Source: an uncultured Nitrospirales bacterium (lineage in GTDB: Bacteria; Nitrospirota; Nitrospiria; Nitrospirales; UBA8639). From it: a DNA stretch of 64,000 bases. The stretch covers positions 1,353,914-1,417,913 of the forward strand of contig OX638327.1 of NCBI GenBank assembly GCA_951812745.1, given 5' to 3'. Of the stretch, positions 1 through 64,000 are shown in pieces. The position numbers and the translations under genes are program-made. The stretch's first letter is position 1; every line of letters starts with the position of its first letter. The notes below the pieces were generated by a model. It saw only the letters and a program-made list of their open reading frames with translations, did no database searches and was not told where the DNA came from.

Positions 1-636
1 CGAAGGGGCCAGGTGTTTCACGACAATGATTCCGACGATACCTTCGCGTACGGAATCGGATTCTTGGCCGGCCATCGGATCCCGCTGCTCACCAAGGAGG
101 ACGGTTATTACCTGAGCGCCGAAGTAGACCTCGCGTTTCACGGCGGCCGGGCCAAGGGACAGCTTCCGGGAGTGGGAGATTCCCCGGGACGCAATCAACC
201 CGGGGAAAGCTGGCCGGACCGCTGGTCCTTCGAAAAGGATCGAAGCTACGGCTTCACGGTCAAGCTGGGCGGCAGCCCCGGCGTGCTGCGGTCATGGGAC
301 ACGAGCGTCTACGTCCTCGGAGGCATCCGCCTCATCCAGGCGCAGTTTACGAATCACTATAGAGGCTGCCCGGGTCTCGTGGACTGTACCTCAACCGACC
401 AGACTGCGTTTGTCTCGGGAACGGACAGCCGAAGCCTGGATTATACAGCCTGGACGTACGGCGCCGGCGTGGAAAAGATGCTGAACGAACACCTCGCGCT
501 TCGCGTCGAAACGCGCTACACCCAGCACAACAGCAAACGCTGGGGCGAATTGTTCAGCGACGTGGGAGTCAGGATCCCGATGCGTCTTGACGCGGATGAT
601 GTCGGCCTGCTGCTGAGCCTGGCGTGGTATTTCTGA
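1..636 (+). CDS. Outer-membrane beta-barrel protein, 5' end missing
   Basis: The reading frame is open from base 1, so the start lies outside the window; the first in-window start (GTG at 13) is probably internal. The visible ~210 residues alternate polar and aromatic residues in short strands separated by Gly/Asp/Asn turns, and the chain ends in Trp-Tyr-Phe, the C-terminal aromatic signature recognised by the BAM outer-membrane assembly machinery. Strand-like segments near the end (ALRVETRYTQH, DVGLLLSLAWYF) resemble small OmpA/opacity-type porins. Two cysteines lie in a mid-protein loop (RGCPGLVDCTS) and might pair. I cannot assign a substrate. The outer-membrane barrel call is an inference from composition and C-terminus. 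Confidence 0.7.
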   Translation, partial: RRGQVFHDNDSDDTFAYGIGFLAGHRIPLLTKEDGYYLSAEVDLAFHGGRAKGQLPGVGDSPGRNQPGESWPDRWSFEKDRSYGFTVKLGGSPGVLRSWDTSVYVLGGIRLIQAQFTNHYRGCPGLVDCTSTDQTAFVSGTDSRSLDYTAWTYGAGVEKMLNEHLALRVETRYTQHNSKRWGELFSDVGVRIPMRLDADDVGLLLSLAWYF

Positions 637-713
637 AGTACGACACGATCGACCGCGACACCGGCGTCAAGTCTGCCACACCCGGCTCCCGTCGTGACCA
701 GGGGAAATCCGGC

Positions 714-1505
714 TTATTGGGGAGCCGCGGTAATTCTGTCTTTGATCACGTCGAAGGTGGCTTTGGGCACGACTTGCTTGGAGACCAATTCTCCGCGAAG
801 CCGATAGGGACGATTCGAGACGACTTGGTCGGCCAGTTCCTTGGTGAGCCCTAAAAACAAGACCAGGTCATTCGCGGAAGACGTATTGATATTAACGGGT
901 GTCGCCGTCCCATTGAACGGCACGGCGACCGGAGGTGGAACCGGCTTGGGTGAGGATTTCTTGGCCACCACGGGTGGAGCTTCGGGGACGCGCTCTTTCG
1001 GTTTCACGATCTTGGGAGTCCTGCGTTTCACTTTGGCTTTACGGGCTTCTTCGAGCTCCTTCTGATAGCGGCGCACCGTCTCCCGCAACGCGCGGTTCTG
1101 GCTTTTCACCCCCTGATAGACGTGCTGAATTTCTTGCAGTTTGCCGACCATGGCTGCACGGTCCCTCTGCAACTCCGCCTCACGAGTCGCGAGCAGGTCT
1201 CGTTCGCTTTTTTGTCCTTCTTTGATCTGCTGAATTTCGGCACTCAACATTTCCAAATCAAAAGCCGCCTGTTCATGATCGGCTCGTAATTGTTCATTTT
1301 CTTGTTTAAGGGACTCAGACTGACTCCGGCTCTTTTCCAGTTCCATCTTGGCGGTTTCCATATCCGCCACGGCCGTTTCATATTTGCCTTTCGAGACGAC
1401 ACAGCCTCCCAGGAACAGGCCGGTCATGCAGAGGAGACTCGCCCCCCACAGGCCGTATTGCCGAACCCGTACACGCCCGATGTTCTCGTCAGTTCTTCTC
1501 AGCAT
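714..1505 (-). CDS. Coiled-coil lipoprotein with C-terminal helix-hairpin-helix-like domain
   Basis: Starting at ATG 1505 (MLRRTDENIG) gives a lipoprotein signal with lipobox LGGC about 35 residues in; the longer frame to 1538 adds only 11 residues and is less likely. After the acylated Cys comes a long heptad-rich coiled coil (Glu/Lys/Gln-rich, ~100 residues), then a basic Lys/Pro-rich linker, then a ~60-residue C-terminal domain beginning VNINTSSANDLVLFLGLT. That segment resembles the ComEA-type helix-hairpin-helix opening (VNINTAsaeeL). It is probably anchored in the outer membrane and reaches into the periplasm. Whether the HhH-like domain binds DNA or peptidoglycan is unknown. It converges with the barrel gene to its left. 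Confidence 0.75.
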   Translation of the reverse strand: MLRRTDENIGRVRVRQYGLWGASLLCMTGLFLGGCVVSKGKYETAVADMETAKMELEKSRSQSESLKQENEQLRADHEQAAFDLEMLSAEIQQIKEGQKSERDLLATREAELQRDRAAMVGKLQEIQHVYQGVKSQNRALRETVRRYQKELEEARKAKVKRRTPKIVKPKERVPEAPPVVAKKSSPKPVPPPVAVPFNGTATPVNINTSSANDLVLFLGLTKELADQVVSNRPYRLRGELVSKQVVPKATFDVIKDRITAAPQ

Positions 1506-1674
1506 CAAAACCGCGTCCGTTCGTCCGCCAAACACCATGATTTTTTTCGATCGTTGTCCATGGCATTTACTATGAAAGCACTGGTATGTTTTGTCAAGAA
1601 TTCACGTGACGAGGACTCGTCCTCGTCATCACACCATTGCCCATGGACTCACGCCTGAACCGTCGCCATCACCC

Positions 1675-2544
1675 ATGGACCAATTCGGACCGGGTTTAGC
1701 CGTTCTGCTCGGCATCTTGGAGGGACTCACGGAGTACCTCCCCATCTCGTCGACCGGCCATCTCATTCTTGTCGGGTACTGGTTGGGATTGACGGGTCCC
1801 GTGGCGGTCAGCGTCGAAATCTGTATCCAGTTGGGGGCCGTGTTGGCCGTAGTGGCCTACGAACGCACCAAAATCCTTTTCTTGCTGAGTCATGCCAACC
1901 AGGAACGGCACAGCTTACGACGCCACCTGCGCACCTCCGCCTCTTCCTGGGGCGAGTCGATCAGAACTTCCGCCGGCACCCATCACCATCTCTGGTTTCT
2001 CATCGGCTTGGGCGCGGCGTTTGTGCCGGCGGCGTTGGTGGGCTTACTGGCTCACGGATGGATCGAGGCGCACCTCTTCTCTCCTCGAACCGTGGCCCTG
2101 AGTCTCATCATCGGCGGGATCATCATCCTCATCGTGGAAACCTGGCCCAAACCCGTCCGTTGTACGGTGTTGGAACACATCGGGCTGTCGAGGGCCGTGG
2201 GCGTCGGACTGGCCCAGTGCGTGGCGTTGATCCCGGGCATGTCGCGTTCGGGATCCACCATCGTGGGAGGGCTGCTCCTGGGGCTGGACCGAAAAATCGC
2301 CACGGAATTTTCCTTCTTCCTGGCGCTTCCCACCATGTTCGCCGCCACCGGCTACAAATTCGCGCAATCCTACCATCTCTTCAACACCCAGGATCTCCTG
2401 GCCCTGGGCATCGGCCTGGTGGTGTCCTTTCTGGTGGCCTGGGCCGTGATCGCGGCGTTTCTCGGCTACGTCAAACGACACACGCTGAAGGTGTTCGGCT
2501 ATTACCGCGTAGTCCTGGGAACGATTATTCTCCTCGTGGTGTAG
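1675..2544 (+). CDS. uppP: Undecaprenyl-diphosphatase
   Basis: Integral membrane phosphatase that converts undecaprenyl diphosphate to the monophosphate, recycling the lipid carrier for peptidoglycan and other glycans. Both family signatures are visible: EGLTEYLPISSTGH (residues 16-29) and PGMSRSGST (about 187-195), which hold the catalytic Glu and Arg/Ser residues of the BacA/UppP family. Several hydrophobic helices fill the rest. I start it at ATG 1675 (MDQFGPG); an upstream in-frame start at 1591 would add 28 polar residues unlike the family. At 289 residues it is slightly longer than the usual 265-275 because of a hydrophilic loop around residues 70-105. It stands alone. Confidence 0.93.
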   Translation: MDQFGPGLAVLLGILEGLTEYLPISSTGHLILVGYWLGLTGPVAVSVEICIQLGAVLAVVAYERTKILFLLSHANQERHSLRRHLRTSASSWGESIRTSAGTHHHLWFLIGLGAAFVPAALVGLLAHGWIEAHLFSPRTVALSLIIGGIIILIVETWPKPVRCTVLEHIGLSRAVGVGLAQCVALIPGMSRSGSTIVGGLLLGLDRKIATEFSFFLALPTMFAATGYKFAQSYHLFNTQDLLALGIGLVVSFLVAWAVIAAFLGYVKRHTLKVFGYYRVVLGTIILLVV

Positions 2545-2628
2545 TCGCTTGGTCGTACGGACGAAACAACCGGTACGGGGTCAGATGAACACTTGACATC
2601 TGACGTCTAGACGTCTCTTCTGTGAATC

Positions 2629-3810
2629 ATGGAGCGGCAAGAATCTCGAAATTACCCTGGGCAAGTACGAGACGCCATCCTGCAAGTGTTGGCGTTGACA
2701 TCCAGACCGTTACCGATCAAGGAAATCGAAAACCGGGTGGAACGAATTGCCGGGCCAATGCCCCCATCGTCCATCCGATCCTACTTGAGACTCAATACAC
2801 CGGATATCTTCGTTCGTGAGGAACGTGGCGTCTACAGGCTTCGAGGGCAGAATTCCGGAGGCATCCAGCGGGAACTCGCTTATCCCCAACGCTGGGAAGA
2901 ACCGTTCGATTACGGAAAAGCCACGCTGGTGAACGCCGATTGTTTTGATTGGCTAGAGACTCAGGAACCAAACAGTTTCCATGCGGTTGTCACCGATCCG
3001 CCTTACGGTTTACACGAATACACGCCGATGCAGCAGCAAAAACTGCGTAAGGGTAAGGGCGGCGTTTGGCGAATACCCCCGTCTTTCGATGGCAACAAAC
3101 GTTCACCCGTTCCCCGTTTTACGACCTTGACGCAGCAACAATTGGAACAGTTGGGTTCGTTTTTCTTTGTATGGGGCAGGTTGCTGCTGCCAAAACTCGT
3201 GCCCGGCGCACACGTCGTTGTTGCCTCCAATCCGCTTGTCTCCTACATCGTGTCGAACTCCTTGGTGGACGCCGGTTTGGAAAGAAGGGGAGAAATCGTA
3301 CGTCTGACCATGACCATGCGCGGCGGCGACAGACCCAAGGGCGCTCACGAAAGATTCGGCGAAATCAGCGTCATGCCGCGCTCGATGTGGGAACCATGGA
3401 TAGTGTGTAGAAAGCCCGTCGACGGCCGCGTGCAGGACAACCTGAGACAATGGAAAACAGGGGGATTTCGACGACCCATACCGGATAAGCCTTTTGGCGA
3501 CGTGATCGCTTCCGCGCCTACAAGAAAGAATGAAAAATTACTTGCCTCTCATCCGAGCCTGAAACCACAAGCTTTCATGAGACAGGTTGTTCATGCCGCA
3601 TTACCCCTGGGGGAAGGTGTGATTCTCGATCCATTCGCAGGTGCCGGTTCCACGCTGGCTGCAGCGGAGGCAGTAGGCTATGCGAGCATCGGTGTGGAGA
3701 AAGACCCTGAATTTTTCGCCCTGGCCCGCGAGTCGATACCGAAACTTGCGGCACTCGAAACGAACGGAGGGTCTAGAGCCTGTATATCCAGCTATCCCGA
3801 AGTTTCCTGA
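2629..3810 (+). CDS. DNA methyltransferase (N6-adenine/N4-cytosine, beta-type) with N-terminal winged-helix-like domain
   Basis: Motif IV DPPYG (residues 123-127) precedes motif I DPFAGAG (334-340), the order of beta-class amino-methyltransferases; DPPY indicates methylation of an exocyclic amino group. The ~200 residues between the motifs would hold the target-recognition region. The first ~75 residues (DAILQVLALTSRPLPIKEIE... followed by a short beta hairpin) look like a winged helix-turn-helix of the type found on some Nitrospira and archaeal methyltransferases. No restriction endonuclease is recognisable next to it, so it may be a solitary methylase. Start ATG 2629 has no strong RBS. Downstream lies repeat-rich DNA and a doubtful convergent ORF. 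Confidence 0.88.
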   Translation: MERQESRNYPGQVRDAILQVLALTSRPLPIKEIENRVERIAGPMPPSSIRSYLRLNTPDIFVREERGVYRLRGQNSGGIQRELAYPQRWEEPFDYGKATLVNADCFDWLETQEPNSFHAVVTDPPYGLHEYTPMQQQKLRKGKGGVWRIPPSFDGNKRSPVPRFTTLTQQQLEQLGSFFFVWGRLLLPKLVPGAHVVVASNPLVSYIVSNSLVDAGLERRGEIVRLTMTMRGGDRPKGAHERFGEISVMPRSMWEPWIVCRKPVDGRVQDNLRQWKTGGFRRPIPDKPFGDVIASAPTRKNEKLLASHPSLKPQAFMRQVVHAALPLGEGVILDPFAGAGSTLAAAEAVGYASIGVEKDPEFFALARESIPKLAALETNGGSRACISSYPEVS

Positions 3811-3916
3811 TGCCTTCCTTGTGAAGCGTCGCGGTGCGTGTTCCCAGTTCGCCCCTTGGATTTTTCCTGAAGTCATCCATTGTCACTTCTGCCAGGTAGG
3901 CTTCCGTGAAAGTCAT
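3773..3916 (-). CDS. Possible 47-residue ORF overlapping the methyltransferase 3' end
   Basis: A short minus-strand ORF (MTFTEAYLAEVTMDDFRK...) runs into the end of the methyltransferase gene and overlaps it by 38 bases. Its composition is protein-like (acidic and basic helices), but no family is recognised. It could be a remnant of a partner gene, or chance. The same frame extends upstream to 4021 through a dispersed repeat, which I do not count as coding. Confidence 0.2.
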   Translation of the reverse strand: MTFTEAYLAEVTMDDFRKNPRGELGTRTATLHKEGIRKLRDSWIYRL

Positions 3917-4149
3917 TTGTAAATGTTCAGTAATTCGTTGACAGAATGAGGGGCTGACCACACCATAATTGTCATCCTGAACGAAGTGAAGGATCTCTCC
4001 CTCAATGACCGAACGCCTCAACTGCGAGATCCTTCGCGTTGCTCAGGATGACCATCTGGTATTGTGTACCGGATGAGGGATTCCCACTAATCTCTAGCGA
4101 CAAATTTCAACAATGTTGCGTTTGATAGCCATAACTGCTTTTCTGCTGC
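3811..4149. other. Intergenic region with dispersed repeats
   Basis: About 340 bases between the methyltransferase and the nitrilase gene. It holds one copy of the dispersed TGTTCAGTCATTCGTTGACA-like motif (3924-3943) and a complete 82-bp inverted-repeat element (3971-4052). Apart from the doubtful 47-residue ORF, I see no gene. Confidence 0.6.
3971..4052. repeat. 82-bp inverted-repeat element (GTCATCCTGA...AAGGATCTC type)
   Basis: The left arm GTCATCCTGAACGAAGTGAA (continuing GGATCTC) is matched by the reverse complement of the right arm, with four mismatches over 27 bases; the two arms are separated by ~28 bases. This GTCATCCTGAGC-type palindrome is a dispersed intergenic repeat common in several bacterial phyla. 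It does not encode a protein. Confidence 0.8.
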
Positions 4150-4941
4150 TCAGGAGCAATAATACCCGGGGCGGCGGTCCTTCAAGAGCTCGTTGTACGG
4201 ATTGATCGACTTGTTGCGGGCGTCGGCAACGTCGATCTCGACCACCGTCAACTCGGGGGCATCGACGGAAGCCCTGGACAGAATGTGACCCTGTGGTGAC
4301 ACGACTTCACTGTGTCCGATGAAGGTCAGGGGCGGTTTGCCTCCCCTGGCTTCCTCACCAATCCGGTTGGCCGTGATGCTGAAGACCCGGTTTTCCAGGC
4401 AACGGGTCACCATGGCATCGGGGCAATGCGGCAGGACCAGATTCGATGGATGGCACACGATCTCCGCCCCTTGCAGGGCGAGGGTACGGGTGGATTCCGG
4501 GTAGTACCAATCGAAACAGATCATGACCCCGATGCGAGCCGGGCCGATGTCCCAGACCCGGAATCCCGAGTCGCCCGGGCTGAAAAACAACGTTTCCTCA
4601 CAAAACAAATGCGTCTTGCGGTAACTCCCCAGGAACCCCGAAGGACCCACCACGATCGCCGAGTTGTAGCACTGCCGGCCGGCCTTCTCCGGCAGTCCCA
4701 CGACCAAATGCATCCGATGCCGGCGGGCAAGCTCGATACAGGCTTCGGTCGTCGGTCCGGCCGGCACGCGTTCCGACAACTCGAGGACTTCCTCCTGGTT
4801 CACGAATTGATACCCGGTAAAGGCAAATTCCGGCAGCACGAGCAGGTCGCACTCCACCGAACCCAGGCGGGAAGCCACCTGCTCGATGTTGCGGTCCACT
4901 TCCCCGAACACGGGATGCGTTTGAAAATAGCCGACTTTCAT
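4150..4941 (-). CDS. Carbon-nitrogen hydrolase (nitrilase superfamily amidase)
   Basis: Hydrolyses a C-N bond in an amide, nitrile or carbamoyl substrate. The Glu-Lys-Cys triad is visible: E38 in LPEFAFTGY, K109 in YRKTHLF, and C142 in GVMICFDWYYPE. The length of 263 residues is normal for a single-domain amidase of this superfamily. The motif around the Cys (CFDWYYPE) fits the omega-amidase/N-carbamoyl-putrescine-amidase side rather than true nitrilases, but the substrate cannot be fixed from sequence. The start ATG 4941 gives the canonical MKVGYFQTHPVFG N-terminus. It is flanked on the left by a repeat-rich gap and on the right by a terminator, so it is probably monocistronic. Confidence 0.9.
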   Translation of the reverse strand: MKVGYFQTHPVFGEVDRNIEQVASRLGSVECDLLVLPEFAFTGYQFVNQEEVLELSERVPAGPTTEACIELARRHRMHLVVGLPEKAGRQCYNSAIVVGPSGFLGSYRKTHLFCEETLFFSPGDSGFRVWDIGPARIGVMICFDWYYPESTRTLALQGAEIVCHPSNLVLPHCPDAMVTRCLENRVFSITANRIGEEARGGKPPLTFIGHSEVVSPQGHILSRASVDAPELTVVEIDVADARNKSINPYNELLKDRRPGYYCS

Positions 4942-4971
4942 CCATGACCTCGGTGACCGTCCGTCAAAACA

Positions 4972-5003
4972 AAAACGGGCAGGAACCCCCTGCCCGTTTT
5001 TTC
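4972..5003. terminator. Bidirectional rho-independent terminator
   Basis: ACGGGCAGG pairs with CCTGCCCGT around a short loop, followed by TTTTTT on the plus strand and, read on the minus strand, by TTTTTGTTTT. On the minus strand it lies just past the smbP stop and so would end that operon. Confidence 0.85.
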
Positions 5004-5029
5004 AAACCGCACTGACCGGTTCAGCCCGA

Positions 5030-5371
5030 TCAATGGACTTCCTTCAGATGCATGACGGCGCTTTTCGCATGCTTGGTCGCCACCTCGGCATGACCCTGGC
5101 CGCCGTGTGCGATGGCTTCCTTCAATTGGCCGACGCCTTCGTCAAGATGAGGATTCGTGACTTCTTTCTGGGCCATTTCCGCATGACTCAACGCTTCCTG
5201 GGCATGGCCGACCACGGCATCGGCATGGCCCATGCCGCCATGTTTGGCCGCTTCTTCCGCGTGCGCAATCGCTTCAGCCACGTGCGGATTCCCATCGGCG
5301 AACGCCGGTGCGGCCGCCAATACGAACACTGCCGCCATCACCAATGCGGCAATAAAAAACTTCTTCGCCAT
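5030..5371 (-). CDS. smbP: SmbP-like histidine-rich periplasmic metal-binding protein
   Basis: 113 residues: an Ala-rich signal peptide (cleavage near AFA-DG), then a helical mature protein with regularly spaced His in HVAEAIAHAEEAAKHGGMGH-type repeats. This matches the small metal-binding protein SmbP described from the ammonia oxidiser Nitrosomonas europaea, which binds Cu(II) and other divalent metals. The likely role is periplasmic copper or metal buffering. A good RBS (AGGAGG) precedes ATG 5371. It lies 20 bases after a Glu/Ala/Pro-repeat lipoprotein gene on the same strand and ends at a strong terminator, so the two are probably co-transcribed. The family assignment is from pattern; metal preference is inferred. 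Confidence 0.85.
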   Translation of the reverse strand: MAKKFFIAALVMAAVFVLAAAPAFADGNPHVAEAIAHAEEAAKHGGMGHADAVVGHAQEALSHAEMAQKEVTNPHLDEGVGQLKEAIAHGGQGHAEVATKHAKSAVMHLKEVH

Positions 5372-5391
5372 TCTACACCTCCTTGTTAATC

Positions 5392-5700
5392 CTACTTCCC
5401 TTCTACTGCCTCCGCAGGCGCTGCCTCTTCAGGTGCCGCCTCTTCAGGTGCCGCCTCCGCAGGTGCCGCCTCTTCAGGTGCTGCCTCCGCAGGCGCCGCC
5501 TCTTCAGGTGCTGCCTCCGCAGGCGCCGCCTCTTCAGGTGCTGCCTCCGCAGGTGCCGCCTCTTCAGGTGCTGCCTCCGCAGGTGCCGCTTTCTCAGGCG
5601 CTGCTTTCTCAGGCGCTTTCTCTTCGGAGCACCCCGACGTAGCCACCAATGCAAACACTGCCAAAATCAGCACACCGCCAAAAAGAAAATTTTTCACCAT
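5392..5700 (-). CDS. Low-complexity lipoprotein with EEAAPAEAAP repeats
   Basis: Start ATG 5700 is preceded by AGAGGAG; the frame continues upstream but without RBS support. The N-terminus MVKNFLFGGVLILAVFALVATSGC is a lipoprotein signal with lipobox TSGC. The remaining ~75 residues are nearly pure Glu/Ala/Pro: a KAPEKAAPEKAAP stretch, then about six copies of a ten-residue EEAAPAEAAP unit (30 bp each, 5420-5590), ending VEGK. Such extended acidic chains may act as periplasmic spacers or cation-binding brushes; no enzyme domain exists. The tandem DNA repeat is prone to slippage, so copy number may vary among strains. It sits directly before smbP. Confidence 0.8.
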   Translation of the reverse strand: MVKNFLFGGVLILAVFALVATSGCSEEKAPEKAAPEKAAPAEAAPEEAAPAEAAPEEAAPAEAAPEEAAPAEAAPEEAAPAEAAPEEAAPEEAAPAEAVEGK

Positions 5701-5771
5701 GTCAGATCTCCTCTCTAAAGGATTAGAGAAACAAATCTTTCCTCTGATTTTTGCATACCGTCCCGGTTTCT

Positions 5772-6641
5772 TCAAGACGCCTCTTCTTCGGCTTTGCCTG
5801 TCACCTGGTAGAGCAACTTCAGGTCTTTTTCAGCAGGGGCCGCAAAATCCCGGCTCCACTCCCACCAGGACCCGGGATAATTCCGCACCCGCTCATAGCC
5901 CGCCAGCTTGAGTACAAAATAGATCCACGCCGACCGAAGCCCGCCCAGACAATAGGTCACGACTTCCTGTCGTTCATTCATGCCGAACGCATGAAACATT
6001 TCCCGAAGCGCGGACAGGGGCTTGACCGTGGCATCCTGCCGGAGAAACCCGTTCCAGGGGATATTGACCGCGGACGGGATGTGTCCGGGTCTCGGCAAGC
6101 CGTCGATTTCCTTCCCCGCGTACTCCTCCACGCTGCGGGCATCCACGATGACCGTGTCCCGGCTGGGACTCTTGACCAACTTTTTCAGTTCCTGTTTGTC
6201 GATCATGACGTCCGGCCGGACCGACGCCGTAAAGTTGCCCGGCTTGGGGCGAACCGGCTCATGGTCGTAGGGTCGATGTTCCGCGGTCCACTTGGGCCAA
6301 CCGCCGTCCAGGACCTTGACGCTCCGGTGCCCGAGATACTGCAACATCCAAAACATCCGGCCCTCGTCGCCCCAATTGTCGAACGGATTGGAGTACACCA
6401 CGACGTCGCTTGAATCATTGATGCCCAGGGCTTGCAGCCGTTTCTCCAACCGGGCGACGTCGGGATCCAGCAACCCCTTGGCCGTGGCCTGGGGATCACT
6501 GTATTCATGCCAGGAACTGTGCACGGCGCCGGGGATGTGCGAGGTGTAGGCGCCTTCGCCGCGCACGTCGATGATCACCAGGTCATCCCGGCCAAGATTG
6601 AGGGACAAGGTTTCCGTATCGATGAGGTACGTGCTCCACAT
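5772..6641 (-). CDS. Sulfurtransferase with two rhodanese domains
   Basis: Tandem rhodanese protein of 289 residues, normal for the thiosulfate/3-mercaptopyruvate sulfurtransferase family. Domain 1 (about 1-130) has VVIIDVR-like and HIPGAVH motifs but Ser84 at the position equivalent to the catalytic Cys, as expected for the inactive domain. Domain 2 (about 145-285) carries C231 in the loop CLGGLRS, which would hold the persulfide. This loop is neither the classical CRKGVT (rhodanese) nor CGSGVT (mercaptopyruvate), so the sulfur donor is uncertain. No signal peptide is visible, so it is probably cytoplasmic. It starts 3 bases after the pentahaem cytochrome stop, so translation is likely coupled. 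Confidence 0.9.
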   Translation of the reverse strand: MWSTYLIDTETLSLNLGRDDLVIIDVRGEGAYTSHIPGAVHSSWHEYSDPQATAKGLLDPDVARLEKRLQALGINDSSDVVVYSNPFDNWGDEGRMFWMLQYLGHRSVKVLDGGWPKWTAEHRPYDHEPVRPKPGNFTASVRPDVMIDKQELKKLVKSPSRDTVIVDARSVEEYAGKEIDGLPRPGHIPSAVNIPWNGFLRQDATVKPLSALREMFHAFGMNERQEVVTYCLGGLRSAWIYFVLKLAGYERVRNYPGSWWEWSRDFAAPAEKDLKLLYQVTGKAEEEAS

Positions 6642-6644
6642 AAA

Positions 6645-8000
6645 TCAACCTATCCTTAAAAGATCATGATGCCCCCGGACAGGGGCGGGGTCTTCGGGAT
6701 GAACCCCGTCTTCCTGAACGGCGCATCCCACACGCGCCTCGACCGGCGCGTCCGCAGCCAACGCCGTCGCCAATGTCTCGTTCAGAGGAAATTGACGCGT
6801 ATATATCGTATACCGGTACGGATCATCCGACCGCAACCCATACGTCTCCCGCAACATGGCATGCTGGCCGTCGGTCAGAATATGGTAGCGGACCCGGGCT
6901 TCCACCACCAGGGCCGGCCCGGCTTCGGGGACGTCATACGAAAACGCATAGTCACGGCTGGCCAAGGGCAGCAGGCGATTGTCGTACACTTCGAGGATCA
7001 CGGGTTGCCAGAGAATCCACCGGCCCATGGTGTCGGTTTGCTGCTCGAGAATCCGGCCCGACTGATCCTTGACGTAAAATTCCACGGTAAAATGGCGATC
7101 GGGGTCGCCCGTGGGAATCTTGTGCCCGGCCCCGGCATTGATCAGGGTGAGGGTCAGCGTGACGGGCTTGCCCGGTTGGGGGTTGGGCGGATCGGCCCGG
7201 ACCTGAATCGCCACGGCCCGTTTGATCATGTCCGGATCATGCCCGCCGCGCCAGAGATGGCGCCGGCCCTGGCGAATGGGTCCGCCCTCGGCCACCGGGC
7301 GGGACACTTCCGGCATGTGGCAATGCTGGCACGTGAACCCCTGCTCCTTCATGAAAAACTCGCCTTCATATTCCGCATACGTACCGCACGGCCCCACGTT
7401 ATAGAATTGAAAGGGGCCGGAGACCACGTTGTGACACCGGTAACAGACCGCGGTCGTGCGAAACGCGGGATCGTATTCCGTGGGGTGGGGAGCCGCCGAA
7501 TCGTCGAACGGCCCCAGGATCTTGCCGTCGCGCACGTGACACGCCGCGCAGGTGACGCCTTCCGCCTGATAGGCCATGTCGTAGCGCGGGTTATCGACCT
7601 CGACCGCCTTTTCCACGCGGTTGTTCGGGATCGCCGTGATGAGCGTCGGCTGCTGATTTTCCAACGGCGTGTGGCAGTTGAGACAAACCCAGACGTACCC
7701 GTCCTTTTTCCAATAGGCCTGGAAAAACGGGTCCCGGTAGGCATGGGCGTGAATGCTGGTTTTCCATTCCTCATAGATGGCCTGATGGCATTGCCCGCAG
7801 GACTCCGCACTCAGGGAGTCCAGCCCAGCCGGGACCTCCTGGAACGGAATGGCATGGGCATAATCGTCACGCAATCCGAAAATCACGGTAGGCCGGACCT
7901 CCGTATAAAAATAATAGAACACGCCCGGGACGAGCAGCAGCAGCGCCAACAGCACCAACAGCCGGCCTTTGCCTCGTCGTCTTGTTCGCAGTCTGGCCAT
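6645..8000 (-). CDS. Membrane-anchored pentahaem cytochrome c
   Basis: A basic N-terminus and one membrane segment (about residues 14-34) anchor a periplasmic domain. Five CxxCH haem c sites are visible at residues 68-72, 106-110, 151-155, 186-190 and 224-228. The C-terminal ~200 residues form a beta-rich, Ig-like domain with a GHKIPTG motif often seen in multihaem cytochromes of the c554-related type. It presumably passes electrons in the periplasm; the partner is unknown. It begins 3 bases after the deacetylase-family gene and ends 3 bases before the rhodanese gene, so all three appear translationally coupled, which suggests a shared role, possibly in sulfur or nitrogen redox stress. I do not recognise a named orthologue. 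Confidence 0.88.
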   Translation of the reverse strand: MARLRTRRRGKGRLLVLLALLLLVPGVFYYFYTEVRPTVIFGLRDDYAHAIPFQEVPAGLDSLSAESCGQCHQAIYEEWKTSIHAHAYRDPFFQAYWKKDGYVWVCLNCHTPLENQQPTLITAIPNNRVEKAVEVDNPRYDMAYQAEGVTCAACHVRDGKILGPFDDSAAPHPTEYDPAFRTTAVCYRCHNVVSGPFQFYNVGPCGTYAEYEGEFFMKEQGFTCQHCHMPEVSRPVAEGGPIRQGRRHLWRGGHDPDMIKRAVAIQVRADPPNPQPGKPVTLTLTLINAGAGHKIPTGDPDRHFTVEFYVKDQSGRILEQQTDTMGRWILWQPVILEVYDNRLLPLASRDYAFSYDVPEAGPALVVEARVRYHILTDGQHAMLRETYGLRSDDPYRYTIYTRQFPLNETLATALAADAPVEARVGCAVQEDGVHPEDPAPVRGHHDLLRIG

Positions 8001-8003
8001 CGT

Positions 8004-8948
8004 TTACGTGTCCATCAGCGCGAGGATATGGTGTTCAACCGACGCGGCAAGCGCCCGGAGATCGTAGCCTCCCTCCAGGCAAGCCACGATACGGCCCTGA
8101 CAATGGGTTTGAGCGATGGACCCCACGATACGGGTGAGTTCGCCGTACCCCTCATCCGTGATTCCCATGCTCGCCAGGGGGTCATCACGGTGCGCGTCGA
8201 AGCCGGCGGAAATCAGCACGAACTCCGGCTGAAACGCCGCCGCTGCCGGCACCAGCACCTGATGAAAAATGTCCCGGTACTCATCCGTCCCCTGCCCGCC
8301 ATACATGGGCACGTTGATGGTTGCCCCTTCTCCTTTGCCCCGGCCGCGCTCCGTCTCCGCCCCGGTCCCGGGATAATGCGGATACTGGTGCGTGCTGAAA
8401 AACAGGACGGAGGGATCGTCCTCAAACGCGTGCTGCGTGCCGTTCCCGTGATGCACGTCCCAGTCCACGATCAGCACGCGCGCGAGACCATGACGCTCCT
8501 GGATATACCGGGCCGCGACCGCCACGTTATTATACAGGCAAAAGCCCATGGCGCGATTGGCCTCGGCATGGTGTCCGGGCGGACGAACCGCGCAGAAGAC
8601 CTGATCGACCCGATCGGCCATGACGGCGTCGACGGCCGCCAGGGCCCCACCGGCGGCGAGATGCGCGGCAGGCAACGAACCGGACGACAGGGACGTGTCC
8701 AGATCGAGTGAGGCATAGCCCGTGCCCGGGGCCCGGTCTTCCAGCCGCTCCACGTAGGCCGGATCATGAATGCGGGTAATCCACTCCTTTTCGGCGTTCC
8801 GTGGAGCAATCCGGGTCAACCTGGACATCGTCCCGGTGGATTCGAGGCGGGCGACAATGGCCCGCAGCCGCTCCGGCGACTCCGGATGCGACCGGCCCAT
8901 ATCATGTTCCAGATACGCTGGATGCGTCACGATTCCCACACGACCCAT
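8004..8948 (-). CDS. Histone deacetylase-family (AcuC/APAH-like) metal-dependent deacetylase
   Basis: Class I/II HDAC fold, Zn-dependent amidohydrolase acting on acetyl-lysine or acetyl-polyamines. Visible motifs: RPPGHHAEANRAMGF with the catalytic His pair (about 126-127), VDWDVHHGNGT with metal ligands Asp164 and His166, and SAGFDAHRDDP with ligand Asp251. The length of 314 residues is typical of bacterial members. ATG 8948 has a TGAGGA ribosome-binding site; a TTG two codons upstream is less likely. It is first in a run with the pentahaem cytochrome and rhodanese genes. About 35 bases upstream of the start lies one copy of the dispersed TGTTCAGTCATTCGTTGACA motif. The substrate cannot be deduced. 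Confidence 0.9.
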   Translation of the reverse strand: MGRVGIVTHPAYLEHDMGRSHPESPERLRAIVARLESTGTMSRLTRIAPRNAEKEWITRIHDPAYVERLEDRAPGTGYASLDLDTSLSSGSLPAAHLAAGGALAAVDAVMADRVDQVFCAVRPPGHHAEANRAMGFCLYNNVAVAARYIQERHGLARVLIVDWDVHHGNGTQHAFEDDPSVLFFSTHQYPHYPGTGAETERGRGKGEGATINVPMYGGQGTDEYRDIFHQVLVPAAAAFQPEFVLISAGFDAHRDDPLASMGITDEGYGELTRIVGSIAQTHCQGRIVACLEGGYDLRALAASVEHHILALMDT

Positions 8949-8982
8949 ACACAATCCTCAGCTTTGTCTCTTCTGTCATCCC

Positions 8983-9116
8983 TGTATGTGTTCAGTCATT
9001 CGTTGACACTTTCCGGTTTTTCTTTCCCTCGCCTTTGAAAGACAACCCCCTCAATCCCCCTTCTCAGGGGGACGGCAGAACTCCGCTCCCCCCTGACAAG
9101 GGGGGCCGGGGGGTTC
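8983..9116 (+). repeat. Composite dispersed repeat: 26-bp motif plus CCCCCTT/AAGGGGG palindromes
   Basis: The motif TGTTCAGTCATTCGTTGACA (8989-9008, with TGTATG before it) is followed after ~40 bases by ACCCCCTCAATCCCCCTT, CAGGGGGACGGCAG and CCCCCCTGACAAGGGGGG with a GGGGGGTTCAG tail. The same order recurs at 18430-18607 and, on the other strand, at 46777-46918. Arms can fold into long GC hairpins. Confidence 0.8.
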
Positions 9117-9224
9117 AGCGTGCCCGCCCGATCATTTTTCCTGCAAACCGGTTTAGCCCATTCCCTCTCGACCTTGCCCCTCTTCCTCTGAGGTGTTTTT
9201 ACCCTCTCCCCTTACGCTCTTTTA

Positions 9225-9259
9225 CCCTCTCCCCTTGAGGGAGAGGGAAGGGTGAGGGG
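9225..9259. repeat. CCCTCTCCC-type palindromic repeat
   Basis: CCCTCTCCCC pairs with GGGAGAGGG around TTGA. Nearly the same palindrome recurs at 39104-39139, 48238-48271, 50124-50160, 50506-50550, 52748-52793, 59955-60007 and 63109-63149. This is a widespread bacterial intergenic repeat type. Confidence 0.85.
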
Positions 9260-9392
9260 TGAAGGATGAGAGAAGGAAGACGGGACTCGGATGGTAACAC
9301 AGGGTCCGTGGTTAGACAACGCGAAGACCACAATGCTACAGTCCTTCGCCAGAGAACCAGCAGCGCGTCAACCATCATCCAGAGGATACGCC

Positions 9393-9710
9393 ATGCCAGA
9401 TCCAAAGATCGACAAATTCAAAAAAGTCCTACAAATGGATCCCAACGACGAGACCCTCTGGTTCGGGTTAGGCAAGGCGTACATGGGAGATGAAAATTGG
9501 GAAGAGGCCATCTCCGCCCTTGAGGGCTGCCTCGCGGTGAAACCCACCTACTCCGCGGCCATTCTGGCCCTGGCGCAATCCCTCAAACACGCCAACCAAC
9601 CGGATCGATGTCGCACGGTCTGCGCACAAGGCATCGACGTCGCCACCGCCAACGGCGATTTGCTCGTGATCAAAAATTTGGAAGAGCTGAGAGATTCGCT
9701 TCCTACCTGA
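9393..9710 (+). CDS. Small TPR-repeat protein
   Basis: 105 residues from ATG 9393, which has an AGAGGA ribosome-binding site; longer in-frame starts upstream run into a repeat-rich region. The pattern DETLWFGLGKAYMGDENWEEAISALEGCLAVKPTYSAAILALAQSL (residues ~14-58) is two tetratricopeptide-type helix pairs, followed by a third weaker pair with two Cys (RCRTVC). No signal peptide is visible. TPR proteins act as protein-protein adapters; no partner is evident. It converges on the end of the giant autotransporter gene. Confidence 0.8.
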   Translation: MPDPKIDKFKKVLQMDPNDETLWFGLGKAYMGDENWEEAISALEGCLAVKPTYSAAILALAQSLKHANQPDRCRTVCAQGIDVATANGDLLVIKNLEELRDSLPT

Positions 9711-9798
9711 ACCGCCTCTCCCTTGACGGAAGAAGATGAAGCCTGCCCCCGCGGACGCGGGGGGTGAGGGTGGAAGGCAAAGGGGGGGCGGACTCCGA

Positions 9799-12700
9799 CT
9801 AGAACCGCCAGTCCGTTTGCAGCCGGATTCCATGGTCGGCCTGGCCCACCGTGGTCACTTGACGCGTCCCTTCCAGGCTCAGACGCAGCCCTCCGCCCAG
9901 CTCCAATCGACTGCCCATGCGGTATCGCTGCGTGCCCCCGCCCAGCATGACCGCGCTATACGGCGTCACCAGCCCTTGGCCCGCAAACGCCGCCAGGCCA
10001 TAGCCTACCTCGGCCTCCAACCGACCGGTCGGCGCCTGCATGGCGCTCAGTCCCTGGGTTGGCCCTTGGGTTGGCCCTTGGGTCAGCCCCTGCTCCCAGA
10101 GCCGCTGCACCCCGCTGGCGGTCTGCCCATAGCTCGGCGCCAGGCTCAGCCACAGCCCCAGCCCGTCAATCCCCGGGTCCACCCGGATCAGCCCGCTGGC
10201 GCCCCATTCCTTGTAGGCTTCCTCATAGGCGGCCAGCACCCGGCCCCGGCCTTCGATGGTCAGCCCCAACGCCGGGTCCACATAGCGCAGCCCCCCGCCC
10301 AGCTCCAACCCCGTGCCCGTGGCCCCGTCCCCGCCGTCATGCCGCAGCCCCACTTCAAACGACGGCGTCAGGGAGCCGCCCGAGGCCAGGGGGCGCGCGT
10401 GGCTGCCTTCCAGGGCCAGCCGCAGCCGCTGCGCGTCGATGGTCTGTGCTGCCGGCAACGAGCCGTTGCCCTCCACGTCCATCTGGGCCAGCGAGGCCTG
10501 GGCCTTGACCCGCAGGGTCGTGGTGCCTCCGGCAATGAGCGCGTCGCCAATAGGCAGCGGGCCGCTGGCCCCCACCGAGCCTAGCCGCAAGGTCGTATCG
10601 CTGGTGTGGGTGCCGGTCTCCTCATCCGCAATCTCGATCTCCCCCCGGCCATAGCCGCCCGTGGCCCAGAGATCCAGCCCCATCGGCGACCACCAGGTTA
10701 CATACGGATGCACGCTCACCATCCGGCTGCGATAGTCCCCGCTGAACGGCTCGCCCGTGGTGCGGTCCGTATAGTCGAAGGCCCCGTCGGACCACGACAC
10801 CGCCAGCCCGGCCAAGAGGTCCGGCCGCAGGAGCGCATCCGCGCCCACCTGCCCGGTGACCAGGTCCCCGTCCCAATTCAGGGCTTGGGAGGCGCCACTG
10901 GAGAGATTGCGGTAATCGCCCTGGCCCCACAGGGTGAGACAGCCCGGGCCGGCGCCCGAGCCCTCCTTCGTGAGCCGCAGCCGGAAGGACGAGGTCCCCA
11001 GGAGCTGCTTGAGGTTAAAGCTGCCCGTATTGAGGGTCTGGGCGTTGGCCCTGAGGATCTCGGCGAGACTCGACTGGCCGCCCAACGAAGCGGTGTTGGG
11101 CTGGCTGGCGCAGGCCCCGGCCTCTTGACGGCTGGTGACGGCCGCGACGGTGACATCGGCGAGGGTCAGCGCGTGCTTGGAGAGGATCTCGTCGTTGAGG
11201 CGCCGGAAGCGCGCCCGGATCGTGTGTTCTTCATCGTCGTCCATGTTGGTGAGCGTCACGTTGTCGGGAGTGAATCCGGCGTAGTTTGGGTCGTCGCTTA
11301 TCGCCTTTGTGAACTCTACGTTGTAGTTCTGAGGGCCGTCGACCTCGGCGTCATCTACCCCCATCACGGTCACCATCTGCGGTTTGTTCCAGTTCGCCGG
11401 CGTGAAGGTGAGCGGGGCGAGCGCCGCCGCGCCGCCGCTGGTGCCCAAGCTCTCCAGCACCACCATGCCCTCGCTGGGGTCCGAGCTGCTGAGAGCGATG
11501 CTCACCGCCGTCATCGGCTGGCTCTCCAGCACCACCGTGAAGGTGGCGCTGTCTCCTGCCTCGGTGGTTGTGAGGCCGTCAGTTGGGTCAACCATCACCC
11601 CGACCGTGTCGTCGTCCACGATGTCGAGCGTCGCCGGGGTACCGGCGGTGATGCCGGTCCCGCCCGCGGTGAACGTGAGCGTCTCGTTGCCGGGACCCTC
11701 GTAAACGTTGTCTTGGATCGGCGTGACGGTCAGGTTCTTATTCCCGCTGGACTGATTGGCCGGAATGGTCAGCGACAGGGTGCCGCTGATAGTGTAGTCC
11801 GTGCCGCTGCTCGCCGAGCCTCCGCGCAGCAGGGTGACCGTGGTCGCAGTCGACGACACGATGGAGCCCTGCCAGGTGCCGGTCACCGTCACGCTGGTCT
11901 GCCCGTCCCCCTCGTTGATCGTCGCCGGACTGACCGTCAGATTCACGGTCGTCGGCGCCGTGTCGTCATCGTCTTCCGTGGCCGTGACGCTGGCGATCGA
12001 GAGGCCGGCGTAGCTGGAGTCCGTGCTGCTCGCGGTGTGCGTGAAGGTGGCCGTGCCGTTCACCGTGTCGGCGTCCTGGGCCGCAGCGATCGTCACCGTC
12101 TGCGCCGTCGACCAGTTCGTGGTGGTGAACGTGAGCGTGAGCGAAGCGCCGCCATTGACCGTCAAGTCGGTATCGCCGCCGCTGGCGCGCGCCACCGCGA
12201 TCGTCACGCTATGCGTGGGCCGGGTGTTCAGCGTCACGGTGTAGTTCGCTGAGGAGCCCTCCGCCGGGGTCACGCTCGTCGTCGAGACCGTCACACCCGC
12301 GGTATCGTCGTCCGCCTCCGTGGCCGTGACGCTGGCGATCGAGAGGCCGGCGTAGCTGGAGTCCGTGCTGCTCGCGGTGTGCGTGAAGGTGGCCGTGCCG
12401 TGCACCGCGTCGTCGTCCTGGGCCGCGGCGATCGTCACCGTCTGCGCCGTCGCCCAGTTCGTGGTGGTGAACGTGAGCGTGAGCGAAGCGCCGCCATTGA
12501 CCGTCAAGTCGGTATCGCCGCCGCTGGCGCGCGCCACCGCGATCGTCACGCTATGCGTGGGCCGGGTGTTCAGCGTCACGGTGTAGTTCGCTGAGGAGCC
12601 CTCCGCCGGGGTCACGCTCGTCGTCGAGACCGTCACACCCGCGGTATCGTCGTCCGCCTCCGTGGCCGTGACGTCGGCGATGGTGACGTTGGGATAATCG

Positions 12701-15700
12701 GTGTCCGTGTCGCTCGCGGCCGTGTGCGTGAAGGTGGCCGTGCCGTTCACCGTGTCGGCGTCCTGGGCCGCGGCGATCGTCACCGTCTGCGCCGTCGACC
12801 AGTTCGTGGTGGTGAACGTGAGCGTGAGCGAAGCGCCGCCATTGACCGTCAAGTTGGGATCGCCGCCGGCGGCGCGCGCCACCGCGATCGTCACGCTATG
12901 CGTGGGCCGGGTGTTCAGCGTCACGGTGTAGTTCGCTGAGGAGCCCTCCGCCGGGGTCACGCTCGTCGTCGAGACCGTCACGCCCGCGGTATCGTCGTCC
13001 GCCTCCGTGGCCGTGACGCTGGCGATCGAGAGGCCGGCGTAGCTGGAGTCCGTGCTGCTCGCGGTGTGCGTGAAGGTGGCCGTGCCGTTCACCGCGTCGG
13101 CGTCCTGGGCCGCGGCGATCGTCACCGTCTGCGCCGTCGACCAGTTCGTGGTGGTGAACGTGAGCGTGAGCGAAGCGCCGCCATTGACCGTCAAGTCGGG
13201 ATCGTGTTCCGTGCCGCTGGCGCGCGCCACCGCGATGGTCACGCTATGCGTGGGCCGGGTGTTCAGCTTCACGGTGTAGTTCGCTGAGGAGCCCTCCGCC
13301 GGGGTCACGCTCGTCGTCGAGACCGTCACACCCGCGGTATCGTCGTCCGCCTCCGTGGCCGTGACGCCGGCGATGGTGACGTTGGGATAATCGGTGTCCG
13401 TGTCGCTCGCGGCCGTGTGCGTGAAGGTGGCCGTGCCGTTCACCGTGTCGGCGTCCTGGGCCGCGGCGATCGTCACCGTCTGCGCCGTCGACCAGTTCGT
13501 GGTGGTGAACGTGAGCGTGAGCGAAGCGCCGCCATTGACCGTCAAGTTGGGATCGCCGCCGGCGGCGCGCGCCACCGCGATCGTCACGTCCGCGGTGGGT
13601 TCGGTGTTCAGCGTCACCGTGTAGTTGGCCGAGCCGCCCTCCGACGGGATCACGCTGGTCGGGTCGACCGTCACGCCGATGGGATCGTCGTCCGCCTCCG
13701 TGGCTGTGACGCCGGCGATGGTGACGTTGGGATAATCGGTGTCCGTGTCGCTCGCGGCCGTGTGCGTGAAGGTGGCCGTGCCGTGCACCCCGTCGTCGTC
13801 CTCAGCCGCGGCGATGGTGACCGTCTGCGGCGTGTCCCAGGTCGTGGTGGTGAACGTGAGCGTGAGCGAAGCGCCGCCATTGACCGTCAAGTCGGGATCG
13901 CCGCCGGCGGCGCGCGCCACCGCGATCGTCACGTCCGCGGTGGGCTGGGTGTTCAGCGTCACCGTGTAGCTGGCCGAGCCGTCCTCCGCCACGGTCACGC
14001 TCGTCGTCGAGACCGTCACGCCCGCGGTATCGTCGTCCGCCTCCGTGGCCGTGACGCCGGCGATGGTGACGTTGGGATAATCGGTGTCCGTGTCGCTCGC
14101 GGCCGTGTGCGTGAAGGTGGCCGTGCCGTGCACCGTGTCGTCGTCCTGGGCCGCGGCGATCGTCACCGTCTGCGCCGTCGACCAGTTCGTGGTGGTGAAC
14201 GTGAGCGTGAGCGAAGCGCCGCCATTGACCGTCAAGTCGGGATCGCCGCCGGCGGCGCGCGCCACCGCGATCGTCACGTCCGCGGTGGGTTCGGTGTTCA
14301 GCGTCACCGTGTAGTTGGCCGAGCCGCCCTCCGACGGGATCACGCTGGTCGGGTCGACCGTCACGCCGATGGGATCGTCGTCCGCCTCCGTGGCTGTGAC
14401 GCCGGCGATGGTGACGTTGGGATAATCGGTGTCCGTGTCGCTCGCGGCCGTGTGCGTGAAGGTGGCCGTGCCGTGCACCCCGTCGTCGTCCTCAGCCGCG
14501 GCGATGGTGACCGTCTGCGGCGTGTCCCAGGTCGTGGTGGTGAACGTGAGCGTGAGCGAAGCGCCGCCATTGACCGTCAAGTCGGGATCGCCGCCGGCGG
14601 CGCGCGCCACCGCGATCGTCACGTCCGCGGTGGGCTGGGTGTTCAGCGTCACCGTGTAGCTGGCCGAGCCGTCCTCCGCCACGGTCACGCTCGTCGTCGA
14701 GACCGTCACGCCCGCGGTATCGTCGTCCGCCTCCGTGGCCGTGACGCTGGCGATCGAGAGGCCGGCGTAGCTGGAGTCCGTGCTGCTCGCGGTGTGCGTG
14801 AAGGTGGCCGTGCCGTTCACCGTGTCGTCGTCCTGGGCCGCGGCGATCGTCACCGTCTGCGCCGTCGACCAGTTCGTGGTGGTGAACGTGAGCGTGAGCG
14901 AAGCGCCGCCATTGACCGTCAAGTCGGGATCGTGTTCCGTGCCGCTGGCGCGCGCCACCGCGATGGTCACGCTATGCGTGGGCCGGGTGTTCAGCTTCAC
15001 GGTGTAGTTCGCTGAGGAGCCCTCCGCCGGGGTCACGCTCGTCGTCGAGACCGTCACACCCGCGGTATCGTCGTCCGCCTCCGTGGCTGTGACGTCGGCG
15101 ATGGTGACGTTGGGATAATCGGTGTCCGTGTCGCTCGCGGCCGTGTGCGTGAAGGTGGCCGTGCCGTTCACCGTGTCGGCGTCCTGGGCCGCGGCGATCG
15201 TCACCGTCTGCGCCGTCGACCAGTTCGTGGTGGTGAACGTGAGCGTGAGCGAAGCGCCGCCATTGACCGTCAAGTTGGGATCGCCGCCGGCGGCGCGCGC
15301 CACCGCGATCGTCACGTCCGCGGTGGGTTCGGTGTTCAGCGTCACCGTGTAGTTGGCCGAGCCGCCCTCCGACGGGATCACGCTGGTCGGGTCGACCGTC
15401 ACGCCGATGGGATCGTCGTCCGCCTCCGTGGCTGTGACGCCGGCGATGGTGACGTTGGGATAATCGGTGTCCGTGTCGCTCGCGGCCGTGTGCGTGAAGG
15501 TGGCCGTGCCGTGCACCCCGTCGTCGTCCTCAGCCGCGGCGATGGTGACCGTCTGCGGCGTGTCCCAGGTCGTGGTGGTGAACGTGAGCGTGAGCGAAGC
15601 GCCGCCATTGACCGTCAAGTCGGGATCGCCGCCGGCGGCGCGCGCCACCGCGATCGTCACGTCCGCGGTGGGCTGGGTGTTCAGCGTCACCGTGTAGCTG

Positions 15701-18141
15701 GCCGAGCCGTCCTCCGCCACGGTCACGCTCGTCGTCGAGACCGTCACGCCCGCGGTATCGTCGTCCGCCTCCGTGGCCGTGACGCCGGCGATGGTGACGT
15801 TGGGATAATCGGTGTCCGTGTCGCTCGCGGCCGTGTGCGTGAAGGTGGCCGTGCCGTGCACCGTGTCGTCGTCCTGGGCCGCGGCGATCGTCACCGTCTG
15901 CGCCGTCGACCAGTTCGTGGTGGTGAACGTGAGCGTGAGCGAAGCGCCGCCATTGACCGTCAAGTCGGGATCGCCGCCGGCGGCGCGCGCCACCGCGATC
16001 GTCACGTCCGCGGTGGGTTCGGTGTTCAGCGTCACCGTGTAGTTGGCCGAGCCGCCCTCCGACGGGATCACGCTGGTCGGGTCGACCGTCACGCCGATGG
16101 GATCGTCGTCCGCCTCCGTGGCTGTGACGCCGGCGATGGTGACGTTGGGATAATCGGTGTCCGTGTCGCTCGCGGCCGTGTGCGTGAAGGTGGCCGTGCC
16201 GTGCACCCCGTCGTCGTCCTCAGCCGCGGCGATGGTGACCGTCTGCGGCGTGTCCCAGGTCGTGGTGGTGAACGTGAGCGTGAGCGAAGCGCCGCCATTG
16301 ACCGTCAAGTCGGGATCGCCGCCGGCGGCGCGCGCCACCGCGATCGTCACGTCCGCGGTGGGCTGGGTGTTCAGCGTCACCGTGTAGCTGGCCGAGCCGT
16401 CCTCCGCCACGGTCACGCTCGTCGTCGAGACCGTCACGCCCGCGGTATCGTCGTCCGCCTCCGTGGCCGTGACGCCGGCGATGGTGACGTTGGGATAATC
16501 GGTGTCCGTGTCGCTCGCGGCCGTGTGCGTGAAGGTGGCGGTGCCGTGCACCGCGTCGTCGTCCTGGGCCGCGGCGATGGTGACCGTCTGCGCCGTCGAC
16601 CAGTTCGTGGTGGTGAACGTGAGCGTGAGCGAAGCGCCGCCATTGACCGTCAAGTCGGGATCGCCGCCGGCGGCGCGCGCCACCGCGATCGTCACGTCCG
16701 CGGTGGGTTCGGTGTTCAGCGTCACCGTGTAGCTGGCCGAGCCGCCCTCCGACGGGATCACGCTGGTCGGGTCGACCGTCACGCCGATGGGATCGTCGTC
16801 CGCCTCCGTGGCTGTGACGCCGGCGATGGTGACGTTGGGATAATCGGTGTCCGTGTCGCTCGCGGCCGTGTGCGTGAAGGTGGCCGTGCCGTGCACCCCG
16901 TCGTCGTCCTCAGCCGCGGCGATGGTGACCGTCTGCGGCGTGTCCCAGGTCGTGGTGGTGAACGTGAGCGTGAGCGAAGCGCCGCCATTGACCGTCAAGT
17001 CGGGATCGCCGCCGGCGGCGCGCGCCACCGCGATCGTCACGTCCGCGGTGGGCTGGGTGTTCAGCGTCACCGTGTAGCTGGCCGAGCCGTCCTCCGCCAC
17101 GGTCACGCTCGTCGTCGAGACCGTCACGCCCGCGGTCAGGATAAGCGGCCCGCCCACGGCGGTCCGGAGGCCGTGGTAGAAGGAGGGCGGCTGCGTCACC
17201 GTCGGGCCCAGGGTGACTTCCAGCGGGGCGGTGCTTCCCGGCGTCGGGGTGGCGGTGATCACGTCGCTCGTGGTACTCCCTAACGGGACCGTGACCGAGG
17301 TGGCAGATAGCGTCCCGCCTGTCACGCTCAGGTCGGTGGTCATGGCGAAGGGTGCACCCGCGGCAACCTTGACCACAAACCTGCTCTCCCCCACCATCTT
17401 CTCCGGCTCCATGGTCAACGTAAACGGAACGCCAGGGTTATCATACAAATACAGCCTCCTCAGACTCGAGAGGCCGTCGAATATGCCGGCGGGCAGGGAA
17501 CTGAGCTGGTTGTTGTTCAACCACATAAGCCACAGACTGGTGAGGCCGTCGAACACGTCGGCGGGCAGGGTGCTGAGCCGGTTGTTGTCCAAGGATAGGA
17601 TCACCAGACTGGTGAGGCCGTCGAACACGTCGGCGGGCAGGGTGCTGAGCCGGTTGTTGTCCAAGGATAGGATCACCAGACTGGTGAGGCCGTCGAACAC
17701 GTCGGCGGGCAGGGTGCTGAGCTGGTTGTTGTCCAAGCCCAGCTCCGTCAGACTCGAGAGGTCATCGAAATCGCCAGTCTTCAAGGAGGCGATGCTCTTA
17801 CCCGAAAGACTCAGATAGGTGAGATTATTGAGCTGGGTAGCGGTGACGTTCGCGCAGTTGCTGACCCCGCTGATATAAGAGAGGATCGCGTCCTGGACCT
17901 GCTGGGTGCGGCTACAGATGTCCGCCTGGGCGTTGCCGGGGAAGACGCACAGCGCGAGGGAGGCGAGGACGAAGCCGGCCAGGACCCTGGCCAGCGGGCT
18001 TCCGCGGCCGCCCAGCCGGTTCGGACGCGGGCGCGGCCCGGGCTTCGGCGAGGTTCTCTGGGGCCTCGGCGCGCCGGGGGTCAGGGTCCTGTTGCGGTCA
18101 GGGCAACGGGATGACTCTTCTGGTTTTTCCCAAGCATCCAC
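9799..18141 (-). CDS. Giant autotransporter: leucine-rich repeats, fifteen ~115-residue beta repeats, outer-membrane barrel
   Basis: About 2,780 residues. I start at GTG 18141, which has GAGGGGG upstream; a TTG six codons earlier also fits. A long Pro/Arg-rich leader precedes a hydrophobic signal segment ending GNAQA-D (about residue 73). Residues ~110-240 are leucine-rich repeats of 24 residues (LPADVFDGLTSL core). Then come fifteen repeats of 114-116 residues (17130-11956), each opening GVTV and closing EADDD-like, rich in Thr/Val/Asp; two diverged Calx-beta-like domains follow, including one rich in acidic residues. The last ~400 residues form an autotransporter beta-barrel ending in Trp-Arg-Phe. 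Likely a surface adhesin or S-layer-like fibre exported by type Va secretion; Asp-rich loops suggest calcium binding (inference). No protease domain is evident. Confidence 0.9.
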   Translation of the reverse strand: MDAWEKPEESSRCPDRNRTLTPGAPRPQRTSPKPGPRPRPNRLGGRGSPLARVLAGFVLASLALCVFPGNAQADICSRTQQVQDAILSYISGVSNCANVTATQLNNLTYLSLSGKSIASLKTGDFDDLSSLTELGLDNNQLSTLPADVFDGLTSLVILSLDNNRLSTLPADVFDGLTSLVILSLDNNRLSTLPADVFDGLTSLWLMWLNNNQLSSLPAGIFDGLSSLRRLYLYDNPGVPFTLTMEPEKMVGESRFVVKVAAGAPFAMTTDLSVTGGTLSATSVTVPLGSTTSDVITATPTPGSTAPLEVTLGPTVTQPPSFYHGLRTAVGGPLILTAGVTVSTTSVTVAEDGSASYTVTLNTQPTADVTIAVARAAGGDPDLTVNGGASLTLTFTTTTWDTPQTVTIAAAEDDDGVHGTATFTHTAASDTDTDYPNVTIAGVTATEADDDPIGVTVDPTSVIPSEGGSASYTVTLNTEPTADVTIAVARAAGGDPDLTVNGGASLTLTFTTTNWSTAQTVTIAAAQDDDAVHGTATFTHTAASDTDTDYPNVTIAGVTATEADDDTAGVTVSTTSVTVAEDGSASYTVTLNTQPTADVTIAVARAAGGDPDLTVNGGASLTLTFTTTTWDTPQTVTIAAAEDDDGVHGTATFTHTAASDTDTDYPNVTIAGVTATEADDDPIGVTVDPTSVIPSEGGSANYTVTLNTEPTADVTIAVARAAGGDPDLTVNGGASLTLTFTTTNWSTAQTVTIAAAQDDDTVHGTATFTHTAASDTDTDYPNVTIAGVTATEADDDTAGVTVSTTSVTVAEDGSASYTVTLNTQPTADVTIAVARAAGGDPDLTVNGGASLTLTFTTTTWDTPQTVTIAAAEDDDGVHGTATFTHTAASDTDTDYPNVTIAGVTATEADDDPIGVTVDPTSVIPSEGGSANYTVTLNTEPTADVTIAVARAAGGDPNLTVNGGASLTLTFTTTNWSTAQTVTIAAAQDADTVNGTATFTHTAASDTDTDYPNVTIADVTATEADDDTAGVTVSTTSVTPAEGSSANYTVKLNTRPTHSVTIAVARASGTEHDPDLTVNGGASLTLTFTTTNWSTAQTVTIAAAQDDDTVNGTATFTHTASSTDSSYAGLSIASVTATEADDDTAGVTVSTTSVTVAEDGSASYTVTLNTQPTADVTIAVARAAGGDPDLTVNGGASLTLTFTTTTWDTPQTVTIAAAEDDDGVHGTATFTHTAASDTDTDYPNVTIAGVTATEADDDPIGVTVDPTSVIPSEGGSANYTVTLNTEPTADVTIAVARAAGGDPDLTVNGGASLTLTFTTTNWSTAQTVTIAAAQDDDTVHGTATFTHTAASDTDTDYPNVTIAGVTATEADDDTAGVTVSTTSVTVAEDGSASYTVTLNTQPTADVTIAVARAAGGDPDLTVNGGASLTLTFTTTTWDTPQTVTIAAAEDDDGVHGTATFTHTAASDTDTDYPNVTIAGVTATEADDDPIGVTVDPTSVIPSEGGSANYTVTLNTEPTADVTIAVARAAGGDPNLTVNGGASLTLTFTTTNWSTAQTVTIAAAQDADTVNGTATFTHTAASDTDTDYPNVTIAGVTATEADDDTAGVTVSTTSVTPAEGSSANYTVKLNTRPTHSVTIAVARASGTEHDPDLTVNGGASLTLTFTTTNWSTAQTVTIAAAQDADAVNGTATFTHTASSTDSSYAGLSIASVTATEADDDTAGVTVSTTSVTPAEGSSANYTVTLNTRPTHSVTIAVARAAGGDPNLTVNGGASLTLTFTTTNWSTAQTVTIAAAQDADTVNGTATFTHTAASDTDTDYPNVTIADVTATEADDDTAGVTVSTTSVTPAEGSSANYTVTLNTRPTHSVTIAVARASGGDTDLTVNGGASLTLTFTTTNWATAQTVTIAAAQDDDAVHGTATFTHTASSTDSSYAGLSIASVTATEADDDTAGVTVSTTSVTPAEGSSANYTVTLNTRPTHSVTIAVARASGGDTDLTVNGGASLTLTFTTTNWSTAQTVTIAAAQDADTVNGTATFTHTASSTDSSYAGLSIASVTATEDDDDTAPTTVNLTVSPATINEGDGQTSVTVTGTWQGSIVSSTATTVTLLRGGSASSGTDYTISGTLSLTIPANQSSGNKNLTVTPIQDNVYEGPGNETLTFTAGGTGITAGTPATLDIVDDDTVGVMVDPTDGLTTTEAGDSATFTVVLESQPMTAVSIALSSSDPSEGMVVLESLGTSGGAAALAPLTFTPANWNKPQMVTVMGVDDAEVDGPQNYNVEFTKAISDDPNYAGFTPDNVTLTNMDDDEEHTIRARFRRLNDEILSKHALTLADVTVAAVTSRQEAGACASQPNTASLGGQSSLAEILRANAQTLNTGSFNLKQLLGTSSFRLRLTKEGSGAGPGCLTLWGQGDYRNLSSGASQALNWDGDLVTGQVGADALLRPDLLAGLAVSWSDGAFDYTDRTTGEPFSGDYRSRMVSVHPYVTWWSPMGLDLWATGGYGRGEIEIADEETGTHTSDTTLRLGSVGASGPLPIGDALIAGGTTTLRVKAQASLAQMDVEGNGSLPAAQTIDAQRLRLALEGSHARPLASGGSLTPSFEVGLRHDGGDGATGTGLELGGGLRYVDPALGLTIEGRGRVLAAYEEAYKEWGASGLIRVDPGIDGLGLWLSLAPSYGQTASGVQRLWEQGLTQGPTQGPTQGLSAMQAPTGRLEAEVGYGLAAFAGQGLVTPYSAVMLGGGTQRYRMGSRLELGGGLRLSLEGTRQVTTVGQADHGIRLQTDWRF
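11956..17130 (-). repeat. Fifteen tandem 342-348 bp coding repeats
   Basis: Unit starts on the minus strand are 17130, 16785, 16440, 16095, 15750, 15405, 15060, 14712, 14367, 14022, 13677, 13332, 12984, 12639 and 12297. Three subtypes are visible by the second motif: VAEDGSA (units 1,3,5,8,10), IPSEGGSA (2,4,6,9,11) and TPAEGSSA (7,12-15). The first two alternate as a 690-bp pair. Units 3-7 and 8-12 form a near-identical 1,728-bp duplicate. Confidence 0.95.
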
Positions 18142-18266
18142 GGAACAGTTCCCCCTCAACTCTTCGTGTTGAGGTAGACTGAATGGAGCTCGAATCCGAG
18201 GGGTGGGTTAGCAACTTGGCGTGATTCGTGTCTGCCGCAGCCAAGCTATCGGCGATATGTATATGT

Positions 18267-18297
18267 ATTATATCCGAGCCATCGTCGATCGATTATA
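18267..18297 (-). promoter_or_regulatory. Candidate promoter region of the autotransporter gene
   Basis: In an AT-rich island upstream of the giant gene, two perfect TATAAT hexamers occur on the minus strand (18267-18272 and 18292-18297). No convincing -35 box is placed 16-18 bases before either, so this is only a candidate. Confidence 0.3.
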
Positions 18298-18429
18298 AAT
18301 TTGGAACGAACAGTAACATAAGGTCATCTCTCTTTCAACCATGTCATGAACCGTGTCATGCCTCTGGTCGGGTGTGTGGAGAAGGTCGGATGCGCGAAAG
18401 CGTCACCCGACCGCCATAGCTGTCATCCC

Positions 18430-18685
18430 TGTATGTGTTCAGTCATTCGTTGACAATTTTCCTGCTTCCTTTTGTGCCCCTGTGCCCCGTCTTTGGAAGA
18501 CAACCCCCTCAATCCCCCTTCTCAGGGGGACGGCAGACCCGCTCTCCCCGGAGCAGCGAGCCGGCCGCAAGCCTCTCCCCCCTGATAAGGGGGCCAGGGG
18601 GGTTCAGTAGGGGCGGACCTGTGGGTCCGCCCTCCCTGCTTGTGGGCAGATCCTCATGCTGTCAACGAATGAGGGAACACATACT
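18430..18685. repeat. 256-bp composite element flanked by inverted copies of the 26-bp motif
   Basis: The left end (18430-18455) reads TGTATG then TGTTCAGTCATTCGTTGACA. The right end (18660-18685) is its inverse, TGTCAACGAATGAGGGAACA followed by CATACT, differing at about three positions. Between them are the CCCCCTCAATCCCCCTT/AAGGGGG blocks seen at 9 kb and 47 kb, and a GGGGCGGACCTGTGGGTCCG palindrome. There is no ORF of note. The structure resembles a non-autonomous inverted-repeat (MITE-like) element. Confidence 0.7.
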
Positions 18686-18691
18686 GACGAT

Positions 18692-19645
18692 CTAAGCCAT
18701 GCCATTCGACAATTCATCAAAATAGCGGGATAAATCCACGTTGCCGCCGGAGATGATCACGCCCACGCGTTTGCCTTGCAACGCGGGTTCATGGCGAAGC
18801 AGCGGCGCCACGGCCACGGCGCCGGCCGGTTCGATCACCAGTTTCAGGCGTTCGTAGATGAACCGCATGGCCGCGAGGATCTCCTCCTCTTCCACGACGA
18901 AGAATCCGGTCAGGTGTTTTCGCAGGATCGGCAGCGTGAGGGTGCCCACGCTCGTGCGTAACCCTTCCGCGATGGTTTGCGGGTCTTCCTGCGGCACGAT
19001 GCGATTTTCCTTGACGGAATACAGGGCATCCAATGCCCCGGCCGGCTCGCACGCGTAGACTTGGATCTTGGGGTTGAGGCCATGGGCCGCCAGACACGTG
19101 CCGGATAGCAAGCCTCCGCCGCCGATGGGGCCGAGCAGGACGTCGAGATCCGGCACGTGGCCCAACAATTCCAGGGCGGCCGTGCCCTGCCCCGCGATCA
19201 CGTCGGGATCGTTAAACGCTTCGATCCATTCACCGTGCAGTTCTTGCACCAGAGCACGGGAAAACGAGTCCGCGTCTTGGGGATCGGCAGGCACGTGGAC
19301 GATGCCCCCGTAGTCCCGCACCGCGGCCTGTTTGACGGGATTCACGGGTTCCGGCATGACCAGGTGCGCTTCTTTTCCCGTCAACCGGCAGGCCAGCGCA
19401 ATGCCCTGGGCATGATTCCCGGACGACAGCGCCACCACGGGCTTGGACGATGGCCGTTGCGCCACGGCGTTGTACGCCCCGCGAAACTTGAACGCTCCCA
19501 CGCGCTGAAAGTTTTCGCACTTCAGAAACACGGTGGCCTGCGAAGCGGCATCGAGCCGCCGGGCCGTCTGAATGGGCGTTTCCCGAACGATGCCCGTTAA
19601 GCGGGCCGCCGCGCGTTCCACGTCATGAAAAGTGGGCAGAGCCAT
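18692..19645 (-). CDS. PLP-dependent threonine/serine dehydratase-family enzyme
   Basis: Fold-type II PLP enzyme of 317 residues without the C-terminal ACT regulatory domain of biosynthetic IlvA. The Schiff-base lysine is K53 in FQRVGAFKFRGA; SSGNHAQGIAL and the phosphate-binding GPIGGGGLLSG motifs are present, as is the late SGGNVD segment. It should deaminate L-threonine to 2-oxobutanoate and/or L-serine to pyruvate; serine racemase activity is the main alternative. The lack of an ACT domain suggests no isoleucine feedback. Start ATG 19645. Upstream at 19752-19770 is a degenerate copy of the dispersed motif. It ends 7 bases from the 256-bp repeat element. Confidence 0.9.
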   Translation of the reverse strand: MALPTFHDVERAAARLTGIVRETPIQTARRLDAASQATVFLKCENFQRVGAFKFRGAYNAVAQRPSSKPVVALSSGNHAQGIALACRLTGKEAHLVMPEPVNPVKQAAVRDYGGIVHVPADPQDADSFSRALVQELHGEWIEAFNDPDVIAGQGTAALELLGHVPDLDVLLGPIGGGGLLSGTCLAAHGLNPKIQVYACEPAGALDALYSVKENRIVPQEDPQTIAEGLRTSVGTLTLPILRKHLTGFFVVEEEEILAAMRFIYERLKLVIEPAGAVAVAPLLRHEPALQGKRVGVIISGGNVDLSRYFDELSNGMA

Positions 19646-19821
19646 GATTGGCCATGGCTGGGCAACCAGCCCAGCCTCGCCGGGCAGGACGGCACGCTTT
19701 CGGTTCGATCCTCTCGGCTACACCGTTGGGGACATAGCACGGCATGGTAAATGTTCACGCATTCCTTGACTCTTGCTCCCACGAAGCTCGGGGTGAGACA
19801 CCCGCTCCGGACAGCCGCAGG

Positions 19822-19862
19822 TAAAAAAAGAGGGGCCCTCTTGTAAGAGAGCCCCTCTTTTC
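19822..19862. terminator. Rho-independent terminator
   Basis: An AGAGGGGC...GCCCCTCT stem of about 13 pairs with a TGTA loop (one mismatch). On the minus strand it is followed by TTTTTTTAC, so it ends the small exported-protein gene at 19882; on the plus strand a short TTTT follows. Confidence 0.85.
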
Positions 19863-19881
19863 GCCTGTCGCTAGCTTGAGG

Positions 19882-20238
19882 TTATTTTATAACCGTGGAC
19901 ATGGCGCCGCCCGGGTTGACATCGACCCGGTTCAAGGCCCCTTCGACTTCCGGCAAGCGGCCGGCGCCCTGAGAGGCTTTAATCCGCTGACGATTAGGAT
20001 CGCTCGCGGTTTCCATGGCAGAGGCGTCCGCCGTGGAAGCTGCCGCCATCGAGGCTTTGGAACCAACGGCATTCATTTGACCGGCATCATGGCTTGTACG
20101 CGTTCCATCGACCGGAGATTTGGTTTCTGCCATAGGATACCCGCTATGTGCAGGTAACATGCCCGGATTCGCAAACGCCACTGAAGCCATCACGGCAGTA
20201 CCCGCGAACGCAATAAGAAGAAGGCGAATACTTTTCAT
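19882..20238 (-). CDS. Small exported protein of unknown function
   Basis: 118 residues from ATG 20238, preceded by AAAAGGAGCG, a strong RBS. The first ~23 residues (MKSIRLLLIAFAGTAVMASVAFA) are a clear Sec signal peptide. The mature part is Ala/Ser/Met-rich and hydrophilic with no domain I recognise; a Pro-Glu-Val-Glu-Gly segment and GGAMSTVIK end it. It is probably a soluble periplasmic or secreted protein. It is alone, with its own terminator at 19822-19862. A nearby in-frame start at 20340 is rejected because the signal peptide would then be internal. Confidence 0.7.
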   Translation of the reverse strand: MKSIRLLLIAFAGTAVMASVAFANPGMLPAHSGYPMAETKSPVDGTRTSHDAGQMNAVGSKASMAAASTADASAMETASDPNRQRIKASQGAGRLPEVEGALNRVDVNPGGAMSTVIK

Positions 20239-20616
20239 AATTCCGCTCCTTTTGTTAAGACAGGTTATGGACGATAAAGGCATGAGTTTCCGATTTAACG
20301 TTTCACCCGGATAAAGCGGGTAAATCTTATTCATTTTCACTAGGAAGTGTCAAGCAAATGTATGGGGCCCCCACTCCCCGGGGAGCGACCACCCCCGGAC
20401 GGCGTCCGCGGGCCTCTGGGCAACGCCGGCCATGGCCGGGGCATTCCGCACCGGGATCGGCGAAGAGGACGCCTGGCCGGGGCGGGCGCGCGGGCCGCGG
20501 AACGTCTTCTGCTTTCTTTCCTTTTCGCGATCCATTTTTCCCCCAAGTTGTGATAGGCTGTACCGCATTATGGACTGATGGTCGAATGAGGTTTTTTTCT
20601 TATCTCAGAGGTTGCG
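20239..20616. other. Divergent promoter region, no gene seen
   Basis: 378 bases between the small exported-protein gene and ugd. The first ~100 bases are AT-rich and should hold the leftward promoter. The middle (20360-20520) is very GC-rich with short ORFs on both strands that lack RBS and protein-like composition. Just before ugd is an AGAGG ribosome-binding site. Confidence 0.5.
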
Positions 20617-21948
20617 ATGCATATTAGTGTTCTCGGCACGGGTTACGTGGGCCTCGTCACGGGCGCGTGTTTTGCGGAATTCGGACTCAACGTGACGTGC
20701 ATGGACGTGGATGCCGCTCGCATTCAACAACTGGACCGTGGCGACGTGCCGTTTTATGAACCCGGCCTGGCCGCACTGGTGACCAAAGGCCTCCAATCCG
20801 GGCGGCTCAACTTCACCAACGACTTGAACCGGGCCGTGGATACGGCGTTGGTGATCTTTATCGCGGTCGGCACGCCCTCCAATCTCGACGGGTCGGCGGA
20901 TCTGTCCTACATAGATGAAGTGGCTCGGAGTATCGGGAGCCGCATGACGGGGTACAAGGTGGTGGCCACCAAGTCGACGGTGCCCGTGGGGACCGCGACA
21001 CGAGTGCGGGATACGATCAAGGCTCATCAATCGAAGCCCATCCACTTCGACGTGGCGTCCAACCCGGAGTTTTTGCGCGAGGGATCGGCGATTGAAGACT
21101 TCATGCGGCCGGACCGCGTGGTCATCGGCGTCGAGACCGAACAGGCCGCGGCCATCCTGAAGGATCTCTATCGGCCGTTGTATCTGATTGAAACGCCGTT
21201 CGTGGTGACCACGGTTCCTACGGCAGAAGTCATCAAATACGCGTCGAACGTGTTCCTGGCCACCAAGATTTCCTTTATCAACGAAGTGGCCAACCTGTGT
21301 GAAGTGGTGAATGCCAACGTGCAAACCGTGGCCAAAGGCATGGGGCTCGATAAACGGATCGGGGGCAAGTTCCTCCATGCCGGGCCCGGGTACGGCGGCT
21401 CCTGTTTCGGGAAGGACACGGCCGCGCTGGTGCATATTGGAGAAGAGGCGGGCTATGCCATGAAGCTGGCGGCCACGACCAAACGGGTGAATGAACAACA
21501 GCGGGCCCGTATGGTCGATAAAATCCGTGACGCCGTGAACGGCGTTCAAGGGAAAACCCTGGCCTTTTTGGGGTTGTCCTTTAAACCCAACACCGACGAC
21601 CTCCGGGATTCACCGGCGTTGATGATTGCGGAACACCTGATGAAGGAAGGCTGCACCCTCCGGGCCTATGACCCGGAGGGCTTGGCAGGAGCGCTCGAAA
21701 CGTTACCCGGCCTGGTCGGCTGTCAGGATGCGTACGACGCGATGACGGGCGCGGACGCCGTGGTGTTGGCCACCGAATGGAATCAATTCCGCAACCTGGA
21801 TTTGGAGTACGTGAAATCGCTGCTGCGCGTCCCGGTGTTTATCGATCTCCGGAACGTCTACGACCCCGACCGGGTCGCCGAGTGCGGGTTTCATTACGTT
21901 TCGGTCGGCCGCCCGGCCGTCGGCGTGAATCCCTATACCACGTCCTGA
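20617..21948 (+). CDS. ugd: UDP-glucose 6-dehydrogenase
   Basis: Oxidises UDP-glucose to UDP-glucuronate with two NAD+, feeding capsule, exopolysaccharide or lipid A sugar pathways. The N-terminal Rossmann motif is GTGYVGLVTG (residues 7-16); K-E and substrate-binding segments SNPEFLREGSAI (148-159) and the catalytic C263 in GPGYGGSCFGKD are all present. The C-terminal UDP-binding domain includes FLGLSFKPNTDDLRDSP. The 443 residues match the family length. It stands alone; the glycosylation genes at 54.5-57.4 kb could use its product if the transferred sugar is glucuronate-derived (inference). Confidence 0.96.
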   Translation: MHISVLGTGYVGLVTGACFAEFGLNVTCMDVDAARIQQLDRGDVPFYEPGLAALVTKGLQSGRLNFTNDLNRAVDTALVIFIAVGTPSNLDGSADLSYIDEVARSIGSRMTGYKVVATKSTVPVGTATRVRDTIKAHQSKPIHFDVASNPEFLREGSAIEDFMRPDRVVIGVETEQAAAILKDLYRPLYLIETPFVVTTVPTAEVIKYASNVFLATKISFINEVANLCEVVNANVQTVAKGMGLDKRIGGKFLHAGPGYGGSCFGKDTAALVHIGEEAGYAMKLAATTKRVNEQQRARMVDKIRDAVNGVQGKTLAFLGLSFKPNTDDLRDSPALMIAEHLMKEGCTLRAYDPEGLAGALETLPGLVGCQDAYDAMTGADAVVLATEWNQFRNLDLEYVKSLLRVPVFIDLRNVYDPDRVAECGFHYVSVGRPAVGVNPYTTS

Positions 21949-21979
21949 CCGTTGCGCCGGGAGGCTTTGCCGGGAGGGC

Positions 21980-22651
21980 TTACGCCTCTTTGGGTTTATA
22001 CCCCATGCGATCCAACACCTTGGTAATCCGTTTTTTCAGCGGGGCGTCGGCATCGGCCAAGGCCGTGGCCAGGGGTTCCACAGCCGGCTTGCCGATCTTC
22101 CGAAGAATCTCGGTGGCGGACTGGCGCAATTCATCTTCTTCCGACACCAACAGCGGAATGATTTTAGTGACGGAGGGCGCTCCGATTTTAATCAAGGCTT
22201 CATAGGCTCGATGCCGGACGTCACCCACTTCATCTTCCAAACATTCGACGAGGTCATCCACGGCATTGTCCGCCTTGAGCTCGCCCAACATCTCAATGGC
22301 ATATTTGCGATTGAGCCAGTGCGAATCTTTTAGGTCCATCACCGCGGCATCGACTTTGACGACGTTGGGATCTTTCGCCCGAATGCGAAACTGCTTGACC
22401 AGCCGCTTGCCTTCTTCCTCGACGATGCGGAAGGTCGCCCCGTCGCCCGGCTTGATCTTTTGCAGATCATCGAGCGCTTCCTCGGCCACGTCCAATAACA
22501 CGGTTTTTCCATCATAGGCCAACAGCTCGACTTCGAGTTGCCGGGCCTCCAGGTTGACGGTGATGACGTTTTCGGTCACCAGGTTAAAGCCATCTTTCTT
22601 GGCACTCTTGGGACTGATTTGAACAAGAGGGGTTGGAGCTGGATCTGCCAT
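21980..22651 (-). CDS. HEAT-repeat protein with N-terminal beta domain
   Basis: Last gene of a four-gene HEAT operon. Residues ~20-95 form a beta-rich domain (FNLVTENVITVNLEARQLEV..., KPGDGATFRIVEEEGKRLV) that resembles no named family to me. Residues ~100-220 contain three to four alpha-helical HEAT/PBS-lyase-type repeats (NRKYAIEMLGELKADNAVDDLVECL, VRHRAYEALIKIGAP, LRQSATEILRKIGKPAV). It has no signal peptide and starts 19 bases after the previous HEAT gene's stop. It differs from its neighbours in carrying the extra beta domain, so it may be the effector or ligand-reading member of the set (inference). It converges with ugd. Confidence 0.8.
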   Translation of the reverse strand: MADPAPTPLVQISPKSAKKDGFNLVTENVITVNLEARQLEVELLAYDGKTVLLDVAEEALDDLQKIKPGDGATFRIVEEEGKRLVKQFRIRAKDPNVVKVDAAVMDLKDSHWLNRKYAIEMLGELKADNAVDDLVECLEDEVGDVRHRAYEALIKIGAPSVTKIIPLLVSEEDELRQSATEILRKIGKPAVEPLATALADADAPLKKRITKVLDRMGYKPKEA

Positions 22652-22670
22652 ATCTACGTCTCCTTCTTTA

Positions 22671-23426
22671 TCATGATTCGGGTTTCCATCCTAAACTCGC
22701 CAATACGCCTTCGGCGGTATCGCGTACCATTTCGTTTTCATCTTCCAATAAGGCCACCACCGGCTGGATGGCGCGGGTATCGCCCAACCGGGCCAATGCT
22801 TCGGCCGCGTTCCGACGAACCAGCCAGTCCTCATCCGTCAAGGCCTCCACCAACGGAGAGAATCCCTTGGGATCCCCGATTTTTCCAAGGGCTTCGGCGG
22901 CATGCCGGCGGACGATCCAATTGGACCCTTTCAGCCCGTCGATCAAGGCATCCGTGGCTCTGGTGTCCCCGATTTTTTTCAACACGCGCGCGACGTCTTC
23001 CCGCAACATCGCATCCATCAAGCAGTCCACCAGGGCCGGCACGGCTTCGGGATCTCCGATCCGTTCCAAGGCCCAGACCGCGGCGGTTCGGACGCCCCCG
23101 TCTTTGTCTTTGAGCGCCTTCGCCAAGGGGGGCACCGCCCGCGAGCTTTTCAGTTTCCCGAGCGCGGACGCCGCCTGCTCCCGCACGGTCCATTCATCTT
23201 CTTCCAACGCTTCGATCAAAGGATCAATCGCCGATTCCCCTATCTGCACAATGGCCGAGACCGCGGCCTCACGAATCACGAGATCATCATCCTCAAACAT
23301 CTCGATGAGGCGGGGGATGGCCGAGTCGCCCATTTGCCCGAGTCCGGCCGCCGCGTAATTTTGCAGCCCTTCGTTTTCGTCGCGAAGCGCGGACAACAAC
23401 TGTTCAATGCGCTGACTCTCAGCCAT
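22671..23426 (-). CDS. HEAT-repeat protein
   Basis: 251 residues made almost entirely of ~31-residue HEAT/PBS-lyase-type repeats, about seven to eight copies, each with an LGKIGDPRAV-like turn (for example VQIGESAIDPLIEALEEDEWTVREQAASALGKL). The start ATG 23424-23426 overlaps the previous stop codon by one base (TAATG), pointing to translational coupling; an upstream in-frame start at 23450 would overlap more. Cytoplasmic, no catalytic residues. HEAT arrays serve as scaffolds; in cyanobacteria related proteins attach bilins, but no tetrapyrrole context is present here, so a lyase role is not supported. Confidence 0.85.
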   Translation of the reverse strand: MAESQRIEQLLSALRDENEGLQNYAAAGLGQMGDSAIPRLIEMFEDDDLVIREAAVSAIVQIGESAIDPLIEALEEDEWTVREQAASALGKLKSSRAVPPLAKALKDKDGGVRTAAVWALERIGDPEAVPALVDCLMDAMLREDVARVLKKIGDTRATDALIDGLKGSNWIVRRHAAEALGKIGDPKGFSPLVEALTDEDWLVRRNAAEALARLGDTRAIQPVVALLEDENEMVRDTAEGVLASLGWKPES

Positions 23427-24517
23427 TACACCTGCTCCTTCTCCGCCCACTGCGTTTCATCCATCTGCGCGGCGGCGGCTTCCAATTTGTCGATGATGAC
23501 CCCGGAGTTATACGACACCAACCCGTCACGGTCATTTTTCATTTTCTTGAACACTTCCGCATGGGGACGCAAGGCTTCCACGTCTTTGATCTTTTCCAGG
23601 GCTTCCACTGCCAATACTCGTAACGGTTTGATGGGAATCATGTCAATCAGGAGATCCACGGGTCTGGCGTCTCCAATGAGGCCCAACCCCTTCGTCGCCA
23701 GTTCTTTGACGCCCGTATCCTTATCCCGCTTGAGGCGGTCGATCAACGGCTCCACCGCCCGGACGTCTCCGATTTTTCCCAACACGTCGGCCGCGGCTTC
23801 ACGCACCACCCAATCATCGTCTTCGAGGTATTCGATTAAAATTTCGACGGTCGGCCGGCCAATCGGATGCAGTTTGTGCACGGCTTCCTGCCGCGCCCCT
23901 TCACGGAGTTCGGATTCTTCCACGTCCCGCAATTCATCCATAATCTCGTCGATGCGATCCCGAATGGCGCCGAGTTTTTTCAAAGTCTGAATCGCGATGT
24001 CACACAACGCGGGATCTCCCATCGCATCGACCAACGCATCCGCAGAGCGCGGGTCCAACAGATGATCGAGGATGTGGGCGGCGTTCACCCGCGCTTCCTC
24101 ATCCGGGTCCTTGAGCATGGCGGTCAGGGGGCCGATCGACATGGGAATGACCCCCAACAGTTTGGTGACGGAGGGCCGAAGCGTGTCATTTTTCAACAAC
24201 TCCACCAAGGCCGTTGCGGTCTCTTCATTCACGATGCCGGCCATTTGTTCCAGCGACTCCACTACGGCCTCCCGGACGCTTTCCTCCTCGCCCTGCATCA
24301 GCGTCACCAGCGGCACGCCTGCCTGAGGGTCACGGACCCGCGCCAACATTCGGGCCGCTTCAATCTGATACGCCGGTGCCCCGGTTTTCATGGCTTCGAT
24401 GACCAACGCCACGACGTTGGGGCCCCCTTTCAGACACGTGGCCGTGGCACGCATGCGGCGCCAATCTTCTTCATGGTCAAGCTCGGTCACGATGACTTCA
24501 ATGGTTTCTTTCGGCAT
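23426..24517 (-). CDS. HEAT-repeat protein
   Basis: 363 residues with about ten degenerate HEAT repeats. The first half is more diverged (MPKETIEVIVTELDHEEDWRRMRATATCLKGG), the second half contains regular units such as DDDWVVREAAADVLGKIGDVRAVEPL. A central acidic helix pair (IRDRIDEIMDELRDVEESELREG) interrupts the array, and the C-terminus ends in a non-repeat helix. It follows the first HEAT gene after 36 bases and overlaps the next by one base. It is cytoplasmic and has no enzymatic motif. Function unknown; a protein-interaction scaffold is the family expectation. Confidence 0.85.
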   Translation of the reverse strand: MPKETIEVIVTELDHEEDWRRMRATATCLKGGPNVVALVIEAMKTGAPAYQIEAARMLARVRDPQAGVPLVTLMQGEEESVREAVVESLEQMAGIVNEETATALVELLKNDTLRPSVTKLLGVIPMSIGPLTAMLKDPDEEARVNAAHILDHLLDPRSADALVDAMGDPALCDIAIQTLKKLGAIRDRIDEIMDELRDVEESELREGARQEAVHKLHPIGRPTVEILIEYLEDDDWVVREAAADVLGKIGDVRAVEPLIDRLKRDKDTGVKELATKGLGLIGDARPVDLLIDMIPIKPLRVLAVEALEKIKDVEALRPHAEVFKKMKNDRDGLVSYNSGVIIDKLEAAAAQMDETQWAEKEQV

Positions 24518-24553
24518 AGCGGTGTGGCCTTACCCCTTCCTTCGCAGTCGGTG

Positions 24554-25645
24554 CTATAACCGCACCCGCTTGGGGTTCCATCCCAATTGGGTCAGGGTTT
24601 CCTTGATATGGTAGCGAATGTTTTCATCCTGTTCACGTTGCAGCCGGCTCACCAAGGGGGCAATCGCCTTCTGTCCGAACTGGACCAGGGCTTCACTCGC
24701 TTCGTTCCGGATCAAGGTGCTTTGCAAAGCCGTCACCAGAAGAGGAATGGCCTCCTCGTCATGGATACGCGCAAGCGCTCGAATGGCCTCCTCCACGCTG
24801 GCCAGATCCTGTTCGTACCGGTTATCCTCACAGGCCGGGGTGCGATCTTCATAGTCGCTCGTCTTCAACTCGCCGATCAGTCGGAACAACAACGGGAGCA
24901 CCCGTCGATCGCCGATTCTCCCGAGGGCTTCGATGACGCGAACCTGAAGACGGGGCTCCTCAACGACCCCCAAGAGGGCGTCCACTGCGCTCTCGTCGCC
25001 GATCTGACCGAGTGCCCGGGCGGCCTCCTGACGCACGGCCGTATCGGGATCGCGTTGCAAGAGACCCACCAGCGGCTCGACGGCCGTTGGAGATTTCACG
25101 ACACACAGGGCTTCCGTGGCTCGCAGGCGGACCCGCCAATCCTGATCTTCCAGGGCCACCACCAACGGCTCGACCGCCGACTCACCCATGGACACCAGGG
25201 CCGCAATGGCTTCATCGCGTACGGCCGGCACCTTATCCTGGAGAAGCAGCACCAGCGTTTCAACCGACCTGGAATGCCCGAGTCGCCCCACGGCACGGGC
25301 GGCATGCATGCGGACGACCCAATCCTGGCTCAGGAGCGCGGATTCCAGGGGTTCGAGGACCCGCTCATCGGCAATCTCAGATAAAATCGACGCCGCGGCC
25401 TCCTGCACCGACAGATCCGGATCCTGCAAGCAGTAACTCAAGTCCACGACCGCCGGGCCTCCGATAGCCGTCAACGCACTGGTGGCGGCGGTTTTCACGG
25501 CTCGATCGGAATCCCGTAAGGCCTCGATCAACGGACTCACCCCTCTGGGGTCCCGGGATTCGCCAAGGGCCATGGCCGCATCTTCACGGATGCCCCAATC
25601 TTCATCCTTTAAAGCGGCAATATGCTCCGCCACACTATCGACCAT
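24554..25645 (-). CDS. HEAT-repeat protein, first of four
   Basis: 363 residues; I use ATG 25645 (MVDSVAEHIAALKDEDWGIRED), which has AAAGGGG upstream. The longer frame to 25759 would read through a GTAGGGGCGGGC-type dispersed repeat. About ten HEAT/PBS-lyase-type repeats are visible (DRAVKTAATSALTAIGGPAV, DLSVQEAAASILSEIADERV and so on), with one longer insertion around residue 240-260 (GELKTSDYEDRTPACEDNRYEQ). It is the promoter-proximal gene of a four-HEAT operon running to 21980. Its upstream region is repeat-rich and no clear promoter is seen. Confidence 0.85.
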   Translation of the reverse strand: MVDSVAEHIAALKDEDWGIREDAAMALGESRDPRGVSPLIEALRDSDRAVKTAATSALTAIGGPAVVDLSYCLQDPDLSVQEAAASILSEIADERVLEPLESALLSQDWVVRMHAARAVGRLGHSRSVETLVLLLQDKVPAVRDEAIAALVSMGESAVEPLVVALEDQDWRVRLRATEALCVVKSPTAVEPLVGLLQRDPDTAVRQEAARALGQIGDESAVDALLGVVEEPRLQVRVIEALGRIGDRRVLPLLFRLIGELKTSDYEDRTPACEDNRYEQDLASVEEAIRALARIHDEEAIPLLVTALQSTLIRNEASEALVQFGQKAIAPLVSRLQREQDENIRYHIKETLTQLGWNPKRVRL

Positions 25646-26083
25646 GGGCACCCCTTTGTAGGGGCGGGCCTCTGTGCCCGCCCGCGCACCTCGTGAACCT
25701 CGCTTTCCCTTTGTCGCTATGGGCAACGCTGAAAAACCCTCGTCTCGGCAACTTATCACAGCGATTTTTTGAGGGTCAATAAACTGTAGGAGCCACCAGG
25801 AGGAAGCCGTGGGGCCCTAAGCGGCGCTGCAAAGGGCCCGGGCCTTCCGCGTCGGCGTGAAAGCGGAGGACGCCGGCGGCCGGCCCCAGTGTGGCCATCG
25901 CTTTCGGAGCCACTCCGAGTGGAACACGTTCATCACTCAGATCGTGGACAATGACAATCGCACTCGGTTACAGTGCCCCCACAATCAGGCGTCGTGGCAA
26001 TGAATCAGACGGGACACAACAGTCCCCCCTCTCACTGTCATGCTGTCCACGAATGAGTGACCACGTACAGGCTGCAAGTCACG
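25646..26083. other. Divergent intergenic region with repeat fragments
   Basis: Between the HEAT operon and the metalloprotease gene. It begins with a GTAGGGGCGGGCCTCTGTGC repeat fragment (25655-25690), continues with GC-rich sequence of no coding character, and ends with one copy of the dispersed motif in inverse orientation (26044-26071), 13 bases before the metalloprotease start. Confidence 0.5.
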
Positions 26084-26770
26084 ATGATCCGAGGCATTCT
26101 GCTGATACTCCTGATCCTGGCCGTGTTGATCGGACCTCAGGTGTGGACCAAATGGGTCTTCAGCAAATATCGCGGTCATCGTGAGGACTATTCGGGGACG
26201 GGTGGCGAACTGGCGCGGCATCTGCTGGATCGCTTCGAGATGTCGCACGTGCAGGTCGAGACCACGGCACTCGGCGACCACTACGACCCGCAGGCCAAAG
26301 CGGTCCGGTTGCTCCCGGATCACTATAACGGCAAGTCGCTGACCGCAGTCACGGTCGCGGCGCACGAGGTGGGACACGCGATCCAAGACCGAACCGGGTA
26401 CGGGCCGCTGCACGAACGCACCAGGCTCATCCGGTTGGCGCAAGGCGCGGAAAAAGCCGGGTCCTTCGTCATGCTCGGCATTCCCATCGTCGCCGGGCTG
26501 ACCCGTTCACCGGCCGGCGGCTTATTGGTGTTGCTGGCGGGGCTGGCCGTGATGTCCATGGGGGCGTTGGTGCATCTCGTGACCTTGCCCGTGGAATGGG
26601 ATGCCAGCTTTCGCCGGGCCCTTCCGATCCTCGAACAAGGCCGGTATATTCCCCCGAAGGACATGGACGGGGCGCGAAAGATTTTAACGGCTGCCGCGCT
26701 GACCTACGTGGCGGCGTCACTGGGCGGGTTGTTGAACATCTGGCGGTGGATCATGCTCATGCGCCGGTGA
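26084..26770 (+). CDS. Membrane-bound neutral zinc metallopeptidase (YugP-like)
   Basis: 228 residues from ATG 26084. An N-terminal membrane segment (MIRGILLILLILAVLIGP) is followed by a zinc-binding HEVGH in VTVAAHEVGHAIQD (about residues 90-103), then two hydrophobic helices (residues ~130-180) and a conserved ARKILTAAALTYVAASL helix near the end. This arrangement matches the YugP/DUF-type putative neutral zinc metallopeptidase family. A GTG nine codons upstream lies inside the dispersed repeat and is less likely. Substrate unknown; a role in membrane-protein turnover is possible. The next gene follows 6 bases later. Confidence 0.88.
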   Translation: MIRGILLILLILAVLIGPQVWTKWVFSKYRGHREDYSGTGGELARHLLDRFEMSHVQVETTALGDHYDPQAKAVRLLPDHYNGKSLTAVTVAAHEVGHAIQDRTGYGPLHERTRLIRLAQGAEKAGSFVMLGIPIVAGLTRSPAGGLLVLLAGLAVMSMGALVHLVTLPVEWDASFRRALPILEQGRYIPPKDMDGARKILTAAALTYVAASLGGLLNIWRWIMLMRR

Positions 26771-26776
26771 GACTTG

Positions 26777-27055
26777 ATGGACTTTCACTTTTATACGCCT
26801 GCTGGAATCTTTCTGATCATGAACGAAGAAAATGGAAACATTCGTTTCGTCGTGTGCGTCAACAACGATGACTACGCTGCTTCGCTCGAAGTGCGGAAGA
26901 TTTATCACGCGGTCGAAGACAAAGAAGCCGAACGCCACAACTTCCTCCGTGTGGTGGATGAATCCGGAGAGGACTATGTATACCCGGCTCATTACTTTAT
27001 GGCCTTACCCCTTCCCAGCGAAGTCGAAGAAGCCTTAACCAACCTGCCCTCCTGA
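26777..27055 (+). CDS. Small conserved hypothetical protein
   Basis: 92 residues from ATG 26777, which lies 6 bases after the metalloprotease stop and has GGTGAG upstream. An alternative ATG at 26819 gives MNEENGNIRFVVCVNNDDYA, a beta-strand-led start that may be the conserved core. The protein is acidic with an Asp-Asp-Tyr and a YVYPAHYF segment; it looks like a compact alpha/beta fold, but I do not recognise a named family. Its coupling to the metallopeptidase gene suggests an operon. Confidence 0.75.
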   Translation: MDFHFYTPAGIFLIMNEENGNIRFVVCVNNDDYAASLEVRKIYHAVEDKEAERHNFLRVVDESGEDYVYPAHYFMALPLPSEVEEALTNLPS

Positions 27056-27092
27056 TTCCTGCTTCGATTCGTCTCAATCTTCTGACAGCTAT

Positions 27093-27165
27093 GTAGGTTG
27101 GATTAGCGTAGCGTAATCCAACAATTCCGTTTCTGTCGGGTTACGCTTTCGCTAACCCGACCTAC
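27093..27165. repeat. Inverted-repeat element (GTAGGTCGGGTTAGCG type)
   Basis: The left arm GTAGGTTGGATTAGCGTAGC pairs imperfectly with the inverse of the right arm ending CTAACCCGACCTAC. A related half-site occurs at 48087-48112 and at about 51170-51194. This is a common bacterial intergenic palindrome. Confidence 0.8.
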
Positions 27166-27181
27166 GATGCTTCGAGTCGTC

Positions 27182-27484
27182 TCACCTTAGCTTGCGCAAA
27201 GCGGTTTCCGCCGGGGTTTCCAGCTTCTTGTTTCGATTGCACTCGTGACACGCCGGGACGGTGTTGCCCTTGGTCGATTTTCCGCCGCGTGCCAGCGGCA
27301 CCACGTGGTCCATGGACAGTTGATCCGGCTGAAACGAGTTGCCGCAGTAGTGGCAGCGCCCCTTGTGGAGTTGCTGTTTCCACCAGGGCGTCCGTTTGAG
27401 GGCCCGGGCCTTGTCCCGCTCCTTGCGAATCCGTTTGGCGGTTTCCGGGTCGGGATTGATTTCGAAGTAGGGTTCGGGTGACAT
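27182..27484 (-). CDS. HNH endonuclease-domain protein
   Basis: 100 residues. A compact HNH module is complete: a CHYC zinc knuckle (residues ~44-47), the catalytic MDHVVPLARGG with His (about 59), the Asn in STKGN, and the second knuckle CHECN. The ~40 residues before it are basic (KRIRKERDKARALKRTPWW) and may bind DNA. The start is ATG 27484. It stands alone on the minus strand, next to an inverted-repeat element; it is not part of an intron or an obvious restriction system. Small stand-alone HNH proteins of this type are common; the biological target is unknown. Confidence 0.88.
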   Translation of the reverse strand: MSPEPYFEINPDPETAKRIRKERDKARALKRTPWWKQQLHKGRCHYCGNSFQPDQLSMDHVVPLARGGKSTKGNTVPACHECNRNKKLETPAETALRKLR

Positions 27485-27536
27485 TCATGGAAGTTTATAG
27501 GAGTTGCCTGAATTTTTCACATGAGTGCCCGAACAG

Positions 27537-28337
27537 CTAATCCAAGGCAAGCGTCAGACATTTGGCGGAGCCGCCGGATTTGAGGAATTGGTCCAGGTCG
27601 ACGGGGTGGAGCGTATAACCCCGGTCTTTGAGCATGGCCGTGGTTTCCGGGCATCCCGAGGGCAACACCACGTGACACCCAGCGCACACGGCGTTGCACG
27701 CAAAGCGCGCGGCTTCGGCGTGGGGTACCACGAGGCGCCGTTGCGCATCCACGCGGTCGGCGATCGCGGTTTGGGCATAGGTGTCGAACGCGGCAGGATA
27801 GTACAGCAATTCGCCGTTGCTGAGCGGGCAGAAGCAGGTGTCCAGGTGATAGAACCGGCTCGTGACGAGTTCCAGCGGCAGAATTTCTTTGCCATAGACG
27901 TCGCTTAACACGCGATGGGCTTTGATGTCGCTGCGTTGCCGGTACCCCGTGAACCAGGTATCGGAAAAGCCCAGCACGTCTCCCGCTCCTTCAAAATAAC
28001 ACTCCTCGTCCAGGCGAAGCACGCGGTACCCGTGTTCCCTGAACCACGAGGCAAAGTGTTCCTCTTCTCCGCGGCGCTCGCGATGCCGGAACCGGCTGAT
28101 GACGGCCGTGCCGTCGTACACCACCCCGGCGTTGGCGGTGAACACCAGGTCGGGCAAGCCCGGCACCGGCGTCATCCGTTCGAGTTTGGCGCCGGCGTCT
28201 TGTTCCAGCACGCGGGCGAGGGTCCGCCATTGGGCCCGGCTCGCGTCCTTGTCCACGGCGTTGGAGAGACGCATCCACGGGTTGATTTCGTACTGAATCC
28301 CGAAATGATCCGGTGGGCAAACCAGAAAGCGTGTCAC
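27537..28337 (-). CDS. Arginine dihydrolase-like amidinotransferase-fold enzyme
   Basis: 266 residues from GTG 28337, with GGGAG ten bases upstream and only 4 bases from the previous stop. It has the guanidino-modifying (pentein) fold: N69 in FTANAG, the catalytic-type His in YHLDTCF, and Cys260 in GGSAKCLTL near the C-terminus. In cyanobacterial ArgZ and the N-terminal half of AgrE, an Asn at this place and a C-terminal Cys go with the reaction arginine to ornithine plus two ammonia and CO2. The adjacent gene encodes an ornithine-cyclodeaminase-like protein that corresponds to the C-terminal half of AgrE, which supports that reading. Dimethylarginine hydrolase or arginine deiminase remain alternatives. 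Confidence 0.82.
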   Translation of the reverse strand: MTRFLVCPPDHFGIQYEINPWMRLSNAVDKDASRAQWRTLARVLEQDAGAKLERMTPVPGLPDLVFTANAGVVYDGTAVISRFRHRERRGEEEHFASWFREHGYRVLRLDEECYFEGAGDVLGFSDTWFTGYRQRSDIKAHRVLSDVYGKEILPLELVTSRFYHLDTCFCPLSNGELLYYPAAFDTYAQTAIADRVDAQRRLVVPHAEAARFACNAVCAGCHVVLPSGCPETTAMLKDRGYTLHPVDLDQFLKSGGSAKCLTLALD

Positions 28338-28341
28338 GATG

Positions 28342-29601
28342 TTACTCCCGCCAACCCAATGCCTGGGCCAATTGTCGAAGGAAGGAAGCCGCATCCATCA
28401 CGAGGCCGATGGATTGGAAACTGCCGCGGTCGCTGAGCTTGGTCGGAACGGCCGGGTTGATATCCACGCACACGGTGGGCACCTTCGCCGGCAGGCAATT
28501 CCCGGTGGCGATGGCGTGCAGCGTCGTCGCGACCAGTAACGCGAGGCCGACTCCCGGGAGCGCGGCGCGCATGGCCGTTTGAGCCTGCCTCGTGTCCGTG
28601 ATGACGTCGGGGAGCGGTCCGTCGTCGCGGATGCTGCCCGCCAGCACCATGTCCACGTTTCGGCGGACGCAGGAGGCGATGACCCCATCCCGGATCAGCC
28701 CGGATTCCACTGCGCGTGTGAGGCTCCCGGCGTTCCGGACGCGGTTGATGGTGCGCAGGTGATGTTCGTGACCATGGGGCATGGCGCACCCGGCGCGCAG
28801 GCCGTATCCCAGGGACGTGCCGAACAGGCCGGCTTCCATGTCATGCGCGGCCAGGGCGTTGCCGCAAAACAGAACGTGAATGAAGCCGGACTCGATCAAC
28901 CACGAGAGGGCTTCCCGGCCTCCGGCATGAATGATGGCGGGGCCGCCGACAAACAGCACTTTGTCGCCGGGGCCGGAGTCGCCGCCGGACGTGCGGGCCT
29001 TCTGCCGGTGATCACGAATCAGCCACATGCGCCTGGCCACGTCGGCGATCATCGCATGATGCGGCCGTTCCGAAGACACGTCCGCGGCCATGAAGGCGAA
29101 CGCGTCCCGCTCTTTGGGCCGTTCCAGCGGGAAAACCCGTACGCCGGTTCGTCCCGTGACGATGAGGTCGCCGGCTTTCACCTCGGCCATGGGTACGGTG
29201 CGGGCCGCCGGCGGATCCATGGTCACGCGAATGGCGACGTCCATTTCGATCGCGTCCACGTCGAGCCATTGGTGGTTGAGGCGGATTTGCGTCCGGAGGT
29301 GCGAGGTCGCATAAAACGAATCCGGCAACACGCCGTCTTTCGGCGCGGGTTCCACGGTGCAATCAGCGGCGTGTTCGACTACGGCCCCATGCGGTTGAAT
29401 GGCGTGCAGGATGGCCGCGAGTCGTTGCGGGGAGTCGGCATGCACGGCGATCGCGGCCGAGGATGCGTCCTCTCGCGTGGCCCCGACGTGCATCCGGTTG
29501 ATGGTGAAGGTGCCGCTTCTCTGGAGAATCGTGTCGAGCACCTTCGCCAGGATCAGCGAATCGATGATATGGCCTTCGAGGGTCACGGTTTCAGTCGCCA
29601 T
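28342..29601 (-). CDS. Ornithine cyclodeaminase-like protein (LOR/SDH, TIGR00300 type)
   Basis: 419 residues from ATG 29601 (MATETVTLEGHIIDSLILAK). The N-terminal ~100 residues match the LOR/SDH-type domain; the later part has a dinucleotide-type segment and the conserved CAMPHGHEHHLRTINRVRNAG and TVCVDINPAVPTKL motifs typical of TIGR00300. Archaeal members and the C-terminal half of cyanobacterial AgrE convert ornithine to proline with NAD+. With the neighbouring arginine dihydrolase-like gene it would give arginine to proline with release of ammonia. The two genes are 4 bases apart, so they are co-expressed. Function by family and context; not proven here. Confidence 0.85.
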   Translation of the reverse strand: MATETVTLEGHIIDSLILAKVLDTILQRSGTFTINRMHVGATREDASSAAIAVHADSPQRLAAILHAIQPHGAVVEHAADCTVEPAPKDGVLPDSFYATSHLRTQIRLNHQWLDVDAIEMDVAIRVTMDPPAARTVPMAEVKAGDLIVTGRTGVRVFPLERPKERDAFAFMAADVSSERPHHAMIADVARRMWLIRDHRQKARTSGGDSGPGDKVLFVGGPAIIHAGGREALSWLIESGFIHVLFCGNALAAHDMEAGLFGTSLGYGLRAGCAMPHGHEHHLRTINRVRNAGSLTRAVESGLIRDGVIASCVRRNVDMVLAGSIRDDGPLPDVITDTRQAQTAMRAALPGVGLALLVATTLHAIATGNCLPAKVPTVCVDINPAVPTKLSDRGSFQSIGLVMDAASFLRQLAQALGWRE

Positions 29602-29711
29602 AAGTGTATTGTACACCCATGGGAGGCGCAGACCGGTGCCTCTCTCCGTCGTGGTGCAGGGTAAGGGAAATTCTTCTGGTGACGGTTCAGGGCAGATGGT
29701 ATACTGATAGC

Positions 29712-30344
29712 ATGTACCGGCCGGGATCACGGAAACGAACGCTTGGATTCACGGGCCTGGTGGTGGCTCTTTTCATGGGCGGGGTGAGTTGGGCTGCGAT
29801 CGACACCGGCGTGTTCGAGGGCTTCGTCCACCATATCGCCCAGCAGATTACGAGGGACAAAGTCGATTTTGCGGTGGCGGAGTCCTGTACCACGTGGTTT
29901 TATGAACAATTGCGAAAGTCTCCCGGAGCGCGCCCTGACGTGAAACGCCTTTCTTCTTCCGTTGCGGAGGGAGACCCCGATGCCCACCCCTGTGCCGGTC
30001 GCTACCCCGGAATCAATGAAGCGCGTGAGGCTTTTGCGCACACCCAATCGACCCTCTCGTTGAGTCTGACGTTTTATCAATTGGCCCTGGTGGCCGACCG
30101 TGATGATGATGAGCGCTATGATGCGGGCGAACTACGGGATATGTTGGCATCCCTGAACGTGGCCCCGTTGCAGGGCGATCAATCCCTTCAACTCCTTGCG
30201 AAGCTGAAGGGAAAATTCGACGACGTGCGTGAGACGGTCGAGTTCACGACCCTGACCGATAGCATGCAGGCGTTGTACAACAAAGGGTACCGGTTCACCC
30301 AAGCTGATCAGACCGCGATGGGCCGCGTGACGGGCGAATCCTGA
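29712..30344 (+). CDS. Exported or membrane-anchored protein with an EF-hand-like loop
   Basis: 210 residues from ATG 29712 (MYRPGSRKRT). A basic N-terminus is followed by one hydrophobic segment (LGFTGLVVALFMGGVSWAAI), either signal anchor or signal peptide. The helical mature part contains DRDDDERYDAGE at about residues 136-147, which has acidic residues at loop positions 1, 3, 5, 9 and 12, matching a canonical EF-hand calcium loop, although Gly at position 6 is replaced by Glu. Two Cys flank the early part. No family is recognised. It is divergent from the ornithine cyclodeaminase-like gene. Confidence 0.72.
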   Translation: MYRPGSRKRTLGFTGLVVALFMGGVSWAAIDTGVFEGFVHHIAQQITRDKVDFAVAESCTTWFYEQLRKSPGARPDVKRLSSSVAEGDPDAHPCAGRYPGINEAREAFAHTQSTLSLSLTFYQLALVADRDDDERYDAGELRDMLASLNVAPLQGDQSLQLLAKLKGKFDDVRETVEFTTLTDSMQALYNKGYRFTQADQTAMGRVTGES

Positions 30345-30350
30345 TGCCGC

Positions 30351-30496
30351 AGGAACCCTCTGATTTTTGTGATAGCGGGATGCAGGGCAAGGCGTCCCGC
30401 AGCGAAATCCGAGGCTTATCAAGAGAGATAGGCGAGGGTTGAGCGAGGACACAACGCCGCCATGCGCCCGATAGTGCAATAAAGCAGAGGGTTCCT
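30351..30496. repeat. 146-bp MITE-like element with terminal inverted repeats
   Basis: The ends are exact inverse copies for 12 bases (AGGAACCCTCTG / CAGAGGGTTCCT) and similar over about 25. The element starts 6 bases after the stop of the exported-protein gene and its last base touches the stop codon of the HEAT membrane gene. It contains no ORF. It fills the gap between two convergent genes almost exactly. Confidence 0.8.
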
Positions 30497-31149
30497 TAAC
30501 CTATTCGTTCGACTGCTTCTCTCGACCGGCTCCGCACAGTCTGGTCCCAGTCCTCCTTCATCGTATATTCCAATTTGGCCTTGGCTTCCGTGGCGCGCAT
30601 GCGTCCCAGGGCCAGCGCCGCAGAGCTCCGCACGTACGCGTGATCGTCTTCCAAGGCCTTCATTAACAGGGGAATGCTTTCCCGGTGTTGCACGACGCCC
30701 AGGTAACTGGCGGCCATGCCCCGGTAGCGGTGCTGTTTGTCGCCGAGCGAGCGTTTGAAGGTATACAGGAACACCTCGGCCATGTCCTCGGCGACGCTCT
30801 CCAGCCCTTCCAGTCGATACTCATTGAGTTCAATGAGTTGGCTGGCGAGATCAAACCGTTTTCGCGGGGCCTTTTCGCCGGCAAATTTTTGGAGGAGCAG
30901 GGCTCGCCGTTTCGTTTTATGTTTCGCACGCTTGACCTTGCGTACGTTCACCCACGTGATGAGCGTGAGCGCGAGGGCCAGAAACAGGATGGGGACGACT
31001 TCATCGACGATAAAGTCCTGCGTGTCGAAGTCCAAATGGTTCCATATCCAGATCCCGCCGACGAGCAGGATGACCAGGGCCAAGGCCACGGTGAGGTTGG
31101 CTTGTCCCCGTTGGTTGTCGAGATGCGATGGAGGCGCGTCGGTGGCCAT
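30496..31149 (-). CDS. Membrane protein with cytoplasmic HEAT repeats
   Basis: 217 residues from ATG 31149. Two transmembrane helices (about residues 18-36 and 47-64) are followed by a basic segment (VRKVKRAKHKTKRRALLLQ) and then ~120 residues of helical repeats, including HEAT units such as IPLLMKALEDDHAYVRSSAALALGRMRA. The positive-inside rule puts the HEAT part in the cytoplasm. It is the last gene of the Lon-like/ABC/SirB1 operon, 28 bases after the SirB1-like stop. It may link that operon to the four cytoplasmic HEAT proteins at 22-26 kb (speculative). Function unknown. Confidence 0.82.
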   Translation of the reverse strand: MATDAPPSHLDNQRGQANLTVALALVILLVGGIWIWNHLDFDTQDFIVDEVVPILFLALALTLITWVNVRKVKRAKHKTKRRALLLQKFAGEKAPRKRFDLASQLIELNEYRLEGLESVAEDMAEVFLYTFKRSLGDKQHRYRGMAASYLGVVQHRESIPLLMKALEDDHAYVRSSAALALGRMRATEAKAKLEYTMKEDWDQTVRSRSREAVERIG

Positions 31150-31177
31150 GACGCCAAGTGAACGGTTTAGCACGCTG

Positions 31178-32053
31178 CTAGTGACCGTGTGGGCGGTTTT
31201 CCCTGTTTTCAAGAGTGGTCAGCAGCCGGCGAAATCGCCGGGCCTCTGTGGCTTCTTGGCGGTTTTCGTACACGGCGATGAGATTGCGTAGCATGCGAGC
31301 GAGGATGTGGGCATGAGAGCAGGGTTCGAGATACCGATGGTCGAACTCGACGCCGTACTCCCGCAACAGTCGTGCACAATCCTTTTCGGTGAGCAGCGCC
31401 CCTTGGTGAAAACAATCGATGAACACGGGTTCCGTCCGCAATCCGACGAGAAAATGGCCTGGCAGGCCGATCCCCGCCACGGGCACATGGAGCCGTTGCC
31501 CCAGGAGTAAATACACGACCGACAAGCTGATCGGGATCCCCTCGCGGTCATCCAGCACGCGGTGCAGAAAACTGTTATTGGGATCGTAATACTGTCGGGT
31601 GTTCCCCCGAAATTGCAGGGTGTGAAACAGGTACTCGTTCAGATGGCGCACGACTTGACGGGGGGTGCCTGAGGCAAGCGGTTTAAGTTCGGCGGCCATG
31701 GCGTCCAGTCGTTGCCGATAGGGGGCCGTCACCACTTGCGGGTCCCCGGCCCGGGCGATCAAGAAAGATCCGGCTTCCAGGTCAAGCTCCCCTTCCGAAG
31801 TCCTCAGCAGCGCGTCCCAGTCGTGTTCGACGTCCGCTTGTGCAATGTCTCCGATGACGCCGCGGATGCGGGTGGCCAGGGTCGGATCGTCGCAGTCCCT
31901 GAGGGCCGCCCTGAGAACGGGCATGGCCTCGCGGCCCGCGTCGACGAGGTATTGGTGAATTTGCCGGGCGATGCGCGAATCGTGGTCGGAGAGTAAATGG
32001 AGCAGCGCTTCGAGGTTTGGGCGTTCGGCGGAAGTCGAAGGCGCGTTCTTCAT
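31178..32053 (-). CDS. SirB1-family (transglutaminase-like) protein
   Basis: 291 residues from ATG 32053. The frame is open much further upstream but then overlaps the ABC permease gene entirely, so that extension is rejected. The N-terminal ~100 residues are helical (HEAT-like IRGVIGDIAQADVEHDWDALL), then the SirB1/transglutaminase-like core appears: YDPNNSFLHRVLDDREGIPISLSVVYLLLGQRL and GIGLPGHFLVGL, with FIDCFHQGALL after it. Such proteins resemble Legionella-type SirB1 and eukaryotic FBXO21-type domains and often lack a complete catalytic triad. The role is unknown. It follows the ABC permease gene by 26 bases. Confidence 0.85.
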   Translation of the reverse strand: MKNAPSTSAERPNLEALLHLLSDHDSRIARQIHQYLVDAGREAMPVLRAALRDCDDPTLATRIRGVIGDIAQADVEHDWDALLRTSEGELDLEAGSFLIARAGDPQVVTAPYRQRLDAMAAELKPLASGTPRQVVRHLNEYLFHTLQFRGNTRQYYDPNNSFLHRVLDDREGIPISLSVVYLLLGQRLHVPVAGIGLPGHFLVGLRTEPVFIDCFHQGALLTEKDCARLLREYGVEFDHRYLEPCSHAHILARMLRNLIAVYENRQEATEARRFRRLLTTLENRENRPHGH

Positions 32054-32079
32054 CACGGAGGAGCCCGGGGTCACAACCT

Positions 32080-32865
32080 TTACCCGATTGCCCGACGGAA
32101 AGCTTTGGCCCCGCCGTACAGGCACACGGCGTCGAAGATGGCCAGGATCAGGAAGGCCAGGGCGACTTGAGGAATGGCCGCGTCCCATCCCGTGATGATG
32201 AGCGGGCGCACGGCGTCGATCACCCAGGTCATTGGATTCACCATGGCCACCACCTGCATCCATCCCGGCATGGCTGACAGGGGTACGAGCGCCGAGCTGA
32301 GAAAAATCATGGGCAGGGAAAGAAAGCCCAGCAAGGAAAAGAAATCGCCGTGGCTTTTGACGGAAAACGCGATGCCCATGGAGATGGCGGTCAGCCCCAC
32401 GCCGAACAGCATCCCGATCGCCAGGATCACGGCGATGCCCGGCAGTCCCGTTTCGAGGCGCACGCCGAAGACGAACGCGATGCTCAGGATGACCAGAATC
32501 TGCATGCCGGTGATGGCCATCACGAAGAGGTAGCGACTGAGGATCACGGAGGACCGGTGAATGGGCGTGGACATCATGCGTTCCAGGAACCCGTTCTCTT
32601 TGTCGAACAGCAGATCCACGCCGCCGGCCAGCCCGTTGTTGAGGACCGTCATGACGACCACTCCGCCCGCCAGGAAACTCATATAGTTCGGGGCGTCGAG
32701 GATTTGGATGTTGGCCGCGCGTTGAAAGAGACTGCCGAAGAAGATCAGCCAGAACAGCATGGGCTGGACCAGGGTAAACAGCATGCTGAATTTTTCCCGG
32801 CTGAGCCGGCGAACCCACCGCATCGTGAGGGCGAGCACTTCCTGTTTGTAGTGTTGGAAGGTCAT
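32080..32865 (-). CDS. ABC-2 type transporter permease
   Basis: 261 residues from ATG 32865 (MTFQHYKQEVLALTMRWVRR). Six hydrophobic helices follow, with an intracellular ENGFLERMMSTPIHRSSVILSRY segment typical of DrrB/ABC-2 export permeases. The longer frame to 32994 overlaps the ATPase gene and is unlikely. It pairs with the ATP-binding subunit that ends 16 bases upstream. Such two-gene exporters move lipids, drugs or polysaccharides outward; the substrate is not evident. Confidence 0.92.
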   Translation of the reverse strand: MTFQHYKQEVLALTMRWVRRLSREKFSMLFTLVQPMLFWLIFFGSLFQRAANIQILDAPNYMSFLAGGVVVMTVLNNGLAGGVDLLFDKENGFLERMMSTPIHRSSVILSRYLFVMAITGMQILVILSIAFVFGVRLETGLPGIAVILAIGMLFGVGLTAISMGIAFSVKSHGDFFSLLGFLSLPMIFLSSALVPLSAMPGWMQVVAMVNPMTWVIDAVRPLIITGWDAAIPQVALAFLILAIFDAVCLYGGAKAFRRAIG

Positions 32866-32881
32866 GGTCTGTAAGCCGGGG

Positions 32882-33862
32882 TTATTCCTCCGCCGCGTCC
32901 GGAGTGCCTCCCCGTAACCCGTGCCCGGTATGGGCGACGAATACGTCGTCGAGTCGGGGCCGGTGATATTCGATCCCATCGAGGCTGCAATCAAGGCGTT
33001 GGGCGACCTCGATCACGGCGGGGAGGGATTTCTCGGGAGATTCCACGAGCACGTCCAGGCCGGTGGGGTTGATGCGCACGTCGCGGACCAGGGGCAAGGC
33101 CATGACCCCGTCACGCAGGCGAGGGAGTTTTTCCGTTTCGTGGTCCTTGATCGTCAACGCCAGGCTGTCGCCTCCCAATCCGGTCTTCAACTCCAGTGGC
33201 GAGCCGATGACCCGAATGGTCCCGCCGTCGATTATCGCGAGTCGATCGCACAGTTGGTCGGCTTCTTCCAGATAATTGGTCGTCATGACGATGGTGATGC
33301 CCTGCTCACGGAGTCGCCGGATATAGTCCCATATCCGAAGACGACTTTGGACGTCCAACCCCAGGGTCGGTTCGTCCAGAAACACGATTTTGGGATTCGG
33401 CAGCAGCCCGCAGGCAATATCCAGTTTGCGTTTCATGCCCCCGGAATAGGTTTTGGCTACGCGGTCCGCGTGTTCTTCGAGATCGACGAGCTTCAACAGT
33501 TCGGCAATCCGTGCTTGCGTTTCCGTCCGGGAAAGGTGGTAGAGCCCTCCCAACAGCTCGAGGTGTTCACGACCGGTCAAAAACCGATCAACGGCGCGTT
33601 CCTGCGGCACGTAGCCGATCAGGCTCCTGACGGTGTCCGCCTCCGTCACGACGTCGTGCCCCAGCACCGTTGCCGTGCCGGCGGACGGGGGCAGCACGGT
33701 GATCAGAATACGCAGGGTCGTACTTTTCCCGGCGCCGTTGGGACCCAGGAGTCCGAAGATTTCACCGGCGTGCACCGTGAACGACAGATCCTCGATGGCC
33801 GTGACCGGGCCGAAGGTTTTCCTCAAACGTGCGACGTCGATCACCACGGCGGGATCCATCAT
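32882..33862 (-). CDS. ABC transporter ATP-binding protein (DrrA-like)
   Basis: 326 residues. Walker A GPNGAGKST (residues ~40-48), ABC signature YSGGMKRKL, Walker B KIVFLDEP and the switch region are all present, and the C-terminal ~90 residues match the extension of the daunorubicin-resistance DrrA family (LRDGVMALPLVRDVRINPTG). I choose ATG 33862, which makes an ATGA four-base overlap with the stop of the Lon-like domain gene; a GTG two codons earlier is possible. It energises the permease encoded next. Confidence 0.94.
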   Translation of the reverse strand: MMDPAVVIDVARLRKTFGPVTAIEDLSFTVHAGEIFGLLGPNGAGKSTTLRILITVLPPSAGTATVLGHDVVTEADTVRSLIGYVPQERAVDRFLTGREHLELLGGLYHLSRTETQARIAELLKLVDLEEHADRVAKTYSGGMKRKLDIACGLLPNPKIVFLDEPTLGLDVQSRLRIWDYIRRLREQGITIVMTTNYLEEADQLCDRLAIIDGGTIRVIGSPLELKTGLGGDSLALTIKDHETEKLPRLRDGVMALPLVRDVRINPTGLDVLVESPEKSLPAVIEVAQRLDCSLDGIEYHRPRLDDVFVAHTGHGLRGGTPDAAEE

Positions 33863-34527
33863 CCCCACCCTGATAATTGTGTTTCACCGTCGAGTTTAAA
33901 CTTCAGGAGGTCGATCAAGCGGCGGGTTTGTTGATGCAAGCTTTCGGCTTCGAGCAGGAACTGTTTTTCCAGCGGCGTCAAGTCCAGGCACGAGGACAGA
34001 CCGTTGACCAGGACGCGATCCGTCATGGCGTCCTCGTTCACAAGCTGGCAGAGTTTATCGGCCTTTTGTGATTGAAGATAGCGCATCGCCAACGCCGTGA
34101 GGGTTGCGCGTACGCACCCTTCGGTAATCGTTTGAAACGGCTCACTCGGTCCCAAGGTGATTTTGGCTTTACGATACCGGGCATCGAAGAATTCCTCTTC
34201 GATCGTGTACCGATGCAAGCCGTGCAGGATCAGGTTCGACCGGCCATCCTGTAGTCGCTCGATATGGGTCAGTCGTCCCACGCACCCCAGGGAAAAGATT
34301 CGTGGATTGCCGTCATACCGGCTCTCCCATCCTTGCTTGAACAACGCCATGCCGATACAGGCGCCTTCCCGGCTGGCATCGGCGACCATGTCCCGGTACC
34401 GAGGCTCGAAAATATGAAGCGGCAAGTAGGTGTCCGGAAACAACACCACGTTGGGAAGCGGAAAGATCGGGATAATCTCCGGGACGGGAAAGGCCTTCGA
34501 AGAAGGAGTGTCATTTAATGCAGGCAT
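33859..34527 (-). CDS. Lon substrate-binding (LAN) domain protein
   Basis: 222 residues that correspond to the N-terminal domain of Lon protease without the AAA+ or protease parts. The diagnostic start IPIFPLPNVVLFPDTYLPLHIFEPRYRDMV (residues ~20-49) is followed by the beta domain (IGMALFKQGWES, GCVGRLTHIERLQDGRSNLIL) and a helical C-terminus. Stand-alone LAN proteins probably bind unfolded or regulatory peptides but do not cut them. It is the first gene in a run with an ABC exporter, SirB1-like and HEAT membrane proteins. A copy of the dispersed motif (34580-34599) lies ~55 bases upstream. Confidence 0.92.
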   Translation of the reverse strand: MPALNDTPSSKAFPVPEIIPIFPLPNVVLFPDTYLPLHIFEPRYRDMVADASREGACIGMALFKQGWESRYDGNPRIFSLGCVGRLTHIERLQDGRSNLILHGLHRYTIEEEFFDARYRKAKITLGPSEPFQTITEGCVRATLTALAMRYLQSQKADKLCQLVNEDAMTDRVLVNGLSSCLDLTPLEKQFLLEAESLHQQTRRLIDLLKFKLDGETQLSGWG

Positions 34528-34725
34528 GCGGTACGATAGCCGACGCTCAAAAGCCCTGTCAACGTGGCGGTTCGTTGTCTGTGTTCACTCATTTGTTGAA
34601 TATTTTCGTTCGGCATTAGTGGGAGTCCAGTATCCGGCACACCATACTAAATTGGGGGTGTCGTTGGTTGTTCTGATGGCATGTACATTCCCAAACGGGC
34701 ACAACGTGGAGGAGGGTGAAACACC

Positions 34726-35943
34726 ATGCCGGGCCTGCCTCATGGGGTGATCGGTCTTTTTTGTGTGTTGTCGATTTTTCTCCCTCTCCTCCCGGAAGAG
34801 GGCTGGGGTGAGGAGGTTCTTTCCTCTCCGTCTGCAGACCCCACGGAGGCCGCACCCGCCTCCGTCTCCTCGGTCGATCTGGTCCCGGCACGGCCCGGGT
34901 ACGTCTATGCCTTCCCCCGGGATCATGGTTCCCATGACACCTACGGCCTGGAGTGGTGGTATTTCACCGGTCACCTCTATAACCGGTCGGGACGACGGTT
35001 CGGGTATGAAGTCACGTTTTTCCGCAAGGCTATCGATGATGCGCGCGTCCGCGATCACCCGTCCCGCTGGGCGTTGCGGCACCTGTATTTCGCGCACTTG
35101 GCCGTCACCGACGTTGAGGGGGGCACCTTTCGTTTCTCCGAAAAATTGAGTCGAGCGGCCTTTGGGAAAGCCGGAGCCGACCCCGACCGGATGCGGGTCT
35201 GGATCGACCGCTGGACCCTGGAACCCTTAACCGAGGATCATGGACAATTGCATCTCACGGCACAGGATGCCGGTTTCGGAGTCGATCTGACGCTTACCCT
35301 GAACAAACCGCCCGTGATCCACGGACAAGAAGGGATCAGTCGCAAGGGCGCCGACCCCGGCCAGGCGTCGCATTATTATTCACTGACTCGCCTGGCGACC
35401 CGTGGAACCGTCCGGGTGCGCGACGAACCGTTCGAGGTCACCGGCACCAGTTGGATGGATCATGAGTTCGGGTCCGGTGGATTGGGCCAGGATCAGGTCG
35501 GGTGGGATTGGTTCAGCGTGCAATTTGACTCGAACGTCGAACTCATGCTCTATCTCCTGCGCAAACGGGACGGGTCCCATGATCCGGCATCGAGCGGGAC
35601 GTTGATCTTTCCGGATGGCACGAAGAGGCACCTGAAACGCGAGGACTTCGTGGTGCGAACGCGGGAACAGTGGACCAGCCCGCTCAGCCGCACGCAATAC
35701 CCGGCCCAATGGACGCTGGAGGTTCCGTCGGTCCCGCTTCGCGTGACCGTGACGCCGGTGCTGTCCGATCAGGAACTGCGGACCGAGAACAGTACCCGGG
35801 TCACGTATTGGGAAGGAGCGGTGGACGTACGCGGTCACTACCGGAATGCTCCCGTTGCCGGGAACGGATACGTCGAACTCACCGGCTATGCGAATCCCCT
35901 GGAATTCGATCATGGTTCACGCACGCACCACCTGAGCCGATGA
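34726..35943 (+). CDS. Secreted lipocalin-like hydrolase-family protein (COG5621/AttH type)
   Basis: 405 residues with a strong RBS (GGAGGAGG) before ATG 34726. A signal peptide spans ~25 residues, but its end (LPLLPEEGWGEEV) is encoded by a CCCTCTCC...GGGTGAGG palindrome of the dispersed repeat type. The mature protein has the paired lipocalin-like domains of the AttH/CrtC-like family: GLEWWYFTGHLYNRSGRRFGYEVTFF near the start and TGTSWMDHEFGSG in the middle. COG5621 members are often called predicted secreted hydrolases and often sit beside ABC transporters. The gene overlaps the next by four bases (ATGA). Biochemical activity unknown. Confidence 0.87.
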   Translation: MPGLPHGVIGLFCVLSIFLPLLPEEGWGEEVLSSPSADPTEAAPASVSSVDLVPARPGYVYAFPRDHGSHDTYGLEWWYFTGHLYNRSGRRFGYEVTFFRKAIDDARVRDHPSRWALRHLYFAHLAVTDVEGGTFRFSEKLSRAAFGKAGADPDRMRVWIDRWTLEPLTEDHGQLHLTAQDAGFGVDLTLTLNKPPVIHGQEGISRKGADPGQASHYYSLTRLATRGTVRVRDEPFEVTGTSWMDHEFGSGGLGQDQVGWDWFSVQFDSNVELMLYLLRKRDGSHDPASSGTLIFPDGTKRHLKREDFVVRTREQWTSPLSRTQYPAQWTLEVPSVPLRVTVTPVLSDQELRTENSTRVTYWEGAVDVRGHYRNAPVAGNGYVELTGYANPLEFDHGSRTHHLSR

Positions 35944-36965
35944 AGACCGTCGTGCAACATGCCGTCGTCTTGTTGATGATGGTGGGCCTGCTGGGCTGCA
36001 CCCAGCGAAGCGACCGCGTGGTCGCGGTCGCGGTGCATCCCGCCAAGCCCAAACTTGTTTACGTGGCGACGGAAGAAGCCGTGTATAAAACCCGGGACGG
36101 GGGACACACGTGGCAGCGGCTTTCAGAGGGGTTGAGCCGCGTGCGGGTCATGAATCTGGCGATCGACCCGCAGCTACCGGCCAACGTGTTTGCCGGCACC
36201 CTTGCCGACGGGGTGTACAAAAGTCCCGACGGGGGGCGACGGTGGCTCCCGCGCAACGCCGGCATTCAGAAAGGAACCATCTCGGCCAACGTGAATGAAT
36301 TGGCCTTCGATCCGATTGACTCGCGAATCCTGTACGCAGCGACGACCGTCGGGGTGTTCCAAACAAAGGATGCAGGGCAGTCCTGGACCGAACGCATGCG
36401 AGGCATGACGGAGATCAATTTTATCGTGGCGTTGGCCGTCGATCCGATCCGTCCCAATATTCTCTACGCAGGGACGAGCGGGGGGGTCTATCGCAGTGTT
36501 GATGGCGCAGACCATTGGACGAAGATCAATACCGGGCTCGTTCCCGACGACGCTAAACTGGCATCTATGGCGCTGGGGGTGAATCGCTTGTTGATCGATC
36601 AGGCCAATCCGGACGTGGTCTACGCGGGCACCACCCAAGGCGTGTTCAAAACGCTTAATAAAGGCGAGGCATGGGCCAGACTGGCGGCCGAGCTCGGAGA
36701 ACTTTACGTGAGCAGTCTCGTGTTGGAGCCGGGCAATAGGCAGCACCTCTATATGGGAACCAGCAAGGGCATCTTTCAAAGCCGGGACGGCGGGCAAACG
36801 TGGCGTGCCACGAATGCGGGGTTGGACAACCTCAATATTCGCGCGATCGCCCTGGACTCCCGCGATTCACGAGTTCTGTACGTGGGCACGAACGGCCGCG
36901 GCCTGTTTCGCAGTCAAGATGGCGGCGAGTCCTGGGCCCATATTCCGTTGGCGGCGAAGACGTAA
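35940..36965 (+). CDS. Beta-propeller lipoprotein with BNR/Asp-box repeats
   Basis: 341 residues. The start ATG overlaps the upstream stop (ATGA), so translation is coupled to the lipocalin-like gene. The signal ends in lipobox LLGC (residue ~20). The mature protein consists of about six to seven blades, each with an Asp-box-like SxDGGxTW turn: KTRDGGHTWQRL, KSPDGGRRWLP, QTKDAGQSWTER, RSVDGADHWTK, QSRDGGQTWRAT and RSQDGGESWAH. It resembles YCF48-like or sialidase-type propellers without known catalytic residues. It is likely attached to the outer membrane facing the periplasm, acting as a binding or assembly factor. Confidence 0.87.
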   Translation: MKTVVQHAVVLLMMVGLLGCTQRSDRVVAVAVHPAKPKLVYVATEEAVYKTRDGGHTWQRLSEGLSRVRVMNLAIDPQLPANVFAGTLADGVYKSPDGGRRWLPRNAGIQKGTISANVNELAFDPIDSRILYAATTVGVFQTKDAGQSWTERMRGMTEINFIVALAVDPIRPNILYAGTSGGVYRSVDGADHWTKINTGLVPDDAKLASMALGVNRLLIDQANPDVVYAGTTQGVFKTLNKGEAWARLAAELGELYVSSLVLEPGNRQHLYMGTSKGIFQSRDGGQTWRATNAGLDNLNIRAIALDSRDSRVLYVGTNGRGLFRSQDGGESWAHIPLAAKT

Positions 36966-37481
36966 GCGGACGCGATGGGGCAAAACGGACTGTTGTATGA
37001 CCGTTCATCCCGGCACCTGAGCCTCAAACCCCGGAATATGCCTGATGCGGTCTTGAAGGAGCGGGCCGTTTTCCACGGAGTTACCCGATGCCGTGGGCCG
37101 GGGGTTGCAGGAGCGGGGGCAGGAAGTGGGCACGGCGATGTGGGTAGTTGGATGCGGTGCCGTTACCGTACGCGACGCGGTGCGGGTGGAACGGCTGCAC
37201 GTCATGGGCAGTGACGACATTGGGCGTGCTGGAGGGGTGCCGGCCCTGAAGATTGCGGTGGGGTATCGGCAGCAGGGGAAACGGTATCGTGAAAGGCCCG
37301 CCGATCCGCGCGTTCTCACAGGGACCAGACGATCCTGCGGAACGACCCGATGACGCAGACGGGTCCTGGAGGTCCCTGCGCCTAGGGGGGCGTATGCCAG
37401 CCGAGTGCATGAACCCAAACGCCGCCTCCTTGCCTGTTGCCCTGTCTCCTGAAGGGGAAGCTTGCGCAAATTCTGTATCGG
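36966..37481. other. 516 bases with no recognised feature
   Basis: Between the convergent propeller and htrA genes. GC-rich, with short ORFs on both strands (the longest is ~154 codons on the minus strand) that have no RBS, signal or family resemblance. It lacks the CCCTCTCC-type palindromes common elsewhere. It could be a decayed gene. Confidence 0.4.
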
Positions 37482-39023
37482 TTATTTCCCACTGAGTGAC
37501 AGGAAGAGCATCGAACGGCCCCGTCTCAGGAGCACCAGCACCGAATCGTCTTCATCGAGTCGACTGGTGACGCGATCGAAATCGTCCACGTCCTTGATGC
37601 TGGTCCGGTTAATTTCCAGGATGACGTCGTCCTTGCGGATGCCGGCTCGCGCGGCACGGCTGTCGGGTCGGACTGTTAAGACGCGCACCCCCGTGTCATC
37701 GGAGGACGGTTCGGACGCCACCGATTCAACCGTCAACCCCGACAGGGCATGACGCTGGCCGACGGTGCCCACCTCACCGAGCCCGGCCACATCCGTGGGC
37801 ATCTGTCCGATGACGATGGTCAGGCGCTCGCGTTTGCCTTCTCGCAGAATCCCTACGCCCACCTTGGTTTCAGGAGACGTCTCGGCCACGTAGGTGCGTA
37901 ATTTAGTCGCATTTGGGACCGGGCGTCCATCGTATTCACGAATGATGTCGCCTCGTCGAAACCGGGCGTCCTGTGCGGGACTCCCTTCAACCACGTCCGT
38001 CACCAGGGCGCCTTTGGTGTCCGTGGTCTCAAATTGTTTCGCCAGGTCGGGAGTCAGGTCCTGGATGGACACCCCGAGCCATCCCCGCACCACTGTGCCG
38101 TGCGCTTCCAAACTGCGCGCCACCCCCTTGGCCATATTGCTCGGGATGGCAAACCCGATGCCCATATACCCGCCGCTTCGGGTGAAGATGGCCGTATTGA
38201 TCCCGATGAGTTCCCCTTGCACATTCACCAGGGCCCCGCCGGAATTCCCCGGGTTGATGGCCGCATCGGTTTGGATAAAATCCTCGTAATCGGCAAGACC
38301 CACACCGGCCCGTCCCACGGCGCTGATAATGCCCATGGTCACGGTCTGGTTCAAGCCGAAGGGGTTCCCCACGGCCACGACCATCTCCCCGACCTCCAAC
38401 GTGCTGGAATCGCCCCACGACAGAAACGGCAAGCCCGACGCCTCAATTTTCACAATGGCCAGGTCGGTCTTGGGATCGGTGCCGATCAACTCCGCCTCGA
38501 ACTTCCGTTGATCCCCCAACACCACTTGGATTTCATCGCCCTCGGCCACCACGTGATTATTGGTGACGATATAGCCATCGGGATTGACGATGACCCCGGA
38601 CCCCATGCCCTGTTGCCGGCGTCTCGGCTCCTGGCGGCGTTCCTCTCTGAACCGCTCTCCGAAAAACTTCCGAAAAAAGGGGTCGTCAAAGAACGGAGAA
38701 TGCGGAAACGGAGAACTTCGCGGGGCGGTCGTCTTCACGATGGAGATATTGACCACCGCGGGCGTGACCTTCTTCGCAATCGCGATGAGGTGCTGATTAA
38801 ACCGCAGCAGGTCTTCGCTCGTGGGGGGCGGAGAAAAGGCGGCCGGTTGAACGACGGCTGGCTGAACCGATGGCGCGGCCTGCTCCTCCGAAGCCTGAGT
38901 GACCGTGGACGGCTGAAAGAACGTCGCACTCGCCCCCAACGCCAGGCACACGCAGATAAAACTCCCGATCGCCAGGACGACGGGGTTTTTCAAGACCGTA
39001 CTCAAGGACCGTTGAACTCGCAT
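37482..39023 (-). CDS. HtrA/DegP-type periplasmic serine protease
   Basis: 513 residues from ATG 39023 with AAGGAAGG upstream. A signal anchor (residues ~13-35) precedes a Pro/Gln-rich linker. The trypsin-like domain has the triad His in [10 protein letters not shown], Asp in [12 protein letters not shown] and Ser in [11 protein letters not shown]. Two PDZ domains follow: one with [15 protein letters not shown] and [19 protein letters not shown], and a second, more diverged, with [25 protein letters not shown]. It should degrade or refold misfolded envelope proteins and form a cage-like oligomer. It is downstream of dabA with a palindromic repeat between them. A start at 39059 would add 12 residues before the RBS and is rejected. 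Confidence 0.94.
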
Positions 39024-39103
39024 TTGACCTTCCTTCTTATGACTTGGAAATCTTCGCAAAAACCAACGACGAGATTATACCATGCCGGCAACGCTGACAA
39101 ATG

Positions 39104-39139
39104 CCCCCTCGCCCTGCCCTCTCCCGCCGGGGGAGAGGG
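39104..39139. repeat. CCCTCTCCC-type palindromic repeat
   Basis: CCCTCTCCCGCCGGGGGAGA and its flanks form a strong stem just after dabA (minus strand) and before htrA. It might stabilise or terminate transcripts, although no T tract follows on the minus strand. Confidence 0.8.
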
Positions 39140-39173
39140 TTCTAACCAAGGGAACGGGAGCTATACCGGTCTC

Positions 39174-42100
39174 TCATCCGATGCGTTCCCACGTGGCGTC
39201 GGGAAGATAGCGATGAAACTCGAAGGTGTAGGGGTCGAGGGCCACCAGATTGAGCCATTGGTTATGGAGGAGTTGCTGGAGGATCGCATGCTTCTGAATG
39301 ATGGCCGAGATCCGGCTCGGCGGGGCTTCGATCATGCCTAGAAGCCGCATCGGTTCATGATAGTGGACGTCACCGTCGTTCACCGTCTGCAAGGGGAACC
39401 CGATCTGCAAATCACTTCCGCTGCCCAGCATCACGCCCACGCCCGACACGACGTTGTGGATCACCTTACTCCCACTGCCATAGTGCCACGGATCCACGGA
39501 GGAGAAGTAATAGCCGGTGTTAATCCATTCTCCGACGATCAAGGGGGCCGTCATGATTTTTTCAAGGTTGGTCCCTTCCTCGTCGGCAATCGGATCATAG
39601 GAATGTAGAAAGACGCGGCCGCCTAAATCCAAGCCTTTGGTGAGGCGGCGTCGCCCGATTAAAAAGGCCGCATTGCCGGCCAGGCCCCATTCCGGCCGGG
39701 GATTCGCCCAATCACGACTGCGTTCCTCCACGTGCGTAAAGGCCCGTTCCGGAGAAAGCTCCGCCGGCGCACTCGGGATGCGACGACAGCGTTCCAGCGC
39801 CTGGCTCATGCCCGCCCGCTCCAAATCCCGGATCAACGCCGCCAAATCCTCCGCATGGGTCTCGGGCAAGTCGTCCAAGTCATAGAACGTAACCCGATCC
39901 GTGGTGGTATTGTGCTTGGCCGGCAGAAACCAGGTATCCTCGGGGATGGGCAACCCATTCGCACGCAGGATGGACCGGACATCCGGCTCGTTGGCCATGG
40001 CCGCGAACACCCGAGCGTTGGCGTCCCCGTGGTTCCCGCCGCAGGCCCCGCAATCCAATGCCGCGTAATACGGATTGTTGTCGGTCTGGCTCCCGTGCCC
40101 GCAGAGCACCACCAGCCGGCTGAAGTTCCGGGTCAACCCCATGACCCGGAGTCCGGTCTCGATGAACGTGGCGCGTTCCTGAAGCGTGAACCCCTGCGCG
40201 AGCCAGTCGGGAATCCCTTCGGGCTTCGTCTCGGCCCATTGGGGATTGCCGGGATCCGACGGTGCGGCCACGGCGATCCGTGTCGGAACCGCAGAGGCAG
40301 CCCATGCCTGCAGTTTTGATCGAATCGCATGAAACGCTTTGGGAAGCAGCGTCTTGCCCATTAACCCGAGACTGAAGAAAAATCCCAGCACGTCAATCAG
40401 CATCATCGACCCGACGGGGTGATGTTTCAGGTCGTGAAAGACGTGATGGCCCAGTTGATGCCAGCGCGTCCCCGTCGCATACTCCTGCAAGGCCCGTTCT
40501 TCGCCGAGTCGCGGAATTTCCGTCACCGCGTGCTTGGGCGACAGCAAGACCGGGCACAAGGCCGACCGTTCCTCGCTGTCAAAGGCTTGATGACTCAGGG
40601 GAATGGCGAAAAACCCGGCGAACCCAAACGTTTCATACGGACCTTGCGCTTCGACGTGGCGCCGGAACGATTCCGAGCGCACGTCGATACACAACACCAG
40701 TTGCGCGTGGGGGCGAGTGTCGAGCGGCGGCACGGTCCCCCGATGCGCCGAGAGTTTTCGGATGATCTCGGCCCGGAAGCCCTCTTCATACGCCTCAAGC
40801 CACACCGGGCCGTGTTGGTCCGAAGGAAAGGCATCCAGCCATCCCAACAACGTCCGCGCATCGTCCGAAGACAGATCGGCCATCTCGGTCAGCGACAACT
40901 CCAACGTCTGCGCCAAGTGAAACAGCCGCCAGGCATCACGGCAGACGGCCCGTGTCCCGGCGTCAACCGCATGCGCACCGCCGTCCATCCGTGTCTCGTA
41001 TTCCTCTGGACGCTCCCGCCAGTAGGCGACCAGCACCGGAACCGTGCCGTCAATTCCCCACTCCCGCCGGCAGGCCGCCTGCGTTAATTCGGCTTCGTAA
41101 AACAATCGCACCGCCAGATACTGGACCGCATCGACGGGATGTTTGCGTTGCGCGTGATACGCGGGATTCGTCTCCAACCAGCGCACGAACCGGGTCCACC
41201 CCGGCAATTGGGACAACTGCCGGGCGAGGTATTCGCTCCATTGCGTCTCGGGCACGCCCAGACGACGGAGGCTCGACACGATCGCATCCTCAGGCTCGGA
41301 CGGAAGGTCGGTGACGGCCTGCTCGAACCCGCGAATACCCAAAAACCGGCCGGACTGGTCGTATTGTGCAAGCTCCCGCCAGGCCGCATAGAATCCGCCA
41401 TTCCGGCCCGGCATTTCCCATCCGGCCAACCCCTCATCCACGAACGCCGCCAACCATTTGATGAGTTGGTTATTGATCTCCTCGACAAGCGTCGTGCCGG
41501 CAAGGACGTCCACCCAATCGGCGGTCGTCCGGCCGGCCGGCAAGACCACTTCGACGGAAGCGCACAGTTCTTCCGACACCTGGGGGTGAGCAGACCCGCC
41601 GAACTCGCCTGACAGCGGGTCGGACAATCCCAAGACCGACAAGGTGACCTGCCACAGGTTCGTCAGATACGCCGCCTCGGGATTATCCCGGCACTGCTCG
41701 CACTCCTGAAGCGTGTGGTCGATGATCCGTTGGGCGGCTTCGTCCGGGAGATCCTGCCGGAATCGCTTCGTGGCTCCTTCACCACCAAGTTCCCATGCCA
41801 ACAGGGCGGGCTCCAGCGCCTCCAAGCCAAACGTCACCTGCAACAACCAGACGTCCTCGGCCGTGATCTCACGACTCCCGACCGTGATCGCCCGGTGCTG
41901 TTCCAGTCGAGGAGCCACGCGCGCCAACGCGCGCTTGAGACTATCGCCGGTGATCCGTCCTGCTCGATAGAACGCCCGATACTCTTCATTGGGCAGGTAC
42001 CCGTTGCCCCCCAGCAGGTGTTTGCCTTGGCGCACGGCCTGATCAAAGGGAAGATATTCCAAGCCGTGCATGGGGTTTTGGGCCACCATGATCTGCATGG

Positions 42101-42197
42101 GCCAAAAGGGGGGAATCGGTTCGCTGGCCCGGGCCACGATCTGCCGGAGCCGATCGCATTCTTCCCGTGACATCGCAGGCGTTGACGTGGTGTTCAT
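39174..42197 (-). CDS. dabA: Probable inorganic carbon transporter subunit DabA (DUF2309/UPF0753)
   Basis: About 1,007 residues from ATG 42197 (MNTTSTPAMSREECDRL); in-frame starts at 42254 and 42284 would add 19 or 29 residues and have no better RBS. The carbonic-anhydrase-like zinc site is recognisable: Cys and Asp in LCIDVRSES, His in LCGHGSQTD, and Cys fifteen residues later in DCGACGGNHG, matching the spacing known in characterised DabA. DabA with membrane partner DabB takes up CO2 or bicarbonate in autotrophs. No DabB (NuoL-like) gene is adjacent, which is unusual. It lies upstream of htrA. An autotrophic lifestyle is implied (inference). Confidence 0.92.
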   Translation of the reverse strand: MNTTSTPAMSREECDRLRQIVARASEPIPPFWPMQIMVAQNPMHGLEYLPFDQAVRQGKHLLGGNGYLPNEEYRAFYRAGRITGDSLKRALARVAPRLEQHRAITVGSREITAEDVWLLQVTFGLEALEPALLAWELGGEGATKRFRQDLPDEAAQRIIDHTLQECEQCRDNPEAAYLTNLWQVTLSVLGLSDPLSGEFGGSAHPQVSEELCASVEVVLPAGRTTADWVDVLAGTTLVEEINNQLIKWLAAFVDEGLAGWEMPGRNGGFYAAWRELAQYDQSGRFLGIRGFEQAVTDLPSEPEDAIVSSLRRLGVPETQWSEYLARQLSQLPGWTRFVRWLETNPAYHAQRKHPVDAVQYLAVRLFYEAELTQAACRREWGIDGTVPVLVAYWRERPEEYETRMDGGAHAVDAGTRAVCRDAWRLFHLAQTLELSLTEMADLSSDDARTLLGWLDAFPSDQHGPVWLEAYEEGFRAEIIRKLSAHRGTVPPLDTRPHAQLVLCIDVRSESFRRHVEAQGPYETFGFAGFFAIPLSHQAFDSEERSALCPVLLSPKHAVTEIPRLGEERALQEYATGTRWHQLGHHVFHDLKHHPVGSMMLIDVLGFFFSLGLMGKTLLPKAFHAIRSKLQAWAASAVPTRIAVAAPSDPGNPQWAETKPEGIPDWLAQGFTLQERATFIETGLRVMGLTRNFSRLVVLCGHGSQTDNNPYYAALDCGACGGNHGDANARVFAAMANEPDVRSILRANGLPIPEDTWFLPAKHNTTTDRVTFYDLDDLPETHAEDLAALIRDLERAGMSQALERCRRIPSAPAELSPERAFTHVEERSRDWANPRPEWGLAGNAAFLIGRRRLTKGLDLGGRVFLHSYDPIADEEGTNLEKIMTAPLIVGEWINTGYYFSSVDPWHYGSGSKVIHNVVSGVGVMLGSGSDLQIGFPLQTVNDGDVHYHEPMRLLGMIEAPPSRISAIIQKHAILQQLLHNQWLNLVALDPYTFEFHRYLPDATWERIG

Positions 42198-42672
42198 AAC
42201 ACTGTGCGAACCTTGCTCGGAGAGACCAGAAAAACCCGCTTTCGTTCCATCCATCTGAGAAACACGGTTGGCTTGTCCCGTCACCGCCCGATACGGTAAC
42301 AGGCGGTCACGCTACCGGCCCCGGGTACGGTCAATCGGTCTGCTTGGCTTTCTGACGAAAGACACAAACGGATCGCCGTTTCGTTCAGGTCTTTATACCA
42401 ACGTCGTGCATGTGGTACAACCGCTATCTGCTCGATAAAGAGGAAATGATTGCTTGACGCTAACTCGACCGTCGCCCCTTACCCTGCCCTCGGATCGATC
42501 CCCGATTACACATGTCGAGAACAGGGTCCGGGGCACGCCTTGTTGCCCCCCATAGGGGTGGTGGCTGGAAACATTTTCTGTTAGGGTAGACCTAAGGGCT
42601 AGGCTCACTGCTGACCCAGGGAGCCCTCTTGTCCGGCCCCGTAATGATTGCTTCGCAGAAGGAGTTGACCCC
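42198..42672. other. Divergent intergenic region, no gene seen
   Basis: About 475 bases upstream of dabA and the small exported-protein gene. It includes a CGGATCGATCCCCGATTACA repeat fragment (42491 onward) and several short palindromes. Short ORFs here are not protein-like. A good GAAGGAG RBS lies immediately before the rightward gene. Confidence 0.5.
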
Positions 42673-43242
42673 ATGGATACGATCTTGAGAACAACCTCCT
42701 TATTTCCCCTCGCGGCTCTCAGCCTGGCAAGCCTTCTGGTCGTGGCCTCCTCCACCCAGGCCGCAACGATTCAGGGCTTTGGCGCCTTGAAATTCGGCAT
42801 GACCCCTGCTGAAGTGGCGGCGCTGAAGGATTGTTCGAGTCAGACCGAATGCCTGTACGATATTTTGGGAAAAAACCGCTACTTCACGTTAGGGTATGGA
42901 TCCGTCCAGGATGGATCTGACGTTCCCACTTCATCCGAGGCCACGCAGACAACCCTGAGTCACATTGATATTGAAATGGGCACCTATACTCAGGAATGGT
43001 TTCTGGAGGTCTTCGAAGCGTTGGCCGCTCAATACTCTCTCCAGCACCATCCCACCGACGATGAAAGTGCGTTGTTTCGAGAGGGTCGTTCCCAAGAGCT
43101 GGTGATGGGATTTGCTGAAGGCTTTGTGCTTTTGAAAGTGGTCCGTCGCCCGTTCGGCAATATCATCATGCACGTGGTCTACCAGGATGCCGTCCACGCC
43201 AAAGCTCAACGACGAGCCTGGGCCGCCGCTCCCGTCCCTTAA
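42673..43242 (+). CDS. Exported protein of unknown function
   Basis: 189 residues with GAAGGAG before ATG 42673. The signal peptide is clear (MDTILRTTSLFPLAALSLASLLVVASSTQA). The mature protein opens with FGALKFGMTPAEVAALKDC, an alpha/beta start that resembles the small periplasmic proteins whose motif LxFGMTxxEV is widespread but uncharacterised. A Cys pair (C56, C61 region) follows. It is probably periplasmic and soluble. It converges with a lipoprotein gene. Confidence 0.8.
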   Translation: MDTILRTTSLFPLAALSLASLLVVASSTQAATIQGFGALKFGMTPAEVAALKDCSSQTECLYDILGKNRYFTLGYGSVQDGSDVPTSSEATQTTLSHIDIEMGTYTQEWFLEVFEALAAQYSLQHHPTDDESALFREGRSQELVMGFAEGFVLLKVVRRPFGNIIMHVVYQDAVHAKAQRRAWAAAPVP

Positions 43243-43274
43243 TCGACACGACAGCGGTGGGGAGCCACCGCCAT

Positions 43275-44051
43275 TCAAAATCGGCCCCAGGCCTCTTTCA
43301 GACGCATCACCGCCTGATTCACGGCATCACCACCGGCGACCGCTCGCATGACGTCGTGCGCATCTTCTTCTTTCTCAGGGTAAATGGCGGGATCCTCCAG
43401 GTTCCGTCGGACCACCGGGTAGACGTTGGACTCGAGGGGCACGTCCAGCCGTTCCAGGGAAGCCCAGGCATTCCCCTCGACCCTGGCCAACACGTGCCCG
43501 GTACGCGCGTCGATCAACGCCAATTCGGCAAGCGCCAGGTTTTCCGCACGATACCCCAACAGCAATCCGCGCCCGATGGCCCCCAAAGTCGATCCTCGCC
43601 AAGGGAGCCGTTCCGGCACCTCGATTTCGGAGCTCGAGAGAATAACCATTACCAGGTAATCGACGTGCTGATCTCTTGCCCATTGCAGCACCGAAGTGAA
43701 CTCCGGCGGCGAGGCTCCAGGATTAGGGGTATGAACAATGTTCACTACCTCGAGGGGAACGTCATGCATCAATTGTTGTCGCACGTGCTCGGTCAGCGAA
43801 GTCAAAGAGGCCTCGGAAAGTTTGGGGGCGGAATCCGAAGCGGTCGTATCGTTGAACACCACAAGCCCGGCCTGTACTACGCCCGGCAAGCCCGCCAACC
43901 GTGAGATGTCTACTGCCGGCTGCTGGCCGAGGTACGCATCGAGACGGGCCTGTGGCCATTCGCCGCAGCCTGCGAAGACAAGGAACAAGATTCCCAGAAT
44001 GGTAAGGAGAAGACCCGGGATCGGCCTCCGGTCGTCGTTCTCGTTAAGCAT
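43275..44051 (-). CDS. Lipoprotein of unknown function
   Basis: 258 residues from ATG 44051 (MLNENDDRRP); upstream extension to 44207 has no signal. The hydrophobic stretch GLLLTILGILFLVFAGC ends in an FAGC lipobox. The mature domain is alpha/beta: VVQAGLVVFNDTT, SLTEHVRQQL, DYLVMVILSSSEIEVP and ALAELALIDARTGHVLARVEGNAWASLE suggest a fold like the CsgG/TolB-N-type outer-membrane assembly lipoproteins, but no family is certain. It is divergent from the pseudo-caspase lipoprotein, sharing the 145-bp gap between them, so the two may be co-regulated. Confidence 0.78.
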   Translation of the reverse strand: MLNENDDRRPIPGLLLTILGILFLVFAGCGEWPQARLDAYLGQQPAVDISRLAGLPGVVQAGLVVFNDTTASDSAPKLSEASLTSLTEHVRQQLMHDVPLEVVNIVHTPNPGASPPEFTSVLQWARDQHVDYLVMVILSSSEIEVPERLPWRGSTLGAIGRGLLLGYRAENLALAELALIDARTGHVLARVEGNAWASLERLDVPLESNVYPVVRRNLEDPAIYPEKEEDAHDVMRAVAGGDAVNQAVMRLKEAWGRF

Positions 44052-44196
44052 GCTTTTACGGCGCGGATTCAACGGATTCTCCAGTCCCAATGAGATCAAG
44101 CTCTCTCCTCTATTATATTCCAGGACAGCAAAAGGTGCGAGCAAAGCGGCCCAAGGAAGTTGCAAACCATTGGAGGCATCGGGTAGGTTACACGCC

Positions 44197-46149
44197 ATGT
44201 CTCTCAAAATGCGTACCCTTCCGAGGCTCCTGCTTCTCCTATCGATTCTCCAGTTTTCAGGCTGCTCCTATCTCCCGGACGTGAGTATGCCGGACATCAG
44301 TCTTCCGGACCTGGACTTCCCGGACATCAGCCTGCCCAGATTTGGATTTGGAGAAGAAGAAAAACCCAAGGAGCCGGCCATTCCCATCTCGGTGGCCTAT
44401 GCCTTTGATCCCAGCGTCACGGAAGCCACGCTCGAAATTCAGGCATGCGACCTTCCGTATACCCTGAAAACAGGAGAAAGTATTGTCCAGAACTTCCTCA
44501 CCCTGGGACAGGAAACCTTTCAGGCCGTCACGGCCTATGCGGGAACCGGAGAGGCCGTCCAAGCCACCAAGCCAAGCGATTTGATCATCCAGATCAGCAT
44601 GGTCAACCAAACGTTCCAGGCAGTCGACCGTATGGCGGAGGAAGATAACTATCTCGCCTACCTCGACTTCAAGCTGCAAGCGGTGTTTATCGATAGAAAC
44701 GGCGCCCAATTGGGGCAAATCCCTTTGAATTACGGCGGCCAGGTCAGGGTTTGGGCTCCGGCCATTACCGGCCAATCCGTCACCTGCACCACCGGACAAT
44801 ACGATGCCAAAATCAACGGGGCGGCGGCGGAACTGGCGCAGCAACTCGTGGGGGTGGTCCCGCAACTGCTCCAGGACGGCGGCACGCAACCCCTGACGGC
44901 GCAACAGGGTCGCCAACCGGCATTCACCCCGGCCACGCCGCAACAAGCGCCCCGGGTCGCGCCTCAAGCAGCACCTCGATTCTCGGCTCCGGCTCCCGCC
45001 GCTTCGGGAAACCGGCCATTCTTTACGTTTCGCACAATGCTGAAGGACGGCAACGACAATTTGATTCTCGAAGGCGGGGAAGCCATCGTCCTGATGATCG
45101 AAGCCACCAATTTGGGGGGCACTACCGTCACCACAGCCACCGCCAACGTGGTGGGGAACACGACCCTGGTCGAAGCCTTCTCACAAATGACACCGCTTCC
45201 CCTCTCCATGGGCACGTTCCAACCCGGAGAAACCAGGACCACAGAGATTCGAGGCCGTATGCCGGTCGATGTCCCCGCACAAAAGGCGGAACTGGTGGTC
45301 TCGTTGCAACTGGAAGATGGCACACCCATCGGGTCTCACCGCATTGTGGCGCCGCTCCAGCCTGGAACTGCGGCACTGAGTTCCCAAGCCCGCCCATCCA
45401 GGCCACGGACCGCCATCCGAAAACAGAAGCCGGCGGCTACGAAGACGAAGCAAATGGCTCCTGCCACGGGAGCATACGCGGCCATGCTCGTTGGAATGGA
45501 TACGTATCAGGAGCCCTGGCCACAGGCCTATCGCACGCCCGAAGATCACCTGATGACGTTACGGGACACCCTGCAAACGACCGGGCTCTTCACCAACCAG
45601 AACATCCGCGTACTCCAGGGAAGCCGGGCCGGAAAAGCAGACATTGCCAAAACGTTGCTCACGTGGGTTCGGCAACGAATCAACAAGGGATCCGTGCTGG
45701 TCGTGTATTTTTCCGGTCAGGCCGTAAACGACCAAACGAACGGTGAGGTCTATTTGGTCCCCTATGAAGGGTCGCCCGAGGCATCCACCAAACAGTTGAT
45801 CTCGCTTCGAACGCTCCAGCGCCTCCTGGGGAAACTCCAAAACCGGCTGACCCTGCTGATCCTCGATGCTCCTGTTGCCCAGGGCAAAGAAGAGGCATCC
45901 TCACAGGTTCGCTGGACCAGCGGCCTTTCGCAGCAGACCCAAACACCCGTCATCCAATTGCGCAAACGTCCCGGTCAAGAAAACAGGGAACCTGCCGGCA
46001 TCCTGGCCGGGCTGTTAGGCAGTGCGGACGCGAACCAGAACGGAACCATCACCGTCCGCGAATTTCTCGCAGACGCCTCCGAATCGACCGAAGTGTCCCT
46101 GCTGCTGCCCGATTCCTCGCCGCTCCTGAGCCTCCCGCTCGCACGGTAA
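44197..46149 (+). CDS. Lipoprotein with catalytically dead caspase-like domain and EF-hand motif
   Basis: 650 residues from ATG 44197. The lipobox is FSGC (residue 23). A PDISLPDLDFPDISLP-type repeat tether follows, then a beta domain with VFND-like features (about 60-225), a Pro/Gln/Ala linker, an Ig-like domain (about 275-385), and a basic linker. Residues ~425-565 match the C14 caspase fold: AAMLVGMDTYQEPWPQAYRTPEDH at the start and VVYFSG in the active-site strand. The catalytic His is replaced by Gln508 (YFSGQ) and Cys by Pro559 (LDAPVAQG). A perfect EF-hand loop DANQNGTITVRE (611-622) follows. Probably a non-enzymatic, calcium-responsive envelope scaffold (inference). Confidence 0.85.
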   Translation: MSLKMRTLPRLLLLLSILQFSGCSYLPDVSMPDISLPDLDFPDISLPRFGFGEEEKPKEPAIPISVAYAFDPSVTEATLEIQACDLPYTLKTGESIVQNFLTLGQETFQAVTAYAGTGEAVQATKPSDLIIQISMVNQTFQAVDRMAEEDNYLAYLDFKLQAVFIDRNGAQLGQIPLNYGGQVRVWAPAITGQSVTCTTGQYDAKINGAAAELAQQLVGVVPQLLQDGGTQPLTAQQGRQPAFTPATPQQAPRVAPQAAPRFSAPAPAASGNRPFFTFRTMLKDGNDNLILEGGEAIVLMIEATNLGGTTVTTATANVVGNTTLVEAFSQMTPLPLSMGTFQPGETRTTEIRGRMPVDVPAQKAELVVSLQLEDGTPIGSHRIVAPLQPGTAALSSQARPSRPRTAIRKQKPAATKTKQMAPATGAYAAMLVGMDTYQEPWPQAYRTPEDHLMTLRDTLQTTGLFTNQNIRVLQGSRAGKADIAKTLLTWVRQRINKGSVLVVYFSGQAVNDQTNGEVYLVPYEGSPEASTKQLISLRTLQRLLGKLQNRLTLLILDAPVAQGKEEASSQVRWTSGLSQQTQTPVIQLRKRPGQENREPAGILAGLLGSADANQNGTITVREFLADASESTEVSLLLPDSSPLLSLPLAR

Positions 46150-46226
46150 TTTTCTCAACAGCAAAAGATTTAGAGCAGCACGATCCCTTTTCTGAAAAAG
46201 GACATGCCCTGATGCCGCACTACACG

Positions 46227-46496
46227 TTATCGGGTGGCTTCGATCCGGATATGGGCTGAATAGCCTAATCGCCGGAGCAGGTGTTCACAGTCTTCCCAGG
46301 TCAGGCCGAACGCTCGGACATCGGCGACCCCCACCCGCGCCACAACGTCTCGAATGTCTCCGAAATGGTTGCCTTCAAATTCACCATCCATGAAGGCGGT
46401 TTCCGCCCACGCGACGAGACCGGAAAGTGAAAGCTCGTGGTGCAAATAGGCGGCGAGCTTATCGACGACTGTTTGGCGGGTAATCACATCCTTCAT
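46227..46496 (-). CDS. Small conserved hypothetical protein
   Basis: 89 residues. The helical pattern VVDKLAAYLHHELSLSGLVAWAE and DVVARVGVADVRAFGLTWEDCEHLLRRLGY reads as a real, compact helical protein; I have seen similar short proteins described only as hypothetical in related phyla. It has no signal and no metal site. Start ATG 46496. It stands alone between the pseudo-caspase gene and a repeat cluster. It might be an immunity or antitoxin-like protein, but there is no partner. Confidence 0.65.
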   Translation of the reverse strand: MKDVITRQTVVDKLAAYLHHELSLSGLVAWAETAFMDGEFEGNHFGDIRDVVARVGVADVRAFGLTWEDCEHLLRRLGYSAHIRIEATR

Positions 46497-47080
46497 TCTT
46501 CGACCTTTTGATGGCCATAATCGACCTGTCTTTATAACATGTCTGTGACCATTTCTTCATTCCTTCTCTAAGAATCGTGCCTTCTTCTCAATTTTCGATT
46601 GCATTCGCACAGTTCCCTTGATGAGACCTGGGACTGCCCTATTCGGCCCACAGTGCGGCGTATAGAAGAAGGGAACGCGGACAGACGGGGCAGCTTTATT
46701 CTCTCGTATTTCGGTTTGAGTCCATGCTTCTCGTGACGTCGCATCTGACGAGGCGGTCAATTGGTGGTCGACAGAACTAACCCCCCTTCCCCCCTTGTCA
46801 GGGGGGCGAGGTTTACTGCCAGCTCTTTGTACAGGGCGAAAAGAAATTCTGCCGTCCCCCTGATAAGGGGGATCGAGCCTCTCCTGAACCTTTCGAAGGG
46901 AATGACTGAACACATATAAGGGCATGATAGGAAAAAGAGAAAGACCAAAGGCAAAGACGAAAGGCAAAGATTCTGGATTCTTATATATCGCCTGGATCCC
47001 CGATTAAGGATGTCGGGGACAAGCGTCGGGAATGACGGAAGGGGACTCCGGGAATGGTCAACAAAATCCCGGAAGCGTGT
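46497..47080. other. Repeat-rich intergenic region
   Basis: 584 bases. It contains the minus-strand composite repeat at 46777-46918 and a CCTGGATCCCCGATTAAGGA repeat (46992-47020). The 136-codon minus-strand ORF across it is made of repeat sequence and is not a gene. Confidence 0.6.
46777..46918 (-). repeat. Composite dispersed repeat, minus-strand copy
   Basis: On the minus strand the order is TGTGTTCAGTCATT (46905-46918), then CCCCCTTATCAGGGGGACGG, then CCCCCCTGACAAGGGGGG with a GGGGGGTTAG tail (46777-46806), the same order as at 8983 and 18430. The block between the palindromes differs in each copy. Confidence 0.75.
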
Positions 47081-47611
47081 CTAAGCCTGAAGCACCGCCC
47101 TCAGTTCGGAAATCCGAAGGAGCAACATGAGTGGTTCATGCACCGAGAATGGCAAGAAGCCGAACTGCTCGTAGAACGTCCTGGTCTCTTCGTTGAATGC
47201 TTGGACAACGATGGCGCGCGCACCAATCACGTCTGCCGCGGCCAATGCTCTCTTCCCTGCGTCAATCAACAGGTCTGATCCCAAGCCACGTCCCTGATGG
47301 TTCACGTCCACCGCCAGCTGTCCCAACAGGATCACCGGAATCGGTTCGGGCATGTACCTGCCAACACGCGAAGAAACCCGTCGCCTTTCCACGGAACTGG
47401 CGGCAAGGCTGTAGAACGCGATCACCCTGTCGCCATCACAGACGACGTACGTCCGTGCGCCACCCTTGGCTTCGTTCAACCTGGCCTTGCGCTGTAACCA
47501 CGTATTGAGGCTGTCTATTCCGGAGTCGAACTGGGAGACGTCATGACGTGCGCCGAGCGGCTCAGGGGCATCAGGCTTGCCCCGGGCTTGACCCGGGGTT
47601 ATCGTTCCCAC
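47081..47611 (-). CDS. GNAT-family acetyltransferase toxin
   Basis: 176 residues. The GNAT acetyl-CoA motif is visible as VNHQGRGLGSDLLIDAGKRAL (residues ~108-128), with the family end FYEQFGFLPF. Together with the DUF1778-type gene just upstream it forms a type II toxin-antitoxin of the TacT/AtaT type, which acetylates aminoacyl-tRNA. Its start codon (GTG 47611) overlaps the antitoxin stop by 13 bases. The first ~13 codons (GTITPGQARGKPD) are encoded by a CCCGGGTCAAGCCCGGG palindrome and are absent from typical family members; the normal N-terminus would begin near APEPLGARHDVSQF. So the toxin seems to have gained a repeat-derived leader. Confidence 0.88.
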   Translation of the reverse strand: MGTITPGQARGKPDAPEPLGARHDVSQFDSGIDSLNTWLQRKARLNEAKGGARTYVVCDGDRVIAFYSLAASSVERRRVSSRVGRYMPEPIPVILLGQLAVDVNHQGRGLGSDLLIDAGKRALAAADVIGARAIVVQAFNEETRTFYEQFGFLPFSVHEPLMLLLRISELRAVLQA

Positions 47612-47856
47612 AGTGGCCGGCGGGCAAACCGTTCTTTCAAGCGGTTGTTCGGTTGGACTGGTGCATCAAGCGCGGCGACAAAGGCGTCGTAAGCCTCGTC
47701 ATCAAGCGCAATGACGGGGCGCTCATTCAACGTCTCGATCGCCGCCGCTTCGCTCGACCGGAGTACGAACTCAGTGCGCGTGACGCCTCGAATCGCAGCC
47801 GCCCGATCAATGAGTGCCAGACGTTCGTCTGTCATTCGGAAGTTCACTTGACCCAT
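47599..47856 (-). CDS. DUF1778-family ribbon-helix-helix antitoxin
   Basis: 85 residues. The N-terminal segment VNFRMTDERLALIDRAAAIRGVTRTEFVLRS is a ribbon-helix-helix DNA-binding unit; the C-terminal part (ALDDEAYDAFVAALDAP, KERFARRP) would wrap the GNAT toxin. It is preceded by a strong AAGGAGGAGG site before ATG 47856. It should repress its own operon; a TATAC-N5-GTATA palindrome at 47908-47922 is a candidate operator. Confidence 0.9.
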   Translation of the reverse strand: MGQVNFRMTDERLALIDRAAAIRGVTRTEFVLRSSEAAAIETLNERPVIALDDEAYDAFVAALDAPVQPNNRLKERFARRPLWER

Positions 47857-47907
47857 GTCACCTCCTCCTTCTTCCGCTCAGATGCATGGATTCTGAAATT
47901 CTTACCG

Positions 47908-47922
47908 TATACCGTTTGTATA
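47908..47922. promoter_or_regulatory. Candidate operator of the GNAT/DUF1778 toxin-antitoxin operon
   Basis: A perfect inverted repeat TATAC-CGTTT-GTATA sits about 50 bases before the antitoxin start, downstream of a possible -35 box TTGACA (minus strand, 47954-47959). Placement and form suit ribbon-helix-helix autorepression, but this is not demonstrated. Confidence 0.45.
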
Positions 47923-48191
47923 GACATTATCGTGTATCATCCTGCTAATGGATTGTCAATGAGATAGCACAGCTTGCGGGCAGGGAGCGCGCAACTACAA
48001 AGACAAGAACCCTGGATCCCCAATCAAGCCGCGGATGACAGCAGAAAAGAAGCAGATGTCTCGCTAGGCCCTTCGCTTGATTCTTTGTCGGATTACGTTA
48101 CGCTAATCCGACCTACTCGGATTCTCGATTAAAACTGTCGAGGATGACAGGAGGGAGAAAAGCAGATTTACAAAGACGGGGTACTGGGCAC

Positions 48192-48230
48192 AAAAAAATC
48201 CCCGCTGAGGCGTAAGCCTCAGCGGGGATC
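48192..48230 (-). terminator. Rho-independent terminator of the porin gene
   Basis: ATCCCCGCTGAGG and CCTCAGCGGGGAT form a perfect 13-bp stem with a 6-base loop; on the minus strand it is followed by TTTTTTTG. It sits ~55 bases past the porin stop. Confidence 0.92.
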
Positions 48231-48284
48231 GAGATTGCCCTCACCCCAACCCTCTCCCGCAAGGGGAGGGGGAGTGGAGAGAAG

Positions 48285-49799
48285 TTAGAAGTTCACCCAG
48301 AGTTGGGTATAACCCCAGGTTTGTTCGGAGGCATTCCCACGCCAGTCATCAATAACATCACCCGGGAGGAAAACCCCGCCGCCGATTTGCCAGGCCACGT
48401 GGTTTCCGGGAGTGAAGAAATGCGTATAGACCACGTCGACTTCTTCCCCAATATTGGTCTCGTTGCTGACATCAGCACGTATGAATTGAGCTTGACCGGC
48501 ATGATACACGCCATCGGTTGTCTCCTGGCGGTTGAAGATGTGACCGGTCACTTCGAAGTGGCTGTCCGCGTTGGGCCGCATTTGAAGGCCGAACGCCAGA
48601 TGGTTCATGTTCTTCCAGGACATGCGGTCCATGTACCCGAAGTGGATGTGGTTCGTCGGATACAATTGATCGAAGCTTCCCCATTTGCCGTCGCCTTTGT
48701 TACCGGAGGCCATGTTGAACTCGGCGCTCAGACGGGGCTGCATGGGCACCGGAAGGGTCACGCCGCCATCGATATGGAAGGCATACGCCTCGATATCCAT
48801 GGTCGTGGCCCCGGAGGCATTCGCGCCCGGGCCTATATCACCGAATTGGTAGTAGCCTTCGATCGTGACGTCAACGCGGGCGCCTCCCGCACCGAACTTC
48901 TTGACGCCCCGGCCGCCGAGGGTATGCCTGGATTGGTTCGCAGGACGAGGAGCGCCCATTCCGCCCGTTCCGCCGTCATGCCAGATGTAGGTGGGTTCGA
49001 GCACCATGCCCATAACCTTCATGGGCGCCCGCACAAAGACCACATTGCCATCGTCCGTTGCGTCTACGAAATTAGGGGGATCACCTTGAGCTGCTCGGTT
49101 GACGTTACCGATGCAGTTACCCGTTGTCGGACCCCCACAGTTTCTCTCAGCCGTCCGCAACCAGCCCACTTGCAGGGTGGTCATCTTGTTGAGCTTGTAG
49201 TTCGCGGTCAACCCGTCGTGGCTCCATCCCACGTTGTTCCAATCGAAATGCCCGAACATGCGATGGTTGCCCCAGACCACCAGTTGCCGGCCAGCTTTGA
49301 TGCTCAGGTTCGGTACCAGGAAGTTCCGCACCAGCATGAATGCCTGCCGGGCAAAGAGGGTCCCATTGGTACCATTCGCGTCGGGCGCCGCCTGTGACCC
49401 ACCTGCATTGACCCCCCAGTTCTTGGAATGTTGGGCCTGTAAGAAGAACGTGACGTCCGGTGAGATGGAGTAGTTGAAGCCCAACCGCGCCCATTGCTGC
49501 ACCACAAACGTGTTGTTCTTTGGTCCAGTATTTCCAGCAAAGCCGGTGTTCGTCCGGAATTCCGGACGGACCCGCAGGTCGCCGGAAATGGTGAGCTTGC
49601 TCATGTCAAACAGTTTGCTCTTGGGCGGATCGAATTTGTGATAAGGCAACAGATCCGGAATCGCGCGCGGCACTGCCGGCACGGCCGAGTTCTTGCCCGT
49701 GGCCGGGGTGGTCTTCTCGGCCATGGCCGGCGCCGCCGTGACCCCTACGAGTAGGATCGCGGCCAGCGCCCATTTGGTACCGTAGTTCAATCGTTTCAT
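48285..49799 (-). CDS. Outer-membrane porin of the alginate-export type
   Basis: 504 residues from ATG 49799, with AGGAGGAG upstream. Signal peptide (MKRLNYGTKWALAAILLVGVTAAPAMA). The barrel begins at LTISGDLRVRPEFRTNTGFAG, the start pattern of alginate-export (AlgE-like) porins, and contains repeated WARLGFNYSISPDVTFFLQAQHSKNWG-type strands, HFDWNNVGWSHDGLTANYK and FEVTGHIFNRQETTDG, ending in WVNF with a terminal Phe. Such porins are abundant in Nitrospira genomes and do not necessarily carry alginate; anion or nitrite passage is possible. It has its own strong terminator and a long AT-rich upstream region, so it is probably well expressed. Confidence 0.88.
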   Translation of the reverse strand: MKRLNYGTKWALAAILLVGVTAAPAMAEKTTPATGKNSAVPAVPRAIPDLLPYHKFDPPKSKLFDMSKLTISGDLRVRPEFRTNTGFAGNTGPKNNTFVVQQWARLGFNYSISPDVTFFLQAQHSKNWGVNAGGSQAAPDANGTNGTLFARQAFMLVRNFLVPNLSIKAGRQLVVWGNHRMFGHFDWNNVGWSHDGLTANYKLNKMTTLQVGWLRTAERNCGGPTTGNCIGNVNRAAQGDPPNFVDATDDGNVVFVRAPMKVMGMVLEPTYIWHDGGTGGMGAPRPANQSRHTLGGRGVKKFGAGGARVDVTIEGYYQFGDIGPGANASGATTMDIEAYAFHIDGGVTLPVPMQPRLSAEFNMASGNKGDGKWGSFDQLYPTNHIHFGYMDRMSWKNMNHLAFGLQMRPNADSHFEVTGHIFNRQETTDGVYHAGQAQFIRADVSNETNIGEEVDVVYTHFFTPGNHVAWQIGGGVFLPGDVIDDWRGNASEQTWGYTQLWVNF

Positions 49800-50169
49800 T
49801 GGTGACTCCTCCTGTAAGTTAATTCCCCCTGCGGGCAGCACGTGCTTCCTGCCAGCCCAACTTTATGATGACTTCTATAAATGTGCTACTGCCTTTCCTA
49901 CCGCATACGATGCGGCCCTACATCTTCGGAATGTTCTTCAACATGGCATTCCCCTTTGCTCCTTATTTCCTCCACCTCCTTTGTTCGATTGAATGACGGT
50001 ATCGGGTTGCCCGTTTTGTTTCGTGTTTCCCGGATTTTAGGGTCATGTTAAAAATTTTCGTAAATGTATTCCAAAATTGATTTTATTGCAAGAGTTTAAT
50101 GATATTTGTTTCTTTTTTCTCTACCCCCCTCGCCCTACCCTCCCCTGCCAGGGGAGAGGGTTTTATTCG
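49800..50169. other. Porin upstream region, no gene
   Basis: 370 bases. The part from 49970 to 50110 is AT-rich and is the likely location of the porin promoter. At 50124-50160 is a CCCTCTCCC-type palindrome. No ORF is credible. Confidence 0.5.
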
Positions 50170-50463
50170 TCACGCGGGCTTGTTCCCTTCGTTGAGCCCG
50201 GCGGAGGCCGTGTCGCCCGCCCCTTTGATGGTCTCTTCCGCTTCTTTCATGGATGATTGCAAATCCTGTTCCACCATTTTCACTTCCTGCTGAATCATGT
50301 TGATTTCCGGCTCGACCGACTGCCGCAAATCATCCGCGGTCTCTTTAAACCCCTTAACGGCTTTCCCGACCTGCTTTCCGATTTCCGGTAATTCCTTGGG
50401 CCCGAACAACAGAAAGGCAATGATCAGAATAATCAGGATTTCCATTCCCCCCAGGCCGAACAT
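50170..50463 (-). CDS. TatA/TatB-like protein
   Basis: 97 residues. An N-terminal membrane helix (MFGLGGMEILIILIIAFLLFG) followed by PKELPEIGKQVGKAVKGFKE, the Phe-Gly hinge and amphipathic helix of Tat translocase TatA/TatB. The longer acidic helical tail (EPEINMIQQEVKMVEQDLQ) is closer to TatB than to minimal TatA. It lies 95 bases after the next TatA-like gene on the same strand; no TatC gene is within the window. Start ATG 50463. Confidence 0.88.
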   Translation of the reverse strand: MFGLGGMEILIILIIAFLLFGPKELPEIGKQVGKAVKGFKETADDLRQSVEPEINMIQQEVKMVEQDLQSSMKEAEETIKGAGDTASAGLNEGNKPA

Positions 50464-50505
50464 CGCTCCCCCTCATCAATGACCGTTCTTTGTGGGGCGG
50501 GATCC

Positions 50506-50550
50506 CCCCCCCCCCTCACCCCTACCCTCTCCCTCCAGGGGAGAAGGGGT
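50506..50550. repeat. CCCTCTCCC-type palindromic repeat
   Basis: CCTACCCTCTCCCTCCAGGG and GAGAAGGGG form an imperfect stem between the two TatA-like genes, just after the stop of the first. It may tune relative expression of the two genes. Confidence 0.75.
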
Positions 50551-50558
50551 GGCTTGCG

Positions 50559-50882
50559 TTATACCTGCCTGGGTTCCTGAGCCTGCGCTTCGGCCTGAGG
50601 CGCCGGTGCCGGCTGTTGTACCGGTTCCCCTGCCGGCGGGACCGCGGCGGTTTGCGCCATGGCCGGTTCCTGAATCTGGCCCGGCTGCGGCGCCGTCGTG
50701 CCCATGTCCGCCTCTTCCTGCGGGGTCACGTCCATGGCCTCCGGTTCGTTAATCGACTTTTTGAACCCTTTGATGGCCTTTCCCAATCCTTCTCCCAGTT
50801 GCGGGATTTTTCCCGCCCCGAAAATAATGAGGACGATGAACAGGATAAGTAGAAGTTCCATCCACCCAAAGGAACCAATCAT
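50559..50882 (-). CDS. TatA-family twin-arginine translocase subunit
   Basis: 107 residues. The N-terminal helix [22 protein letters not shown] is followed by [22 protein letters not shown], a textbook TatA hinge and amphipathic helix. The rest (about 60 residues) is a disordered Gln/Pro/Ala/Glu-rich tail. TatA oligomers form the passage for folded proteins exported by the Tat pathway. The start is ATG 50882. Confidence 0.92.
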
Positions 50883-51272
50883 GTTTCAACCTCTCGATAG
50901 GACATAGATTCGGCGCACGTCCAACCCTTACGGACCCATACGCGTGAGGAGTATACTAGCACGTGATGAAGAAATCCACAAAAAATTTACACCGATTTGA
51001 CTTGGCACCTCATGTTTTCCGGGCCAGTCCTTCGTGCTACGAAGGAAAGAGGCTGTTTTCCGAAACGTTCATCCTGAATAATCCAGAACGAACGTTCTGA
51101 AACACCGAGCACACTTTATAAAGGGCGAAGGGCTGGCACACAGGCCTGTCCCTACCAGATTCGCTGTCGGCTTACGCTACGCTAACCCGACCTGCGGGCT
51201 CCTCTACCTCCCGACTTTTCCCTCTTCGGAAAAAGTCCCCGTCCTTACAAAAGAGGGGAACAAGCCCCATCA
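50883..51272. other. Intergenic region with repeat fragments
   Basis: 390 bases between the MTase stop and the TatA start. It includes a GGCTGGCACACAGGCCTGTC palindrome (51131-51157), a TCGGCTTACGCTACGCTAAC repeat (51171-51193) and a GACTTTTCC/GGAAAAAGTC hairpin (51213-51238). No gene is seen. Confidence 0.5.
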
Positions 51273-52715
51273 CTATTTATCCGGCCCCATCCTGAAATGG
51301 AAATAATCCACGGGTTGCGGCGGGGCCAGGAACGCGGCCCTGAGGGTGTCCCGGTTGTAGCCCAACTCCTCCAGTTGACCGGCCGCAGTCATGACCTCTT
51401 CTTCGGTGAGGTAGGCCACGGTATCCGCGACGCCGTGTTTGGCCAGTCGTTCCAGCAGTTGTTCCAATTCCCGTCGCGTCTCCTCCGGGGTCTCGGGTGC
51501 CATGGGCAATTCGATGGTTCGTTCATAGGGACTCGTATACCCGGCATTCACCGCCTCGATGGTTTTCAGGATCAACCGGTCGATGGCCCCTGCTCCGTCC
51601 TGCGGCAGGTTGGGATGGGAGGCCAGCACGTCCATAAGACTCATGACGTTGGCCCCGAGGCTTCGCCCGACGAATTCTTTTTGCGGCTCGATTGTGACCC
51701 GTCCTCCGCCGATCTGTTTGGCCACGTCTTCCAACAGCGGGACGTTGACCATAAAACTGAATTGGCCGCCCACCAGGTTGTAACAGGGTTTGTCCGGATC
51801 ATTGAGTACGGCCTCGTCCGCGGTGCCGGCATCGAAGCTGCTGAACCCGATGGCGTCCGGGGCCAGCAATCGATGCGCTTCCTTGAGGGAGGCGGCGGCG
51901 CCGACGTTCACGGGTATCAGGAGTTCTTCATCGAAGAGTTTTAAAAAGTCCATGATCAGACGACGGAACGGCACGTCTTTCGCTTCGATCTTGTGATATT
52001 CCCGTTCCCAGAGGATGTCTTCCAGAAAGGCCGGCAGCGATTTGAGCCCGGCGATATCGGCTCGATCGAACGCCTGCACCAAGCCCGGCCAATCGGGAAA
52101 GTCAGGAAGCCGGGTTTCCTTCAAATTGGGCCGGATGTGTTCTTCCATGACGTCCCCGGCCTTACGCAGCAGGAGTTTGGTCGGCAACTCGCTCCACAGT
52201 TCATTGCATAGAATACGATCGACCGACCCGTCGGGATACGATTGCAGGTCCTGCACCGTGGCATGTACGAATTGTACGCGGTCTTCATGACCGGCCAACT
52301 CCGCATTCGCCCTGGCGCTGGCCAGCACGGGCTCCGAGGCGTCGATGAGCACGTACTGCACGCGCGGGTAGAGCGTCGCGTCCCGATCCAGGGCCTTGAC
52401 GTGATCGAGAAAGCAGGCGGCCAAATTGCCGTTGCCGCAGCCCCATTCCATGATGGTGAGCGGCGCGCCTCCGGTCTCGGCACCGGCCTTTCGGCGTTGG
52501 GTGGTCCGTTCCACGTAATCCGCGGCCAAGGCGTACCCCAAGCGGTAATCCGCCGCGGCAAAGGTCTGATAGAGTTCCCGCAGGCGTTCGCCCCGCAGGC
52601 CGTAAAACACGGTATTCATATGCCGTTGCCAGACGTCGATCGGCGCGAAATCCCCTAACAATTGGGGCAACGCTTCTTCGTTCTCAGCGACTTGCTCGGC
52701 AATTTGATCAACCAC
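51273..52715 (-). CDS. Class I SAM-dependent methyltransferase, MidA/NDUFAF7-like
   Basis: 480 residues from GTG 52715. Motif I is IMEWGCGNGNLAA (about residues 88-100), followed by a YVLIDASE acidic loop and LCNELWSELPTKLL, which resembles the NEL-DALP motif of the MidA/NDUFAF7 family that methylates a complex I arginine in mitochondria. The protein continues with ~250 residues of mixed helices ending in HFRMGPDK. A respiratory assembly role is an inference from family likeness; I am sure only of the methyltransferase fold. It stands alone; the dispersed motif (52795-52820) and a CCCTCTCCC palindrome precede it. Confidence 0.8.
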   Translation of the reverse strand: MVDQIAEQVAENEEALPQLLGDFAPIDVWQRHMNTVFYGLRGERLRELYQTFAAADYRLGYALAADYVERTTQRRKAGAETGGAPLTIMEWGCGNGNLAACFLDHVKALDRDATLYPRVQYVLIDASEPVLASARANAELAGHEDRVQFVHATVQDLQSYPDGSVDRILCNELWSELPTKLLLRKAGDVMEEHIRPNLKETRLPDFPDWPGLVQAFDRADIAGLKSLPAFLEDILWEREYHKIEAKDVPFRRLIMDFLKLFDEELLIPVNVGAAASLKEAHRLLAPDAIGFSSFDAGTADEAVLNDPDKPCYNLVGGQFSFMVNVPLLEDVAKQIGGGRVTIEPQKEFVGRSLGANVMSLMDVLASHPNLPQDGAGAIDRLILKTIEAVNAGYTSPYERTIELPMAPETPEETRRELEQLLERLAKHGVADTVAYLTEEEVMTAAGQLEELGYNRDTLRAAFLAPPQPVDYFHFRMGPDK

Positions 52716-52747
52716 GCCTCAGCCTCTACCTCGGGGCATGCCTCATA

Positions 52748-52793
52748 CCCCCCTCACCCCAGCCCTCTCCCTCAAGGGGCGAGGGAGCGAAAA
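52748..52793. repeat. CCCTCTCCC-type palindromic repeat
   Basis: CCCCCCTCACCCCAGCCCTC and CAAGGGGCGAGGG form an imperfect palindrome 30 bases upstream of the methyltransferase start, directly beside a copy of the dispersed 26-bp motif at 52795-52820. Confidence 0.75.
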
Positions 52794-52962
52794 TTGTCAA
52801 CGAATGACCGAATACATACAGGACGTTCCGAAAGGCACGCGATTCTAGCAAAGGCGTTTTTCGCCTCGCAAGGGAACACTCCTGGCTGCTATAGTGAGGG
52901 CGCATACGAGCGATGTGATTGTTTCTTTTTCCTTGACCACTACATGTTCTGGTGGAGGTGCC

Positions 52963-53187
52963 ATGAAGACGAAAGACTTAATTACAGAGGTGATTGACCT
53001 TCCAATAGAGGAAAGGGCAATGGTTGTCGATTCGATTCTGAAAAGCCTCAACCCAACACAATCGGATATTGAGAAGAAATGGGCTGCAGTTGCCAAACGG
53101 CGATTGAAAGAATTGCGGTCCGGCGAGGTCGAGGGTATTCCGGGAGACGACATCTTTCAAAGGACGTGGGGAAAATTTTCCTCGTGA
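52963..53187 (+). CDS. Addiction-module antitoxin (RelB/ParD-like, TIGR02574 type)
   Basis: 74 residues from ATG 52963, with GGAGG eight bases upstream. The sequence (MKTKDLITEVIDLPIEERAM, then VVDSILKSLNPTQSDIEKKW) follows the short addiction-module component family: IxEalxLPxEERxxLvdxLlxSL. The stop overlaps the start of the toxin (GTGA), so the two are coupled. It should neutralise the following RelE/ParE-type toxin. Confidence 0.9.
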   Translation: MKTKDLITEVIDLPIEERAMVVDSILKSLNPTQSDIEKKWAAVAKRRLKELRSGEVEGIPGDDIFQRTWGKFSS

Positions 53188-53474
53188 GATATGTCTTTCA
53201 TCCAGAGACCAATAACGAATTCGTCAAGGCCGTTGAATACTATGAAGAACGTGAGCAAGGTTTGGGGCACGACTTTGCGGTAGAAATCTATTCGACAATC
53301 GAAAGAATACTTGCTCACCCAAAGGCGTGGCCAGTCATAGAAGAGGATATAAGAAGATCGTTGGTCAGAAGGTTCCCATATGGAATTCTCTATGCAGAAG
53401 ATGGAGAGGAAATTTTCGTTGTTGCTGTGATGCATCTGCAGCGGGAACCAGATTACTGGAAACATAGAATGTAA
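53184..53474 (+). CDS. RelE/ParE-family toxin
   Basis: 96 residues from GTG 53184. The pattern VFHPETNNEFVKAVEYYEEREQGLGHDFAVEIYSTIERI, then VRRFPYGILYAEDGEEIFVVAVMHLQREPDYW, is that of the RelE/ParE superfamily (short beta-alpha-alpha-beta-beta-beta). The catalytic basic residues of RelE (R in VRRFPY, H in MHLQREP) are retained. With a TIGR02574-type antitoxin it is usually a ParE-like or YoeB-like toxin. The target (gyrase or ribosome) cannot be fixed from sequence. Confidence 0.9.
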   Translation: MRYVFHPETNNEFVKAVEYYEEREQGLGHDFAVEIYSTIERILAHPKAWPVIEEDIRRSLVRRFPYGILYAEDGEEIFVVAVMHLQREPDYWKHRM

Positions 53475-53521
53475 GTCGAATATGTGGGCGCCATTCTGGG
53501 TCACGGCCTGGGACATGCCGT

Positions 53522-54136
53522 ATGCACATTTACACCCTCATTTTTTTCTTCCTGTGCGTTTCGAGTCCGGTCCGGGCTCAGGACACGTCCCCGGCTCCCT
53601 TCAGTCCGGACGAAATGCAACACGGCTTTTCCCAGTTCGATACCATTCCCACGGCTCCGGAGGACATGGCTCCCGATCCCATGGACTATTACAGGAACCC
53701 GGCACGTGATTCGGCCGGTATCCCGGACGAGACGCCCGGCGGCTTGTTCCTGCATATCACTCTAGCGGAAAGCTTTGAAGAAGATCTGGATTTGCGGCGC
53801 GGGCACCGCTATTACCCCATCAAGCCGACCGAGGAATTTTCTCCCGATGCGCTGGCGGTGCACGTGGTATTTCGCGTGTTCAAGCACTATAGCGCGTATC
53901 AGGTCATCGGGCGCTTGTTTCCTGAAAAGGTCACGGGCTTTTCCGGGGACACCTTTACCGACGAAGAAACCGCCTACCTGGCGGTGGAAGACGAAAGCGG
54001 GTATCTCAAATTCTTCGCGCCGTCGGAGGACGGCTGGATTCCGGGACTCTACCGGGTCGACATCTTCGTGGGGTACGAAGCCAATGCCGTCACCCGCATG
54101 GGTACCCTGCGCTTCACGGTGACGCCAAGAGCCTGA
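53522..54136 (+). CDS. Exported protein of unknown function
   Basis: 204 residues. Signal peptide MHIYTLIFFFLCVSSPVRAQ. The mature protein is hydrophilic at first, then contains a beta-sandwich-like region (DALAVHVVFRVFKHYSAYQVIGRLFPE, YLAVEDESGYLKFFAPSEDGWIPGLYRVDIFVGYEAN, MGTLRFTVTPRA). This looks like an Ig-like or DUF-type periplasmic domain, but I do not recognise the family. It follows the toxin-antitoxin pair by ~48 bases; it need not be linked. Confidence 0.75.
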   Translation: MHIYTLIFFFLCVSSPVRAQDTSPAPFSPDEMQHGFSQFDTIPTAPEDMAPDPMDYYRNPARDSAGIPDETPGGLFLHITLAESFEEDLDLRRGHRYYPIKPTEEFSPDALAVHVVFRVFKHYSAYQVIGRLFPEKVTGFSGDTFTDEETAYLAVEDESGYLKFFAPSEDGWIPGLYRVDIFVGYEANAVTRMGTLRFTVTPRA

Positions 54137-54515
54137 GGGGGGGGGGAAGCTCTTGCGGGGTCTCGGCCCCGCACGCCGAGGTCCTTTTGTTTCGGCAAAA
54201 GGACCCAAAATCATGGGCGCCCGGGCGCCCTCTCGTGGCGCCATGGACTGGCGCGGGTACAAAGAGGGCGGGCCGCATGAGATGCGGCCCCTACAACTGA
54301 AGGAAGGAATGGACAGGGGAAGAAGAGAGGGCGGGGATGGGAATAGTGACACAGGGTTGGGGTTCTGTCTCATATGTACTGAACGAGTACATTGGTTTGA
54401 CCCGTTTGGGGGGGATGCGTAGAATAAGTGCCCGACTTCGTGAACAACGTTCCTTCCATTGTGCAACGCGCCTGCGCGTTGATACCCTGCTCGTGAAACC
54501 GAACGTTCCCCACGC
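54137..54515. other. Intergenic region with long dispersed repeat
   Basis: Contains a ~95-bp repeat (54157-54250): GGGGTCTCGGCCCCGCACGC, then GGTCCTTTTGTTTCGGCAAA with its mirrored arm AGGACC, then ATGGGCGCCCGGGCGCC and GGCGCCATGG. It also carries a short GGCGGGCCGCATGAGATGCG palindrome at 54269-54288. The rest has no gene. A longer version of the same element is at 58507-58757. Confidence 0.7.
54157..54250. repeat. Dispersed palindrome cluster, short version
   Basis: Shares over 60 nearly identical bases with 58553-58618, including the GGTCCTTTTG/CAAAAGGACC hairpin and the GGGCGCCCGGGCGC palindrome. Relative to the 58-kb copy, an internal segment of ~120 bases between the GGGCGCCCGGGCGC and GGCGCCATGG blocks is missing. 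Confidence 0.8.
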
Positions 54516-55289
54516 ATGACTCAATCTCCACCACCCTGGCTCTCCATGGTGATACCCATCAAGGATGAGCGGGACAACCTTCAGATATTGACCAATCAAC
54601 TCACGAAGGCGCTGGGAAGCCTGGAGCCGTCGCACGAGGCTCCGTTTGAAATCCTGTACGTGGATGACGGCAGCACGGACGGCAGTTCCGCTTTGCTGGA
54701 TGAGATCCGCCAACACACCCCGGAAGTCCGGGTGATTCATTTCGACCAGAACCACGGGCAAACCGCAGCCTTTGCCACGGGCTTTCGCCATGCCCGGGGC
54801 GATTTGATTGCCACGTTGGACGGCGATCTGCAATACGATCCCGCGGACATCGCCCTGCTGCTGCCGTTGATCAAGGACTACGACCTCGTGTGCGGCCGCC
54901 GCCGGCAGCGGCTCGATACGTTTGTCCGGCGCCTCTCCTCACGGCTTGCGTACCTGGCCCGGAACGTCGTCCTTCGTGACGGCATTCACGACTCCGGCTG
55001 TTCCTTGAAACTCTTTCGGCGTCCGGTGATCGAACGCATTCCCCTGTTTCACAACATGCACCGGTTTTTCCCCGCACTCGCCAGGATGCACGGGTTTGCC
55101 GTAGCCGAAGTACCCGTGCAACATTTCCCGCGCGCCCACGGGCGCTCCAAATACGGAATCGGCAATCGCCTCTTTGCCGGCATGTACGATCTTCTGGCCG
55201 TCCGGTGGATGCAATCACGATGTCTGCGGCATGACATTGTTCACGAATCGACTGATTCCGCCGACACCGCCCCACACGATGCACCATGA
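54516..55289 (+). CDS. Glycosyltransferase family 2 (polyprenyl-phosphate sugar transferase type)
   Basis: 257 residues. GT-A fold motifs: VVIPIKDE-like start (SMVIPIKDERDNL), LYVDDGSTDGSSALL and the DXD-type LDGDLQYDP at about residues 108-116, with DSGCSLKLFRR later. It lacks the C-terminal membrane helices of ArnC but is otherwise similar to DPM1/ArnC-type enzymes that charge undecaprenyl phosphate with a sugar. With the LABN and GT39 genes next to it, it likely supplies the activated lipid-linked sugar for transfer to lipid A or another periplasmic acceptor. Start ATG 54516. Confidence 0.9.
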   Translation: MTQSPPPWLSMVIPIKDERDNLQILTNQLTKALGSLEPSHEAPFEILYVDDGSTDGSSALLDEIRQHTPEVRVIHFDQNHGQTAAFATGFRHARGDLIATLDGDLQYDPADIALLLPLIKDYDLVCGRRRQRLDTFVRRLSSRLAYLARNVVLRDGIHDSGCSLKLFRRPVIERIPLFHNMHRFFPALARMHGFAVAEVPVQHFPRAHGRSKYGIGNRLFAGMYDLLAVRWMQSRCLRHDIVHESTDSADTAPHDAP

Positions 55290-55395
55290 TCAGCGCCGGC
55301 TCATACCGTCGTCTCTCCCGGAAGGGCCTGTCCTCGACGTCCTTCATCGGGGGATGGCACCCCGACAACAACTCGTTCACCCTTCGCGTTGATTC

Positions 55396-55713
55396 ATGAG
55401 CGAAATCTTTGCCGGTATCAGCGCCTACTTCGCCAACCTGACGACGGCGGAAAGCATCTGGCTGGGTATCGGCTTTTTCGGGCAGGGCCTGTTCTTTTCC
55501 CGTTGGCTGGTCCAGTGGATCGCATCCGAACGCAAAGCGGAGAGTCAGATCCCCGTGGCGTTTTGGCACATGAGTCTGGCCGGCAGCCTGATCGTGCTGG
55601 CGTATGCCATCCATCGCCACGACCCGGTGTTCATCATCGGGCAGGGAACCGGCACGTTGGTCTACCTGCGAAACCTGATGCTGATCTACCGAAAGCGAAC
55701 GGCTCGTGACTGA
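55396..55713 (+). CDS. Lipid A biosynthesis N-terminal (LABN) domain membrane protein
   Basis: 105 residues with three membrane helices: SIWLGIGFFGQGLFFSRWLVQWI, IPVAFWHMSLAGSLIVLAYAI, and PVFIIGQGTGTLVYLRNLML. The pattern matches the LABN domain found at the N-terminus of some lipid A synthases and as small stand-alone proteins beside GT2/GT39 genes. It may serve as a membrane partner of the two glycosyltransferases. Its stop overlaps the next gene start by 8 bases. Start ATG 55396. Confidence 0.9.
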   Translation: MSEIFAGISAYFANLTTAESIWLGIGFFGQGLFFSRWLVQWIASERKAESQIPVAFWHMSLAGSLIVLAYAIHRHDPVFIIGQGTGTLVYLRNLMLIYRKRTARD

Positions 55714-57427
55714 TTCCCCAGCGGTTGACGCACCCCCATTTTCCACGCGCACCCTTCACCTGATGTTCCTGCTTATCTGCGGGTGCCTGCTTCTCCTGCT
55801 CGGGCTTGGGGACATGGGCCTGACCGATCGCGACGAAGGCAGCAATGCCGGCGCCGCACGCGAAATGCTCGAAACCGGGGACTGGATTTCCCCCACGCTG
55901 AATTATGAGCCGCGGTACGCCAAACCCGCGTTGTCGTACTGGATTATCGCCGGCACCTATGCCCTGTTCGGCGTGAATGACGTGACGGCCCGGCTGCCGT
56001 CGGCTCTTTTCGGTCTCGCGCTGCTCGTGCTCCACTACCTCTTTCTGCATCGCCTGCTGGGGCCGGCTCTGGCGTTTTGCGGCTCGCTCGTTCTCCTGCT
56101 GAACGTGGAATTTGTCGGCATCCACCGCCTGGTCCTGACCGACCCGGAATTGGTGTTCTTCACCACACTCGCCACCTACGGCTTCTGGCTCGGCTTTTGC
56201 GATCCGGGGCGAGACCGGCGTTTCCTGTGGCTGCTTTATATCGGCATGGCGCTGGGCACGTTGGCCAAAGGCCCGCTGGGCATTCTCATTCCCCTGTTGG
56301 GTATCGTGCCCTACCTGACCCTCACCCGGCAGTGGAAGACCTATTTCGCGGAGGGCCGGCCGCTGCTCGGCTGGACCCTCTGTTTTCTCATTGCCGCGCC
56401 CTGGTACCTCGCCATGCTGGCGATCCACGGCGCGGACTATGCCGCCGCGGCCCAAGCCAATACCACCGGACGATTTGCGAATCCCATGGAGGGACATGGC
56501 GGGACGCTCCTGTTTTATGTCCCCATTCTCCTGCTCGGGTTTTTCCCGTGGAGTGGATTGCTCCCGGCCGCCTTATGGCACACGCTGAAAGAGTGGAAGT
56601 CGTTTTGGACGGGCGAGACCGACGCGCGAGGCGAGCAGGGACTGTTGCTGTTCTGTGCCTTGTGGGTCTGCGGCCTTTTTCTCTTTTTCACCCTCTCCGC
56701 CACCCGGCTTCCCCACTACGTCCTGCCCCTGTTTCCGCCGGCCAGCCTGCTGGTGGCCGTGCTCTGGTCCCGGTTCTTAAAGAACACCTGGCCCGCGGGC
56801 CTGACCGTCTCAACGCGCATCATCCTCATCACCGGGTACGTGTTCAGCCTCGTGCTGGCTTTTGCACCGGTCATCTATGCAAACATGCGGCACCAGATCG
56901 CCGTGCACTTTCCGGCCGCGGAAAAAATCGGCCTGGGAGCGACGCCGATCGTGTTGGCCGTCGTCGTCCTGTTGGGCGTGATGATCTTTCGTCACCTTGT
57001 CCGGGAGGAAGCCCGCCGGCCACAAGCGTTCTGGGTGCTGTCGGCGACGATGGGGCTGTTTCTGCTCATCGTGATCCTGTTTGCCTTGCCGCGCTTCGGG
57101 AAATATTTCATCAACCCGCCCCAGGAATTGGCGGCCATCGCCAGATTCAACCTCGGTCCTCAGGACACGCTCATTCACTATGGGCGCAAACTGCCCTCGT
57201 TGACGTTTTATGCCAAACGGAAAGTGCAGTTCATTAATCCGGGCCGGCATGAACAATTTGCACCGCATCTCGAAAAGGACGGCCGCCTCATGGTCATCCT
57301 GCCGGCCAACCTTCGTGCGCGCCTGCCCCACCCCGTCGATTCTTTCCCGCCGATTCTCCAACGGTACGGGTTTCTGCTCCTGTCTCGTGAACCGATGCTC
57401 GGGGGCGCTCCGGCGGGTCAGCGGTAA
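55706..57427 (+). CDS. GT39-type (ArnT/PMT-like) glycosyltransferase
   Basis: 573 residues from GTG 55706. About a dozen transmembrane helices follow the diagnostic periplasmic loop LTDRDEGSNAGAAREMLETGDWISPTLNYEPRYAKPALSYWIIA, whose Asp-Glu resembles the catalytic carboxylates of the ArnT/PMT family, and a soluble C-terminal domain ends it (QRYGFLLLSREPML). It should move a sugar from a polyprenyl-phosphate donor to lipid A or a protein in the periplasm. It forms an operon with the GT2 and LABN genes. Confidence 0.92.
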   Translation: MTDSPAVDAPPFSTRTLHLMFLLICGCLLLLLGLGDMGLTDRDEGSNAGAAREMLETGDWISPTLNYEPRYAKPALSYWIIAGTYALFGVNDVTARLPSALFGLALLVLHYLFLHRLLGPALAFCGSLVLLLNVEFVGIHRLVLTDPELVFFTTLATYGFWLGFCDPGRDRRFLWLLYIGMALGTLAKGPLGILIPLLGIVPYLTLTRQWKTYFAEGRPLLGWTLCFLIAAPWYLAMLAIHGADYAAAAQANTTGRFANPMEGHGGTLLFYVPILLLGFFPWSGLLPAALWHTLKEWKSFWTGETDARGEQGLLLFCALWVCGLFLFFTLSATRLPHYVLPLFPPASLLVAVLWSRFLKNTWPAGLTVSTRIILITGYVFSLVLAFAPVIYANMRHQIAVHFPAAEKIGLGATPIVLAVVVLLGVMIFRHLVREEARRPQAFWVLSATMGLFLLIVILFALPRFGKYFINPPQELAAIARFNLGPQDTLIHYGRKLPSLTFYAKRKVQFINPGRHEQFAPHLEKDGRLMVILPANLRARLPHPVDSFPPILQRYGFLLLSREPMLGGAPAGQR

Positions 57428-57435
57428 CGGGCCCG

Positions 57436-58443
57436 CTACGGCACCAGGCCGTGGAGGCTTTGTATCGTCACAAGCACGAGGACCAACGCGCTCGTGAGCC
57501 ATGCCTCGCGCAGCAACCCGGAAGGCTCCACCGGTTCCGGTTGATCGTTCAACCACCAGACAACGCAGGCCGGGAGAGTCACCGCGACGACCCACAACGC
57601 CTGAGAGCCGGCCGCCAGGCCCAGCGCGATCACGCCATTGGCCAACAGCGTTCGAGACCCGTTCCCGCTCCCCTGCCAGGCCATGATCCACCGGGCACCG
57701 ATCCCCGACACGAACAACAGCAGCCCGGTCCGGAACAGGCCGACCGCAACGCCATCGGAGGCCGGATGACTGAAGATGCTCCAGAACAACGCACATCCGC
57801 CGATCAGCAACGGGAGGGTGCGCGGCAACGCCTGCACCACGTTCACCCGCCACTCCTTGAGTGCCCGCGCCCACACGTAGCCGATCAGGAAGCCCAACAC
57901 CGCCCCGCCCAACACGTCGGTGGGAAAATGGGACCCTCCCACTACGCGAGCCATGCCGACGAAGAGGGCGGCGGCGTACCAGAGCCCCCTCCATGCGGGG
58001 AAATAGCGAGCCAGCACCGTTGCCACGGCAAACGAAGCCGCGGCATGGCCGGAAGGAAACGCGTCAAGCCCCCCTTGCCACGACGGGCCATATTCAAAAG
58101 CATCCTGATGCGTCCACCGTGGGCGGGGCCGTCCGATCAGGTGCTTGAGGGCTTGGATCGCGATTCCCACCAGGGCATGCGCCACAAGCCCGTCGATCCC
58201 GGCCTGTTGCCACGCCTTTTTCTTCCAAAGATATCCGATGCCCCACAGCCCGGCGCACAGGATCACCAACGTGAGTCCGTCCCCCAACCGGTTGCCGATA
58301 TACGCCAAGCGTGACACGAACGGGTCGTGCAGGGACCGGATCAATAACACGGTCTGAAAATCGAATTGAGAAAGCTGGTAAAGACAGAAGAGAACAATGC
58401 CGCCGGAGAGTGACACCACACTGAGGGCTTTGAATCGAGACAC
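57436..58443 (-). CDS. PAP2-family membrane phosphatase
   Basis: 335 residues. The three phosphatase motifs are visible: KHLIGRPRPR (motif 1, KxxxxxxRP, residues ~119-128), PSGH (motif 2, about 150-153) and ARVVGGSHFPTDVLGG (motif 3, about 184-199). Six or more membrane helices surround them, and a long C-terminal membrane extension (~120 residues) follows. It likely dephosphorylates undecaprenyl diphosphate or a lipid phosphate, consistent with the neighbouring glycosylation operon, which releases such carriers. It is convergent with that operon, 8 bases apart. Confidence 0.92.
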   Translation of the reverse strand: MSRFKALSVVSLSGGIVLFCLYQLSQFDFQTVLLIRSLHDPFVSRLAYIGNRLGDGLTLVILCAGLWGIGYLWKKKAWQQAGIDGLVAHALVGIAIQALKHLIGRPRPRWTHQDAFEYGPSWQGGLDAFPSGHAAASFAVATVLARYFPAWRGLWYAAALFVGMARVVGGSHFPTDVLGGAVLGFLIGYVWARALKEWRVNVVQALPRTLPLLIGGCALFWSIFSHPASDGVAVGLFRTGLLLFVSGIGARWIMAWQGSGNGSRTLLANGVIALGLAAGSQALWVVAVTLPACVVWWLNDQPEPVEPSGLLREAWLTSALVLVLVTIQSLHGLVP

Positions 58444-58822
58444 GAGACCTCTCGCTACTGGTTGAACACGTCGCTACGCCGAATGGTATCACAAAATGGA
58501 GGGGTTCGCGGGGTCTCGGCCCCGCACGACGAAGGGGATTCTTGCGGGGTTTCGCCCCCGCACGGCGAGGTCCTTTTGTTTCGGCAAAAGGACCCAAAAC
58601 CATGGGCGCCCGGGCGCGGCCCTCCGAGTGCCTTTGCCCCGGTCCCGTTGGTTAGGGCTGCGGAACTCGCTTCGCTCAAACAGTCCTCGCCTCCATATTA
58701 GATTCGGGACCGAGGCGCAGCCTCGCCCGCAGGCGCCCTGGAGTGGCGCCATGGGATGACGCGCTACGACTACACAAACAAGACGCTGGATCCCGGATCA
58801 AGTCCGGGATGACAGGCGGGAA
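58444..58822. other. Repeat-filled intergenic region
   Basis: 379 bases, mostly made of the long version of the palindrome cluster (58507-58757) and a CTGGATCCCGGATCAAGTCC repeat (58787-58816). ORFs on both strands here are repeat-encoded, not genes. Confidence 0.7.
58507..58757. repeat. Dispersed palindrome cluster, long version
   Basis: Begins GGGGTCTCGGCCCCGCACGA, repeats the block GGGGTTTCGCCCCCGCACGG, continues with the GGTCCTTTTG/CAAAAGGACC hairpin and GGGCGCCCGGGCGC, and ends GAGTGGCGCCATGGGA. Compared with the 54-kb copy it carries ~120 extra bases in the middle, including a GACCGAGGCGCAGCCTCGCC palindrome. Confidence 0.8.
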
Positions 58823-59935
58823 TCAGGGGGCCCACTCGGCGAGGAACACGTTGTATTCGCCTTTTTCTTTGGCGTTGCGGTCGGAGACCCACACCAGCAG
58901 CTTGCCGTCGGGAGAGAACATGGGGAAACTGTTGAAGCGGCCCTCAACGGTGATTTGTTCCAACCCCGTGCCATCATCGTTTACCAGATAGAGATGGAAC
59001 GATGGCCGGCCCTTCGACAAGCTCAGGGCAGGCTCTTTTGTTTGTGCGGCTTCAGGCCCACTCGACGCAAAGATGATCCGGCGGCCGTCAGGATGGAAAT
59101 ACGGCGCGAAGTTGGAGGCGCCGTTTTTTGTCACTTGTCGTTTGCCCGACCCGTCGGCGTTCATGACGAACAGTTCCAGATTTCCCGGTTCCACCAGATT
59201 CCGGCTCAGCAAGTCCCGGTAGGCCTCACGTTCTTCCGGCGTTTTGGGATGCTGCGCCCGGTACACGATCCGCTTGCTGTCCGGCGAGTAGAACGCCCCG
59301 CCGTCGTAGCCGACGTCGTCGGTGAGCCGTTGGAGGCCGGTCCCGTCGATATTCATCGCATACAGGTCGATATCGCCGTCCCGCACCGACGTAAACACGA
59401 TCTTTTTCCCATTGGGCGAGACGGTCGCTTCCGCATCGTATCCGGGGGAAAAGGTGAGACGCTGGAGTTCGCGGCCATCCAGTCGTGCGGAAAAAATGTC
59501 ATGGTCATCCAGGACCCAACGATACTTGGGGCCCCGCTTGGGCTTGGGCGGGCATTGCAACCCAGCCAAATGGGTCGAGGAATACAGGACCCGCCGCCCG
59601 CCCGGGAAAAAGTATCCGCAGGTCGTGGTACCATATCCCGTACTCACCCGGTGAATGTTTTCGCCGTCCAGATCCATCACGTACATCTGGTAGCACGCGC
59701 CGAGCGTCTGGCTGGCCGGATCTTTGGTGGATTGAAAAATCAGACGCGACCCGTCAAAGGAAAAATAGGCTTCGGCGTTTTTGCCGCCCGCGGTCAGTTG
59801 CCGGATGTTGCGTAAGTGCCGTTCGGCCTTGCCGGAACCGGGCGGTTCGTCAGCCCAGGCCGGCGTTCCAGCGGTCAGGATGAGACCGGACAACGCCACC
59901 ACGCCCATGCACAGGAATGTTACGGGTTTTTTCAT
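58823..59935 (-). CDS. TolB-like WD40-type (PD40) periplasmic protein
   Basis: 370 residues from ATG 59935. Signal peptide (MKKPVTFLCMGVVALSGLILTAGTPAWA). The mature protein is a beta-propeller with six TolB-type PD40 repeats: NAEAYFSFDGSRLIFQSTKD, GYFFPGGRRVLYSSTHLAG, DAEATVSPNGKKIVFTSVRDGDIDLY, GGAFYSPDSKRIVYRA, FAPYFHPDGRRIIFASSG, and NSFPMFSPDGKLLVWVSDRN. In the fifth blade, TKEPALSLSKGRPS is encoded by the common CCTGAGCTTGTCGAAGGGC repeat, so this blade has a repeat-derived insertion of ~12 residues. The function is unknown; TolB-type propellers serve in envelope binding. Confidence 0.87.
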   Translation of the reverse strand: MKKPVTFLCMGVVALSGLILTAGTPAWADEPPGSGKAERHLRNIRQLTAGGKNAEAYFSFDGSRLIFQSTKDPASQTLGACYQMYVMDLDGENIHRVSTGYGTTTCGYFFPGGRRVLYSSTHLAGLQCPPKPKRGPKYRWVLDDHDIFSARLDGRELQRLTFSPGYDAEATVSPNGKKIVFTSVRDGDIDLYAMNIDGTGLQRLTDDVGYDGGAFYSPDSKRIVYRAQHPKTPEEREAYRDLLSRNLVEPGNLELFVMNADGSGKRQVTKNGASNFAPYFHPDGRRIIFASSGPEAAQTKEPALSLSKGRPSFHLYLVNDDGTGLEQITVEGRFNSFPMFSPDGKLLVWVSDRNAKEKGEYNVFLAEWAP

Positions 59936-59954
59936 TGTGGATTCGGTTGCCCCC

Positions 59955-60007
59955 TTCACCCCAGCCCTCTCCCTATTTCCCGCTTAATGCGGGAAATTGG
60001 AGAGGGT
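59955..60007. repeat. CCCTCTCC palindrome with a second hairpin in its loop
   Basis: The CCCTCTCC arm at 59967 and its partner GGAGAGGG are separated by a nested ATTTCCCGC/GCGGGAAAT hairpin with a TTAAT loop. The other CCCTCTCCC copies in the window have only a 2-5 base loop. It lies between the M1 peptidase and TolB-like genes. Confidence 0.8.
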
Positions 60008-60013
60008 GAAAAA

Positions 60014-62152
60014 TTAGTGATCGTGTAACGTGACGGTCAGATCATTCATTGGTGGATCGAATGAACCCCGCGCTGCGACCTTTCTGTTTTCGAACACAAG
60101 ATAGCTGTCCCATCCATAAAAAAACAATAACCGGGAGAGCCCTTGCACGGCTTCGGGGGAGAATCCGAAGAAGACCGTGCCCACGTGTCCGGGATGGTCG
60201 GGATTGGCACAATTGACCAGCACGGCCACGTGATCCCCCGAGTACGTGGTTCCTTGAATCGTGATGCTCCGTTCACCCAGTTTGACCCGTGGACCGCACC
60301 ATTCCAGGATTCTGCCGACCCATGGATTGGTTTGGGGATGGCCCATGGACAACACCGATTGCCCCTCGATCGAGGCGGTCCGTTCATCCAACCAGGCCGT
60401 GTCGTCATTTTGCGATCGGATGCGGTCTATCGCCGGCTTCAAACCCTCGCGCTCGGGTTCGGGCGTGGTCGAAGCCAACAGCACGGCTCGACGTTGGTCC
60501 GTAACCCACGCATTGAGTATCGGGGCCATGACCTGGCGGTCGAGCCGTCGAAAGGTTTCGTGCGCCGGATCGAGTTGCACCCGCATGGGCTTGGCCGGGA
60601 CCCACAGGGCCATGGTTTGTGCGTTTCCCCGAATATCCACCCAGGTGCGATACTCACCCTGTTCCAACTGCACCACCACAGGGATACTCAGGCGATAGGC
60701 CGTCCCCTTTTGCTTCACTGTCAGGGATACCCAGTAGCCCGTTCGGGAATCGCGTTCGACGCGCGCTTGAGTCAACCGGAGGTGCGGCGTTCCTTTTCCG
60801 TGCACCCATTGGTCGAAGAACCAGGACAACTCTTTTCCCGACGCGTCTTCAAAGGTCCGCTGGAGTTGAGGCCAATCGGCATACTCGCCCGAATAGCCGG
60901 CTATGATCGCCCGAATCGCCCGGAAGAAATCACGGTCGCCGAGTTCGCGCCGCAGCATGTGAAAGATCATGGCGGTCTTCTGGTATCCGATCGCGTTGTC
61001 CACGCGGTTTTCCTTATGATGAAAGTTCACCACCGGATAATCGTCGGCCGGCTGCACGTACAAGTTGTATTCCATGAGTATCCGTTTGCGATGCGCGCGC
61101 GCTTTGTCCTCACCCTTTGTCCGTTCGTCGTAATAGTAGTTGGCGAGATAGGTCGTCAGCCCCTCCACCCAATTTCCCGTTCCGAAATGGTTGTGCACCG
61201 AGTTCCCGATCCACGAATGCACGACCTCATGCCCCAGGGAATAGGGTTGAGTATAGCCTCGCTTCATCACCCGGCTGCCCAGCAACGTGAAGGACGGCAG
61301 CCCGATACCACTGGGAAAGAAATTCTCCACGACCGCGAACTTGGGAAAGGGATACGGGCCGAGCAGTTTCGTGTACCATTCGAGATAGCGCGCCGTGGCT
61401 TCCAGATATTGCTCAGCGACGTGCGCATCCTCAGGAAAGAGATACGCCGAGATTTCGATTCCATTCCATTCAGACGCCCGCTTCACGAATCGATTGGCCG
61501 CCAACGTCAGGGCTTCGGTCTTGGCGCGCACGTTCCACTCGGAAGACGCGGTGGTTTCCCCTTCCGTAAACGAGACTTCCTGACCATGCGTGACCGTTCG
61601 CCACCCCGCCGGCACGGCGACCGTGACGCGAAACGTGGCGAATGACCCGGGGATATCAGGGTACCAGGCGGTTTCAGAGGTCAAATAGACGCCCTCTTCA
61701 CCGATATATCCCAAGGTCCGGTCCGGCCGCACAAACCGCAGGCCCGGCGACGCCGTAGGCGCATCCTGAATGCGACCACGATAGGATATGCTCAGCGTAT
61801 CGGATGGGGAGGATGTCTCCGGCAGCCGGATTTCGATGGTGCGTCTCCCTCCGGGTGCGACCCGTTTGTTTTCAGCCGAAGGCAAGTCCTCCTCCCAAAA
61901 GAGTACGGGCCCGTTCGCCAACACGATTTCTTCGATTTCCAAATCCGGGTTCAATTGCACGTGCAGCACCTGCCCGGCATCCGGACGACCCGTCAACCGG
62001 ATCGTATCGCGAGCCGCGATCTCGTGACTCCCGGGCCGGAGCTCGACGTGCAACTCGTGATGCCGAATGGTGACGTCCGCGGCCTCCACGGTCAGGCTCA
62101 TGAGCAGGCTGATGCTCCACGTTCCTGCGATCGTCAAGCCTGCCCGCTTCAT
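60014..62152 (-). CDS. M1-family (gluzincin) aminopeptidase, exported
   Basis: 712 residues with a signal peptide ([25 protein letters not shown]). The N-terminal beta saddle (residues ~28-220) precedes the catalytic domain: VVENFFPSGIGLPSF in place of the GAMEN loop, then HEVVH (308-312) with zinc-binding Glu330 in NWVEGL, 17 residues after the second His (one less than the 18 of classical M1 enzymes). FDQWVHGKGTPHLRLTQA and a ~200-residue C-terminal domain follow. It should act as a periplasmic or surface metallopeptidase. Its start overlaps the ftsY stop by four bases (ATGA). Confidence 0.9.
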   Translation of the reverse strand: MKRAGLTIAGTWSISLLMSLTVEAADVTIRHHELHVELRPGSHEIAARDTIRLTGRPDAGQVLHVQLNPDLEIEEIVLANGPVLFWEEDLPSAENKRVAPGGRRTIEIRLPETSSPSDTLSISYRGRIQDAPTASPGLRFVRPDRTLGYIGEEGVYLTSETAWYPDIPGSFATFRVTVAVPAGWRTVTHGQEVSFTEGETTASSEWNVRAKTEALTLAANRFVKRASEWNGIEISAYLFPEDAHVAEQYLEATARYLEWYTKLLGPYPFPKFAVVENFFPSGIGLPSFTLLGSRVMKRGYTQPYSLGHEVVHSWIGNSVHNHFGTGNWVEGLTTYLANYYYDERTKGEDKARAHRKRILMEYNLYVQPADDYPVVNFHHKENRVDNAIGYQKTAMIFHMLRRELGDRDFFRAIRAIIAGYSGEYADWPQLQRTFEDASGKELSWFFDQWVHGKGTPHLRLTQARVERDSRTGYWVSLTVKQKGTAYRLSIPVVVQLEQGEYRTWVDIRGNAQTMALWVPAKPMRVQLDPAHETFRRLDRQVMAPILNAWVTDQRRAVLLASTTPEPEREGLKPAIDRIRSQNDDTAWLDERTASIEGQSVLSMGHPQTNPWVGRILEWCGPRVKLGERSITIQGTTYSGDHVAVLVNCANPDHPGHVGTVFFGFSPEAVQGLSRLLFFYGWDSYLVFENRKVAARGSFDPPMNDLTVTLHDH

Positions 62153-63066
62153 GACGGGTGAACCTCCAACAAGGCCTCGGCAAAGGCTTGCGCGTGAAAG
62201 TCCTGCAAGTCTTCTTCCTGTTCGCCGATGCCGATCAAGCGCACCGGAATGGCCAATTCCTCGGCAATGGCCAACACGACCCCGCCTTTGGCCGTGCCGT
62301 CCAGCTTCGTGAGGGCCAACCCCGTGACTCCGATGGCCTCGTGAAATTGTTTGGCCTGGGCCACTGCATTTTGTCCGATGGTGCCGTCAAGCGTGAGCAA
62401 CACTTCATGCGGGGCCCCGGGGTATTCACGATCCAGCACCCGTTTCATTTTTTTCAGTTCATCCATCAAATTGACTTTCGTATGCAGCCGGCCGGCCGTG
62501 TCGATCAACATGACGTCCACGCCCCTGGCTCTTGCAGCCGCAAGCCCGTCAAACACCACGGCCGACGGGTCCGCTCCTTGCCGGTGCTTGATCACGTCGG
62601 CCCCGATTCGCTTGCCCCACACTTCCAACTGTTCGATAGCCGCGGCCCGGAAGGTATCCGCCGCAACGAGGAGCGGGGTCAACCCTTGCTTGCGCAGGCG
62701 ACCGGCCAATTTCGCCATACTCGTGGTTTTCCCCACGCCGTTGACGCCCACCGCCAAAATCACGAATGGTTTGGGACCCGTTCGGATGAGTTCGTCAATC
62801 GGCTTGGATTCCACGGACGCCAAAATGTCCGCCATCGCCCGCTTCAACTCCTGAATGGATTCCCGGGGGTCTCCACCCGCCGTCTCCCGAAGCCGTTCGA
62901 TCAAACGATCCGTGGTCCGAACGCCGACGTCCGCTCCCAACAACGACGCTTCGACTTCTTCCAGGACCTCGGGGTCGAGACCACGGCCCATCAATTGCAT
63001 CAACGAACGCTGGACGCCCTTTCGCGTTTTGCCGAGCCCTTCTTTCAGTCGATCAAGCCAGCCCAT
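62149..63066 (-). CDS. ftsY: Signal recognition particle receptor FtsY
   Basis: 305 residues, the short form without a long acidic A domain. The NG domain is complete: a four-helix N domain with [20 protein letters not shown]-loop [14 protein letters not shown] (about residues 107-120), DTAGRLHTK (GTPase motif III), [10 protein letters not shown] (motif IV), and the C-terminal [16 protein letters not shown]. It targets ribosomes with nascent membrane proteins to the Sec/YidC machinery. A degenerate copy of the dispersed motif lies ~20 bases before ATG 63066. Confidence 0.97.
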
Positions 63067-63108
63067 GGGTTCGTGATCCTCGTCTGTGCTCGTTCGTTGG
63101 TTGACGAT

Positions 63109-63149
63109 CCCCCCTCACCCCAACCCTCTCCCTCGCTGGGGAGAGGGAG
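63109..63149. repeat. CCCTCTCCC-type palindromic repeat
   Basis: CCCCTCACCCCAACCCTCTC and GCTGGGGAGAGGGAGAG form a stem in the gap between ybeY and ftsY; it could lower read-through between the two genes. Confidence 0.8.
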
Positions 63150-63154
63150 AGAGA

Positions 63155-63610
63155 TCAGGATTCAACCACCAACGATGGCACGGGGGTGAAAGTTTCAAAC
63201 AGTTCCGTTTCCTTTCGGTGCATACGCCGGGCCTGCCACTTGCTCCGCTCATGGTCATAGCCGACCAGATGAAGCAATCCGTGAATCAGCAAGCGCAGAA
63301 CCTCTTCGTCCAGGGAATGGTTGCGCGCTTTGGCCTGGCACCTGGCCGTGGGCACCGAAATCACCACGTCCCCGAGCAGGGGAGACACGCCGGTTTGGGC
63401 TTCCCGATACGCAAACGCCAGGACGTCCGTGGTTCGATCCTGGTTCCGATACGTCCGGTTCAACCGCCGCATCCTCGTATCGCCGACCAACCCGATACAG
63501 ACTTCGGCCCCATCCTCGTCAAGGAGCCGCAGGAGTCTCCCGGTGACGCGACGCAACGTCCCCTGACGTACCGACACACTTTTCACGCGACATTGAATAC
63601 TGACGGACAC
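63155..63610 (-). CDS. ybeY: Endoribonuclease YbeY
   Basis: 151 residues from GTG 63610. The single-strand RNase motif is HGLLHLVGYDHERSKWQARRM (about residues 115-135), whose three His bind the catalytic zinc. The rest (VDE-type N-terminus, GDVVISVPTARCQAK) fits the family. YbeY matures 16S rRNA ends and helps ribosome quality control. It follows phoH by 67 bases and precedes ftsY, the usual order in many bacteria. Confidence 0.95.
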   Translation of the reverse strand: MSVSIQCRVKSVSVRQGTLRRVTGRLLRLLDEDGAEVCIGLVGDTRMRRLNRTYRNQDRTTDVLAFAYREAQTGVSPLLGDVVISVPTARCQAKARNHSLDEEVLRLLIHGLLHLVGYDHERSKWQARRMHRKETELFETFTPVPSLVVES

Positions 63611-63677
63611 GAATCACTACGGAGTCCGGGGAACAGCCCGTTCACCCGGCTTGATGGAGGGAACTGCCCGGTCACGT

Positions 63678-64000
63678 TCATTCATCGGTTGCCGCCGAAG
63701 CCGCACCTTTGCCCGTTCCGTTTCCATGTTGGTTGTAGGCCTTGATAATCTCTTGCACCAATCGATGCCGGACCACGTCACTGTCCTGAAAATACACGAA
63801 TTTGATCCCGTCCACGTTTCGCAGGATTTCCGAAATCTGAATCAACCCTGAAGCACGCTCGGGCGGCAAATCGACTTGCGTAATATCCCCCGTCACCACG
63901 GCTTTGGAATTAAAGCCCAACCGCGTGAGAAACATCTTCATCTGTTCCGCCGTGGCATTTTGGGCTTCATCCAGAATGACGAACGCATCGTTCAGGGTCC
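63678..64000 (-). CDS. phoH: PhoH-family ATPase, cut by the right edge
   Basis: The frame is open to base 64000, so only the C-terminal ~107 residues are inside. The Walker B segment [33 protein letters not shown] matches PhoH/YbeZ ATPases, followed by the conserved ITQVDLPP and [25 protein letters not shown]. YbeZ/PhoH is the usual partner of YbeY; both act in rRNA maturation. The tail ASAATDE is poorly conserved. The start of the gene, including Walker A, is outside the window. Confidence 0.95.

What the first reader, a model, noticed from the sequence alone, without database searches (positions are those of the whole stretch)
9799..18141. Giant autotransporter that joins leucine-rich repeats, fifteen beta repeats and a porin-like barrel
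The order signal peptide, 24-residue LRRs, fifteen 114-116-residue Asp/Thr-rich units, two Calx-beta-like domains and a C-terminal barrel ending in Trp-Arg-Phe is visible directly. LRRs are rare at the tip of type Va proteins, where passengers are usually beta helices. It suggests a calcium-stabilised rod carrying an LRR recognition head.
Basis: partly seen in the sequence, partly recalled or inferred. Interest (0 to 1): 0.7.

Follow-up and report, generated by a model that had tools for sequence, protein, structure and literature searches.

The report
Self-secreting surface protein with recognition head
A sponge-type Nitrospira bacterium carries one gene for a giant protein that appears to export itself through the outer membrane and hold an animal-style leucine-rich-repeat domain at the end of a long chain of Calx-beta-like units; this gives a concrete, testable route by which symbionts without injection machines could show eukaryote-like proteins to their host.

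Summary
Window 9799-18141 (-) is one intact gene of 2,780 aa: signal-like N-terminus, five 24-residue LRRs, a beta-rich joiner, fifteen 114-116-aa units, two Calx-beta-like domains, a linker helix and a C-terminal barrel ending WRF. The barrel alone passes Pfam's Autotransporter cut-off (E 3e-12), and its AlphaFold model matches type Va translocators best (EspP Z 19.0). The model has 18 strands, not the usual 12, and all are conserved in 31 relatives. The units match calcium-binding Calx-beta domains of NCX1/CALX by fold. The LRRs are of the class found in animal extracellular proteins. The barrel occurs in 14/14 genomes of this genus, 0/133 other relatives tested, and in MAGs of several other phyla that look sponge-derived. 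In the genus, 5 of 8 LRR_8 genes are fused to it, including the only one in this finished genome. Other copies carry FN3, Calx-beta or Cache-like passengers. Best reading: a modular outer-membrane display platform for eukaryote-like domains. Autotransporter domains on such proteins were already reported from sponge symbionts, so the kind is known; the enlarged barrel and its cross-phylum spread are new. Export, ligand, cleavage and calcium binding are untested.

The parts
9799..18141 (-). whole gene, 2,780 aa, GTG start, stop at 9799-9801
   Evidence: open frame; start chosen by Shine-Dalgarno spacing
18150..18156 (-). Shine-Dalgarno-like AGGGGGA, 8 nt before the GTG
   Evidence: read from the sequence
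17923..18141 (-). long basic N-region plus signal peptide-like segment, ending about NAQA|DICS
   Evidence: read from the translation; no signal peptide predictor was available
17434..17922 (-). LRR head: N-cap with two Cys, five full 24-residue LRRs and a terminal half
   Evidence: PF13855 E 2.3e-30; solved LRRC15/VLR/LGR4 structures; strand/helix period of 24 in the model; 72-bp DNA repeat
17131..17433 (-). beta-rich joining domain between LRRs and rod
   Evidence: strands in a low-confidence part of the model
11953..17130 (-). fifteen 114-116-aa Calx-beta-like units (rod)
   Evidence: two-unit model with pLDDT mostly 80-96 whose best structural matches are the NCX1/CALX CBD12 calcium-binding domains
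11233..11958 (-). two further Calx-beta-like domains
   Evidence: PF03160 E 7.9e-7; second one matches the unit profile, 8e-16
11122..11232 (-). linker helix before the barrel
   Evidence: AlphaFold model, helix at model residues 2-38, pLDDT about 82-91
9802..10938 (-). 18-strand translocator barrel, C-terminal W-R-F
   Evidence: PF03797 over model residues 102-308; 18 strands, all ungapped and amphipathic in 31 sequences; EspP/Hbp/NalP best by structure

Best explanation
The gene encodes a type Va-like autotransporter that displays an LRR recognition head on a long rod. Shown by sequence or model: LRR solenoid, 15+2 Calx-beta-like sandwiches, linker helix, and a C-terminal barrel related to autotransporter translocators but enlarged to about 18 strands; a signal peptide is seen by eye. 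Inferred: the protein crosses the inner membrane by Sec, BAM inserts the barrel, the passenger passes out through it and folds outside. The rod (17 domains, perhaps 70-80 nm if each spans 4-5 nm) then holds the LRR head beyond the cell's surface layers, where it binds a protein or glycoprotein of the sponge host or of neighbouring microbes. The same barrel carries FN3, Calx-beta or Cache-like passengers in other genes, so the system is a modular display platform on which eukaryote-like modules are swapped. Tandem duplication of nearly identical units changes rod length.
For: PF03797 match over cut-off. Structural matches with type Va translocators on top, the linker helix included: EspP Z 19.0, Hbp 17.6, NalP 17.4. 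LRR matches to LRRC15, LRRTM, VLR and LGR4 structures. Unit fold matches NCX1 CBD12 Z 11.6 and CALX. Domain order puts the signal first and the barrel last. Five barrel genes in this genome carry different passengers: LRR+Calx-like, Calx-beta, Cache-like, and FN3 twice. LRR-barrel fusions in the genus: G000 one, G002 three, G005 one, plus a gammaproteobacterial MAG, L048. LRR presence needs at least 4 changes on the barrel tree. Unit DNA shows recent block duplication. Related units and barrel occur together in L043, Candidatus Porisulfidus: 28 strong unit matches to the profile, pairs 53-61% identical.
Against: No experiment shows export, surface exposure, cleavage or binding. The LRR part of the model has pLDDT of only about 60-77, because no alignment was available for it. 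Foldseek TM-scores of the barrel to 12-strand autotransporters are modest (0.3-0.6), and TonB-dependent receptors rank among its hits, as expected for a larger barrel but leaving room for doubt. The sponge origin of this genome is inferred from the names of related MAGs, not from a record of the genome itself.
Confidence: 0.75

Rival explanations
1. Surface adhesin for bacterium-bacterium contact or biofilm matrix, not for a host: the LRR head and rod bind neighbouring cells or matrix, as other giant Calx-beta/FN3 adhesins may.
For: Calx-beta and FN3 rods are common in bacterial adhesins (general knowledge); sponge papers themselves leave open that such domains serve bacteria-bacteria attachment (PMC8163846).
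Against: The LRRs are of the class typical of animal extracellular proteins; the barrel is confined to one genus among 147 relatives and otherwise found mostly in sponge-type MAGs.
Confidence: 0.3
2. A released effector: the passenger is cut off at the barrel and acts away from the cell.
For: Many type Va passengers are cleaved (general knowledge); the linker helix aligns with the helices of cleavable autotransporters such as EspP and Hbp.
Against: No cleavage motif was tested; a 17-domain rod is more useful as an anchored stalk (inference).
Confidence: 0.15
3. The barrel is a porin or TonB-receptor-like channel and the N-terminal part is periplasmic, so the LRRs face inwards.
For: 18 strands is porin size; TonB receptors are among the Foldseek hits.
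Against: PF03797 match over cut-off and no porin family listed; type Va translocators rank first by VIA-align, the linker helix included; no plug domain seen.
Confidence: 0.08

Closest known systems
Type Va autotransporters (EspP, Hbp, NalP, AIDA-I, EstA)
   Same: N-terminal signal-like segment, passenger, helix before the barrel, C-terminal barrel of the PF03797 family ending in an aromatic residue
   Different: about 18 strands instead of 12; passenger is an LRR head on Calx-beta-like units, not a beta helix
Eukaryote-like proteins with autotransporter beta-domains in sponge symbionts (methane oxidisers of Hymedesmia, PMC6474228; 277cV, PMC6506613)
   Same: LRR, cadherin-like, Ig-like or FN3 domains in large ORFs, some with an autotransporter domain, in sponge symbionts
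   Different: the passages read do not describe the barrel size, a T-class LRR head on a Calx-beta-like rod, or the spread of one barrel family over several phyla
LasAI/LasAII of Candidatus Liberibacter asiaticus (PMC3708911)
   Same: reported as autotransporters with repeats described as LRRs
   Different: their 44-residue repeat does not read as a canonical LRR; no signal sequence found by the authors; 10-12 predicted strands
Variable lymphocyte receptors, LRRC15, LGR4/5 (animal LRR proteins)
   Same: 24-residue LPxxxF-type LRRs
   Different: bacterial, short (five repeats), fused to a bacterial rod and barrel

Membership tests
Type Va autotransporter | C-terminal beta-domain of the PF03797 family | tested here: met
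   E 3.1e-12, 47 bits, cut-off 26, profile 1-209 of 255;
Type Va autotransporter | 12-stranded translocator barrel | tested here: not met
   model shows 18 strands, all ungapped and amphipathic in 31 sequences; Pfam matches of this family stop at or before profile position 214 of 255 while canonical ones in the genus run to 249-255. Hence 'type Va-like', not a canonical member
Type Va autotransporter | helix passing through the barrel to the passenger | tested here: met
   helix at model residues 2-38, aligned with EspP/Hbp/NalP from residues 1-9 on
Type Va autotransporter | N-terminal signal peptide | tested here: inconclusive
   hydrophobic core and NAQA cleavage-like end read by eye; no predictor available
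Type Va autotransporter | passenger exposed on the cell surface | not testable with these tools
   needs an experiment
Calx-beta domain (15 units) | Pfam PF03160 match | tested here: not met
   no listed match for units 1-2; the profile may be too narrow for them
Calx-beta domain (15 units) | Calx-beta sandwich fold | tested here: met
   NCX1 CBD12 Z 11.6 (rmsd 9.4 over two hinged domains) and CALX CBD12 E 4e-8; the neighbouring domain pair, one of which matches the unit profile, holds a PF03160 match
Calx-beta domain (15 units) | calcium binding | not testable with these tools
   acid-rich junctions seen only
LRR protein, typical (T) class | 24-residue repeats with LxxLxLxxNxLxxLPxxxF | tested here: met
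   sequence, LRR_8, animal T-class structures as best hits
LRR protein, typical (T) class | solenoid fold | tested here: inconclusive
   24-residue strand/helix period in the model, but pLDDT about 60-77

The most novel reading that the evidence does not exclude
An enlarged, 18-strand autotransporter translocator, distinct from the 12-strand type Va barrel, has become a dedicated display platform for eukaryote-like domains in sponge symbionts and has moved between several bacterial phyla within sponges; its wider pore would suit passengers made of globular domains instead of a beta helix.
Probability: 0.35. Interest if true: 0.75.

Novelty: new variant of a known kind. Interest (0 to 1): 0.5.

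Why it matters
A survey of about 1,200 sponge MAGs found eukaryote-like repeat proteins enriched but few secretion systems, and concluded that how they reach the host is largely unknown (PMC8163846). A single-gene, self-exporting LRR protein would answer this for at least one lineage and can be tested with one construct. A conserved 18-strand autotransporter barrel would also widen the known architecture of type V secretion.

Tried and rejected
Pfam and NCBIfam scans of the whole protein listed no autotransporter family; rejected as a false negative after the barrel alone matched. The teneurin, CUB and sugar-isomerase matches of the rod were set aside as composition effects. A three-sequence barrel profile found no PDB relative by sequence. 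Viral contigs held no relative of the LRR head; plasmids held only generic LRRs at under 60% identity, mostly Leptospira. The first alignment for the head model (A3) misaligned two LRR rows and was replaced by A4. The antisense ORFs under the gene are taken as mirror products of GC-rich repeats. The flanking genes (histone-deacetylase family, PLP enzyme) suggest no operon. Papers with '18-stranded' and 'autotransporter' were judged from titles and abstracts only; none looked relevant.

Full report
What is there. Window 9799-18141 on the minus strand is one open gene. Below, residue numbers follow the 2,786-aa frame that starts at 18159. Order: basic N-region and signal-like segment (7-79), LRR head (80-242), beta-rich joiner (243-343), fifteen units (344-2069), two Calx-beta-like domains (2068-2309), linker helix (2310-2346), barrel (2408-2786).

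Repeats. TRF gives 15.0 copies of 345 bp, 90% match. Units 1, 3, 5, 8 and 10 are identical in DNA; units 3-7 recur as 8-12 with 0 to 2 differences per unit. This is recent tandem and block duplication. Between unit types, differences fall about equally on the three codon positions, which hints at weak constraint or diversification; the numbers are small. The window's genome is a single contig of 2.35 Mb, so the array is probably assembled correctly, but that was not tested on reads.

Head. Five full 24-residue LRRs of the LPxxxF kind follow an N-cap with two cysteines. Sequence search of solved structures gives LRRC15, LRRTM, IGF-binding ALS, VLR and LGR4/5 with E-values from 1e-73; repeats inflate such values, so they show the class, not descent. 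A structure model without an alignment for this part shows strand and helix at a 24-residue period, pLDDT 60-77.

Rod. A two-unit model has pLDDT mostly 80-96. Best matches are the tandem calcium-binding domains of NCX1 (Z 11.6, 218 residues, rmsd 9.4, which I read as a hinge between two domains) and CALX. Pfam's Calx-beta does not list the 15 units but does match the next domain, whose partner matches the unit profile at 8e-16. Calcium binding is inference.

Barrel. Alone it matches PF03797 at 3e-12, over cut-off. The model (31 sequences, pLDDT 81, pTM 0.74) has a helix of 37 residues and 18 strands. All 18 strands are ungapped and amphipathic across the family. Pfam matches of this family stop at or before profile position 214 of 255, while canonical autotransporters of the same genus run to 249-255, which places the extra strands in the C-terminal half. 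VIA-align puts EspP, Hbp, NalP, AIDA-I and EstA on top (Z 16.5-19.0), while Foldseek also lists TonB receptors with low TM-scores. I read it as an enlarged autotransporter translocator. The strand number rests on one model and needs a structure.

Distribution. The barrel is in all 14 genomes of the genus and in none of 133 other relatives. In the collection of species genomes it was found at 36 loci, in records named Gammaproteobacteria, Alphaproteobacteria, Deltaproteobacteria, Binatia, Poribacteria and Nitrospirales. Bin names such as RHO and COS fit Rhopaloeides and Coscinoderma of PMC8163846, 277c is a sample of PMC6506613, and Porisulfidus reads as a sponge symbiont name; the link of the rest to sponges is my inference. 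That scan was pattern-based, so other habitats are not excluded. On the barrel tree the genus is not one clade (AU p 4e-6; tree), and the 862-aa paralogue (L010) sits among Binatota, Myxococcota and Pseudomonadota with its passenger conserved too. This fits transfer between phyla, though misbinned contigs and old paralogues can mimic it.

Passengers. This genome's five barrels carry LRR+Calx-like (window), Calx-beta (3,181 aa), Cache-like (862 aa) and FN3 (3,610 and 4,541 aa frames) passengers. LRR_8 occurs in 5 of 14 genomes of the genus, in eight proteins: five end in this barrel (G000; G002 three; G005), one is cut by a contig end (G004), one is secreted-looking without barrel (G010, 678 aa) and one is an LRR insert in an O-antigen-ligase-like protein (G010). 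A gammaproteobacterial MAG has plant-type LRRs on the same barrel. LRR presence needs at least four changes on the tree: heads were gained or lost repeatedly.

Mechanism. Sec export, BAM-assisted barrel insertion and outward passage of the passenger follow from what is known of type Va proteins; none of it was tested here. I think the LRR head is held out on the rod to bind a partner in the sponge tissue (most likely) or on neighbouring cells; the head's class and the barrel's distribution favour the first, but no ligand is known.

Known context. Autotransporter domains on eukaryote-like proteins were noted in sponge methane oxidisers (PMC6474228) and in the 277cV genome (PMC6506613). PMC8163846 states that the way these proteins interact with sponge cells is largely unknown and that few lineages have secretion systems. 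LasAI/II were described as autotransporters with LRRs (PMC3708911), but their repeat is not canonical. So the kind is known; the enlarged barrel family, its spread and the T-class LRR head on a Calx-beta-like rod are the additions.

Verdict. Observation confirmed; interpretation partly supported. Export, exposure, cleavage, calcium and ligand are unproven.

Noticed in passing
L101:2027-8104 (G010:C1 about 2258026-2264103): 2,026-aa ORF in another genome of the genus: O-antigen-ligase-like membrane protein (Wzy_C E 3.7e-7, just under its cut-off) with about 27 plant-type LRRs inserted between its two membrane halves.
   Followed up: partly
G010:C1 ORFs at 2109086, 2462962, 1473209, 665706: Open frames of 13,364, 12,361, 9,287 and 9,184 aa end in the same barrel family, very large for bacterial ORFs.
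   Followed up: no
L010:5353-7938 (own genome about 1321352-1323937): 862-aa paralogue with a Cache-like N-terminal domain of about 400 aa, conserved with the barrel at 22 loci over Alpha-, Gamma- and Deltaproteobacteria and Binatota.
   Followed up: partly
L048:3-4130: LRR-barrel protein whose frame runs on without a stop into a TonB-dependent-receptor-like sequence; fusion or sequence error.
   Followed up: no
window 21980-23450: Two neighbouring HEAT-repeat proteins; sponge Nitrospirota are reported rich in HEAT_2 proteins (PMC8163846).
   Followed up: no
L063 and L076: Barrels of a Poribacteria and a Nitrospirales bin from the same 'Plut' sample set are close sisters: recent transfer or misbinning.
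   Followed up: no
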